Virus record (IMG/VR): IMGVR_UViG_3300036816_000036 | Span: 1-40,889 of that record | Length of the DNA: 40,889 nucleotides | Origin: a virus | Direction: 5' to 3' (one strand) | Shown here: positions 1-40,889 of the stretch, in pieces | How positions within the stretch are numbered: the first letter of the stretch is position 1 | Layout: the number at the start of each line of letters is the position of its first letter | Position numbers and translations under genes: made by a program | The notes under the pieces: generated by a model | What the model was told of the DNA's origin: nothing | The model's input: the letters and a program-made list of their open reading frames with translations, nothing else | Databases searched by the model: none

Positions 1-127
1 CCGCCTGGTGCAAGCGGACCTCTTCGAGAAGCAAAAGGCCCAGTTCGAGAACGGGCCGCCGAAGCTCGCGCCCGCCCCGCCGCCCGCGCGCATGCAACGC
101 GGGGAGCGGATCTGGAACATCTTCCAT
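1..127. repeat. Terminal overlap of circular assembly, left copy
   Basis: Bases 1-127 are identical to bases 40763-40889. A gene that starts at 40596 continues in frame through the repeat and ends at 244, so joining the ends restores one intact gene. The exact length of 127 bases matches a common maximum k-mer of de Bruijn assemblers. This is therefore most simply an assembly overlap proving circularity, not a biological terminal repeat. Confidence 0.93.
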
Positions 128-244
128 GAGGGCGAGGAGGCCGTGGCGCGGCTCGTGCGTTTTACGCCCGGTTCGGACCGGGATGCGCTTCGGGCCGAGG
201 CCAACGCATGGGCAATCATCAACGAGCGCGATACGATCGCCTGA
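2..244 (+). CDS. 3' part of the join-spanning small hypothetical protein
   Basis: This is the C-terminal part of the gene that begins at 40596. Across the circular join the whole protein is 136 aa. The part seen here is charged and contains a proline/alanine-rich linker (around PAPPPAR) followed by a helical C-terminus. I do not recognise a family. Its stop codon overlaps the ATG at 244, so it sits in the translationally coupled chain of small early genes. Confidence 0.8.
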   Translation, partial: RLVQADLFEKQKAQFENGPPKLAPAPPPARMQRGERIWNIFHEGEEAVARLVRFTPGSDRDALRAEANAWAIINERDTIA

Positions 245-525
245 TGGAAGACCTGATGTCGCTGTTTCGGGACACACTGGGCGAGGACGCCAAGACCATC
301 TTGGGTCTGTTGGTTGCAGCCGTTTTGTCGTATCTTGGGGCGACGGCCTGGGCTCTCTGGGCGGCGTGGCGCGATTGGAGGGTTGAAGATGAACGACGCA
401 GAGCGCATTTTGCGGGAGGTGGTCGGTGGGTGCTTCATCACGACGGCCCCGTTCTTCGGGCTCCTCTCGCTGACCGTGATCCTCCCGATCTTTTACAATG
501 CAGCTTTGAAAGGCAAGTCCGATGA
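244..525 (+). CDS. Small membrane protein, C-terminal half doubtful
   Basis: The start ATG overlaps the previous stop codon. The 93-aa product has one clear hydrophobic segment at about residues 18-43 (ILGLLVAAVLSYLGATAWAL), so it is probably an inner-membrane protein. Third codon positions are strongly G/C up to about base 389, then lose that bias, exactly where another frame begins the next gene. The C-terminal half is thus probably not under selection as protein, or marks a lost stop codon or a frameshift. Function unknown. Confidence 0.5.
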   Translation: MEDLMSLFRDTLGEDAKTILGLLVAAVLSYLGATAWALWAAWRDWRVEDERRRAHFAGGGRWVLHHDGPVLRAPLADRDPPDLLQCSFERQVR

Positions 526-529
526 ATAA
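389..529 (+). CDS. Nested 46-aa single-span membrane protein
   Basis: A GGAGG at 377-381 precedes the ATG at 389 at good spacing. The 46-aa product has one hydrophobic helix (about residues 13-37) and a short basic/acidic tail. It lies completely inside the frame of the 244-525 gene but carries the strongly G/C-biased third positions typical of this genome, which supports it as the true coding frame here. Its stop overlaps the ATG at 522. Function unknown. Confidence 0.6.
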   Translation: MNDAERILREVVGGCFITTAPFFGLLSLTVILPIFYNAALKGKSDE

Positions 530-938
530 AGCCGACTGGATTTGGATGCCGCATCCAGGCCATTTGATCGTAGGGCAAGAGTGCCGGTTTACCCTGAATA
601 CCTGCGTGGGAGAGTTCCTCGTTTCCACGGTGGGCGAGTGGTTACCCTCGGAGTCGATGCGCGAGATCATCGCCCAGACCCAAGGCGTGATGCTCAATGG
701 GCGCGGCGATGAGCGCGAATACGATTATTTGCAAAAGCTGGGGTTCAAAGAGATCGGCGCCGACCGACTTTACGAGACCATGGTCTTCCGCGCGAAGCGT
801 AGAACCAAGGCACCCCTTTGCTGCGCGTTTGAGGCCGACCACGATGGAGGTGACCTCGATTTTGCCGGCTATAACGATCCTGTCTCGGCCGCCGCAGGGC
901 ACATGGAGCTTTGCGAAAAATGGGCGGCCCGCAAATGA
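522..938 (+). CDS. Conserved-looking phage hypothetical protein (138 aa)
   Basis: The start overlaps the upstream stop (ATGAATAA). The soluble 138-aa product begins with a Trp/His-rich stretch (DWIWMPHPGHLI) and contains LNTCVGEFLVSTVGEW and ETMVFRAKR segments. I recall similar proteins from proteobacterial phages, annotated only as hypothetical. Scattered Cys and His residues (C23, C28, CC near residue 100, C130) could bind metal, but no defined motif is visible. It is part of the early small-gene chain. Confidence 0.75.
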   Translation: MNKADWIWMPHPGHLIVGQECRFTLNTCVGEFLVSTVGEWLPSESMREIIAQTQGVMLNGRGDEREYDYLQKLGFKEIGADRLYETMVFRAKRRTKAPLCCAFEADHDGGDLDFAGYNDPVSAAAGHMELCEKWAARK

Positions 939-1237
939 AGCGTGTGATCATCACGATCGAGGACAAGGACCGGGGCAAAAACGTGCGGCTCCGGATCGAG
1001 TTTGATCCGGAGCTCACGAATCCCGACGAGGACGTCTCGGCGGCGCAGATGCTGGGGGCCGAGCTCTTCCACTACGCCAAGCGCATGCAGGCCGGCGAGG
1101 ACGTCACCATCCCGACCGACGAACAATTTGAGGAATGGCGAGAGGCCCACCTGGACGAGCACGGCGAGGGGCCGTCCGCGAAGGAGACCTACCGCTGGTG
1201 CAAGGACATTTTCGAAGGAGGTCATCATGGATCGTAG
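935..1237 (+). CDS. Hypothetical acidic protein (100 aa)
   Basis: I chose the ATG at 935 because it overlaps the preceding stop as ATGA; a GTG at 911 is also in frame. The product is strongly acidic (many Asp and Glu) with a predicted beta-rich N-terminus (VIITIEDKDRGKNVRLRIEF) and a helical C-terminus. No family recognised. The 3' end holds the AAGGAGG that serves the next gene. Confidence 0.7.
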   Translation: MKRVIITIEDKDRGKNVRLRIEFDPELTNPDEDVSAAQMLGAELFHYAKRMQAGEDVTIPTDEQFEEWREAHLDEHGEGPSAKETYRWCKDIFEGGHHGS

Positions 1238-1370
1238 AGCTTTCGCATTCGTCTGCCTGGGCTTTTTCCTGGCGTTTCTCTTCTGGCATCCGCACAGTTT
1301 CGGGGCGTTCGCGCCCTACCCTGCCTGGATCTTCCTCATCATTGCGATCCTGCTTTTCTTGCCGTGGTAA
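1227..1370 (+). CDS. Small two-helix membrane protein (47 aa)
   Basis: A strong Shine-Dalgarno AAGGAGG (1215-1221) sits 5 bases before the ATG at 1227. The 47-aa product is nearly all hydrophobic, with two likely membrane helices (about residues 5-20 and 28-46) separated by HPHSFGAFAPYP. Function unknown; small membrane proteins like this in phages include holins, antiholins and superinfection-exclusion proteins, but nothing here decides between them. Confidence 0.65.
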   Translation: MDRRAFAFVCLGFFLAFLFWHPHSFGAFAPYPAWIFLIIAILLFLPW

Positions 1371-1682
1371 ATGAAAAAAGTTGCGCTGCTCGATTATTTT
1401 GTTGACGGCTGTTTCTGGGGGTCGGCCATTCTTTCGGCTGTGAATGCGCCAATGGCGATCATCGAGCTTTGGCATAAAGAATGGTTTAAGGGCCTGGGCC
1501 ACGCATCATGGTGCGCTTCGCTGCTTTTCTCCGCGTATTGGATCGTCAGGCGCGAAAAGCTTCATGCGGAGTTGACCCACGAGACCTTCAAGGCCGGCTA
1601 TCTCCACGGGTACGAGGCCGGCAAAGAGATGGAAAAAATCAGAGCCCGCCACCGGGCTGTCACCGAACATCCGCAAGCCTAA
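1371..1682 (+). CDS. Membrane protein with charged C-terminal tail (103 aa)
   Basis: It starts directly after the previous stop. Two hydrophobic segments (about residues 13-32 and 43-60) are followed by a charged helical tail rich in His, Glu, Lys and Arg. Together with the 47-aa gene before it, it forms a pair of consecutive membrane-protein genes. Function unknown. Confidence 0.7.
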   Translation: MKKVALLDYFVDGCFWGSAILSAVNAPMAIIELWHKEWFKGLGHASWCASLLFSAYWIVRREKLHAELTHETFKAGYLHGYEAGKEMEKIRARHRAVTEHPQA

Positions 1683-1697
1683 ACAAGGAGTATTGAT

Positions 1698-2486
1698 ATG
1701 GCATCTAAGATCATCCGCAAGTACACCTGGAAACCTGACCCCGTCGATCACCGCGATAAGAAGTTCTCGGCGATGCACGTCGACGCCGCGGCGCTGCCGC
1801 CGAAGGTCGATCTCGCGCCGGGGTGCTCCCCAATCGTCGATCAAGGACAGCAGGGGAGTTGCACCGCCAACGCCAGCATCTCGGGGGCGTTTGAGTACCT
1901 CGAAATCCAAGCGCTCAAAGTCGAAGGCGCGTCGCCCGTAGAATTCGATCCCGCGGTCTTTGTGCGCGGCTCCCGCCAGTTCAACTACTACTGCTCACGC
2001 GCGATGCGGGGGCAGCAAGGGCAGGACTCGGGCGCCTACATCCGCGACGTCGTGAAGGTCTTGAACAAGCTCGGCTGCGCGCGTGAGGCCAGCTGGCCGT
2101 ACGATCCCCGGGTGATGTACGTTCAGCCGCCCACGATTGCGTACCTGGAGGCGGCGAAGCACCGCATCTCGGACTACCTGCGGTTGAACAACCTGCTCGA
2201 GATCAAGCAGTGCTTGGCCAACGGGTTCCCCATCATCTTCGGGTTCCCGGTGTTCTCGTCGTTCGAAAGCTCGGCGGTCTCGCGCTCGGGTGTCGTTCCC
2301 ATGCCGAAGCGGGGCGAGTCGAACCTTGGCGGCCATTGCATGTGCATCACGGGCTACGACGACGCGTCGGGCTGGGTGACGGGCCGCAACTCCTGGGGCA
2401 CCGGTTGGGGCAACAAGGGCTACTTCGCGATGAGCTACGATTTCCTCCAGCAATACGGCTCCGATTTTTGGACCCTGCGCAAATGA
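1698..2486 (+). CDS. Papain-like (C1A) cysteine peptidase
   Basis: The 262-aa protein carries the complete catalytic set of the papain family. Q49 (oxyanion hole) stands six residues before the nucleophile C55 in VDQGQQGSCTA, H213 lies in NLGGHCM, and N231 lies in GRNSWGTGWG. The N-terminus (YTWKPDPVDHRDKKFSA) resembles that of bacterial C1A peptidases, which commonly carry a W-x-PD-x-x-D/HRD signature. No signal peptide or long inhibitory prodomain is present, so the enzyme is expected to be active in the host cytoplasm. An AAGGAG precedes the ATG at 1698. It sits among early small genes, not virion genes, which argues for a role in host takeover or counter-defence over capsid maturation. 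Its substrate is unknown. Confidence 0.9.
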   Translation: MASKIIRKYTWKPDPVDHRDKKFSAMHVDAAALPPKVDLAPGCSPIVDQGQQGSCTANASISGAFEYLEIQALKVEGASPVEFDPAVFVRGSRQFNYYCSRAMRGQQGQDSGAYIRDVVKVLNKLGCAREASWPYDPRVMYVQPPTIAYLEAAKHRISDYLRLNNLLEIKQCLANGFPIIFGFPVFSSFESSAVSRSGVVPMPKRGESNLGGHCMCITGYDDASGWVTGRNSWGTGWGNKGYFAMSYDFLQQYGSDFWTLRK

Positions 2487-2701
2487 GGAAGCCGCGACCG
2501 ATGCACAGCGAGGCGCTGGAGCTGCGCCAGGAGGTCTTCAACATCCTCAGCCGGTACACGATGCCGGTGGTGAGCCTGCAGGATCTCCAGGAGATCGACC
2601 AGGCGATCCGCGAGTCGCTCGGCAACGCCGAGACCACGGGCTATCGGATCGGCGTCGAGGATGGGGCGAACGCGTGTAAGCGAACGGGTTGCCCAAAATG
2701 A
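2483..2701 (+). CDS. Small hypothetical protein (72 aa)
   Basis: The ATG overlaps the peptidase stop codon as ATGA, so translation is probably coupled to the peptidase. The product is soluble and helical (EALELRQEVFNILSRY, LQDLQEIDQAIRESLG), with a Cys pair at the C-terminus (ACKRTGC). No family recognised. Coupling makes it a possible partner of the peptidase, but that is inference. Confidence 0.65.
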   Translation: MRKPRPMHSEALELRQEVFNILSRYTMPVVSLQDLQEIDQAIRESLGNAETTGYRIGVEDGANACKRTGCPK

Positions 2702-3039
2702 ACCCTCGCTACGCATCGACCCGTGCGCAGCGCCTGGAGTGGCTGCGCGCGCGCCCGGAACTTTGGCAGGAGATCGTTGGGCCCGGGCCCGAACTGCGCG
2801 CCTTGGGCCGCCTGATGCGCGAGGCGGGGCTTTACAGTGCGAAGACGCGCCCGCGGGATCTGCCGCTTTGGAATCAGGTCTTGCAGGTCAGCCTCGAAGG
2901 ATCGGTGAGCGAGCACGTCGAGGACGCGGTTCCGTATGCGATGGGGCCGCGCGACTTCGGCGCTGAGCTCGCGGCGGCGCGCGCGCGATTCCCTTGGCCG
3001 CCCGGGCTCCCGCGGTTTTCGAGCATGGGTGCTCCATGA
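2698..3039 (+). CDS. Hypothetical protein (113 aa)
   Basis: It begins with an ATGA overlap; a TTG three codons upstream is also possible. The basic N-terminal half is rich in Arg and Trp (TRAQRLEWLRARPELWQEI) and the rest is helical. No family recognised. It is followed, again with overlap, by a gene of clearly lower GC. Confidence 0.65.
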   Translation: MNPRYASTRAQRLEWLRARPELWQEIVGPGPELRALGRLMREAGLYSAKTRPRDLPLWNQVLQVSLEGSVSEHVEDAVPYAMGPRDFGAELAAARARFPWPPGLPRFSSMGAP

Positions 3040-3293
3040 GTTCTCGTGGCAAAGCGTATGGGTATCCTGGATCCAGCCTAGATGTGATCTGCATTTACAA
3101 AAACCCATCCGATTTCCCGGGCAAATTTGTGGCACGTAGACAATGGCTTGTGAACGGGGAAATCAAATTCGATCCAATTCCGATATTGGTTTCAGCTTCA
3201 CTGGAAGAAGTTCGGCAAAATATTCCTGGGCATATGGTTCATATGGCACGGCATCCTCAAGATGATCCTGCAATTTATGAGGTTTGGATATAA
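3036..3293 (+). CDS. Hypothetical protein (85 aa), AT-richer
   Basis: The ATG overlaps the upstream stop. The 85-aa product looks like a compact alpha/beta protein (LDVICIYKN, FVARRQWLVNGEIKFD, ASLEEVRQNIPG). Codon use is visibly less G/C-biased than that of its neighbours, which suggests recent acquisition. Function unknown. Confidence 0.65.
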   Translation: MSSRGKAYGYPGSSLDVICIYKNPSDFPGKFVARRQWLVNGEIKFDPIPILVSASLEEVRQNIPGHMVHMARHPQDDPAIYEVWI

Positions 3294-3296
3294 TAA

Positions 3297-3470
3297 ATGA
3301 ATCCTATTGAAAAGGCTAAAGAGATTGTCGACTACGCCTCGCTGAACTTGAGCCCTGAAATCCGTCTCATTCTCCAGACGAAGCTCGCGGACGCGCTCAA
3401 CGAGGCGATCGAGTACGGCATGGAGCAGGGCATCGAGAACGCGCACGTGATGCGGGAGTCGGGCGAGTGA
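3297..3470 (+). CDS. Small helical protein (57 aa)
   Basis: This short frame begins ATGAATCCTATTGAAAAG three bases after the previous stop and ends at 3470, overlapping the GTG of the next gene. The product is acidic and helical (NPIEKAKEIVDYASLNL, LADALNEAIEYGMEQGIENA). It fills an otherwise empty gap and has G/C-biased third positions in its second half. Function unknown. Confidence 0.6.
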   Translation: MNPIEKAKEIVDYASLNLSPEIRLILQTKLADALNEAIEYGMEQGIENAHVMRESGE

Positions 3471-3649
3471 AAAAGGAACAAATCGAGCAATTCCTTGTCG
3501 AAGAAGGCGATTCGCATTTGAATCGCGCTTTTTTCGAAGACCACATTTCGTACTACGCTCCGAGAGATGGCACTTACCGGTTGCCGGATGGGTCTTATAA
3601 AAAAGCTCATCTAGGCGAGCTGCTTTGGACGGAGGAGCGGCAACTTTGA
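3467..3649 (+). CDS. Small hypothetical protein (60 aa)
   Basis: It starts at a GTG overlapping the previous stop (GTGA). The product is polar and acidic with several Tyr and His residues (EDHISYYAPRDGTYRLPDG). Base composition is lower in GC than the genome average, as in the 3036-3293 gene. Function unknown. Confidence 0.55.
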   Translation: MKKEQIEQFLVEEGDSHLNRAFFEDHISYYAPRDGTYRLPDGSYKKAHLGELLWTEERQL

Positions 3650-3927
3650 AAAAGCTCAAGGTGACTCATCATGGCGGATGGGCCTCAGTCGATCGCGTTG
3701 AAGCCTGGAAGGCGAACTGGGATACGATCAAGGACATGGTGTTCCCGGGCCGGGTGCCGCGCGCCAAGCTCACGGTGGCGCAGCAGGCACGCCTAAATGG
3801 CGCGCTTCACAAGGCGAGCCAGGCATATGGGGACGAGCATGGAAGCTCCGACGCTTTTTTGTCGGGCGCAATGTGGATGCTGAAACAGCTTTGCGGGGAC
3901 GCGGGCGATGACGATTTCGATCGATGA
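3646..3927 (+). CDS. Hypothetical protein (93 aa), TTG start
   Basis: I chose the TTG at 3646 because GGAGGAG lies at 3631-3637 and the start overlaps the preceding stop as TTGA; the upstream GTG in frame would lie inside the neighbouring gene. The product is helical, with a basic N-terminus (KKLKVTHHGGWASVDRVEAW) and an acidic C-terminus. Function unknown. Confidence 0.6.
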   Translation: MKKLKVTHHGGWASVDRVEAWKANWDTIKDMVFPGRVPRAKLTVAQQARLNGALHKASQAYGDEHGSSDAFLSGAMWMLKQLCGDAGDDDFDR

Positions 3928-4126
3928 AATCCGCGAAAAGGTCCGGCGGCGCCGTAGGATTCTAGGCCTGACGCTCTCGCAGGCCGCGCGCGAGGTGGGC
4001 GTGAGCACCGCGACCTTCCGCAAGTTCGAGATGGGAAACGACATGGCGGGGCGCAGCCTCGGCCTCTTGCAGACTTGGGTGCTGAGTCCGATGCCCAAGG
4101 CACGTTTTGGAGGTGGCCAATGGTGA
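3908..4126 (+). CDS. XRE/Cro-like helix-turn-helix protein
   Basis: The 72-aa product has a lambda-repressor-like HTH at about residues 14-42: RRRRILGLTLSQAAREVGVS followed by TATFRKFE, the usual 'sQaAreVGVS-xxTxrkfE' pattern. It is too short to contain an oligomerisation or cleavage domain, so it is Cro-like. It lies in the rightward early operon and overlaps the preceding gene by 20 bases. A 16-bp palindrome about 760 bp downstream is one possible operator. Confidence 0.75.
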   Translation: MTISIDEIREKVRRRRRILGLTLSQAAREVGVSTATFRKFEMGNDMAGRSLGLLQTWVLSPMPKARFGGGQW

Positions 4127-4266
4127 ACTGTGCTCCGGACCTGCCCTTTTTTGAAACCGTGCTTTGGCACCTAAAACAGTTCGCCGCGATCATGGTCATC
4201 ATCGGGCTGTTCGCAATTTTAGTGGGACTTGGATATCTTATTTTCACACCCAAATCTCGGAGGTGA
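4120..4266 (+). CDS. Small single-span membrane protein (48 aa)
   Basis: A GGAGG at 4109-4113 precedes the ATG at 4120, which overlaps the stop of the HTH gene. The product has one long hydrophobic helix (about residues 20-41, FAAIMVIIGLFAILVGLGYL) and a basic tail (FTPKSRR), giving a predicted cytoplasmic C-terminus. Function unknown. Confidence 0.65.
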   Translation: MVNCAPDLPFFETVLWHLKQFAAIMVIIGLFAILVGLGYLIFTPKSRR

Positions 4267-4269
4267 CCC

Positions 4270-4905
4270 ATGAAACGCCCGCACCACAACCCGATCACGT
4301 TTCGCAAGGACCACATCATCCGCCACCTGCTGAGCGGGGAGAAGACCCGATCGCACCACATGGTACGCAGCTCGCACGCGTTGGCAGCGCTCGCGCGCGG
4401 GCGCGCGCCCGCGGACGTCTTGAAGCCATCACTCGATTTCAGCCCGTACGGGTACAAGGGCGACAAACTCTGGGTGCAGGAGGTGGCCTGGTACGACCAT
4501 CACGACCCGGAGCGTTGGAGCAAAGTGATCTGTTACCGCGAGCAGATGGAGGATGCGAATGGCCTGGGCGGCATTGGGCGCCCGCCTGACGCGCGCCAGA
4601 TGCCCCGCTGGGCGAGCCGGATCTGGCTTGAGATCGTAAGCGTAGGCCTGAAGCGCTTGCACGACGTGGGCGAGCAGGAGGCCAAGGAGGACGTCGTGTT
4701 TTGGGCCAACCCGCTCGACTTCTGGACGAACCTCCAGATGCGCTCGCAGCCCGACCACTGGAGATACCGCGCGGCCTTTCGCTGGTCCTGGACCGATCGC
4801 CATTCGAGGGCGGGACTTCCGGGCGGTACAAGGGCCGAACGGCCGAACCAAAACAGTTGGGAAAAAAACCCCTGGGTATGGTCGCTTAAATTTAAGCGGG
4901 TATAA
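4270..4905 (+). CDS. ASCH-domain protein
   Basis: The 211-aa product has the layout of phage/prophage ASCH proteins. An N-terminal PITFRKDHIIRHLLSGEKT segment is followed by YGYKGDKLWVQEVAWY, the signature MPRWASRIWLEIVSVGLKRL, and a C-terminal NPWVWSLKFKRV. ASCH domains are beta-barrels related to PUA and are thought to bind RNA; the phage proteins have sometimes been labelled morphogenetic without direct evidence. A GGAGGTGA just upstream sets the ATG at 4270. A 16-bp palindrome overlaps the 3' end. Confidence 0.88.
   Translation: MKRPHHNPITFRKDHIIRHLLSGEKTRSHHMVRSSHALAALARGRAPADVLKPSLDFSPYGYKGDKLWVQEVAWYDHHDPERWSKVICYREQMEDANGLGGIGRPPDARQMPRWASRIWLEIVSVGLKRLHDVGEQEAKEDVVFWANPLDFWTNLQMRSQPDHWRYRAAFRWSWTDRHSRAGLPGGTRAERPNQNSWEKNPWVWSLKFKRV
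4883..4898. promoter_or_regulatory. 16-bp perfect palindrome, candidate operator
   Basis: CGCTTAAATTTAAGCG is a perfect inverted repeat lying in the last codons of the ASCH gene. AT-rich promoter-like elements follow (TATAAA at 4901-4906 and TACGAT at 4913-4918). It is the right size for a dimeric HTH repressor such as those encoded at 3908 or 34673. I could not find a convincing -35 box, so the promoter itself is uncertain. Confidence 0.45.
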
Positions 4906-4923
4906 ACCATGCTACGATGAGTC

Positions 4924-5127
4924 ATGATCAAAACGCGCGCGCAAATGCGTCGCGAGATCTCTCGGTGCAGACGGCGGATTGCGGACCTCGAAAAAGAGAT
5001 CAAGCGACTCGACCTCCTCGACGAACTCCGAAACCAATTGCCGCTATTTTGCGGCTTAGAAAAAGAAGGGACTCCACATCATGAGCGACAAGAAAAACCA
5101 GACCCCGACCAGCCCCGCGCAGCCTGA
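4924..5127 (+). CDS. Small coiled-coil protein (67 aa)
   Basis: The ATG at 4924 begins a basic coiled-coil-like protein (RRRIADLEKEIKRLDLLDEL), ending in a charged tail that overlaps the next gene by 47 bases. The ribosome-binding site is weak. A competing 55-codon frame from 4917 to 5084 covers the same DNA, but its composition (many Arg, Pro and Thr) looks non-coding. Function unknown. Confidence 0.5.
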   Translation: MIKTRAQMRREISRCRRRIADLEKEIKRLDLLDELRNQLPLFCGLEKEGTPHHERQEKPDPDQPRAA

Positions 5128-5431
5128 AGAGCAGGCAGCCGTCCAGCACCAGGCGCCCGCGGCCGAAGCCCAACAAGCGGCTCATCGTGACCACAAAACC
5201 GTGTTCGCCGTAAGCGAGGGCGAACGCCACGGCCTGAACCTTCTGCACAAGGCCGGTCAACCCAAGGCTCAAGGCGAAGGCGAGAACGGCCCTTTGACCT
5301 TCGCTTGGGGCGACATCACCAACATCATCTCGTTCATCACCCGCATCTTGGATCTGCTCAAGAATCAAGGCATCGAGGTCTCCTACCAGGGCCGTGCCGT
5401 GAGCGCCGAGGAGCTGACCAAGTCCGTCTAA
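5081..5431 (+). CDS. Hypothetical protein (116 aa) with disordered N-terminus
   Basis: The first ~45 residues are rich in Gln, Pro, Ala and Glu and probably disordered. The C-terminal half is ordered (LTFAWGDITNIISFITRILDLLKNQGIEVSY, residues about 71-101), with an amphipathic to hydrophobic helix that may touch membrane or form an oligomer. An AGAAGGGA stands upstream of the ATG. It is the last gene before the virion cluster. Function unknown. Confidence 0.65.
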   Translation: MSDKKNQTPTSPAQPEEQAAVQHQAPAAEAQQAAHRDHKTVFAVSEGERHGLNLLHKAGQPKAQGEGENGPLTFAWGDITNIISFITRILDLLKNQGIEVSYQGRAVSAEELTKSV

Positions 5432-5443
5432 ACAAGGCGCCAT

Positions 5444-5470
5444 TTGCGAAGAGCCCTTCCGACGTATAAA
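5444..5470 (+). promoter_or_regulatory. Candidate sigma70-like promoter before the virion gene cluster
   Basis: TTGCGA (5444-5449) and TATAAA (5465-5470) are separated by 15 bases, in the 75-base gap between the last early gene and the first virion gene. Matches to consensus are 4/6 and 5/6, and the spacing is two bases short of ideal. It is positioned to start late transcription into the adhesin and head genes. Confidence 0.35.
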
Positions 5471-5506
5471 TTCGTTGGCGGGGCTTTAAATGCGGAGGGA
5501 GCGCTT

Positions 5507-6010
5507 TTGGCAGTAGAGACACCAGTCACCGGCGCAGCTCTCCTCATGGATCGAGCCCTATCGCTCGGCAACTCCCAGGACGCCTTCGGGCGCCGCGCGC
5601 TCCACGTAAAGCTCGGCAACACTGAAGCCGAGCCGATCCCGGTCGAGATCGTCGGCCAGGTCGTCGTCAGTTCCACCCCCAAATATTTCGATTATTCCGA
5701 TGAAACCGAGCCCGGTGAGACCACGCTCGTGTTCATCGAGCAGGTACCGGCCGGCAAAACCTGGCTGCTTTACTGCATCAACGTGTCTTGTCGAGGTAGT
5801 GGGGTGCTGCGCGTCACAAAAAACGATGGGGAAATCATCGGGACCCGGCGCACGGGGCCTGGGTGTCCGAATGCTGACTTCCAATGGGCGCTTCCAAGGC
5901 CCATACTTGAAGGCGAGACCGTGGCGGTCGAATTCGAAGCCCTGCCGGGCGTACCCGCGCAGCCAATCGAAGCTTTTCTCCAGGTCTCGGAGCAAGGGGC
6001 CGCTGCATAA
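5507..6010 (+). CDS. Putative virion structural protein (167 aa)
   Basis: I prefer the TTG at 5507 because GGAGGGA lies six bases upstream. The in-frame TTG at 5444 would add 21 codons with rare usage (AGA, TTA) and no good binding site. Residues 18-32 (SLGNSQDAFGRRALH) resemble the SLG-x-x-DAFGR-LRV start seen in several phage structural proteins. The rest is beta-rich (VPAGKTWLLYCINVS, LEGETVAVEFEALPG), compatible with a jelly-roll tail-tip or adhesin-accessory protein. It opens a four-gene cluster ending in a glycine-rich fibre. Confidence 0.6.
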   Translation: MAVETPVTGAALLMDRALSLGNSQDAFGRRALHVKLGNTEAEPIPVEIVGQVVVSSTPKYFDYSDETEPGETTLVFIEQVPAGKTWLLYCINVSCRGSGVLRVTKNDGEIIGTRRTGPGCPNADFQWALPRPILEGETVAVEFEALPGVPAQPIEAFLQVSEQGAAA

Positions 6011-6031
6011 ACACCTTAGGGGAGCATCACC

Positions 6032-6592
6032 ATGGCAGTTTTACCTGATCTGAAGGAAGTATTTCCGGTCCTCGCGGACCCCACCACGGGCGCAGGCTCA
6101 TCTCCGAACCCGGTGCAGGTCGGCACGCTGCCGGCGGCCCTGGTCGGCCTGCTGTCGCTGGCGTTTAAAGACGCGGCCGGCAACCTCGTGTTGCCCGCGC
6201 TCAACACCGACGGCCGTCTGCCCGTCGATACCGGCTCGACCGGTACGCCGAGTGCGGTGCGGGGTGAGAACACCGCGGTGCCGAACAGCACGCTGACCCT
6301 TGTGACGGGCGCCACCAAGACGCTCACGGCAAGCAAGTCCGTTCGCCAGGTGACCGGCATGGTCAGCTGCCGCACCGACTGTTACTTCGCGATCGTCACC
6401 AACGACGGCACGACCGACACCATCGTGGGTGACGTGGTCCTGGGCCCTGGCCAGTATTCGTTCGCCTTCAACCTCCAAAACTTCCGTTTTGCCACGCCTG
6501 GCACGGGCGCGTACACGATTGCGGTCAAAGCCCAGAGCCTGGGCCTTGGAACCGCGGCCGCGCGCGCGAGCCTGACGTTCATCGAGGTTTAA
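6032..6592 (+). CDS. Putative virion/tail structural protein (186 aa)
   Basis: An AGGGGAGC precedes the ATG at 6032. The product begins MAVLPDL, almost the same as the next gene (MAVLPDA), suggesting a shared N-terminal docking segment. The remainder is Gly/Thr/Ala-rich and beta-rich (TLTLVTGATKTLTASKSVRQVTG), as in fibre-associated proteins. No enzymatic motif. Function inferred from context only. Confidence 0.6.
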   Translation: MAVLPDLKEVFPVLADPTTGAGSSPNPVQVGTLPAALVGLLSLAFKDAAGNLVLPALNTDGRLPVDTGSTGTPSAVRGENTAVPNSTLTLVTGATKTLTASKSVRQVTGMVSCRTDCYFAIVTNDGTTDTIVGDVVLGPGQYSFAFNLQNFRFATPGTGAYTIAVKAQSLGLGTAAARASLTFIEV

Positions 6593-6595
6593 GGG

Positions 6596-6922
6596 ATGGC
6601 CGTTTTGCCGGACGCAGCACCACAGTTCGATACGACCGACCAGTCTGGGACCACGACCCAGTTCTCGGGCACGGTCGGCACGAGCGTGATCTCGCTTCCG
6701 GCATCGGCCGGCGCGCTCATCGACGAGGTCGTGATCCAATGCTCGACCGACCAGCTGATCTCGAATCGGCTTTCGGTCTCCTTTGACGGGGGCACCAACT
6801 ACACGAAGCTGGTGCCCGGCCAGGCGATTTATTGGGAGCCGCGAGGCCAAACCCAGGTGAAGTTGCTCGGCAACGTCGCAGGCGTCCTCTACGAGGTCAC
6901 GATGAACCGGGGCCAGAACTGA
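6596..6922 (+). CDS. Putative small virion protein (108 aa)
   Basis: It begins MAVLPDA, echoing the preceding gene, and is beta-rich (SVSFDGGTNYTKLVPGQAIYWEP). The pattern of 'RLSVSFDGGTNYxxL' followed by GQ is typical of small phage structural or head-fibre proteins. The stop (TGA) overlaps the ATG of the glycine-rich fibre by one base, linking the two. Function inferred. Confidence 0.6.
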   Translation: MAVLPDAAPQFDTTDQSGTTTQFSGTVGTSVISLPASAGALIDEVVIQCSTDQLISNRLSVSFDGGTNYTKLVPGQAIYWEPRGQTQVKLLGNVAGVLYEVTMNRGQN

Positions 6923-7938
6923 TGAGTGGGTTCATCACCAACCGCCAGTTCGCCAAGACGACCCCGTTCGACAACTCGACGAACGGATTCCTCGCGACCG
7001 ACGTCCAGGCCGCCATCGAAGAAATTATCCAGACCGGTGGGTCGCTTACTTTCTTCGGCGACGGCTCGGATGGCGACGTCTCGCTCTCGAGCGGGACCGT
7101 CACGCTGGTGCGCCCGATGTTTTACAACAACCTGACGCTGACGGGGACCGCGGTGCTGAACACCGGCGGCTTTCCGCTGTACGTGAAGGGGACGCTGACG
7201 ATATCCGGAACGGCGTCCATCGTGCGCACGCCAAACGCTGGCGGAGCGGGCTCCGGGCAGACCGCAGGCGCCGGTGCCGCGGTGCTGACCGGCACCAACA
7301 CGGGAAACGGGCTTGCCGGCCAATCGGGTGCAACGGGTGCCGCAGGCGGGCTTGGAGGCTCTTCAGGGGTGCCCGGCATCGCTGCGGGTTCGGCCAGCGG
7401 ATACGGCGGGGCCGGCGGCGCCTCTGGTGCGGCTGGTTCCGGAACCGCCGGAGCGGCCGGCACTTACACCTACCTTCCGGAGCGCGTGGTTCGACATGAC
7501 CACCTGTACGCCCTGGCTTATAAAAGCGGTGGTCAGGGCGGAGCCGGGGGAGCCGGCGGCCCTGCTTCCGCGCTCGGGACTGGAGGCGGCGGCGGGGGTG
7601 GCGGTTCGGGGGGCGGCCCCGTCCTGATCTTCGCGAACAAACTAAACAACACCAGTTCACTCGGCATCCTCTCTCGAGGGGGCGCGGGCGGCGCAGGCGG
7701 CGCGGCCACGGCTGGGAACAGCACCGGTGGGGGCGGCGGCGGGGGCGGTGGAGGCGGAAGCATCTGGATGGCCTGCTTCAGCATCACCGCGATCGGCGTT
7801 CTCAGCGTAACCGGAGGTGCGGGCGCTGCCGGGGGCGCGGGATCCGGGACGGGTTCAACGGGCAGCGCAGGCTCCGCGGGATCGACCGGCCACACGCAGG
7901 TTTACTCCTTCCAGGGTAACCTCTGGACGGTGACATGA
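6922..7938 (+). CDS. Glycine-rich fibre/adhesin (338 aa)
   Basis: I chose the ATG at 6922, overlapping the previous stop; longer versions run back into the neighbouring gene. Residues about 20-34 (NGFLATDVQAAIEEI) are a common phage tail-fibre segment. From about residue 100 onward come long glycine-rich tracts (GGAGGAGGPAS, eight consecutive Gly before SGGG, and eleven consecutive Gly), with hydrophobic strands between (GPVLIFANKL, SIWMACFSITAIGVLSV). Such polyglycine-rich architecture recalls the polyglycine-II sandwich of gp38-type receptor-binding adhesins. The short C-terminal motif HTQVYSFQGNLWTVT probably packs against the core. Likely receptor binding. Confidence 0.75.
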   Translation: MSGFITNRQFAKTTPFDNSTNGFLATDVQAAIEEIIQTGGSLTFFGDGSDGDVSLSSGTVTLVRPMFYNNLTLTGTAVLNTGGFPLYVKGTLTISGTASIVRTPNAGGAGSGQTAGAGAAVLTGTNTGNGLAGQSGATGAAGGLGGSSGVPGIAAGSASGYGGAGGASGAAGSGTAGAAGTYTYLPERVVRHDHLYALAYKSGGQGGAGGAGGPASALGTGGGGGGGGSGGGPVLIFANKLNNTSSLGILSRGGAGGAGGAATAGNSTGGGGGGGGGGGSIWMACFSITAIGVLSVTGGAGAAGGAGSGTGSTGSAGSAGSTGHTQVYSFQGNLWTVT

Positions 7939-8261
7939 GCCAATCCCGCGAGATCTTCGACTACCGCGGGCAAATCATCGGCATGCTCACGCTCCCGGAC
8001 GGGACAAGCGAGGCAACATGGCAGGAGCATCTCTCGGTCTTTCGCATCCCTCCGCCAAGCCCCGAGCCTCCGCCTCCCCCGCCCGACCCGCAGGCGGCGA
8101 GCTTGGCAGCGGCCATCGCCCAGGCCAAGGACTTGATCCTCGGGAAAGCCTGGGAGGACCTCAACTCAACCGAGCGTAAGATCATTGTTGCCTGCGAGCT
8201 GAGCCAGGACGACATCGATTGGCTGCTCGCCACCTACCCTCCTCAAAACATCTCCCCGTAG
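7935..8261 (+). CDS. Fibre-associated protein with polyproline linker (108 aa)
   Basis: ATGA overlap with the fibre gene. The N-terminus (FDYRGQIIGMLTLPDGTSEATW) is followed by a polyproline stretch (PPPSPEPPPPPPDP) and a helical C-terminal domain. Small genes directly after fibre genes are often fibre assembly proteins; the gene at 27985 occupies the same position after the second fibre. No sequence family recognised. Confidence 0.6.
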   Translation: MSQSREIFDYRGQIIGMLTLPDGTSEATWQEHLSVFRIPPPSPEPPPPPPDPQAASLAAAIAQAKDLILGKAWEDLNSTERKIIVACELSQDDIDWLLATYPPQNISP

Positions 8262-8271
8262 GCGAAGGCAT

Positions 8272-8691
8272 ATGTCTGGTGAGCCGAAGAAGAAGCGTAG
8301 TCGCGTGCCCACCGGAAAAAAGCGGGGACGGCCGCGCATCGAGCTTACTGAAAAGCAGCTGGACGAGCTTAAGACACTTGCCGGGATGCACTGCACAAAC
8401 GAGGAGATCGCACAATTTTTTGGGATGTCGACCGACACGCTCACGGCGAATTTTGCGGAGCCGCTCGCCTTAGGAAAAGCCAGGGGAAAAATCAGCCTTC
8501 GACGGTCGCTTTGGGGGTCTGCGAACAAGGGCAGCGTGCGCGCGCAGATCTGGCTGTCGAAGCAACACCTGGGCATGAGCGAGAAGGTCGTCCAGACCGT
8601 CGATCTGCCGCCCGACCCCGACGTTCACTACCACGTTGAATGGGGCGCTGGTCCCGTCGAAAAGCCCGGGGCTGACGACGACGATGAGTAA
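8272..8691 (+). CDS. terS: Terminase small subunit
   Basis: The 139-aa protein has a basic N-terminal tail (KKKRSRVPTGKKRGRPR, with an AT-hook-like RGRPR). An HTH follows at about residues 42-62 (CTNEEIAQFFGMSTDTLTAN), then a helical oligomerisation segment and an acidic C-terminus (GADDDDE). TerS recognises the packaging site and regulates the large subunit. It lies directly upstream of, and overlaps, the large subunit gene, which is the usual arrangement. Confidence 0.88.
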   Translation: MSGEPKKKRSRVPTGKKRGRPRIELTEKQLDELKTLAGMHCTNEEIAQFFGMSTDTLTANFAEPLALGKARGKISLRRSLWGSANKGSVRAQIWLSKQHLGMSEKVVQTVDLPPDPDVHYHVEWGAGPVEKPGADDDDE

Positions 8692-10072
8692 CACGGCGGT
8701 CGCACTACGAGCGAATCATTCGCACGCAGCCCCGGCGCGGATCGACCGCACGCTTCATCTTTACCAGCCGCACGCTCTCCAGAAGGCGCTCCATGAGGCG
8801 ACCAGCCGCTACATCGTGGCGGCCTGGGGCCGGCAGTCCGGCAAGAGCACGTGGGCGGTAAACCACCTGGTGTTCCAGGCCTGGGTGCGTCCGAAGACCC
8901 GTTACTGGTTCGTCAGCCCCACGTACTCGCAGGCGCTCCAGCAGTACCGGCGCGCGGTCGGCATGCTCTTCAACTGCAACGGGGTGCTGGTTAAGAAGAA
9001 CCAGACGGAGCTGCGCATCAAATTGATGAACCAGTCGGAGATCCGCTGGGTGTCGGGGCAAACTTACCAGCGGCTGCGTGGCGAAACGCTACACGGCGCC
9101 GTGCTGGATGAAGTGCGGGATCTGCCCGACGAGCTTTGGGCCATGGTCATCAAGCCCATGCTCGCCACCACGCGCGGTTGGGCGGCCTTTATCAGCACGC
9201 CGAACGGCTTCGACCGCTTCTTCGAATTCTACGAGCGCGCGAAGGCCTCGAAGACTCAGAAATGGATCTCCTTCAACGCACCGTCGACGTGCTCCCCCTA
9301 TTTTTCCCAGGAGGAATTCGATGAAGCCCGGGAGGAGATGTCGGAGCCCATCTTCGCTCAAGAGATCCTGGCTGAATTTCGGGACCTGACCGCCGGTAAG
9401 GCGTACATTGGGTTCAACGAGAAGAACCGAGTCGACTTCAACCCGTTCCGCATCGACCTCTCCGCCGACCCGCACGCCGCACTCCCGATCGTGCTGGCCA
9501 TGGACTTCAACCTCTCGCCCATGTGCTGGACGCTTGGCCAAACAAAGGTCGGTGAGTTCTATTGGTTCGACGAAATTTACCTTGAGAACAGCCACACGCA
9601 GGAAGCCTCGAAGGTGCTGGTCGAAAAGCTCGAGGCCCTTCGCGCCAAAAAGTACAATGTGGATGTCATCATCGTTGGCGATGCAACCGGCAAAGCTGGT
9701 CAGCGCGCCGCGGCCGGCAAGTCCGACTACGACATCGTGAAGACGGCGCTGCGCGAGGCTGGCTTCCGCTTCGACGACCGCACGCCCGACTCGAACCCTC
9801 CGGTAAAGGACCGGGTAAACAACGTCAATCGCCTGCTTAAAGCCTTCGATGGCAGCGCGCGCATGTTCATCAATCCCGAGGGCTGCCCGCAGCTCATCAA
9901 GGATTTGCAGCGCGTGGTGTGGAAGAGCTCCTCTTACGCGCTGCTCGATCAGACGGGCAAAAACAAGACGCGTACCCACGCCTCAGATGGAATTGGTTAT
10001 GCCGCCTGGGTCTTGTGCCCCGTCACCATGCCCGGTAACGTGGGCCGAGTACGAGTCATTCATAGGGGGTAG
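8684..10072 (+). CDS. terL: Terminase large subunit
   Basis: 462 aa from the ATG at 8684, which overlaps terS. ATPase motifs: Walker A GRQSGKST (residues 49-56), Walker B AVLDE (139-143, catalytic E143) and the coupling motif STPNG (171-175). RNase H-like nuclease residues: D274 in LAMDFN, D333 in VGDATG and D435 in HASDGIGYA. Both domains are intact, so the enzyme should both drive DNA into the prohead and cut it. A gtaGG-rich leader for the next gene follows closely. Confidence 0.96.
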   Translation: MSNTAVALRANHSHAAPARIDRTLHLYQPHALQKALHEATSRYIVAAWGRQSGKSTWAVNHLVFQAWVRPKTRYWFVSPTYSQALQQYRRAVGMLFNCNGVLVKKNQTELRIKLMNQSEIRWVSGQTYQRLRGETLHGAVLDEVRDLPDELWAMVIKPMLATTRGWAAFISTPNGFDRFFEFYERAKASKTQKWISFNAPSTCSPYFSQEEFDEAREEMSEPIFAQEILAEFRDLTAGKAYIGFNEKNRVDFNPFRIDLSADPHAALPIVLAMDFNLSPMCWTLGQTKVGEFYWFDEIYLENSHTQEASKVLVEKLEALRAKKYNVDVIIVGDATGKAGQRAAAGKSDYDIVKTALREAGFRFDDRTPDSNPPVKDRVNNVNRLLKAFDGSARMFINPEGCPQLIKDLQRVVWKSSSYALLDQTGKNKTRTHASDGIGYAAWVLCPVTMPGNVGRVRVIHRG

Positions 10073-10074
10073 GT

Positions 10075-11190
10075 TTGAAGAAGCAGGGGTTCAATGCGGT
10101 TCCGGCATACCGCCGGTTCATCGGTCAGCGCGATCTGGCGCTCGAGAAGCTGCTCCAGAACACCCAAATGCGCATCACCGAGTTCACCCAAGACGCCTTC
10201 GCGATGATGCTCTCGACCGTGCTGCGCGATTATCCGAGCCTTCTCAAACAAAAGCACATGGGTCGCGTACCCGATCTGCGCAACGTGGACCATGCGCTGA
10301 TGCCGGTCGTCAGCGGTTCGGCCTGGACCGTCGGCTCGATGACCGCCACTTTAAGACGCAACGCGTACATGCTGGCCAACGCCGGCGAGGCCGAGGCGAT
10401 GGCGCGGGCGGGGCTCCCGCGCGCGCGCACGCACATCACCAAAGCGGACCTCGCTAAGGCCGCTAACCGGGAGATGAAGCAGGGCGCATCCTTGCAGGAC
10501 AAGATTCGAATCTCCTACAACCGGGTCCGGCGTTCGCTCATGGATGCCCTCGAGGTCAGTCTCAGTCTCGAGGAGTCGGTCGGCGAGGCCGGGCTCCGCC
10601 TCTTCAGAGCGCTGCCCAAGCGCAAGTTCCTCCCGAAGACCGACAAACCAACCGATGTTTTGAAGCCGGTTCGCGCGCAGGAGGCCGACAAGAAGCAGGC
10701 CGAGGAACCGGTCGCATCGCTCTCGCTGACCTTTGTTGATGAGGACGACTGGAGCGAGCTGCTCGACGCTTACAAACAAGATTTCGTTCCCAAGTTCCGC
10801 GGCCCCGAGAACGTGATCGGCACCCAAACAATCCATGGCGAGGTCCGAAACGTGTATGCTTGGGAGCTCGAGCGTGACGTGACGCAGGCGTTCGTTGAAG
10901 ATGTTCGGGCTGGCCAAATTGACGCAGCCAAACAAAATGGCATAATCGATTTCGTCTGGGTGGCGGTTTTGGATGACCGCACCGGGGAGTTTGACCGGTG
11001 GGCAGATGGGAAGCTCACAAGCGAGATCAGGGCAGCGATCGACTCGGGCAAAGCTCCCGACTCGGAGTTTCAGTCTGAGGTGCCACCTGCGCACTTCAAC
11101 TGTCGCTGCAACCTGGCTCCCGCGACGGCCGATCTTCCTGAACCACCTGATGATGGTGCGGGGGATTTTGACGCTTGGCTAAGAAGTTAG
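10075..11190 (+). CDS. Minor head / head morphogenesis protein (SPP1 gp7 / Mu F-like)
   Basis: 371 aa from a TTG at 10075 behind AGGGGGT. The C-terminal end carries HFNCRC (residues 340-345), the Cys-containing signature of the SPP1 gp7/Mu gpF minor head family, preceded by VWVAVLDDRTGEFDRWADGK. The N-terminal two thirds is helical. The protein is expected to bind the portal/capsid interior. Here it precedes the portal gene, whereas portal usually comes first. Confidence 0.82.
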   Translation: MKKQGFNAVPAYRRFIGQRDLALEKLLQNTQMRITEFTQDAFAMMLSTVLRDYPSLLKQKHMGRVPDLRNVDHALMPVVSGSAWTVGSMTATLRRNAYMLANAGEAEAMARAGLPRARTHITKADLAKAANREMKQGASLQDKIRISYNRVRRSLMDALEVSLSLEESVGEAGLRLFRALPKRKFLPKTDKPTDVLKPVRAQEADKKQAEEPVASLSLTFVDEDDWSELLDAYKQDFVPKFRGPENVIGTQTIHGEVRNVYAWELERDVTQAFVEDVRAGQIDAAKQNGIIDFVWVAVLDDRTGEFDRWADGKLTSEIRAAIDSGKAPDSEFQSEVPPAHFNCRCNLAPATADLPEPPDDGAGDFDAWLRS

Positions 11191-13028
11191 TTCCAACCGA
11201 AGGACAAACGCCAAGCGTGGTGATCCCTACGATCGACCACTCCGACGAACAACAAACCAAATCACGCCTAGCTCATGCGCGCACGCTCGGCGCCAAGCTC
11301 AAGTTCGACCATGAGACCTACGAGGTCGATTCCAGCTTTCAGGAATCGGATCTAAGCAGCCCCGACAGCCTCCACACCACAAGCGAGCTGCGCGCCTTCG
11401 TCGAGAAGAACGAGAACATCCAGATCGACGGCACCTTCCTAAACATCGACGCTAAGGGCAAGCTCACGCGCGCGCGCCTGGGCGGCCGCCAATCCTTCCT
11501 CGAGAAGATGGCCGCAGGCGAGAAGCTGGGCTCGCGCATGCGCGAGGACTACTTCGGAATGAACGGCCGCAACGAGGAGTTCTTTGGCGACCTCGTGGGC
11601 CAGGAAACGATCTCGCTCATGGGCGGCCCGTTCCATAAGCAGCTCTACATGCAGGACTACCTGCGGATGAACGGCGCGTGCTTCTTCGCCTACCACCACG
11701 ACCCCATGGCTAGACGTGCAACCGAGATCATGCGCGACTTCACGCTGGGGCGCGGCTACCGGATCGACTGCGACAACCAAGCGGGCCAGGCGCTGATCCG
11801 CGCATTCGAGGAGGTGAACAACCTCCCCGAGCTGATGGACTACTTCGCGCTGGAGCTCTCGGCCTACGGCGAAACGTTGATCTGGCAGCTGCCTGGCAAC
11901 GCAACCCACATCGGCCAGCAGCTGCGTCCAGGCGAATCCGTGCCCCGTGGGCTGATACCGCGCTTCAGGCTCGTCGACCCCTCCTGCATCTGGGAGATCG
12001 TCACCTACCCCGAGGACATCCAGCGCAAGCTCTTTTACCAGTGGGTTTCGTCCACGCAGTACCAGACCTATACCGGCGTTGACCCATCGAGCGGCCAGCA
12101 GGTTCAGACCTCGAAGTTCATCTTCCAGCAGATCCCCGCGGACGAGATGATGCACTTCAAGGTGAACAGCGTCTCGAACGAGAAGCGCGGCCGAAGCGAT
12201 CTTTTCCCGGCCCTGGGCTACATGCGCAGGCTCCGCGACTCGGTCAACTACGCCGTGATCTCGCTCCAGAAACAAGCCGCCTGGAGCCTCGACGTTGAGA
12301 TCGACGGCAGCCAGGAGGACATCGACGCCTACGTCGAGGCCCAAAGGGCGATGGGGACGATCCCGCCGGCTGGCTCGGAGTGGGTGCATTCGAAGGCCGT
12401 GCAGCGCAAGTACCTCTCAAACGAGGCCGGGCGCGCGGGCAGCTCGGAAGCGCTCGACTGGTCGCTGTCCATGATCGCTGCCGCGACGGGGATCCCGCTT
12501 CAATATTTTGGCACGCACCTCTCGAACAGCGGCACGCGCGCAAGCGCCTTGGTGTCGACCGAGCCGGTGGCAAAGAAGTTTGAGCGGCGGCAGCTGGTCT
12601 ACAAGGTGGCGATCGAGCAGATGATCCGCCGCCTCTTCCGGTCCTTTGGCATTCCCGAAGACACCGAGATCGAGGTCACGTTCCCCGACATCGTCACCCA
12701 GGACCGCGCGCAGAAGCTGAAGGATTTGGCGGGCGCGCAGTTCAACGGCTGGATCTCGCGGCGGCGCGCGGCCGAGATCGCGGCCAAGGAGCTTGGCATC
12801 TCGAAGTTCGACTACGAGAAGGAGCTCCTCGAGATCAGCGCGGAGTCGTCCGACGCCTTTGCCAAAGAGACCCAGACGAACCCGCTCACCACGCCCGGCA
12901 TTGACGCAGAGTCGACGGCTAACAGCGAGTTCGGCGGCGGGGGCTCGGCACTCCAGAACTCCCAGAACAGCGGCGGCATGAGCTCTGGCGAGCGCAAGGA
13001 GGCCACCAATGAAGATCGATCCCTCTAA
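11175..13028 (+). CDS. Portal protein
   Basis: 617 aa from a TTG overlapping the previous gene by 16 bases. The middle contains features of portal proteins: MTDFTLG-like MRDFTLGRGYRIDCDN, a beta-hairpin region with DEMMHFKVNSVSNEKRGRSDL, and the long stem helix region ALGYMRRLRDSVNYAVIS. The C-terminus is disordered and Gly/Ser-rich. The protein forms the dodecameric ring through which terminase loads DNA. Its position after terL and a minor head gene supports the call. Confidence 0.9.
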   Translation: MAKKLVPTEGQTPSVVIPTIDHSDEQQTKSRLAHARTLGAKLKFDHETYEVDSSFQESDLSSPDSLHTTSELRAFVEKNENIQIDGTFLNIDAKGKLTRARLGGRQSFLEKMAAGEKLGSRMREDYFGMNGRNEEFFGDLVGQETISLMGGPFHKQLYMQDYLRMNGACFFAYHHDPMARRATEIMRDFTLGRGYRIDCDNQAGQALIRAFEEVNNLPELMDYFALELSAYGETLIWQLPGNATHIGQQLRPGESVPRGLIPRFRLVDPSCIWEIVTYPEDIQRKLFYQWVSSTQYQTYTGVDPSSGQQVQTSKFIFQQIPADEMMHFKVNSVSNEKRGRSDLFPALGYMRRLRDSVNYAVISLQKQAAWSLDVEIDGSQEDIDAYVEAQRAMGTIPPAGSEWVHSKAVQRKYLSNEAGRAGSSEALDWSLSMIAAATGIPLQYFGTHLSNSGTRASALVSTEPVAKKFERRQLVYKVAIEQMIRRLFRSFGIPEDTEIEVTFPDIVTQDRAQKLKDLAGAQFNGWISRRRAAEIAAKELGISKFDYEKELLEISAESSDAFAKETQTNPLTTPGIDAESTANSEFGGGGSALQNSQNSGGMSSGERKEATNEDRSL

Positions 13029-13434
13029 CATCAAGTGGACGAAGGTGGCCGAGGCCAACTCCGTCGAGGAGCTCGCGGCGGACCCCAAAAAATATGGGCT
13101 GCCCACGCCCGCTGAGTTCCGGAAAAACATCGACCAGTGGCGCAACATCATGGCCGGCCGCACGAGCTCCGAGCACCTGTTCGAGAGCGTCGACCGCGGC
13201 TCGCTGATCCTAGGCCGCCAGATCACCAAGTACCGCTTCTTCGTTGAGGGCTACGAGGTGAAGAGCAACGAGCGCGCGCAGGCGTTGGTCAACCAGATGG
13301 GCATCAAGGATCTGGAGATCTACCCCGAGACGGTTTCGATCGGCGGGGGCCTGGGCGAAATGCACGTTCATTTTTGCAGTAAGTCGAAGCGAGCACGGAG
13401 GATGCTGAATGCGGCGATCAACGCAGCGCACTAA
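13009..13434 (+). CDS. Hypothetical head-module protein (141 aa)
   Basis: A strong AAGGAGG precedes the ATG at 13009, inside the end of the portal gene. The product is soluble and alpha/beta (IKWTKVAEANSVEELAADP, ITKYRFFVEGYEVKSNERAQ). It lies between portal and protease, where small accessory head genes are common. No family recognised. Confidence 0.65.
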   Translation: MKIDPSNIKWTKVAEANSVEELAADPKKYGLPTPAEFRKNIDQWRNIMAGRTSSEHLFESVDRGSLILGRQITKYRFFVEGYEVKSNERAQALVNQMGIKDLEIYPETVSIGGGLGEMHVHFCSKSKRARRMLNAAINAAH

Positions 13435-15208
13435 ACCTGATGTGCTTGGGAATTGGTTCTGGGCCTCGGCGGTCACCGCAAGGGGCAAGCTGCGCGAAAG
13501 CGTGGAGGCGGGGGGGGAGGGGAACCCATCTCCTTCTGACGTGGTAGCCGGAAAGCAAGGTTTTAACCCGCCCGCCCCCGTCGAGAACCCAGATGCCGAA
13601 CTTCAGGATCTGCTGTTGCAAAATGCGAACCTAACGGCCGGCGCATTTTTACAGCTGCTCAAGTCGAGGGGGTTCACCTTTGCCAAGACGCCTGAACCGG
13701 CTCCTGCTCCAGCGACGGCTCCTCTGCGCGATGGCGCTGAGCCTGGGCCTGGCCCTGCGCCGACCGAAGCCGACACTGCGTCTGGCCACCCTCATGCCTT
13801 CCGCCCGCGTGAGTCCTGCCACTTCAAATCCCACTTCATCGAGAGCGCGATGTCCGACAACGGCATCGGCGCCACCCGCTTCAGAGCCGTGCTGCTGGAA
13901 GAGGGCCTCGGGAATTTTCGCGATGGCTACTACTACTCCAAGGAAGCCCTGAAGAGCGGCGTGTTCGTCTTCGAGGGCAAGAAGATCTACGCGGACCACC
14001 CGTCGCGCACCGAAGAGGATGACCGCCCGGAGCGCAGCGTGCGCGACGTGCTGGGCTACTTCGAGCACTGCGCCTACCAGGAATCGGAGGACGGCCGCGG
14101 CCAACTCGTGGCCGACGTCTGCGTGCTCCCCGATCGCCCGTACGACTGGGCGCGCGCGCTCATGCGCGAGTCGGTTGAGTACACGAAGAAGCATCCGGAC
14201 AAATCGCTCGTTGGCCTTTCGATCAACGCCAACGGCGATGCCGATCAGATGGCCATCGAGGAATTCATCACCAACGGAATGGCGCCGCCCTCGGCCATGC
14301 CCAAGGTTCGCGAGGCGCAGGCGCAAGGCCTGATCGCCGTGAAGATCGTGAAGTCGTTTTTTGAAGCCGTGTCGTGCGACATGGTCACCGAGGCGGGCGC
14401 CGGCGGCAAGGTGCTGTCGATCGTCGAATCTTTCAAAGGAAAGGGCATTCCTGCCCTCGAAAACAAGAGTGCTCAAAATAAGGAGAGATCCATGAAGGTC
14501 AAAAAGAACAAAGAATCTGTCGAGGGCGATAACAAGGAAGCGGCCCCGGACGCACCCGCCAAAAAAGATGGTGAAGAGGGCGGCGCGGCCAAAGACGGCG
14601 ACGCGTGCGCAAGCGACAAGGCCATGATCCAGTCGATGCTCGATAAGTACATGGGCAAAGAAGACCATTCCGAGGAAGTCCAATCCCAGGCCACCGAAGC
14701 CTACAAGGCGGCCTGCGAGTCCGGCATGGAGAGCGAGGAGGCCCAAGCTGCTGTCGGCCACTCGATGAAGATGGCGCGCGTGATGAAGCAAGCCGCCGCC
14801 AAAAAAGAAGCCGCCGGATCCGACAAGAAGGACGACGACGCCGAGGCGGACACCAAAGAATCAAGCGACGACTCCAAGAAGGAGCCGGTTAAGGAAGCCG
14901 CGGCCGGCGGCGAGATCGCGCGCCTGAAGGGCGAGAACGCCTCGCTGCGCGAGTCACTGGCCAAGATCGAACTGTCGAGCCACATCGACACGACCCTGGG
15001 CAAATCGGGCCTCCCGCGCGCGGTGACGAAGAAGCTGCTCGAGGGCTCGTACAAGAACAAGGAACACTTTGATCGCGAATTCTCGGCGTTCCAAGAAGGC
15101 TACAAGGCTGCCCGTGGTGAGACGGACGCCTTCGCTTGGTTGGGTCACGAGAAGACCGTGGAATCGAAGAAGTCTAAAGGCTTCGATTTTTCGGACTGCC
15201 TCAAGTGA
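13409..15208 (+). CDS. Prohead protease-scaffold polyprotein
   Basis: 599 aa from the ATG at 13409 (GGAGG at 13397-13401). A Pro/Ala-rich linker (residues ~93-125) precedes a protease-like domain (~130-330). That domain has DHPSRTEEDDRPERSVRD (H197) and SLVGLSINANGD (S271), compatible with the His and Ser of herpes-fold prohead proteases. The C-terminal ~240 residues are highly charged, Lys/Glu/Asp-rich and partly coiled-coil, as expected of a scaffold. The same segment has its own start at 14492. It sits immediately before decoration and capsid genes. The catalytic residue assignment is inference. Confidence 0.8.
   Translation: MRRSTQRTKPDVLGNWFWASAVTARGKLRESVEAGGEGNPSPSDVVAGKQGFNPPAPVENPDAELQDLLLQNANLTAGAFLQLLKSRGFTFAKTPEPAPAPATAPLRDGAEPGPGPAPTEADTASGHPHAFRPRESCHFKSHFIESAMSDNGIGATRFRAVLLEEGLGNFRDGYYYSKEALKSGVFVFEGKKIYADHPSRTEEDDRPERSVRDVLGYFEHCAYQESEDGRGQLVADVCVLPDRPYDWARALMRESVEYTKKHPDKSLVGLSINANGDADQMAIEEFITNGMAPPSAMPKVREAQAQGLIAVKIVKSFFEAVSCDMVTEAGAGGKVLSIVESFKGKGIPALENKSAQNKERSMKVKKNKESVEGDNKEAAPDAPAKKDGEEGGAAKDGDACASDKAMIQSMLDKYMGKEDHSEEVQSQATEAYKAACESGMESEEAQAAVGHSMKMARVMKQAAAKKEAAGSDKKDDDAEADTKESSDDSKKEPVKEAAAGGEIARLKGENASLRESLAKIELSSHIDTTLGKSGLPRAVTKKLLEGSYKNKEHFDREFSAFQEGYKAARGETDAFAWLGHEKTVESKKSKGFDFSDCLK
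14480..14494 (+). promoter_or_regulatory. Internal ribosome-binding site and start for nested scaffold
   Basis: AAGGAGAG (14480-14487) lies inside the protease-scaffold gene, five bases before an in-frame ATG at 14492, the codon for M362. It lies exactly at the junction between the protease domain and the charged scaffold segment. Confidence 0.75.
14492..15208 (+). CDS. Nested scaffold protein, internal in-frame start
   Basis: This in-frame internal start would yield a 238-aa scaffold identical to the C-terminus of the polyprotein. It has a Lys/Glu/Asp/Ala-rich composition, a central helical region (YKAACESGMESEEAQAAVGH) and a C-terminal helix near EIARLKGENASLRESLAKIE, a likely coiled coil. 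The arrangement parallels lambda C/Nu3, where free scaffold is made in excess over the protease fusion from an internal start. The sequence shows the start site; protein production is inferred. Confidence 0.72.
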   Translation: MKVKKNKESVEGDNKEAAPDAPAKKDGEEGGAAKDGDACASDKAMIQSMLDKYMGKEDHSEEVQSQATEAYKAACESGMESEEAQAAVGHSMKMARVMKQAAAKKEAAGSDKKDDDAEADTKESSDDSKKEPVKEAAAGGEIARLKGENASLRESLAKIELSSHIDTTLGKSGLPRAVTKKLLEGSYKNKEHFDREFSAFQEGYKAARGETDAFAWLGHEKTVESKKSKGFDFSDCLK

Positions 15209-15241
15209 CCGTAAAAAAACCCCAACCAAGGAGACAAGAAA

Positions 15242-15742
15242 ATGTCTAAAGGCCGGAACAACATCATCAGAAGCTTCGGGCAGAAGAGCCTCTTCGACGC
15301 TGCCCAGAACGTCCACAACTCGACTACGACCTACAACCAGGGCGATCTGCTCTGCTTCGACACCACCAACAAGGTGCTCAAGACGCTCACGGCTGAAACC
15401 GATGCGGCCACCTTCTGCGGCGTGGCCGTGGAGACCGTGGTCAATGGCAAGACCCAAAGCCCCTATACGAGCGACGTGGACGCGTCGGCTGCAGCCCAGC
15501 TCGGCGCGCTGCCCGGTCCCGCCTACAACGTGATCACCAAACAGACCTCGAAGACTGGCGACGCCTGGACGCCCGGTTGCGCCGTGTACGCCGCTCCGAC
15601 GGTCGACAAGGACGCGGTCAGCATTACCGGCACCAAACAGATCGGCATCTACCAAGGCCCGACCATTGCCTCCGCCGCCGCCGGCCAGCAGGTCGAAGTA
15701 AAGCTGGGTGCACGTTACCCCGCGGACACTCTGAACTTTTAA
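15242..15742 (+). CDS. Putative head decoration protein
   Basis: 166 aa behind AAGGAGA. The beta-rich, Thr/Ala-rich protein has the plan of capsid decoration or cement proteins (YNQGDLLCFDTTNKVLKTL, FCGVAVETVVNGKT, then repeated 'PG...VY..' and VEVKLGARYPADTLNF). It sits between scaffold and major capsid, the normal place for lambda gpD-like or parasitic cement proteins. Assignment is mainly from context. Confidence 0.7.
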   Translation: MSKGRNNIIRSFGQKSLFDAAQNVHNSTTTYNQGDLLCFDTTNKVLKTLTAETDAATFCGVAVETVVNGKTQSPYTSDVDASAAAQLGALPGPAYNVITKQTSKTGDAWTPGCAVYAAPTVDKDAVSITGTKQIGIYQGPTIASAAAGQQVEVKLGARYPADTLNF

Positions 15743-15773
15743 TTAAAAACCATTTAGGGGAAGGTAAATAAAA

Positions 15774-16946
15774 ATGAGTTTACTCAGAGAACGTAATGCG
15801 AAAGTGATCCAGCACGTTTTGAAGAAGTCCGAGGAAATGCGCAACCTGCGCGAGTCGATGATGCGCTCCTACGGGGTCGACATCCAGGACCCCGAGAAGT
15901 TCCCCTTCATGAAGGAGAACTTTTCGATCCGCGCTTTCCGCGACAAGATGCGCGAGGCGGACACCGCTTCCCAGTACACCGCGTTCCTGCGCGCGGGCAC
16001 GCAGAACCTGATCAACGATGGCTACGGCAAAGCCGAAACCACCTTCGAGGATTGGGTCACGGTCCGTCCCTCGACGATGAACACCGAGATCTACGCCACG
16101 AACCAAGGCCTCTCGTTCCCGCGTGAAGTGGGTCCGAGCGAGCCGTACCCCGAAGTGACCGCGGCCACCCTGGACGGCAAGCTCCAGAACCGCAAGTACG
16201 GTTCGATGTACGTGCTCGAGAAGGAGCTGATCGACGACGACCAGACCGGCACCTTCCAAAGTCAAGCCGGCGGCATGGGCGAGTACATGAAGCTTCTGGC
16301 CGAAGTGCTTTGCTACGCCAAGCTCGCGTCGGTTCCCAACATGCGCTACGCGGATTTCCAAATTCCCCAGTCGGAAGTGAAGCCCTCCGGCGAAGTGAAT
16401 GGCTTTCCCTGGAGCACGGGCATGCTCGGCGGCGGCAAAAACCGTCCGGCGACTTTCAGCCTGATCAACCAAGCCGCGATTCAAAGCGGCATGACCGGCA
16501 TGAAGAACCAGCTCAACAAACAAGGCCTGAAAATCCCGTCGAAGGGCAACCGCCTTTTGATCGGATCGGTCCAAGCCTTCGACGTAAAGACGCTGCTCAA
16601 CTCGGCTTACTACCCGACCGGCGCTGCCGCATCGGGCGTGACCGGCGGCGCATTCGCAGAGAACCCGATCCGCGGCATTGCGAACGTGACCGAGTCGTCC
16701 TTCATGCCGAAGAACGACGGCACCTTCAACGGCGACTCGTACGCTTGGTACATCGTCGACGACACGAAGCCCTTCTTCGTGCTGCAGGTTCGCGAGGCCG
16801 CGCACGTCACCCAGGAAGCCCCGGACTCGGGCAAGAGCTTCGAGCTCGACCAGTACCGTTACAAGTGCACCGCCCGGATGAACGCGGACTGGATCGACCC
16901 GCGCTTTGCTTGGCAGGGTAACGACGGTTCGGTGGTCCCGGTCTGA
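15774..16946 (+). CDS. Major capsid protein
   Basis: 390 aa, preceded by an AT-rich leader with AAGG. The helical N-terminus (residues ~1-65) resembles a delta/N-arm region. The C-terminal half carries the pattern PFFVLQVREAAHVTQEAPDSG followed by YRYKCTARMNADWIDPRFAW, which I associate with HK97-fold major capsid proteins of the gpT-like type. Position after scaffold and decoration genes and a strong terminator just downstream support a highly expressed gene. It is likely cleaved by the protease encoded upstream. Confidence 0.9.
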   Translation: MSLLRERNAKVIQHVLKKSEEMRNLRESMMRSYGVDIQDPEKFPFMKENFSIRAFRDKMREADTASQYTAFLRAGTQNLINDGYGKAETTFEDWVTVRPSTMNTEIYATNQGLSFPREVGPSEPYPEVTAATLDGKLQNRKYGSMYVLEKELIDDDQTGTFQSQAGGMGEYMKLLAEVLCYAKLASVPNMRYADFQIPQSEVKPSGEVNGFPWSTGMLGGGKNRPATFSLINQAAIQSGMTGMKNQLNKQGLKIPSKGNRLLIGSVQAFDVKTLLNSAYYPTGAAASGVTGGAFAENPIRGIANVTESSFMPKNDGTFNGDSYAWYIVDDTKPFFVLQVREAAHVTQEAPDSGKSFELDQYRYKCTARMNADWIDPRFAWQGNDGSVVPV

Positions 16947-17005
16947 TCTGAGATTTTAAAAATCCCCGGGTACTTGGATTTTCCTCCTGGCCCGGGGGCT
17001 TCGAC

Positions 17006-17053
17006 GGGGCCCTATTTCCGGTCCGCCTCCGCGAGGTGGGCCCCGGCGTTTTT
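17006..17053 (+). terminator. Intrinsic terminator after the major capsid gene
   Basis: GGGGCCC (17006-17012) pairs with GGGCCCC (17038-17044), enclosing a second small stem (CCTC with GAGG), and TTTTT follows at 17049-17053. Just before it, CCCCGGG (16964-16970) can pair with CCCGGGG (16991-16997). The element lies in the 119-base gap between capsid and connector genes, and probably raises capsid mRNA level relative to downstream genes. Confidence 0.75.
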
Positions 17054-17065
17054 GAAAGGAATGGG

Positions 17066-17491
17066 ATGCAAGTTCAGCGAAAGGCTTATGCGAAAACGGT
17101 CAGCCGGGCCCAGCCCGTGACCACATCTCTGCCTTCCAAAAGCGACGCGCGCGAAGCACGTGTGGCTGCCATCATCGAAAAGCGGAGCAGCTTGCGCTCG
17201 CTTCCGGACCGGCTTGCCGGCGACAGCCTCTGCTACAAGTCCTGGATCTACGAGGGGGCGCGCGAGCGTTTCCCGGACAATCCCGAGCTCCGCTGGGTTG
17301 ACCGGTACTACCCCTACGCCGAGGGCGGACCACTCGCGATGGACACCCCCGTGAACGAGCAGGACTGGAAGCGGGCGCGGGATAAAGAAAAGGCCGTGCG
17401 CGGCTCGGGCCTGCGCTTCTACATCGTCGACACCAAGAAGAGCCTCGAGCAAATGATCGACGAGATCTCGCTCCTGGAGGCCGCCAAGTGA
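17066..17491 (+). CDS. Hypothetical head-module protein (141 aa)
   Basis: I chose the ATG at 17066 (AAAGGA upstream); a GTG at 17036 would lie within the terminator stem. The product is basic at its N-terminus, then contains SWIYEGARERFPDNPELRWVDRYYPY, and ends in an acidic helix. Its position after the capsid gene suggests a head-completion role. No family recognised. Confidence 0.65.
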   Translation: MQVQRKAYAKTVSRAQPVTTSLPSKSDAREARVAAIIEKRSSLRSLPDRLAGDSLCYKSWIYEGARERFPDNPELRWVDRYYPYAEGGPLAMDTPVNEQDWKRARDKEKAVRGSGLRFYIVDTKKSLEQMIDEISLLEAAK

Positions 17492-18150
17492 GCTGGACGA
17501 CGTCGATCGCTGACCTGCGTTTCCAGCTCTCGGACGGCCCCGAGGACAAGTACCGGTACCGTCAGCGCTGCGTGGGCTCACCCATCGACGGCGAGAACAC
17601 CATCTTCAAGACCTTCGACAAACGGCGCGTCAATAACTTCGCCAATCCCTCGATGGTTGAGCGCCCGGCCATCGGTGTTTACGTGAGCGGGCAGAAGGTC
17701 ACCCCGATCGTGGACGATCCGGAGATCGGTGAGTTCGAGCTCCAAGACGCACCCGCGGGCGGGGACGTGGTCGAGGCGACCTACTACTGCCAGTGGTTCA
17801 ATGACGACGAGCTGGCGAGTTTCCTGATGCGCGGTGCGCTCTGGCTTGCCGTGGGCAGCGACGTCACGACCATCGATCCTGGGCTGCGCGACTCGACCCT
17901 TCAGTACGCCGGGTCGCTCGCCTACCAAAAGCTTTCGCTTCTTTGGGTCGAGAGCAACACCAAGATTTACCGGCTCGAGGATCAGGGCAGCGATAAGCCC
18001 ATTCAGAACCCGTACGCCGAGCTCGCCAAGGCCATGATGAAGGCCGCGACCGACCTGCGCGACACCTTTTACAAACGGCAGGGGCGCCCCGGCGCGCCGC
18101 TCTTTGGGATCGTGCGCGGGCGCGTGCGCGACGAGGGGCCGAAGCGATGA
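17488..18150 (+). CDS. Putative head-tail connector protein
   Basis: 220 aa from a GTG overlapping the previous stop. Features include MSWTTSIADLRFQLSDGP at the N-terminus, a beta region, and a helical C-terminus (NPYAELAKAMMKAATDLRDTFY). Size, order (capsid, this gene, gpG-like completion, terminator) and helical ending fit head-tail adaptors of siphoviruses. The assignment is positional. Confidence 0.6.
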   Translation: MSWTTSIADLRFQLSDGPEDKYRYRQRCVGSPIDGENTIFKTFDKRRVNNFANPSMVERPAIGVYVSGQKVTPIVDDPEIGEFELQDAPAGGDVVEATYYCQWFNDDELASFLMRGALWLAVGSDVTTIDPGLRDSTLQYAGSLAYQKLSLLWVESNTKIYRLEDQGSDKPIQNPYAELAKAMMKAATDLRDTFYKRQGRPGAPLFGIVRGRVRDEGPKR

Positions 18151-18608
18151 GCAAAACCGGCTTCAAGAAGATCCAGAGCAGCATCACCAAGAACCTCCAA
18201 GGGATGATGTCGCGCGAGCGATTGCTCCAGGGCTACTTGAATCGGGTCGTGTACGCGCAGTACCAAAAGGCGCAGCGCAAGCGCTGGATGACCGAAGGGG
18301 CATCGGAGGGCGAGCGTTGGACGCCGCTCAACGAGGCCTATGCGCGTTGGAAGCGCGTCCGTTACGCATCCGAGCTTGGCGGCGGCACCAAGATGCTGAT
18401 CCGAACCAATCGCCTTCAGCTGAGCGTGATCGGCGGCTCGGCCGAGCATCGCAAGGTCGTCGGCACCAAGCGCCTCATCATTTCGACCACGGTGCCCTAC
18501 GCCATTTACGTGGACGAGAAGCGGACGTTCACGGGCCTGGGTGAAGCGACCAGCGCCGAGATCAGCAAGGGCATCGTGCGTTACCTGGCCACGGGGAAAG
18601 GCGCCTGA
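18147..18608 (+). CDS. Tail completion protein (Mu gpG / HK97 gp10-like)
   Basis: 153 aa with the pattern of phage virion morphogenesis proteins: an N-terminal helical part, then WTPLNEAYARWKRVR, LIRTNRLQLSVIGG and VPYAIYVDEKRTF, ending in an amphipathic helix. In this family, 'W.PL...Y...K', 'L...G.L..S' and 'PYA..H.fG' are recurring signatures. It overlaps both neighbours in a connector operon. Confidence 0.72.
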   Translation: MSKTGFKKIQSSITKNLQGMMSRERLLQGYLNRVVYAQYQKAQRKRWMTEGASEGERWTPLNEAYARWKRVRYASELGGGTKMLIRTNRLQLSVIGGSAEHRKVVGTKRLIISTTVPYAIYVDEKRTFTGLGEATSAEISKGIVRYLATGKGA

Positions 18609-19111
18609 TGGCTTCGCGCAAGCTGGCCGAGGTGGCCACCAACCTGATCATCGCGCGCATCAAAAGCGAGATCGCGGCCGCCCTGGCCGACGTGCGCACC
18701 GATCGGGTCGATGGCAAGGTCTCGACCGAGGTCCCGCGCAACTACTTCATCTACGAAAAAGCCATCGGCTTCCAGGCGCCCGCGGTCTTCGTGATCTGCC
18801 AGGAAATGGACTTTCGCAAGGCCGAGCGCGGGGCGAACCACATCAATGCCGTCTCGCGCTTTGGCGTGTCGGTGCTGATCGAGGACATCGATTGCGATCG
18901 GTTGACGATCAAGGCGTGGCGCTACCAGGCCGCGCTCCATAAAATTTTGGACCAGACGCATCTCGACGATGTGGATGAGACAATGAAAATTGTTGTTAAG
19001 GTAAACAACGCAAGTTTCAGCCCGGTCTTCACCAACGCTGGTGAATCACCGAACAACTTCCGTAAGGAGGTCGTTTTGAACTGCGACGTGGAACACTATG
19101 AAAGTTTCTGA
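18608..19111 (+). CDS. Putative tail terminator protein
   Basis: 167 aa starting on the last base of the previous stop. Alpha/beta layout with N-terminal helix, then APAVFVICQEMDF and FGVSVLIEDIDCDRLTIKAWRY, resembling minor tail terminator proteins that cap the tube. It directly precedes the tail tube gene. Assignment mainly from order. Confidence 0.62.
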   Translation: MASRKLAEVATNLIIARIKSEIAAALADVRTDRVDGKVSTEVPRNYFIYEKAIGFQAPAVFVICQEMDFRKAERGANHINAVSRFGVSVLIEDIDCDRLTIKAWRYQAALHKILDQTHLDDVDETMKIVVKVNNASFSPVFTNAGESPNNFRKEVVLNCDVEHYESF

Positions 19112-19125
19112 AGGAGGGTTTTGAA

Positions 19126-19953
19126 ATGAGCGTTACTACATCGAAAATGGAACTGAGCCCCATGCGGGTTTTCTTCAAGGGCGTCGACGTCGGCGGCACT
19201 TTGGGGAATGCGACGGTGTCGCTTGAGTACACCAAGTCGGACATCCTCGCTGACCAGTCGGGCAGCACGGTGCGCGACCGCCGCGTGTCTGGGATGAAGA
19301 TCACGGTGGCCACCGAGCTCGCCGAGATCCGCAACAAGGATATCTGGAAGATCGTGTTCCCGCACGCGCAGCTGATCACCGATGGCATCACGGGCCTAAA
19401 GTCGATCCGCTTCATCAACAAGATCGGCGACTCGGACCTCGATAATTCGGGCCTGCTTCGCCTGCACCCGATGTCGCGCCAGGATAGCGATCTCTCGGGC
19501 GACTACAACTTCCTTAAGGCGTGCGCGGATGCCAAAAGCGAAATCGTTTACGGCCCCACCGAGCAGGCCAAGCTCAAGGTCACCTGGAACATTTTGCCGG
19601 ACGATTCGGTTTACCCCGAGGCCTTTTTCACGCACGGCGATCCTACGATCGGCCGCGTCGCAGCTTCGTTCGGAACGCCTACCTACACCGGCACGGGCAC
19701 CGGCACGCTGACAGGGGAAACGGTTTACGACGGGATCACCAAGACCGAGACCGTGACCGCGCGTTGCATCGCCGCATCGGCCAACGGCGGCATCTTCCAG
19801 GTGAACGGCTCGCTGTCCGGCTTCCTTGGCAACGCCGTGGTCGGCCAGCCCTTCTCAAGCTCGGTCGTCTCGTTCCAGATCAACGACGGCACGACCGACT
19901 TCGTGGTGGGCGACCAGTTCACGCTGCCCCTGGTGAGCTCGAACTATGCTTAA
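19126..19953 (+). CDS. Major tail tube protein
   Basis: 275 aa behind a very strong AAGGAGGG. Residues ~1-170 form the tube-like domain (MRVFFKGVDVGGTLGNATVS, DRRVSGMKITVATELAEI). A Gly/Thr-rich linker (YTGTGTGTLTGETVYDG) leads to a C-terminal beta domain (~185-275) that may be exposed on the tail surface. High-quality initiation fits a protein needed in many copies. It lies immediately before the chaperone pair. Confidence 0.8.
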   Translation: MSVTTSKMELSPMRVFFKGVDVGGTLGNATVSLEYTKSDILADQSGSTVRDRRVSGMKITVATELAEIRNKDIWKIVFPHAQLITDGITGLKSIRFINKIGDSDLDNSGLLRLHPMSRQDSDLSGDYNFLKACADAKSEIVYGPTEQAKLKVTWNILPDDSVYPEAFFTHGDPTIGRVAASFGTPTYTGTGTGTLTGETVYDGITKTETVTARCIAASANGGIFQVNGSLSGFLGNAVVGQPFSSSVVSFQINDGTTDFVVGDQFTLPLVSSNYA

Positions 19954-20380
19954 AAAGGTCCGCGATCTTTTCCGGCCCGCGCGCAATGAGGCCGCCTTCA
20001 AAGGCGAAGGCCTCGTCGTGGCGGACCTCGACAAGATGGTCGTGCAGCCGCTCGCGTTTCGTTACGGCGACCGGGTCCACTTCATCAAGCCGGTCGACGT
20101 TCAGAACTTCCTGATCGTGACGGAACGCATCGCGGTCCTGGATCGAATGCAGAAGGCTAAGGAGCTGAGCGGGGCCGAGCTGGTGCGTGCGTACGCCGAC
20201 CTGATCGCTTCCATGTGCGACACGATCAAGATCGATGACGTCAGGAAGATGAGCCAGGCGCAGGTGGGCGCGCTTTACCAGTTGATCCTCGATGCGGTCA
20301 CCGGGCGGGCTTACGCGGAAAAAAAAAGCCTTCCGCGGACCCAGCTTCGCGAATCGGAGACCGGTCCGACCGAGCCCTGA
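19946..20380 (+). CDS. Tail assembly chaperone, short form (G-like)
   Basis: 144 aa overlapping the end of the tail tube gene. Alpha-helical, with an N-terminal basic stretch (LKKVRDLFRPARNEAAF). It lies between tail tube and tape measure, the invariant location of lambda G-like chaperones. Near its 3' end is a run of nine A (20319-20327) that permits frameshifting into the downstream frame. Confidence 0.82.
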   Translation: MLKKVRDLFRPARNEAAFKGEGLVVADLDKMVVQPLAFRYGDRVHFIKPVDVQNFLIVTERIAVLDRMQKAKELSGAELVRAYADLIASMCDTIKIDDVRKMSQAQVGALYQLILDAVTGRAYAEKKSLPRTQLRESETGPTEP

Positions 20381-20799
20381 CCGAGGCGGAGGCGGCCGCA
20401 AGCGGGGTGAACGCCCCGCGCGTGCCCCGCATCCGCGCCGCGGTGATGATCGGGGAGGCCTGCCGGTTCTACGGTTGGACGGTTGAGCAGGTGATGCGCA
20501 TGCAAGCGGTCACCTTCTTCGCGATGGTCGATGCCATGAAAGTGCTCGAGGCCTACGAGAAGATCGAGCTGATCGACATCCAGGCGGTGTCGGTATGCTC
20601 GGTTGAGTACTACGAGAAGGTGAGGGACCGGTACAGAAAAGTCATCAGCGACCAGTCGTCGATCGGAACGGTGGCCCCAGCGATGAGCGCTGCCGAGCAA
20701 CAACCAGCACCACCAGCCGCTCGCGGAGTGGTTCTCGAAGGGGAGGACGCGAAAAACTTCTTGTTCGACATTTTCGCGGCGAAACGAGCATATGGCTGA
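19946..20799 (+). CDS. Tail assembly chaperone, frameshifted long form (GT-like)
   Basis: A -1 slip on the nine-A run after codon 127 (AAA at 20324-20326) continues reading at 20326 in a frame that is open to 20799, giving a fusion of about 284 aa. The second part (RAAVMIGEACRFYGWTVEQV, VVLEGEDAKNFLFDIFAAKR) has no convincing start of its own: the first usable codon is a GTG at 20407 without a Shine-Dalgarno. A CGGACC/GGTCCG stem (20336-20341 with 20363-20368) begins eight bases after the slip site. This is the classic G/GT arrangement that recruits tail tube subunits to the tape measure protein. Confidence 0.82.
20319..20368 (+). other. Programmed -1 frameshift site
   Basis: Nine A at 20319-20327 supply an A-AAA-AAA slippery sequence in the chaperone frame. 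After an 8-base spacer, CGGACC and GGTCCG can form a six-base-pair stem. The -1 frame is open on both sides of the slip. Confidence 0.8.
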
Positions 20800-23146
20800 C
20801 AAAGAAATCTGGGGCGTAGACCTAGACACCGAGGAATACAAAGCCAAGGCCAAGGAGGCCATGGAGCTTATCGAGAAACTCGATAAGGTGGGCGAACTCA
20901 AGCAGACGATCGCCGGCCTCGGTGAAGCCGCGGCCGTCGGCGGTGTTATGGCGGCGGCCGTGCTCGGCATCGTCGCTTCGATCAACATCTTGGAAGAGGC
21001 CGAGGGCATCAGGGCCGTCAAACAGCAGTTTGACCTGATGGCCAAAAGCGCGGGCCTGGCCGCCGAACAGATCGAGCATGGGCTCGTCAAAGCCGTCGAT
21101 GGCCTGGCCGACGACGACGATCTTCTGGCCGCTGCGTCGAAGGGGATCTCGGCTCTGGGCGCCAACGCCGCCAAGCTCCCCGAGGTGATGGAGCTCGCCC
21201 GCAAGTCGACCGCGCTTTATGGCGGCGACCTCATCTCGAACTTCGAGCGCATGAACCAGGCGATCGCCTCCGGGCAGACGCGCGCGCTCAAGCAGATGGG
21301 CATCATCGTCGACTCGGAAAAGGCGTACAAAGACTACGCTCGCTCGATCGGTGTTGCGGTCGGCGCGCTCTCCGAATCGGGCAAGCAAGCGGCCGTTATG
21401 AACGCCGTGCTCGAGAAGGGCAAGACCGCCTTTGCTGGGATCGACCCCAACATCCGCGAGACCCAGAACACGCTGACCCAGATCAAGGTCACCTTCAAGG
21501 AGATCGGCGAAGCGTTCACTCTGGTCTTCGACAAATACCTGCGGCCAGGAGTCACATGGTGGCTCGAGAACATCAAGAAGGCCGCCACCGCCACCAAAGA
21601 ATGGCTCGGTGCGGGTGGCGAAGAGACCGGTCTCCAGAAGAACCTCGAGGCCAATAGCGGCCTGATCAAGAAGCTTCAGGCGGACATCGAGGCCGCGAAG
21701 CAGCGTCTGGCTATGCCGGCTGGTGAGCAGGGCTTCTTCGACAAGCTCATCCATGGAACGGTCGACGCGAAGACGACCGAGAACCAGATCAAGCAAATGG
21801 AGCAGCGGCTCCAGATGCTCATGCAGAAGCGCACGCAATACGAGGCCGAGCTCAACGGCCTCAACTCCAAGAAGAAGGAAGGCGAGGGCGGGGCAGGCGA
21901 AGGCGGAGAGGCCGGCGGCCAAAGCTCGGTCGACAAGCAGAAGGAACTCCAGCTCACCCTCCAGTTCAACAACGACCTGCTCAAGATCAAGCAGCAGCGG
22001 ATCGAGGCCGAGCGCAAGCTTACGAACGACCTCTCGCAGCTGACGCTACGCGATAACGCAAACCAGATCGCGGTGGCGCAGCGCGATTCGCAAGGTCGGC
22101 TGATGCTGACCCAAAACGAGTACCAGGAAAAAGAGGTCCTGGAGCAGCAGCATCAGAACGCGCTCGCGCAGATCCAGCAGAACGTAAACCTCTCGACGGC
22201 GCAAAAAGCCCAGATGGCGCTTGAGACCGAGGCCAACCACAAAGCTCAGATGAAGCAATGGGAGGACGACCTCCTAGAGAAGCGCGTCCAGACCTGGGAC
22301 GCCTACCAGCGCAAGGCCAACTCGGTCGGCGACGGGATCGCGCGCGCGTTCAAGGCGAACTCCATCAAGAACCAGGCTCAGCTGGCCGACTTCGGCAAGA
22401 TGGGCCAGATGACCTTCGACACCTTCCAGTCGCACGCGACCGACTCGCTGATGGCGCTGGGCGAGGGCACCGAGAGCGCAACCGACGTGATGAAGGGCTT
22501 CTTCTTCGGGATGCTCTCGGACATGGCCGCCAACTACGGCAAGTTCATTTTGAGCGCCTCCATTTTCCCGCCCAACCCGGCCGGCCTCGCCGCGGGCGCA
22601 GCGCTCCTTATCCTCGCCGGCGTTCTGAAAAGCGCCGCGGGCGGCAAGGGGTCCTCGGGATCAACGGCCGCAGGGTCGTCGGCAAGCCAGGGCCAGTCCC
22701 AAGTGATCTCGGCCAAGTCGAATGCCGTCTCGGCCGAGTACGACATCGCCGAGAAAAACAAGGACGAGGGCAAGCTGCGGGATCTGACGGCCGAAAAGGT
22801 CGAGCTCGAGAAGGAAGATTTCGACAACAAGAAACAGCAGACCATGGAGGATAAGGGCCTGACCGATCAGCAGAAGACCTCGATCATCCAGGATCTCGAG
22901 CGCCTCTATAACGCCAACGTCACGCGCTTGAACACCGAGCTCAGCGACACGATCAAGTCCATCCATGATGCAGCTGACGATATGGCGGATGCCGCCAAGA
23001 CAAACCTGGTCGACCGCAAGTCAGTCTCGATCAGCTTTGCCGGCGACTACCTGGAGACCGACCAGACGAAGCAGATGCTCACTGACTTAGTGCGTCAGGC
23101 GGCGGATGCAACCGACTTCACGATCAACCAAGTGGGGCAGAGGTAA
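20792..23146 (+). CDS. Tape measure protein
   Basis: 784 aa, the longest gene of the tail tube region. Predicted almost fully helical, with hydrophobic segments (about residues 48-68, AAAVGGVMAAAVLGIVASIN, and about 595-615, AGLAAGAALLILAGVL), long Gln/Glu/Lys-rich coiled coils (~280-500) and a Gly/Ser-rich linker. The tape measure sets tail length and threads through the tube. By the usual ~1.5 angstrom per residue relation, 784 aa implies a tail of somewhat over 100 nm. The ATG at 20792 overlaps the chaperone stop. Confidence 0.9.
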   Translation: MADKEIWGVDLDTEEYKAKAKEAMELIEKLDKVGELKQTIAGLGEAAAVGGVMAAAVLGIVASINILEEAEGIRAVKQQFDLMAKSAGLAAEQIEHGLVKAVDGLADDDDLLAAASKGISALGANAAKLPEVMELARKSTALYGGDLISNFERMNQAIASGQTRALKQMGIIVDSEKAYKDYARSIGVAVGALSESGKQAAVMNAVLEKGKTAFAGIDPNIRETQNTLTQIKVTFKEIGEAFTLVFDKYLRPGVTWWLENIKKAATATKEWLGAGGEETGLQKNLEANSGLIKKLQADIEAAKQRLAMPAGEQGFFDKLIHGTVDAKTTENQIKQMEQRLQMLMQKRTQYEAELNGLNSKKKEGEGGAGEGGEAGGQSSVDKQKELQLTLQFNNDLLKIKQQRIEAERKLTNDLSQLTLRDNANQIAVAQRDSQGRLMLTQNEYQEKEVLEQQHQNALAQIQQNVNLSTAQKAQMALETEANHKAQMKQWEDDLLEKRVQTWDAYQRKANSVGDGIARAFKANSIKNQAQLADFGKMGQMTFDTFQSHATDSLMALGEGTESATDVMKGFFFGMLSDMAANYGKFILSASIFPPNPAGLAAGAALLILAGVLKSAAGGKGSSGSTAAGSSASQGQSQVISAKSNAVSAEYDIAEKNKDEGKLRDLTAEKVELEKEDFDNKKQQTMEDKGLTDQQKTSIIQDLERLYNANVTRLNTELSDTIKSIHDAADDMADAAKTNLVDRKSVSISFAGDYLETDQTKQMLTDLVRQAADATDFTINQVGQR

Positions 23147-23149
23147 CCG

Positions 23150-23914
23150 ATGGCGCTCAGATCGAAGTCGCTTTTCCTGTATGGCATTCAAGTAACCGAG
23201 CTCAATTCCTCCCTCGACTTCCGTGGAACGTCCGGAGGCATTGTAATGATGGCCACGCTTCGGCTTGGCTTCTATTCGCTGACCGGGATCTGCGAGGAGA
23301 TCGCCCGTGCGCTGAACGCCGCTGATCCGAGCCACAACTACGTGGCGACCGCCATGCGCGCGGTCATGGGCGGCCTCGAGAACCGGGTGAACATCGCCAC
23401 CAACGGCACCTACCTCGATCTGCTCTTCGGGACGGGCCCGCGCGTGGGAAGCTCGGTGGCCTCGCTCATTGGCTTTGCGGCCGCCGACAAGACGGGCTCG
23501 ACCTCGTACCAGGGCAGCGGGTCCGCGGGCAAGGTGCTAATCCCAGAGCTTCCGGCCTACAACTACGTGGCACCCACGCGCAGCCCGAAGGTCTTCGGCG
23601 CGGTCAACGTATCGACGTCCGGGGTGAAGGAAGCCATCGTCTTCCAGACGCAGCAGTTCTGGGAATGCGAATTCCGATACGAGCGCGAAGCGAACGTGGA
23701 TAGCGCCTGGGCCCCGTTCATCGACTGGATCATCAAGCAACGGCCGCTGGAGTTCACCCCGCAGATTTCGGCGCCGGGGATCTTTTACGAGGGCACCCTC
23801 GAGAGCACCGACGATGATGGGATGGGCCTTGCGCACGTGATGCGCGAGATGCTCCCCGCCTACCCGTTTCTTTACCAGACCGGGAAATTGAAGTTCAGAA
23901 AGAGGGTGACCTAA
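23150..23914 (+). CDS. Putative tail protein (254 aa)
   Basis: It follows the tape measure gene. Segments such as GTYLDLLFGTGPRVGSSVASLIGF with KTGSTSYQGSGSAG resemble phage structural proteins built from repeated beta units. The C-terminal half (FWECEFRYEREANVDSAWAP, FYEGTLESTDDDG) is also beta-rich. A distal tail or baseplate-like role is likely from position; the exact family is not recognised. Confidence 0.62.
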   Translation: MALRSKSLFLYGIQVTELNSSLDFRGTSGGIVMMATLRLGFYSLTGICEEIARALNAADPSHNYVATAMRAVMGGLENRVNIATNGTYLDLLFGTGPRVGSSVASLIGFAAADKTGSTSYQGSGSAGKVLIPELPAYNYVAPTRSPKVFGAVNVSTSGVKEAIVFQTQQFWECEFRYEREANVDSAWAPFIDWIIKQRPLEFTPQISAPGIFYEGTLESTDDDGMGLAHVMREMLPAYPFLYQTGKLKFRKRVT

Positions 23915-24981
23915 TGCCTACCGGAATTGTCGACGGCCAGCCAGTCGACGCGGCCAACTCGAACCCGGCATGGATCGCCAAAAACGGCGATGACACATCG
24001 CAGGCAAAGACCAGTTTTAACGACCAGGCAGCCGACGCGCCGACCGTCTCTGGCACGCCGCTGTTCAACATCCAGCGAGCGGCGAACTCGATCGCCATGT
24101 TCACGGGATGGATCATCAACACATCGATCACGACGCTCCCGAGTTGGGTCACCAACTACCGTGGTTCGGGCTTCGACTCGCTTTTCGCGCGTATCAAAGC
24201 GCTCGACGCGGCGTTTAGCGGAACGCCCACGACGGGCCACACGCACGACGGCACCGACGGGCAGGGGGCACCGGTCTCGGCCTCGAAAGTCATCGACCTG
24301 AACTATCTGCGCGCGGCCTGGCAGAAGGTGCAGGTGGCCGCCGCGACCGGATCGAGCTTCGACATCACGACCTCGATGTCCGGTAAAACGGCCGGTGGCA
24401 CCGGGAGTGTTGCGGGCGTGATCACGGCCCCGCCGTCGAACCGCGCCGAGATCCGCGATTCGAGCCAAGGGGATCAGCTTGAGGACACCTCGGGCAACAA
24501 GGTTTACGGCCGGATCACCTTTGCCTCGAGCGTCTGGACGCTGAGCTTTTACATCTTCGATGGCGGCGTCGAGGTGCCGTACACGTTCTCGGATCTTCAC
24601 AACATCTACGTGTACTTCCGCGAGGTCTTCAACCTGAAGAACCTGCCCACGATCGAGGCCGACGTGGGCGAGATGCTCTCGGACGACGCGACAAACGACA
24701 TCGTCGACGCGCGCCCGTCGCAGCGCGGGCTCACCCGCTTTGCCGCGGGCGAGGTCCCTCTACCGTCAGGCGCCCAGAGCGTGAGCGTTGCCTTCTCGGA
24801 GATGTTCCCCGACACCAACTTTGCGCTCGCGCCCAACATTCGAAACACCTTGGATGCGCAGCCGATTTTCCTGCAAGCCATTCAAACGATGAAGGCCGCA
24901 ACGGGCTTTACGCTGACCTTCAATGCGCCGACTGACAGCGCCAACTACGTGCTCGAGTACACGGCCACGAGGTATCAATGA
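23914..24981 (+). CDS. Tail/fibre-attachment protein (355 aa)
   Basis: The N-terminal motif IVDGQPVDAANSNPAWIAKNGDD is typical of phage tail proteins that carry fibres (a 'G..V.a...N..f..r..d' pattern). It is followed by a helix (NIQRAANSIAMFTGW) and a HTHDGTDGQGAPV segment also found in fibre proteins. The C-terminal part is beta-rich. Its stop overlaps the start of the long fibre gene. Probable fibre-attachment protein. Confidence 0.65.
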   Translation: MPTGIVDGQPVDAANSNPAWIAKNGDDTSQAKTSFNDQAADAPTVSGTPLFNIQRAANSIAMFTGWIINTSITTLPSWVTNYRGSGFDSLFARIKALDAAFSGTPTTGHTHDGTDGQGAPVSASKVIDLNYLRAAWQKVQVAAATGSSFDITTSMSGKTAGGTGSVAGVITAPPSNRAEIRDSSQGDQLEDTSGNKVYGRITFASSVWTLSFYIFDGGVEVPYTFSDLHNIYVYFREVFNLKNLPTIEADVGEMLSDDATNDIVDARPSQRGLTRFAAGEVPLPSGAQSVSVAFSEMFPDTNFALAPNIRNTLDAQPIFLQAIQTMKAATGFTLTFNAPTDSANYVLEYTATRYQ

Positions 24982-27980
24982 GATTTATTTTGAACTACTA
25001 TTTATTTGTTGCCTTAGCACTTGGGTTAGTAGATGCGGCAGGCGCTTCGACCTTCATCAAGGGGCCAGCCCTCTTCGAGACTCCGAACGTCACCGTGTCC
25101 GGGGGCGGGGTCACCACTCTCGACATCAACTCGGAAACCGTTCAGCAACTGACCGGCACCGCGAACCAGACCTACAAGCTGCCATCGGGCCTTTTGATCG
25201 GGACATCCGGGCGCCGCTTTGACTTCGACAACCGGTCCACGGGCACGCTCACTGTCCAGTACCAGGATGGCACGCAGCTCATGCAGGTGCGGCCGAAGCA
25301 TCAGCGCACGGTCCGCGGCATCAACATGGCCACGGCAAATGGCACCTGGGACGTCAGCTACTCGAACTTCGTCGAGCTCACCGGCGACACCATGAGCGGG
25401 GATCTGACCTGGAGCGGCTCCGTGGGGCCGGTGCTGAACAGCACGCAGAGCGCATCCTCGGCGCTCGTGACCGACGCGAGCCGCCGGGTTACCACTTCCG
25501 CTGTTACCGCAACGGAGCTCGGTTATTTGAGCGGGACCACGGCCGCCGTGCAGCCGGCGCTCAACGCTAAGGTGATCCGCGCGGGCGACTCGATGACCGG
25601 CGATCTCGGCTTCAGCGGCACTAACGGCCTGATCCTGAACAGCGGCCAGACCGCGGCGCGCGCCGTCGTCACGGACGCTTCACGTAGGCTCATCACGACC
25701 GCCGTCACGGCGACGGAGCTTGGGTACGTGTCGGGCGCCACCTCGAACATCCAGGCGCAGCTGAACGCCCTTGCCAGCGGCACTGGCACCTACCTGCCCT
25801 TGGCCGGCGGGACCATGACCGGGGACATCAACCTGGGCACCAGTTCCTCACTCATCCTGAACGCCGCCCAGACCGCCTCGCGCGTCCTGGTCGCCGATGC
25901 CTCGCGCAAGGTGACCACCTCGGCCGTGACCTCGACCGAGCTGGGGTACCTGTCCGGCGTTACGAGCGCGATCCAAACGCAGCTGGCCAACGCCGGCAAC
26001 GGCTCCGGGGGCGGAGCCAAGAACTACCTGTCGACCTACAAGGCCAGCCTCGGCGCGGGCGCCGCTAACCCGGGCAACGGGGACTTTGAGACCGGCACCA
26101 CGACTGGATGGTCGGTCGCACACACGACGGTCTCGAGCGGCGTTCCGAACCAAGCATCGGGCTCCTGGACATCGTCGGTTTATGGCGCGCTCACGGCCAC
26201 CACGACCAGCCCGCTCCAAAAAACGACCTCGGGGCTTTGGAGTTTCAGCGCCACCTCCGTGGCCATCGTCGGCGACATGCTGGTCACCGATCCATTTTAT
26301 ATCGATGCCCAAGACCTGGCGAAGCCGCTCAGCTTCCGCATGTCGTACAACGCGCGCTCGGGCAGCCAATACGTGGACTGGTCCGGCAAAAGCACTAGCA
26401 CGTTCCAGGTCTGGGTTTACCCGGTTGACGGCACGAACGCGGGCGTGTGGCAGCAGCCCTCTGGCGTTTGGGGGTTTACGCAAAGCTCGGGGAACGGTTT
26501 TGTCACGGGAAGCTTCCAGTCTTCTTCGGACACCACTCGATATCGCCTGGCAATCATCGTGGTCAACGGGCCCGGCGCTTCACCTCTTAGCCTGGCCATC
26601 GATGATGCTTCGGTTGGGCCTCAACCCGTAACAACGGGTGTTCCAGCAACTGATCTTCAATCGGTGACGATGAGCATTAGCGCAGTTTCTACTGCCCCCA
26701 CGATCGGTTCCAACCCCGCGCGCAATGAGGCACGAGCGCGGCGCGTGGGTGATTCAGCAGAATTTTTCTACAACTTTTTATCGGCTTCATCGCCCGCCGG
26801 CGCTTCCGCCGGATCAGGCACTTATCTCTTCACGCTGCCCACGGGCATGTCGATCGACACTTCAAAATTTTCAGTTCAAAGCGGGAACAACTTCGCTCAC
26901 GTTGGCACGGTCGTAGCCTTTGACAGCGGCAACGAATACCACGGCAATCTGGTCGTTTTTGATAGCACGCACGTTTTCGCCCAAGGTGGATATTTCACAA
27001 GGTCTAGCGCGAGCACGGTCACGCCTTCCGCCATCACCAACAATACGTTCCCGGTGAGCAACGCCAACACCGGATACTCGCTGCACTTCACGGTGCCCAT
27101 AGCCGGATGGTCCTCGAACGTGCAGATGTCCTCCGACTTTGACGGCAGGATCATTTCGTTCAACGGGGGTAAATCGGCGACCCAAGCCGTTAGCGCCGGC
27201 ACGACCGACATCACGTTCACCACGACGATTGATCGCACTTCGTCATGGAACGGTTCTCAGTTCGTCGTTCCAGTTTCGGGGGACTACGTCGTTGGTGCGT
27301 ACCTGGCCGACAATGGAAGTACGAGCCAGAACGTTTCGACTTATGTGAATGGCATCGGCAATCGTACGTTGCTGACGATCATTGGTGGCAATGCCGCTTC
27401 GGGAACAACGCTGCTGCTTGGCTTGAAAGCGAATGACATCATCTCGTTGCGTTCTGGAGCTTCAACCACTCTAGCCGCGCTGGGGACGATCTCGATCCAC
27501 CGTCTATCAGGCGCAGGCACTACCGCCGCGACCGAGACGGTCACGGCTCGTTATACGACGACGGCTGGCCAGTCTATTCCCTCGGCGACCACGGCCATCG
27601 TAAATTATGACACCCGAGATACGTCTCCTGGCGGCGACAGCCACGGCACCGTGACGACGGGAAGCTCATGGAGATTTACTGCGCAGACTCCAGGACGTTA
27701 CTCAGTAAAAGCAAGTGCGCACTTTGCAACAGCGAGCTTCACCGCGGGCAACGATACCGGCCTGCTGCTATACAAAAATGGAGTTTTGTACTCGGTGCTT
27801 GATGATCGCCGAGTAGATGCAACCAGCGTCAATTCGAGAGGTTTATACGGTTCAGATTCTGTTTACTTATTGGCCAATGAGTATTTCGATGTGCGTATTG
27901 GTCACGGGGAGTCTACCGCGCGATCACTGGTTACAAACGCCGGCTATAACCATATCGCTATAGAGAAAGTGGGGAACTGA
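24978..27980 (+). CDS. Large tail fibre-like protein with signal peptide (1000 aa)
   Basis: The first 25 residues look like a Sec signal peptide: MRF, a hydrophobic core (ILNYYLFVALALGLV) and an AGA-S cleavage-like site. Residues ~133-337 hold three ~65-aa repeats (TGDTMSGDL...TATELGYLSG...). Then comes a carbohydrate-binding-like beta module beginning GNGDFETGTTTGW (~364-550). The C-terminal ~330 residues contain two C1q/jelly-roll-like modules (FVVPVSGDYVVGAYL; WRFTAQTPGRYSVKASAHF). It is probably the main receptor-binding fibre. A signal peptide is not expected on a virion protein. The 5' end and the last ~350 bases are visibly AT-richer, suggesting mosaic origin. Confidence 0.78.
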   Translation: MRFILNYYLFVALALGLVDAAGASTFIKGPALFETPNVTVSGGGVTTLDINSETVQQLTGTANQTYKLPSGLLIGTSGRRFDFDNRSTGTLTVQYQDGTQLMQVRPKHQRTVRGINMATANGTWDVSYSNFVELTGDTMSGDLTWSGSVGPVLNSTQSASSALVTDASRRVTTSAVTATELGYLSGTTAAVQPALNAKVIRAGDSMTGDLGFSGTNGLILNSGQTAARAVVTDASRRLITTAVTATELGYVSGATSNIQAQLNALASGTGTYLPLAGGTMTGDINLGTSSSLILNAAQTASRVLVADASRKVTTSAVTSTELGYLSGVTSAIQTQLANAGNGSGGGAKNYLSTYKASLGAGAANPGNGDFETGTTTGWSVAHTTVSSGVPNQASGSWTSSVYGALTATTTSPLQKTTSGLWSFSATSVAIVGDMLVTDPFYIDAQDLAKPLSFRMSYNARSGSQYVDWSGKSTSTFQVWVYPVDGTNAGVWQQPSGVWGFTQSSGNGFVTGSFQSSSDTTRYRLAIIVVNGPGASPLSLAIDDASVGPQPVTTGVPATDLQSVTMSISAVSTAPTIGSNPARNEARARRVGDSAEFFYNFLSASSPAGASAGSGTYLFTLPTGMSIDTSKFSVQSGNNFAHVGTVVAFDSGNEYHGNLVVFDSTHVFAQGGYFTRSSASTVTPSAITNNTFPVSNANTGYSLHFTVPIAGWSSNVQMSSDFDGRIISFNGGKSATQAVSAGTTDITFTTTIDRTSSWNGSQFVVPVSGDYVVGAYLADNGSTSQNVSTYVNGIGNRTLLTIIGGNAASGTTLLLGLKANDIISLRSGASTTLAALGTISIHRLSGAGTTAATETVTARYTTTAGQSIPSATTAIVNYDTRDTSPGGDSHGTVTTGSSWRFTAQTPGRYSVKASAHFATASFTAGNDTGLLLYKNGVLYSVLDDRRVDATSVNSRGLYGSDSVYLLANEYFDVRIGHGESTARSLVTNAGYNHIAIEKVGN
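25374..25990 (+). repeat. Three tandem coding repeats in the long fibre
   Basis: Three degenerate units of about 65 codons each begin near 25374, 25578 and 25796. They share (G)D/GTMTGD, LVTDASR(R/K)VTTSAVT and TELGYLSG. They probably build a repetitive trimeric shaft. The units are diverged at the DNA level, so the repeat is old. Confidence 0.75.
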
Positions 27981-27984
27981 GCCC

Positions 27985-28536
27985 ATGATCAAAGTCACTG
28001 TGACAGATAGAAGGGGCGGTCCGGGCTGGAGTGCCGTCCTGGCCGACCAAGCCCAAGCAGATGCTTGGATCGCGCAGGAAGTTGCGAAGAATTCCTGGGG
28101 GCGCCCCGACCGCTGGGTGCGAGACCTGGAGGGACTCCCGGCCGACTCGGAGGAAATCCTTGAGACCCGCGACGTCTTCGATCCGGACGATGTCCTGGTC
28201 ACCGAGTACCACCTGCGCGCCGAATATACGATCGAACAGGAACCAGTCGACGACTCTGCCGAGGTCGCGGCGCGGAAACGCCTCGCAAAAATTGCCTTCG
28301 GTGAGCAGCTGCTCCTCGAGATCATGCTGGCCAACGACGCCGCGGGCATCGACGACGCGCAGTCGCTCGCGCTGATCTCGAGCCCCGCCGCGCAGGTGGT
28401 TATCCTAGGCCTCAAGCTTGGCACGTTGGACACGGTCGTTGCCGCGATCGACTCGATGAGCCAGCCCATTTTGCCCCCGGAGCAGATCGCCGTGATCCGC
28501 CAAAAAATCGTAGATTATCTGGCCGCGAATCCATGA
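27985..28536 (+). CDS. Fibre-associated protein, possible assembly chaperone (183 aa)
   Basis: It follows the long fibre by four bases. An N-terminal beta-rich part (MIKVTVTDRRGGPGWSAVLA, NSWGRPDRWVRDLEG) is joined to a helical C-terminal half (RLAKIAFGEQLLLEIMLAND). Position and size resemble fibre assembly proteins. The gene at 7935 sits in the same place after the other fibre. Function inferred from context. Confidence 0.6.
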   Translation: MIKVTVTDRRGGPGWSAVLADQAQADAWIAQEVAKNSWGRPDRWVRDLEGLPADSEEILETRDVFDPDDVLVTEYHLRAEYTIEQEPVDDSAEVAARKRLAKIAFGEQLLLEIMLANDAAGIDDAQSLALISSPAAQVVILGLKLGTLDTVVAAIDSMSQPILPPEQIAVIRQKIVDYLAANP

Positions 28537-28557
28537 GATTCTAGAGTAGGGGAAATC

Positions 28558-29076
28558 ATGACCGATTTGGCCCAGCGCCGCGCAGCGATGAGGGTCGGAC
28601 TCCATTCGCTTTACCTGCCGTTTTACGACGCGTTGTGTAAGGAATTGGAGCACACCTTTTGGGTGCCCACGTCGGGCTTTCGCAGCATGGCCTGGCAGCA
28701 GGCGCTTTACGACCAGGGGCGAACGCCGGAGTCGATCGCTCGGGGCGAAAAGATCGTCACCTACTCGCAGCCCGGCCAGTCCGCGCACAACTTCGGTTGC
28801 GCGAGCGATTGGGTCGAGATGCGACCCGGGGTGCCTGCGTCGCAGGTCTGGGCGAAATCGGATTGGACCTTCTACGCGGGCACGGTCAAGAAGATCGGCG
28901 CCACGTGGGGCGGGGACTTCAACGGCAACGGAATCAGGGATCGGGCTGACACCGATTTCCCCCACAACCAGCTCAAAATTGCGGTACCATATTCGGCCGT
29001 AGGGCAGGTTTATAGGGCGTACGGACCGGGCGAGGTAAATAAATATCTCGAACGTGTAGTCGTAAGGGGGAGATAA
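28558..29076 (+). CDS. Endolysin, M15-family L-alanyl-D-glutamate peptidase
   Basis: 172 aa behind TAGGGGA. It has the M15C/VanY-like zinc peptidase signature SAHNFGCASD (H77 and D84 as ligands), TSGFRSMAWQQALYDQG before it, GATWGGDF (residues 114-121) and a final DFPHNQL (D133 catalytic acid, H136 third ligand). All zinc and catalytic residues appear present. No signal sequence, so it should need the holin encoded next to it. It cleaves peptidoglycan stem peptides at the end of infection. Confidence 0.9.
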   Translation: MTDLAQRRAAMRVGLHSLYLPFYDALCKELEHTFWVPTSGFRSMAWQQALYDQGRTPESIARGEKIVTYSQPGQSAHNFGCASDWVEMRPGVPASQVWAKSDWTFYAGTVKKIGATWGGDFNGNGIRDRADTDFPHNQLKIAVPYSAVGQVYRAYGPGEVNKYLERVVVRGR

Positions 29077-29078
29077 AT

Positions 29079-29342
29079 ATGAAGGCATTTATCGATGCAA
29101 ATGGTGGGATCCTGGTCACGATCGGAACGGTCTGCGTGATGCTGAACATGGTCTTGAGCGGCGTCGCCAAAGCTCTGGAGGTGCTCAAGGACAGTACTCA
29201 GAGCCAAGCGGACGACAAGGCCTACACCATCGTCACGCGCATCATCAGCGCACTCCAGACGGTCATCAGCTGGACTTCAGGGGGGCGCGCCGCGCCCGCG
29301 AAAACCGCGGCCGCGGTCGCGGCGCAAAAAAAGGCCGCGTAA
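29079..29342 (+). CDS. Putative holin (87 aa)
   Basis: It starts two bases after the endolysin stop. One hydrophobic segment (GGILVTIGTVCVMLNMVLSG, residues ~9-28), an amphipathic helix and a basic Ala/Lys-rich C-terminus (APAKTAAAVAAQKKAA) match small holins. Location in the lysis cassette is the main support. Confidence 0.68.
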   Translation: MKAFIDANGGILVTIGTVCVMLNMVLSGVAKALEVLKDSTQSQADDKAYTIVTRIISALQTVISWTSGGRAAPAKTAAAVAAQKKAA

Positions 29343-29348
29343 AGCAGC

Positions 29349-29567
29349 ATGAGTTGGACTCGATTCCAGTTTCTTCTGGCCAGGGCTCCGGCGATCTTCT
29401 CGATCGCTCGGGAGCTCTGGCTCCTTATCAACTCCGGCCCCGAGGCGGCGTTCGACGAATACCTAACCGACCTTAAATCCGTCGTGGAAATCGCCCACGC
29501 GGCGAAGACCGAGGACGAAAAACATGAGGCTGCTCGCCGTTTCGCTGATCTCATCGCTCGCCTTTAA
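29349..29567 (+). CDS. Small lysis-cassette protein (72 aa)
   Basis: The N-terminal half is amphipathic and moderately hydrophobic (FQFLLARAPAIFSIARELWLLI); the C-terminal half is a charged helix (KTEDEKHEAARRFADLI). It overlaps the following lipoprotein gene by 44 bases in another frame, a layout typical of Rz/Rz1 spanin pairs. The helical C-terminus would fit an i-spanin, but the N-terminal membrane anchor is weak. Confidence 0.55.
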   Translation: MSWTRFQFLLARAPAIFSIARELWLLINSGPEAAFDEYLTDLKSVVEIAHAAKTEDEKHEAARRFADLIARL

Positions 29568-29760
29568 CGCCTGCTCAAGCCTACAGCCGCTTGAGACCAC
29601 GGTGTGCCAGCTCGATAACCCGCTCATCTGCTCGGACGCCAACGGCGTCGAAACCAAGATCGACATCCAAACAGCCATCCGCGAGGGCTACATGGCAATC
29701 TCGCCCGAGGACCTGGCGGCGTTGCTTGAGAAGGCCAAACGCGAGAGACTCAGAAAATAA
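29524..29760 (+). CDS. Small lipoprotein, candidate o-spanin (78 aa)
   Basis: The N-terminus MRLLAVSLISSLAFNAC is a lipoprotein signal peptide with lipobox AFNAC (acylated C17). The mature part is short and polar and contains one Cys pair (C28, C36). Placed in an overlapping frame at the end of the lysis cassette, it is a candidate outer-membrane spanin. Unlike classical Rz1 it is not proline-rich. Confidence 0.62.
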   Translation: MRLLAVSLISSLAFNACSSLQPLETTVCQLDNPLICSDANGVETKIDIQTAIREGYMAISPEDLAALLEKAKRERLRK

Positions 29761-32288
29761 TGGCCAGCCTCCAGGACCTCTCCGATCGTTACCTCCGCTT
29801 TAACCAGCAGAGCGTGAAGAACATCTCGATCGTGGTGGCCATCGAGGGGGCCGACCTGATTTCGAGCCGCACGCTCTACACGCGCGTGCGGTACGGCGAC
29901 GCGGGGATCTTCTACGGCACGCCCGGCATCGTGTACGGGGGCTTGCGGCGCGTGCTGGGCGTGCGCGACATCCTCTCGTTCGACGGCAGCTCGCTCAACA
30001 TTTCCCAGACCATCGAGCCCGAGCAGGGCCGCGGGTCCATCTCCCAGATGACCTTGGCATTCGTCGATAAGGACCAGTACATGACGCAGCTGATCGCGCC
30101 CGGCGTGATCATCCCGGACATCCTGGGCGCGAACGTCGTGGTGAGCCTGGGCTTCGAGGAGATCTCCTACCCGGAGGAGTTCTCGACCATCTTCCGCGGC
30201 AAGGTGACCTCGGTCCAGGCGGCCCCGGGCAAGGTGATCCTTGGCCTCTCGGACCCAAACGTCACGCGCCGCCAGAACGTCTTCTTCGGCGCAAAGAGCC
30301 CGCTCGCCGGCAACATCTCGGCAAGCCAGACCACGATCCCCGTGCTCGACAACTCCGATTTCCATCAGCAGATCCTGGGGCCCGATGGGACCTACGATCC
30401 CGGCGTCCAGACCTGGATCAAGGTCGACGACGAATTCATGCAGTATGCCGCGGTGGGCGGCAAGCCGAACTCAACAAGCTTTGTGGTCACCAGGAGCGCG
30501 CTCGATCCGCTTGGCAACGCCCAGGACATGGTGGCGCACGACGCGGGTGCCGAGGTCGCGGCAGCGCTTTTCCTGATGGGCAACCCCTTGGACCTTGCGC
30601 TGAAGATCATGCTATCCGGATGGAACGGCCCATACCGTACGGGGCTTTTGCTCGGCTCGGTCTGCTACACCGGCGACTCGTCGATCGGAAGCCCCGTCAA
30701 CGCGCTCGTGCTGCCGCGCGGGAAATCCTGGACGCGGGACTACGGCGCAAGCGAAGGCGACAAGCTGACCGTGACTGGCTCGGCCGTGGCGGGGAATAAC
30801 AAGGCAGCGCACATCCTGGCCTTCGCGGATCTCTTCGATGAGCCAGACCGGATCGCTTACATGGACGATTCGTTCACGGTCGAGCTCAGCACCACGGCCC
30901 AGGTCGCGATCCGCTCCCAGTACGACACGCTGCCGCTTGAGGCAGGCGTCAAGCTGCGCGGGGACGACGTCGACGTGGGCCAGCACGTCTTCCTGCGCAA
31001 CACGTTTCTCTCGAGCGAGCTCATGAGCTTCATCTTGCTCGAGTCGGAGCCGGCCAAATCCTTCATCGAGGCCGAGCTTTACCTGCCGGTCGCCGCGTAC
31101 TCGCTCACCAAAAAAGGCATGCTGTCCGTAGGCCTGACCACGCCGCCCATCGCGGATGAGCGCATCCAGATCCTGACCGCCGACAACATCCTCGACCCGG
31201 CGTCGATTGCGCCCAAGCGGGATACCAACAACCGGAAGTTCTACAACCGGATCGACTGGAGCTACGACTACAACGCGCAGGGAAATTTCACCTCGCTCGA
31301 CTACGCACCAGACCTGAACTCGATCAGCATCATCGGCATCACCTCGGTGCTCCCGATCAGCTCGCGCGGAAGCCGCACGGCCCTGGGCTTCAAGGCCGCG
31401 GTCGATCGGCGCTCGCGCTTCCTGCTCGGGCGCTACGGGCGCGGGGCCACCCAGATCCAGGTGAAGGTGAACTACGAGGTCGGCTCAACGATCGAAGCAG
31501 GCGACACGGTCGTGCTCCAAGACGGGGGCGCGCTGCAGATCTCGGACTTCGTGTCCGGCAAGCGGGGCCTCGGCGCCCAGCTCTTCGAGGTGCTGAATCG
31601 GTCCCTGCCGCTCAACCAGGGCTACGCCACGCTCCAGCTCGTGGCCGGGCTCCAGACGAACCTCCAGGATAAGTACGCGACCTGGGCGCCATCGAGCACG
31701 GTGGTCGCGGGCTCGACCACAAGTGCTGTCGTGATCCAGGATAGCTTTGGGGTGCTGTACCCGAAGGACGAGAAGCGGAAGTGGAAAGACTTCATCGGCC
31801 TGCGGATCGTGGTCCACTCCTACGACTTCACGAGCCAGGCCGAAACCAGGCTGCTTGGCTTTGACCCGTCGAACGGCTACCGGATGCTGGTCGATCCGCC
31901 GCTGCCATTCACGCCCGCCGCGGGCTACATCGTGGACTTGGCAAATTATCCGGACAACACCGACCCGCAGGACCAGGCGATCGCCAAGCTGATCCACATC
32001 TTTTGGGATTTTACGATCGCGATGGCGGGCGCTGCATCCGGCACGCAGGTCACGGTGGCCGCCGGGCAGGGCGCGCGCTTCAAGCCCGGGCAGCCCGTGT
32101 ACGCGCACAAGCCCGACTACAGCGTCGCGTTCTCGGGCCAAGTGCTCTCGGACGAGGCCATCATTGAAAGCGTCTCTGGCGACGTCGTAACGCTCAAGGC
32201 GCCGGGCCTGGGTTACACGCCGGCCGCGGGCGACATCCTCGAACTCATTGGGTTCCCCGACAACGGGGCGCCGTACCGCTGGATTTAA
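29760..32288 (+). CDS. Large tail-tip/hub-like structural protein (842 aa)
   Basis: The ATG overlaps the previous stop (TAATG). Beta-rich throughout, with repeated small domains such as TWIKVDDEFMQYAAVGG-x-FVVTRSALDP (residues ~220-250) and PITFR-like IFRGKVTSVQAAPGKVILGL (~140-160). Length and location with tail genes suggest a baseplate/tail-hub or tail-tip protein. No enzymatic motif seen. The lysis cassette separates it from the other tail genes, which is unusual but not rare. Confidence 0.6.
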   Translation: MASLQDLSDRYLRFNQQSVKNISIVVAIEGADLISSRTLYTRVRYGDAGIFYGTPGIVYGGLRRVLGVRDILSFDGSSLNISQTIEPEQGRGSISQMTLAFVDKDQYMTQLIAPGVIIPDILGANVVVSLGFEEISYPEEFSTIFRGKVTSVQAAPGKVILGLSDPNVTRRQNVFFGAKSPLAGNISASQTTIPVLDNSDFHQQILGPDGTYDPGVQTWIKVDDEFMQYAAVGGKPNSTSFVVTRSALDPLGNAQDMVAHDAGAEVAAALFLMGNPLDLALKIMLSGWNGPYRTGLLLGSVCYTGDSSIGSPVNALVLPRGKSWTRDYGASEGDKLTVTGSAVAGNNKAAHILAFADLFDEPDRIAYMDDSFTVELSTTAQVAIRSQYDTLPLEAGVKLRGDDVDVGQHVFLRNTFLSSELMSFILLESEPAKSFIEAELYLPVAAYSLTKKGMLSVGLTTPPIADERIQILTADNILDPASIAPKRDTNNRKFYNRIDWSYDYNAQGNFTSLDYAPDLNSISIIGITSVLPISSRGSRTALGFKAAVDRRSRFLLGRYGRGATQIQVKVNYEVGSTIEAGDTVVLQDGGALQISDFVSGKRGLGAQLFEVLNRSLPLNQGYATLQLVAGLQTNLQDKYATWAPSSTVVAGSTTSAVVIQDSFGVLYPKDEKRKWKDFIGLRIVVHSYDFTSQAETRLLGFDPSNGYRMLVDPPLPFTPAAGYIVDLANYPDNTDPQDQAIAKLIHIFWDFTIAMAGAASGTQVTVAAGQGARFKPGQPVYAHKPDYSVAFSGQVLSDEAIIESVSGDVVTLKAPGLGYTPAAGDILELIGFPDNGAPYRWI

Positions 32289-32302
32289 CGAAGGGAATTT
32301 TA

Positions 32303-32866
32303 ATGACCAGAGTTCCGCCACTCAACTCGGATATCCAGATCGAGGCCCTGCGCGCGCGAAGCGCCGGCTCCGAGGGCACCATGCAGGCCATCGGGGGGGC
32401 GATCAACAAGCTGCGGGACGACCGCGATTCGGAAGCGACAACGCGCGCCGCGGCCGACAACAGCCTCCAGGGCCAGATCAACTCGACGAACACTGCGCTC
32501 ACGAACCAAACCGCGCGGATCAACCAGGCCACGCGGGTGTACCGGCGCCAGACCTTCACCTTCGTCGAGAACCCGCAGCCTGTTACCGTCGGCACCGGTC
32601 AGAACGCCGTTGCGACGGCCTTAGGCGGCGTTGAGGCGATCGCCCAATACCAGATCACCGGCGACAACGTGAACTGGACGCTCGAGCGAATCACGGGCGG
32701 CCCCTATGCAGGGGGTGGCTCCGGAGCAGCCCTGGCCTACCGGCGCACGTTGAAGTTCGACACGGGCATTCCCGTTTCCGCGAACACCTGGGTGGTGTTG
32801 TTCGTGCAATCGACCTTCGCGAACCTCTTCTGGCAAATTCACGTTTGGCAATCCGACCCCGTCTAA
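32303..32866 (+). CDS. Small virion protein with N-terminal coiled coil (187 aa)
   Basis: Residues ~1-75 form a coiled-coil-like stretch (EATTRAAADNSLQGQINSTN and following), typical of trimeric fibre necks. The rest is a beta domain (YRRQTFTFVENPQPVTVGTG; VSANTWVVLFVQSTFANLFW). An AAGGGAATTTTA leads the ATG. Probably a short tail spike or fibre-tip component. Confidence 0.6.
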   Translation: MTRVPPLNSDIQIEALRARSAGSEGTMQAIGGAINKLRDDRDSEATTRAAADNSLQGQINSTNTALTNQTARINQATRVYRRQTFTFVENPQPVTVGTGQNAVATALGGVEAIAQYQITGDNVNWTLERITGGPYAGGGSGAALAYRRTLKFDTGIPVSANTWVVLFVQSTFANLFWQIHVWQSDPV

Positions 32867-32875
32867 GGAGGCTTT

Positions 32876-33667
32876 ATGGACGACCTGATTTACGGAATCA
32901 CTATCGATAATCCTTGGCCCGTTAAGAAGGTGGTGCCCGCGATCCAGGCGCTCCCGCGCCGCGTGAGCGCGCGCATCGTCTTCGACAAGGGCCAGAGCGC
33001 CGCCTCCTACGCGGGCGTAGTTGAGCCGATAGCTGCCGTGTGCGACGTCATGGGTTGCCCGTACGATTCGACCACCGTGAAGGCTTATAAGACCGCCGAC
33101 TACTGGGCCCGCATGGCCGAGTTCATCAGGGCATTTCCTATGGTGAACCTCTGGGAGGTCGGCAACGAGATCAACGGAATTTGGGTCGGCAAGAAGGGCG
33201 AGGTCGTCGATAAGATGAAGGGCGCCTACCAGGCGGTGCGCAGCGCGGGCAAGAAATCAGCGCTCACGCTCTATCACACGGTGCCGCAGTCGCAGGATGG
33301 CAACGGCCCGATGCTCGACTGGGCCAACACCTACGTGCCCGACGACATAAAGAGCGGGCTCGACTACGTGCTGGTGAGCTTCTACAGCCAGGATAACCTG
33401 GACAAAAAAAAGAAGCCGATCGAGCCATCGGCCGCCGAATGGGACGCAATTTTCCAAGGCCTGCGCAAGATCTTCCCCGCCGCCAAGCTTGGCATTGGAG
33501 AATGCGGCGTGGAGAACAAGCCCACCGCGGACTACCTGAAGCGCTACTACGGCATGCGCCCGAACGTGGACGGCTTCATTGGCGGCTGGTTCTACTGGTA
33601 CTGGAACGAGCAGATGGTGCCGGCGAACACCGATATGGCGAAGGCCTTTATTCAGCTGCTAAAATAG
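32876..33667 (+). CDS. Glycoside hydrolase-like TIM barrel (clan GH-A type)
   Basis: 263 aa behind AAGGAGG. NLWEVGNEING (residues 91-101) puts N97-E98 in the W-E-x-x-NE pattern of the acid/base catalyst of clan GH-A enzymes. KLGIGECGVEN (204-214) supplies E209 as the likely nucleophile near the end of strand 7. Alternating strand/helix segments and the final FYWYWNEQ fit a compact (beta/alpha)8 barrel. Its location at the end of the tail module suggests a virion-associated depolymerase acting on a surface polysaccharide. It has no signal peptide. The GH family cannot be set by eye. Confidence 0.75.
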   Translation: MDDLIYGITIDNPWPVKKVVPAIQALPRRVSARIVFDKGQSAASYAGVVEPIAAVCDVMGCPYDSTTVKAYKTADYWARMAEFIRAFPMVNLWEVGNEINGIWVGKKGEVVDKMKGAYQAVRSAGKKSALTLYHTVPQSQDGNGPMLDWANTYVPDDIKSGLDYVLVSFYSQDNLDKKKKPIEPSAAEWDAIFQGLRKIFPAAKLGIGECGVENKPTADYLKRYYGMRPNVDGFIGGWFYWYWNEQMVPANTDMAKAFIQLLK

Positions 33668-33691
33668 GATCAAAATGGTACATGCACCGGC

Positions 33692-34015
33692 ATGGCTAAA
33701 ATTGGAAGACCCAAGAAAAACGTCGCAGAGAAACCTAAACAACAAGACTTTAGCGAAGAAGTTAAAGCGTTCAAAGAGAAAATCAAAGCCGCTAAGAATG
33801 TTCAAACGGCGGTGCTTTTGATCTTGGAACAACCCGATGCTGATGGTGCTACCCATTTTCACCAGATGAAAAAAGGTTCTGGCTTCGAGGTTTTGGGCTT
33901 GGTGACGGCGTTTAAAAAGCAGGTCACCGAAACCTTGCCTTGCATGATTCATCAAAACGGCGGGCTCGAAGGTCTCCTGCAGGCGATCGCGGCGAAGAAT
34001 CAGGAAAAAAACTGA
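33692..34015 (+). CDS. Small basic protein, AT-richer (107 aa)
   Basis: The N-terminus is basic (AKIGRPKKNVAEKPKQQD, with an AT-hook-like GRPKK). A helical body follows (EVKAFKEKIKAAKNVQTAVL; LGLVTAFKKQVTETL). GC content is visibly lower than in the neighbouring tail genes, and no strong ribosome-binding site is seen. It is the last gene of the rightward transcript. DNA binding is possible; function unknown. Confidence 0.62.
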   Translation: MAKIGRPKKNVAEKPKQQDFSEEVKAFKEKIKAAKNVQTAVLLILEQPDADGATHFHQMKKGSGFEVLGLVTAFKKQVTETLPCMIHQNGGLEGLLQAIAAKNQEKN

Positions 34016-34025
34016 TCTGAAGAGC

Positions 34026-34144
34026 TCCGGGTGGGCGGAGGTTTTTGCCGTTTGTCGCTAGACCCGAAGGTCGAAACAACCGGTTCCGCCAGCGCACCCA
34101 CCCGGAAGAGCCACTTTGCCCTTTTTTGAGACAACTTTCAAAGG
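34026..34144. terminator. Structured convergent intergenic sequence, likely bidirectional terminator
   Basis: The two transcription units meet here. TCCGGGTGGG (34026-34035) pairs perfectly with CCCACCCGGA (34097-34106), enclosing a smaller CGGA/TCCG stem and a GACC-CGAA-GGTC hairpin (34061-34072). A second hairpin, GCCCTTT (34118-34124) with AAAGGGC (34138-34144), carries a T6 on the plus strand. A T5 (on the minus strand A5) lies within the first structure. It may stop both transcripts, or encode a small structured RNA. Confidence 0.55.
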
Positions 34145-34374
34145 GCGCGGCGTGTTAATTCCTCCCGCAGGGCCTCCGCCATGTCCTCGAAAGCCGCGGC
34201 GCGAGCCGGGCTTGCGTCCTTAGCGCCGGCCAAGGTGAGCTCGATCAGGGCCTCGAAGAGCTCCCGCTCGTAGTCGCCGACCATCTCGGCCACCTCGTCG
34301 ACGACGCCGCGGTCGTCGATCGCCTGCGGCTCGAGTTTCAGGACCAGGTTCCATGCAAAATCTTTGATCTTCAT
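34138..34374 (-). CDS. Small acidic helical protein (78 aa)
   Basis: Last gene of the leftward operon, behind GGGGAGGG. The protein is acidic and helical (VVDEVAEMVGDYERELFEAL; AAFEDMAEALREELTRRAL). No family recognised. Confidence 0.65.
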   Translation of the reverse strand: MKIKDFAWNLVLKLEPQAIDDRGVVDEVAEMVGDYERELFEALIELTLAGAKDASPARAAAFEDMAEALREELTRRAL

Positions 34375-34413
34375 TTGGCGAGCCCTCCCCTGGCCCCACC
34401 TTAGAATAGCCGG

Positions 34414-34683
34414 TCAGTCGCTGGAATCGTAGTTTTGCACAACGGGAATGAGCGCGCCCTCGGCGTCGACCCGGAACACCCCGCTGCCCCAGGGGGGCTT
34501 CTCGAACTGGGCCAGGACCACGAAGCACTCCTGGCCCGGGCGGCGCTCGGGATCGTCCAGCCTCGGGATGCCGCTCGTGGACGCGAACCCTTGGATGATC
34601 CGGATGAACGTGCCCTCGCGCGCGCCGCAGGCGCGCAGGCGTCCGCCCGGCGAGCGCACCAGGATCACCCGCTCATGAGGCAC
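34414..34683 (-). CDS. Hypothetical protein (89 aa), GTG start
   Basis: I chose the GTG at 34683 because GGAGAAG stands just upstream and it overlaps the end of the HTH gene; longer forms would run deep into that gene. The product is beta-rich (ERVILVRSPGGRLRACGAREG; QECFVVLAQFEKPPWGSGVF). No family recognised; it resembles a small barrel. Confidence 0.6.
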   Translation of the reverse strand: MPHERVILVRSPGGRLRACGAREGTFIRIIQGFASTSGIPRLDDPERRPGQECFVVLAQFEKPPWGSGVFRVDAEGALIPVVQNYDSSD

Positions 34684-34921
34684 GGCACTTCTCCATGTAG
34701 ATGTGCTCGGCATCCTTGGCGTGAATGAGCGCGATCTTCTTCATCGAAGTGTGACCGGTGGCCACGAGCCGGCGCGCCATGGTGGCGGGGATGGGGCGGA
34801 TGCCCAGCTCGATCTTGCCGATGAACTCGCCGCTGACGCCCATCAGGGCGCCGAACTCGAGCCGGGTCAAGCGAAGTGCCTCGCGCGTATTCCTTAAAAG
34901 CTGGCCTGACAGCTTCCACAT
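34673..34921 (-). CDS. XRE-family helix-turn-helix regulator (82 aa)
   Basis: I chose the ATG at 34921 (AAGGAGC upstream). Residues ~7-40 form a Cro/CI-type HTH: LLRNTREALRLTRLEFGALMGVS, then GEFIGKIELGIRPIP, the usual 'R...glTr.elA..lGvs...i.kiE.G.r' layout. The short C-terminal part lacks a cleavable repressor domain. Its place in the leftward operon suggests control of early transcription. Confidence 0.75.
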   Translation of the reverse strand: MWKLSGQLLRNTREALRLTRLEFGALMGVSGEFIGKIELGIRPIPATMARRLVATGHTSMKKIALIHAKDAEHIYMEKCRAS

Positions 34922-34931
34922 AGCTTGCTCC

Positions 34932-35369
34932 TTAATGGATTTTGTTTGAATCAAATTGCTCGTTGTCGGGATCATACTGGACCTGGGGAATCGGGCCAAC
35001 ACCGCATTCCTTGAGCTCTGCAAAAACCGGGTCATTGGCTTTGACCTCGACGCTGCAGTTGCGCCCGCGGCAGCGCGTGTGCATCTCAAGGCGGGGCCGG
35101 CCGTCCTTCATGAAGCCTAGATGTTTGTTGGCATAGGTCGCGACCTCGGCTGCGATTTTCACCGCGGCGTCGTACACCGAGCCGTCGGCGCAGATCGGGT
35201 TGCCGGACTTGATCCGGTAGCACCACATGTTTTGGTTTCGCACCACGTGCGGGAGACAGAAGCTGTCCTCTTTGCGCCCGTCGCGGCCCTCGTGCACCCA
35301 CGCGCGCGCGGGTCTCGCGGCCAGAAGCCATCCCAAAACTGCGAGTAAAAACCAGGGGAAAATTTTCAC
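34932..35369 (-). CDS. Secreted Cys-containing protein (145 aa)
   Basis: It starts at a GTG overlapping the upstream gene's stop; GGGAGG lies before it. The N-terminus (KIFPWFLLAVLGWLLAARPARA) is a Sec signal peptide with an ARA cleavage-like site. The mature protein contains six Cys (including CYR, CAD, CRGRNC and ELKECG), suggesting disulfides in the periplasm. No family recognised. An exported early phage protein could act in superinfection exclusion or envelope alteration; this is inference. Confidence 0.7.
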   Translation of the reverse strand: MKIFPWFLLAVLGWLLAARPARAWVHEGRDGRKEDSFCLPHVVRNQNMWCYRIKSGNPICADGSVYDAAVKIAAEVATYANKHLGFMKDGRPRLEMHTRCRGRNCSVEVKANDPVFAELKECGVGPIPQVQYDPDNEQFDSNKIH

Positions 35370-35671
35370 AAGACACCTCCCATTTCGAAACGAATCCGAA
35401 GCGCGCGCACCACGAGCTCCTGGCCCTGCGGGTCCAACGCGCCGAAATCAACGAGTGGGTCGCGCCAGGTGGCAGGACACCCCTCGCCGCTAAACAGGGT
35501 GAAGGCCCAAGAGGCGAGCACCTTCTGGCCGCCGCTGAGCACGCCGTAGTCGAGCGCCAGCCAGTCGACCCTTTCGGCCTGGATGTTCACGATCTCCATC
35601 AGCCGCTCGCGAATGGCCGGGTGCTCGGCCACCTTGAAGTAGGCGCGAAGGTAAACGCTGGGGCCGTTCAT
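35366..35671 (-). CDS. Hypothetical protein (101 aa), related to its upstream neighbour
   Basis: The ATG overlaps the stop of the upstream gene. The protein has an N-terminal VYLRAYFKVAEHPAIRERL region and a C-terminal PLVDFGALDPQGQELVVRAL segment that matches AQIVDFGTFSADGWRLLVES in the 80-aa upstream neighbour. The two may be paralogues from an ancient duplication. Function unknown. Confidence 0.62.
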   Translation of the reverse strand: MNGPSVYLRAYFKVAEHPAIRERLMEIVNIQAERVDWLALDYGVLSGGQKVLASWAFTLFSGEGCPATWRDPLVDFGALDPQGQELVVRALRIRFEMGGVL

Positions 35672-35910
35672 TGGCCACCTGCCAGCTGCTCCAGGATCGC
35701 CTTGGAGTTGCGGGAGAGGCCCAGGGTGCCGACCATCGAGGTCAGGTCGAAGGACTCAACCAGGAGCCTCCAGCCGTCGGCTGAGAAGGTCCCGAAGTCG
35801 ACGATCTGGGCCCAGACAAAGGCCCGTTCTTCGGGCTTCATGCGATCCCAGATCTGGGTGTTCGCAGGATTCTTGATAACCTCTTCGAGGATCAGGTGGC
35901 GGGCTTTCAT
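35668..35910 (-). CDS. Hypothetical protein (80 aa), related to its downstream neighbour
   Basis: AAGGAG precedes the ATG at 35910. A soluble helical protein (KARHLILEEVIKNPANTQIW) whose central VDFGTFSADGWRLLVESFDL resembles a segment of the next gene. The 65-base gap upstream (35911-35975) is AT-rich, with a CAGCG/CGCTG inverted repeat. Function unknown. Confidence 0.62.
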   Translation of the reverse strand: MKARHLILEEVIKNPANTQIWDRMKPEERAFVWAQIVDFGTFSADGWRLLVESFDLTSMVGTLGLSRNSKAILEQLAGGQ

Positions 35911-35975
35911 GGCAACTCCTTTTCGATTGAGTTTTTTCGCAGCGTTTTAAATCGCTTTATTTCGCTGAGGACTTT

Positions 35976-36440
35976 TTACTGGGTGCATGCGCCGGTGGTC
36001 AGGGACACCAGGCTCGAGTCGTTGATCGAGAACCACATCCGGCTTTGGTTGTCCTGAACGTCGGCGAAGGCGGTGTCGTGGCTCATGTCGGTCGTGGCGT
36101 AGACCACCGAGAGGCGCAGCTGCTCTTTGCCGAGCTTGTTGGTGAAGTAACCGACCTTATCCTTCGAGACCGCGTCGAGGGTCTGGTAGGCCGAGATCCA
36201 GTCGCCGCCCGGGGCGATATCGCAATGCATCATGGGCAGGCCATCCGAGGGGCGGTTGCGGATCTCCGAGCAGTTCGTCAGGTTGTAGGCCGCGGGGTCC
36301 ATGCAGAAGCTGACCTTGTCGTCCCGCATGGTGACTTCGGCACCGGTTCCGGCCGCGGCGTCTTGGGCGCTCTGGAGGTCTTGGGGCTCGCAGGCGCTGA
36401 GGGCGATCAGGGCGATGGTGGCTAAGGTTACGTTCTTCAT
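35976..36440 (-). CDS. Phage-encoded lipoprotein (154 aa)
   Basis: I chose the ATG at 36440, which follows AAAGGAGC; the longer frame to 36527 lacks such a site. The start MKNVTLATIALIALSAC is a lipoprotein signal with lipobox LSAC (C17). The +2 residue is Glu, so outer-membrane sorting is expected. The mature protein has Cys residues and beta-rich segments (EQLRLSVVYATTDMSHDTAF). Early lipoproteins of phages (for example Llp of T5, Cor of N15-like phages) block receptors against superinfection; that role is a reasonable guess here. Confidence 0.7.
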   Translation of the reverse strand: MKNVTLATIALIALSACEPQDLQSAQDAAAGTGAEVTMRDDKVSFCMDPAAYNLTNCSEIRNRPSDGLPMMHCDIAPGGDWISAYQTLDAVSKDKVGYFTNKLGKEQLRLSVVYATTDMSHDTAFADVQDNQSRMWFSINDSSLVSLTTGACTQ

Positions 36441-36487
36441 TTTCGGCTCCTTTGGTTTCCGGCTTTCGTTACCGGGGTTGTGATTCC

Positions 36488-36519
36488 AGTATACCCAAAT
36501 TGGTTCGGATAAGGGGCAA
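36488..36519 (-). promoter_or_regulatory. Candidate promoter for the lipoprotein gene
   Basis: Reading leftward, TATACT (36493-36488) is a 5/6 match to a -10 box. A TTGCCC (36519-36514) stands 20 bases away, longer than the usual 17. It lies in the 137-base gap between the methyltransferase and lipoprotein genes, which otherwise holds no coding sequence. Confidence 0.4.
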
Positions 36520-36577
36520 AAATCCACATCGCTAATCAGGCGTTATTTAAAGGCGATGCCAACTTTGGTGGGCGGTT

Positions 36578-37816
36578 TTAGAGCGTGCTCCAGGCGGTTC
36601 CGTCGTCCCGCACGGGATCCAGGCCCGTGTATTTGGCCCAGCGGGTGAGGATCACGTCGATATACCGCGGGTCGAGCTCCATCATAAAGCACCGGCGGCC
36701 GGCCTTCTCGGCGGCCAAAAGCGTGGACCCCGAGCCACCAAAAAGGTCAGCCACGATGTCGCCACGCTTCGAGGCGTGGCCCATAGCGCGCTCGATCAAC
36801 TCGATTGGCTTCTTGGTGGCATGTTCATCGTCGCGCCCCATTTTGCGCTGCACGTGCCAGATGTCCTGGTACTCCTGTTCGCCTTGGTGTGTGTCCAGCT
36901 CGGGCTTGCCCTTTTTAAAAACGTGGATGAACTCGTGGGTGTATTTGTAGTCGCTGCCAAGGCCGTGGACGACCTTGTCCCAAACTATGAGGTTGGAGAA
37001 ATGGAACGTTTTTTTGAACTGCGGAACCAGCTCATGGGAACGCCGCCAGTCAAGGCACACGTACGCGATCGAATTGTCCTTCATCAGCATCCAGTAGCTC
37101 GCCACCATTCCCGAAAGCAGCGCCTCCCACTCCTCGTCCGTGAAGGAATCGTTGAACATGTGGCTCAGCCAGGCTGAGCCACTGCGCTTTTTGTCGACTC
37201 CCATTCCCGTATTGTAGGGCGGGTCCGTGAAGACCATATCCGCGCGCTCGGCTTCCATGAGGCGATCGACAGCGCCTACATCGGTGGCGTCGCCGCAAAA
37301 TAAGCGGTGATCCCCGAGGGTCCATAGATCCCCCAGCTTGCTCTTGGGCTCGACCGGCATGCTTACCGTGTTCTCGTCGGGATCGCCTCCTGGCGGTACC
37401 TTCTCGACGACGTCGAGGGTGAAGTTCTCGATACCCAGCAGGTCCAAGTTGAAGTCCGGCCCGAGCTCGCCCACATCCGTGTTGATCCCCGAGAGGTCAA
37501 GATCCGACCATGAGGCGATCGCATTGTCGGAGACCGCGAAGGCGTACTCTTGCTCGGGCGAGTCGAAGTCCTGGTACACCACCGGCACCGTCTTCATCTT
37601 GAGCTTCTTCGCTGCGGCCAAGCGCCCATGGCCGACAACCAGTTGGCCCGACTGGTTCGAAATGATCAGGGGATGCCGCCAGCCCTGGTACTTCAGGAGC
37701 TCAACGAGCCGGGAGATTTGTTCTTCCGAATGGACGTTTCGATTCTTGGGATTCGGTCGGACATCTTTGATGTCGATGAACGTGGGCTCGGAGTTGTGGT
37801 CGAAGATCTGTTCCAT
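36578..37816 (-). CDS. ParB-like domain/DNA methyltransferase fusion
   Basis: 412 aa. Residues ~12-130 are a ParB/sulfiredoxin-like domain (RPNPKNRNVHSEEQISRLVE; VVGHGRLAAAKKL at 60-72). Residues ~155-410 are an amino-methyltransferase of the beta type: FTDPPYNTG (196-204, catalytic DPPY) precedes ADLFGGSGST (356-365, SAM binding), with ATKKPIELIERA and MELDP between or after. Such fusions methylate adenine-N6 or cytosine-N4 and are common in phages, usually to mask the genome from restriction. No endonuclease partner is nearby. The start codon lies at the foot of a strong hairpin. Confidence 0.9.
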   Translation of the reverse strand: MEQIFDHNSEPTFIDIKDVRPNPKNRNVHSEEQISRLVELLKYQGWRHPLIISNQSGQLVVGHGRLAAAKKLKMKTVPVVYQDFDSPEQEYAFAVSDNAIASWSDLDLSGINTDVGELGPDFNLDLLGIENFTLDVVEKVPPGGDPDENTVSMPVEPKSKLGDLWTLGDHRLFCGDATDVGAVDRLMEAERADMVFTDPPYNTGMGVDKKRSGSAWLSHMFNDSFTDEEWEALLSGMVASYWMLMKDNSIAYVCLDWRRSHELVPQFKKTFHFSNLIVWDKVVHGLGSDYKYTHEFIHVFKKGKPELDTHQGEQEYQDIWHVQRKMGRDDEHATKKPIELIERAMGHASKRGDIVADLFGGSGSTLLAAEKAGRRCFMMELDPRYIDVILTRWAKYTGLDPVRDDGTAWSTL

Positions 37817-37841
37817 GGGCCCCCAATTTATCAGGGGCCCA
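37816..37841 (-). promoter_or_regulatory. Hairpin sequestering the methyltransferase start
   Basis: In the leftward mRNA, TGGGCCCC (37841-37834) pairs perfectly with GGGGCCCA (37823-37816). The final A is the first base of the methyltransferase ATG, and the G-rich arm also contains the only Shine-Dalgarno-like bases. There is no T run, so this looks like translational control, not termination. Confidence 0.6.
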
Positions 37842-37847
37842 CTCGGT

Positions 37848-38066
37848 TTACAGCCTACTCCATTCGAAGATGGTCGGGCTTTGATGGCGCGCGCGGAGCG
37901 TCTCCTGGATCAGCTTGGCGGCCTCGTACTTCGTCTTCGGCGTATTTTTGACCCCGAGCTGCCGGAGATAATTGATCTGGCTTTGGGTCGCCTCCCAGCG
38001 CTTGGCGCGGGGGGTATAGCTCGTGGTCAAAGTGCCGTTGTAGAAATTTTCCATCGGGTCATTCAT
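37848..38066 (-). CDS. Small protein with SAP-like/helicase-accessory motif (72 aa)
   Basis: First gene of the leftward operon. The segment ATQSQINYLRQLGVKNTPKTKYEAAKLIQ resembles the short helical motif (Q...L..LG......T..eA..lI) found next to nucleases and helicases in phage and bacterial proteins. The N-terminus is polar. Its ribosome-binding site lies in a hairpin loop (38067-38088). Function unknown. Confidence 0.6.
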   Translation of the reverse strand: MNDPMENFYNGTLTTSYTPRAKRWEATQSQINYLRQLGVKNTPKTKYEAAKLIQETLRARHQSPTIFEWSRL

Positions 38067-38088
38067 AGGGAGATTTCCTTTTCTCCCT
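38067..38088 (-). promoter_or_regulatory. Hairpin displaying the ribosome-binding site in its loop
   Basis: In the leftward mRNA, AGGGAGA (38088-38082) pairs with TCTCCCT (38073-38067). The eight-base loop AAAGGAAA holds the Shine-Dalgarno AAGGA, and the ATG (38066) follows the stem directly. The arrangement could bring the loop near the start or respond to a protein or to the adjacent RNA region. Confidence 0.5.
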
Positions 38089-38093
38089 CCCCC

Positions 38094-38723
38094 AGGTGTT
38101 CGCGCTTACAGCCGACCCGCGCGCGCGCACAAGTGAATTCCACGGCGCAAGCCGTGGAATCGCGGGGTGAAGGGGCGCGGCCCCTTCGTGTGAAAGTGCA
38201 TGCGGTGGCCTTTAGTCCTGGCAGCCCAGAACCATTTTCCACTCCGTCGGCTCTCCGGGCGCAGCGGCGCCACTTTATGGCCGCACCCCGTTCCGGGTGC
38301 GGGAACCGAAGCGTGACTGCATCACGGCTTCACGGGGGTATCTCCCCGTGTGCTCCCCGTTGCAGGACCGTCACCGTCCGTCCCTAGGCCAAGCTCTCGC
38401 TGCCTCCCGGCGCCCGCGCGCCGCCGCCCGTGCTCGGGCTGTAGGGATCCTCCCACCTTGCCATGACTCCGATCACCAAGGCCGCGCGCGAAGCGCAGGC
38501 TTTTATCCTTGGCCGGTCCCACAGTGGGCTTTTGGCTCAGTCTTATTTCTGGATTTCTTCGCCACGGATTTTGATTGCAGCGGTGGCGCGTGATATGCGA
38601 TGTTGCCGTTGCAGCCCAAAAATGCCGGGAAGCTTTTTTCGTGGCGAAGATTTCCAAAAATCAAACAGTTGGAATCTCCCTCCTATCTTGGCGAAAGTCC
38701 AGGTAGGGGGGTCTATTTTTTTT
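38094..38723 (+). ncRNA. Candidate large structured non-coding RNA (~630 nt)
   Basis: No credible gene covers 38067-38799. Long-range pairs close the first part: AGGTG (38094-38098) with CACCT (38454-38458), and CTTACAGCC (38105-38113) with GGCTGTAGG (38437-38445). Inside are CCCGCG/CGCGGG (38116-38121 with 38161-38166) and a 10-bp stem with a GCAA tetraloop (38137-38160). Further stems are GAAGGGGC/GCCCCTTC (38169-38187), AAAGTG/CACTTT (38193-38198 with 38271-38276), GGCGC/GCGCC (38258-38271), CCGCACCC/GGGTGCGG (38281-38302), a 9-bp stem at 38308-38331 and ACGGGG/CCCCGT (38332-38349). More hairpins follow to a strong terminator. The GNRA loop and terminator favour the plus strand. No clear promoter was found. 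It could instead be, or also contain, a replication origin. Confidence 0.6.
38678..38723 (+). terminator. Strong intrinsic terminator of the candidate RNA
   Basis: CCCTCCTA (38678-38685) pairs with TAGGGGGG (38704-38711). The stem continues as CTTGG (38687-38691) with CCAGG (38699-38703) around the loop CGAAAGT. TCTA and then eight T (38716-38723) follow. This is a textbook rho-independent terminator on the plus strand, yet no protein gene precedes it on that strand, which implies a non-coding transcript ending here. Confidence 0.8.
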
Positions 38724-38727
38724 GGCC

Positions 38728-38753
38728 TATCGACAAACCAAAATGGTTCGATA
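38728..38753. promoter_or_regulatory. Inverted repeat in the leader of the rightward operon
   Basis: TATCGA (38728-38733) and TCGATA (38748-38753) pair around ACCA-AAA-TGGT. It lies between the terminator and the Gp157-like gene, where a rightward promoter must be. A TCGACA/TAACTA pair with 16-base spacing overlaps it but matches consensus weakly. It may be an operator or a 5'-leader hairpin. The rest of 38754-38799 shows only the AGGAG ribosome-binding site. Confidence 0.4.
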
Positions 38754-38799
38754 ACTATGGCGCCTGGGCACGAAACCCTGACCTATAGGAGCTTTAACC

Positions 38800-39486
38800 A
38801 TGTCACCTGTTCCCCCTACTTCCCATCTTGACGGTTCGCATGAAGCGGACCAAGTTGATCCGCAAGGATCGGCTCCGACCTCGTCCATTTCGTCGTCACC
38901 ACCTGGGCCGGGCCCCAGCGGGGGCGTGGGCGAGGGTGCAGATCTGTCCCCGGTGCCGCGGCCCGGCGTGGCCCGGGGGCTCTTATTGATCGCACAAGAA
39001 CTCCACGAAATTGAATCCGCCCTGATCGAATGCGGCGGCGAGCTCCCGGCCCCGCTCGAGGAGCGGCTCTCCGAGGTGTCGATCGCCCGCGAACAGAAGG
39101 TCGACTCCTACGCCGCGATCATCCGGCGCGCGGAGTCGCTCGGCGCCGAGTACAAGGAGCACGCCGAGACCATCCTCGACATCGCCCAGGGCGCAAAGAA
39201 GCTGATCGCCCGCCTCAAAAACAACATCAAGGCCGCGATGCTGACGCTCGGCGTGGACACGCTCAAGGGCGATCAAGTCCAATTCCGCATGAGCCACATT
39301 TCCCCTAAAGTAGATCTGTTTAATGAGGACGAACTTCCTTCGTTTTTCATGCGAAAAGTCACTAAGCTCGAGCCCGATCTTGAGCTAATCAAAGAGCATC
39401 TCGAAGCAGGCAAGCAAGTCCCCGGCGCACGACTCCGGGAGAACTATGCGATCCGCGTTTCGGCAGCCAAAAAGGGGACCAAATGA
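38800..39486 (+). CDS. Gp157-like protein (228 aa)
   Basis: AGGAG precedes the ATG. The first ~60 residues are a Ser/Pro/Gly-rich disordered region. The rest follows the siphovirus Gp157 plan: EQKVDSYAAIIRRAESLGAE, a long coiled coil ending KKLIARLKNNIKAAMLTLG, then the LKGDQVQFRMSHISPKVDLF strand region, and an ending of EAGKQVPGARLRENYAIRV. Gp157 proteins commonly stand next to recombination genes; one was linked to phage resistance in Streptococcus. It overlaps the Erf gene. Confidence 0.85.
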   Translation: MSPVPPTSHLDGSHEADQVDPQGSAPTSSISSSPPGPGPSGGVGEGADLSPVPRPGVARGLLLIAQELHEIESALIECGGELPAPLEERLSEVSIAREQKVDSYAAIIRRAESLGAEYKEHAETILDIAQGAKKLIARLKNNIKAAMLTLGVDTLKGDQVQFRMSHISPKVDLFNEDELPSFFMRKVTKLEPDLELIKEHLEAGKQVPGARLRENYAIRVSAAKKGTK

Positions 39487-40160
39487 TTTTCTCAGATGAC
39501 TTCAAGGAACTGGCCACGGCACTTGCCAAGGCCCAAGGCGAGATGGATCACGCCAAGCGCAACCAGAACAACCCGCACTTCAAGTCGAGCTTCGCGGACC
39601 TCTCCGCGGTGATCGATGCGATCCGCGAGCCGTTCGCAAAGAACGGCCTGGCGTACATCCAAAGCCCGGTGACGCTGATCCAGGGAGAGGTCACCATTCG
39701 CACCAGGATCGTCCACTCGTCCGGCCAATGGACCGAGGGCGAGATCAGCGCGCGCCCCATGAAGAACGATCCCCAGGGCATCGGGAGCGCGATCACTTAC
39801 CTGCGCCGCTACGGGCTCATGGCCATGGTGGGCATCGCCCCCGCGGACGACGACGACGGCAACAACTCCTCAAGCGGTCACCACCGGGATAGGCAGGAGC
39901 CGCGCCGCCAGCAGGAGCAAAAGCCCCCGCAGCAGCAACCCGCGCCTAAGCCCAAGTGGGCGCCCTCGCCCGACCAGTTGCATGCGCTGAAGAACGCCGC
40001 GGACCACAACGGATGGACGTCCTCCGAGGTCAGCATGATGCTCTCGATGGATCACCGGGTCGAGAAGGCCAGCGAGATCCCCTCGCTTGCGATTTACGAG
40101 GCCGTGTTGAAGTCGGTCTCGGTGCCACCGGTTGACTTGCAGGTAAAGAGAAATGATTGA
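39483..40160 (+). CDS. erf: Erf-type single-strand annealing protein
   Basis: 225 aa, ATGA overlap with the gene before. The N-terminal ~135 residues match the ERF family: LATALAKAQGEMDHAKRNQN, NPHFKSSFADLSAVIDAIR, FAKNGLAYIQ and the signature GIGSAITYLRRYGLMAMVGI followed by ADDDDGN. A Gln/Pro/Arg-rich linker and a C-terminal helical domain (SPDQLHALKNAADHNGW) follow. ERF proteins anneal complementary strands and may circularise phage DNA or support recombination-dependent replication. Confidence 0.92.
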   Translation: MIFSDDFKELATALAKAQGEMDHAKRNQNNPHFKSSFADLSAVIDAIREPFAKNGLAYIQSPVTLIQGEVTIRTRIVHSSGQWTEGEISARPMKNDPQGIGSAITYLRRYGLMAMVGIAPADDDDGNNSSSGHHRDRQEPRRQQEQKPPQQQPAPKPKWAPSPDQLHALKNAADHNGWTSSEVSMMLSMDHRVEKASEIPSLAIYEAVLKSVSVPPVDLQVKRND

Positions 40161-40599
40161 ATTAAGAAATACTTGGATGGCTGAAGCCAAAAGCATGACA
40201 ACCGAAAAACTGCCGGAGTTTCTGAAAAAGCTTTCGGAGCACGAGCACGACTACAACACCATCGTTTATGCCACCGCCGCCGCCGCGGTGGCGGCAGCGA
40301 ACGCCATCGGCGCCCGCGAGATCACCGGGTTCCAGGGCGGGTGCGTAATGTGGGAATTTATCCGGGAGTGGGGGGCGGTTGGCGATGGCCCGTTGCGACT
40401 CCAGCAGATGCGCAACCTGCTATACCCCCAGTACGCCTACCATTTTAATTCAATACCGCGCGACACCTGGGACCAGATCGTTCAGCTCGCAAAAACCGAG
40501 TTGGAAAAAACGACCGTCGCCCATCCGGATGTTTTGGCGCACCAGAAAAAAATCGCCGCAGGCATCGTGCCGTTTGGACTTCGCATCGAAGAGCGATGA
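40153..40599 (+). CDS. Conserved phage hypothetical protein (148 aa)
   Basis: It overlaps the Erf gene by eight bases. An Ala-rich helix (AAAAVAAANAIG) is followed by GFQGGCVMWEFIREW, LLYPQYAYHFNSIPRDTWDQI and a final GIVPFGLRI. I recognise this pattern from many phage hypothetical proteins near replication or recombination genes, with no known function. Confidence 0.78.
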   Translation: MIELRNTWMAEAKSMTTEKLPEFLKKLSEHEHDYNTIVYATAAAAVAAANAIGAREITGFQGGCVMWEFIREWGAVGDGPLRLQQMRNLLYPQYAYHFNSIPRDTWDQIVQLAKTELEKTTVAHPDVLAHQKKIAAGIVPFGLRIEER

Positions 40600-40889
40600 G
40601 CGAGCCCAAGAAAAAGCAACGTCTCTCGGGCGCGGCCTACCGCCAGCTGCTCGAGGACCTGCGGCGCGCGGTGCCCGCGCACGTGCGCGAGCTCGTGGCC
40701 AAGGTGGTCTGGGACCGCAACTGGTACTTCGAGAAGTTCCACGAGAAGGAGGAGGAGCTGCGCCGCCTGGTGCAAGCGGACCTCTTCGAGAAGCAAAAGG
40801 CCCAGTTCGAGAACGGGCCGCCGAAGCTCGCGCCCGCCCCGCCGCCCGCGCGCATGCAACGCGGGGAGCGGATCTGGAACATCTTCCAT
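40596..40889 (+). CDS. 5' part of the join-spanning small hypothetical protein
   Basis: The ATG at 40596 overlaps the preceding stop. The frame is open to the window end and continues at base 2 of the window across the circular join, for a 136-aa product. The N-terminal part is basic and helical (KKKQRLSGAAYRQLLEDLRR; WYFEKFHEKEEELRRL). No family recognised. Confidence 0.8.
   Translation, partial: MSEPKKKQRLSGAAYRQLLEDLRRAVPAHVRELVAKVVWDRNWYFEKFHEKEEELRRLVQADLFEKQKAQFENGPPKLAPAPPPARMQRGERIWNIFH
40763..40889. repeat. Terminal overlap of circular assembly, right copy
   Basis: Identical to bases 1-127. Removing one copy gives a circular map of 40,762 bp. A circular assembly is expected for a genome packaged by headful with permuted ends, or for one with terminal repeats collapsed by the assembler; the sequence does not decide between them. 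Confidence 0.93.

Follow-up and report, generated by a model that had tools for sequence, protein, structure and literature searches.

Introduction

Many members of the GOLLD class of phage RNA are longer than 800 nt, and their conserved 3′ region shows extensive covariation. The put leader RNAs of phage HK022, which bring about antitermination without a phage protein, consist of two stems. GOLLD and ROOL are large RNAs of phages and prophages that are often encoded near tRNA islands and assemble into RNA cages, and their function is open (PMC12286853).

The DNA described here (the window) comprises positions 1-40,889 of IMG/VR record IMGVR_UViG_3300036816_000036, the complete-looking genome of an uncultured phage, 40,889 nt long with 61% GC. 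A candidate structured RNA (38094-38723, plus strand) lies in its largest gap, between two divergent operons. Should it prove to be an RNA, it would join the small number of large phage RNAs described so far, and its location in an early control region makes it testable. Like GOLLD and ROOL, the candidate is large, structured and phage-encoded, as far as can be judged from sequence alone. It differs from GOLLD in having no Rfam match at E ≤ 10 and in the absence of tRNA genes across the 40.9-kb window. The same two features set it apart from ROOL, of whose pseudoknotted architecture there is no sign. By analogy the candidate might work like GOLLD or ROOL, but it does not qualify as a member of either class. 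The put RNAs of HK022 are similar in that they are structured, stand first in divergent early operons and are followed by a terminator; they are much shorter, however, and the window may have a promoter past its terminator. The best reading of the gap is a new phage non-coding RNA, neither GOLLD nor ROOL, that is independently terminated.

Genome and Divergent Operons

Our own gene calling assigns about 92% of the genome to coding sequence. An identical repeat of 127 bp is present at both ends of the window (1-127 and 40763-40889), and the ends of related records carry repeats of 123 or 127 bp. These lengths resemble assembler word sizes; a real terminal repeat was therefore rejected, and the genome is read as probably circular or permuted.

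The two operons diverge from 38067-38799, with the methyltransferase/ParB side on the left (minus strand) and the recombination side on the right (plus strand). The first gene of the left operon (37848-38066) encodes a protein of 72 aa for which no family was found in protein searches; the same operon encodes a protein with ParB-like and DNA methyltransferase parts (36578-37816). The right operon begins with a Sipho_Gp157/Mu Gam-like protein (38800-39486) and continues with an ERF single-strand annealing protein (39483-40160). Queries with the Gp157-like protein or an 842-aa protein yielded no closer relatives.

From the ATG of the minus-strand gene to that of the plus-strand gene the gap measures exactly 733 nt. 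Phages seldom devote 2% of their genome to non-coding DNA. A hidden gene was considered and rejected on codon scores: under the genome's own codon model the four longest open reading frames of the gap score -0.26 to -0.33 per codon, compared with +0.22 to +0.47 for the neighboring genes. Pfam was blank for the three gap frames searched, and our gene caller leaves the interval empty. The sequence-only reading, which had seen no credible gene in these 733 bases, is thus borne out, and by codon scores no reading frame crosses the region.

Hairpins and Folding

Perfect hairpins, defined by a stem of at least 7 bp and a loop of 3–8, number five in the gap, compared with 0.28 ± 0.54 expected; none of 500 dinucleotide shuffles reaches five. 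Overlapping 733-nt tiles of the genome contain 0.46 on average, and only two tiles, taken to be those that cover the gap, reach five, the others having two at most. On the plus strand, a perfect 10-bp stem is capped by a GCAA (GNRA) tetraloop (ATTCCACGGC-GCAA-GCCGTGGAAT, 38137-38160). It is followed by 8-bp hairpins at 38169-38187 (GAAGGGGC-GCG-GCCCCTTC) and 38281-38302 and by a 7-bp hairpin at 38331-38350. The dense set of perfect hairpins and the GCAA-capped stem that had drawn attention to the locus are therefore real features. The gap also contains a long hairpin at 38540-38666, with 27-nt arms that are 81% complementary and an inner hairpin between them; its fold is one of the genome's strongest, whichever strand is taken.

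The interval 38094-38723 folds at -285.4 kcal/mol on the plus strand (z -5.3) and at -282.0 kcal/mol on the minus strand (z -3.8), and none of 60 shuffles matches its energy on either strand. Both halves contribute on the plus strand (38094-38460, z -3.7; 38461-38723, z -5.8), and in a genome-wide tiling the lowest z, -6.0, belongs to 38521-38700 on that strand. The local structure of the gap is beyond chance. Long-range pairing is another matter. The sequence-only reading had proposed helices 320–360 nt apart that close the first 365 nt. The folding program predicts some long-range helices, but exact 8-mer complements 200–450 nt apart number four, where shuffles have 2.8 ± 2.2 and 152 of 500 contain at least four, and there are no exact 9-mer complements at that spacing in the gap. 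The region may therefore be made up of separate hairpins or of several shorter RNAs. Of the large, ornate non-coding RNA first envisaged, the structured, non-coding and terminator-ended character stands, and the single closed fold finds no support in the complement counts.

The quality of the minus-strand fold raises the question of whether the region is a long 5′ leader of the left operon, with transcription starting near 38730-38799. In addition to the z of -3.8 for the whole interval, 38530-38670 folds better on the minus strand (z -5.3) than on the plus strand (-3.9). A 7-bp hairpin of the minus strand, the fifth of the perfect hairpins counted above, presents AGGA in its loop and occupies 38067-38088 directly before the ATG at 38066. 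From its sequence and position it belongs to the minus-strand gene rather than to a plus-strand RNA, and it may possibly serve in translation control of that gene. The consensus energy of an RNA shared by two related phages, described below, is also lower on the minus strand. Against a minus-strand leader are the location of the terminator and its T run on the plus strand, and the stronger overall fold of the plus strand, in the window as well as in most relatives. We consider such a leader improbable.

Searches for Known RNAs and Homologues

Rfam covariance models, including those of GOLLD, ROOL and OLE, gave no match in the gap at the gathering threshold or at E ≤ 10; the sole listing at E ≤ 10 was a chance-level Phe_leader (16.4 bits, gathering 55). 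The original observation that the region recalls GOLLD and ROOL but matches neither is in agreement with this result. Similar DNA was not found in 50,697 phage records, 72,556 plasmids or 31 related virus records, and nhmmer at full sensitivity detected no homologue of the gap in a comparison set of 270 loci. This lack of homologues carries limited weight; by sequence, the element appears to be an orphan. Two shorter search keys were tried and set aside. The GCAA hairpin occurred in seven viral contigs, all in unrelated contexts, one of them as a terminator hairpin. The exact motif GTTGTTTGAGATGTCCAAC gave two matches in 84,980 genomes, about the chance expectation, without the flanking elements.

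Terminator and Possible Promoter Region

The last element of the structured interval is a hairpin with a 14-bp stem (38678-38711, -22.1 kcal/mol); TCTA and a run of eight T (38716-38723) come after it. This is a good, though not perfect, intrinsic terminator of the plus strand, with a G+C-rich hairpin and a T run. The four bases between stem and T run depart slightly from the classical form, and a simple terminator scan did not list the hairpin. The strong terminator with eight T reported from the sequence is thus present, with that reservation. The T run and the stronger fold of the plus strand favor that strand as the transcribed one.

Between the T run and the right operon are 76 nt, with a good ribosome-binding site and an imperfect palindrome (TATCGACAAACCAAAATGGTTCGATA, 38728-38753) that is a possible operator and has no further exact copy in the window. 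The palindrome overlaps a weak sequence, TCGACA-17-AACTAT, which may be read as a promoter. A promoter scan found no consensus promoter; those of the host may differ from the consensus.

The gap is a structured, non-coding, terminator-ended phage element that is probably transcribed. In the preferred reading it would produce an independent structured RNA, no longer than about 600 nt, from the plus strand, with a promoter near the left gene. Transcription would stop at 38716-38723, ahead of the recombination operon; that operon would have a promoter of its own within the 76 nt past the terminator. The RNA would most likely act untranslated in early infection by binding or pairing with a partner from the phage or the host. 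What we infer is that the region is transcribed, on which strand and from which 5′ end, and that its product acts as an RNA; the non-coding character, the above-chance structure and the terminator-like end are direct observations. The stronger plus-strand fold, the excess of hairpins, the terminator, the negative coding scores and the structured divergent gaps of relatives all argue for an independent non-coding RNA. The substantial fold of the minus strand, the chance level of long-range pairing, and the lack of a homologue in the sets searched and of a consensus promoter by scan argue against it. We give this reading as a whole a probability of about one half.

The terminator directly precedes an early operon, and the region could instead be a structured 5′ leader of that operon, in which read-through at 38716-38723 is regulated by a protein or, in the manner of the HK022 put elements, by the RNA itself. 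In a related phage, G018, the next gene begins about 8 nt past a terminator, too close for a promoter in between. A promoter-like TTGATT-18-TAGATT, recognized by eye, stands upstream of that terminator and is conserved in a second phage, L188. This arrangement speaks for attenuation in G018. In another relative, G008, a promoter-like TTGCAT-17-TACATT, also seen by eye, comes after the terminators and speaks against it. In the window the 76 nt past the T run leave room for a separate promoter, and a length of 600 nt exceeds the needs of a simple attenuator. A leader of this kind is rather unlikely here.

The hairpins might also act as DNA, for example as a replication origin or as a packaging or regulatory site. 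The gap adjoins the Gp157/ERF genes, contains strong inverted repeats that fold on both strands, and lies about 1.2 kb from the minimum of the cumulative GC skew, at 40010. That minimum is weak and outside the gap, however; no replication initiator was recognized among the window proteins searched, and no iterons or repeated binding sites were found in the window. A hairpin with eight T on one strand points to transcription, and we assign a DNA-level role a slight probability.

Divergent Gaps in Related Phages

Terminase relatives with 40–55% identity define a group of phages of about 36–41 kb with conserved structural genes. About 28 related contigs were gene-called, and folding was measured for all gaps of 250–900 nt with 12 shuffles each, which gives rough values; a gap was counted as structured if z was below -3 on the better strand. 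The contigs were picked by means of the region's own genes, so the sample is not unbiased. By this measure 8 of 11 divergent gaps are structured, compared with 7 of 51 coding stretches and none of 9 convergent gaps; the values for co-directional gaps are 5 of 17 and 3 of 9. The strongest divergent folds are those of L239 (-9.1, plus strand), the window (-7.5, plus strand, with the gap taken as 38067-38925) and L031 (-7.2, minus strand). Two related contigs, G005 and G011, are without such a gap, which counts against an independent RNA.

In each of the seven cases that could be assigned, the better-folding strand reads away from the methyltransferase/ParB side and towards the recombination side. 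It is the plus strand in the window, L239, L188 and, through RNA homology to L188, G018, and the minus strand in L031, G004 and G016. This shared direction is suggestive only, as the strand differences are small in some cases.

The arrangement of L239 matches that of the window, with a methyltransferase (49% identity) on the minus strand, a gap, and ERF (52%) on the plus strand. Its divergent gap of 649 nt (L239:834-1482) has a very strong plus-strand fold (z -7 to -9) and no match in Rfam or in phages. The clearest T-run terminator of L239 is on the opposite strand, a further point against the independent plus-strand RNA. In L031, an 823-nt divergent gap (L031:4302-5124) separates the ERF and methyltransferase genes; both strands are structured, and there is no Rfam match.

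RNAs in Related Phages

L186 (3674-3990; the G018 RNA) and L188 (1629-1931) share a well-conserved structured RNA, about 320 nt long and taken on the plus strand in both. As in the window, it lies between divergent operons, with a terminator before the gene on the recombination side. Of the 86 predicted pairs in the alignment of the two, both sides have changed in nine and a single side in another nine, and no pair is broken. On the strength of these changes, at least one phage of the window's group has a real RNA at such a place. A third phage (L185/L187) keeps the 3′ part with an E of about 1e-9 (L185:1382-1447, minus strand). The RNA has no match in Rfam. The cues to its strand conflict: one-sided changes favor the plus strand, whereas the consensus energy favors the minus strand (-98 vs. 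-78).

No homology of the window to this RNA was detectable, in sequence or in structure, by two covariance models, and this too argues against an independent RNA in the gap. Model R1, based on hairpin loops GAACU..CCGAUG and UUUGAGAUGUC, gave at best 2.3 bits in the window, and model R2, a three-way element with a CUGCA hairpin, did not detect it. Four parallels can be seen by eye in the same order: a GUGA-CUGCA-UCAC hairpin, a second hairpin, UGnUCCCC, and AGGA-hairpin-GUCCC. Since the models failed to confirm them, they are treated as chance. It is doubtful that phages with related terminases share, between their methyltransferase/ParB and recombination operons, one large structured RNA of a new kind, absent from Rfam, whose sequence evolves fast while its place and direction stay constant, and of which the window would be an extreme member.

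A different structured RNA is common to the ERF loci of other phages; 19 loci were aligned, and 20 are found with the model (L201:5770-5900, L226, L208, L229, L207, L221, L263, L212, L213, L218, L268, L225, L215, L227, L242, L214, L238, L244, L223:3322-3484 and L253:5182-5308). Compensatory changes are present in 21 of its 26 predicted pairs. On the reverse of the modeled strand the counts are more favorable, with 33 G-U cells and 24 broken pairs instead of 34, and it is probably this strand that is transcribed. Model R3, built from this RNA, has no match in the window, a negative weakened by the probably wrong strand. Four of the loci were searched against Rfam and gave no match.

These findings suggest that a poorly known phage group recurrently carries structured RNAs in its divergent control region, and that Rfam misses them. 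By itself the element in the window is a good candidate, and the recurrent structured gaps and two unregistered RNA classes add to its interest.

Among named phages, the RNA of the ERF loci is matched by only one 33-nt stretch, in two records of one Acinetobacter phage. Separately, a stretch between divergent genes (L199:820-1121) is conserved among ERF phages, with counterparts in L205, L204, L216, L240, L267 and L235.
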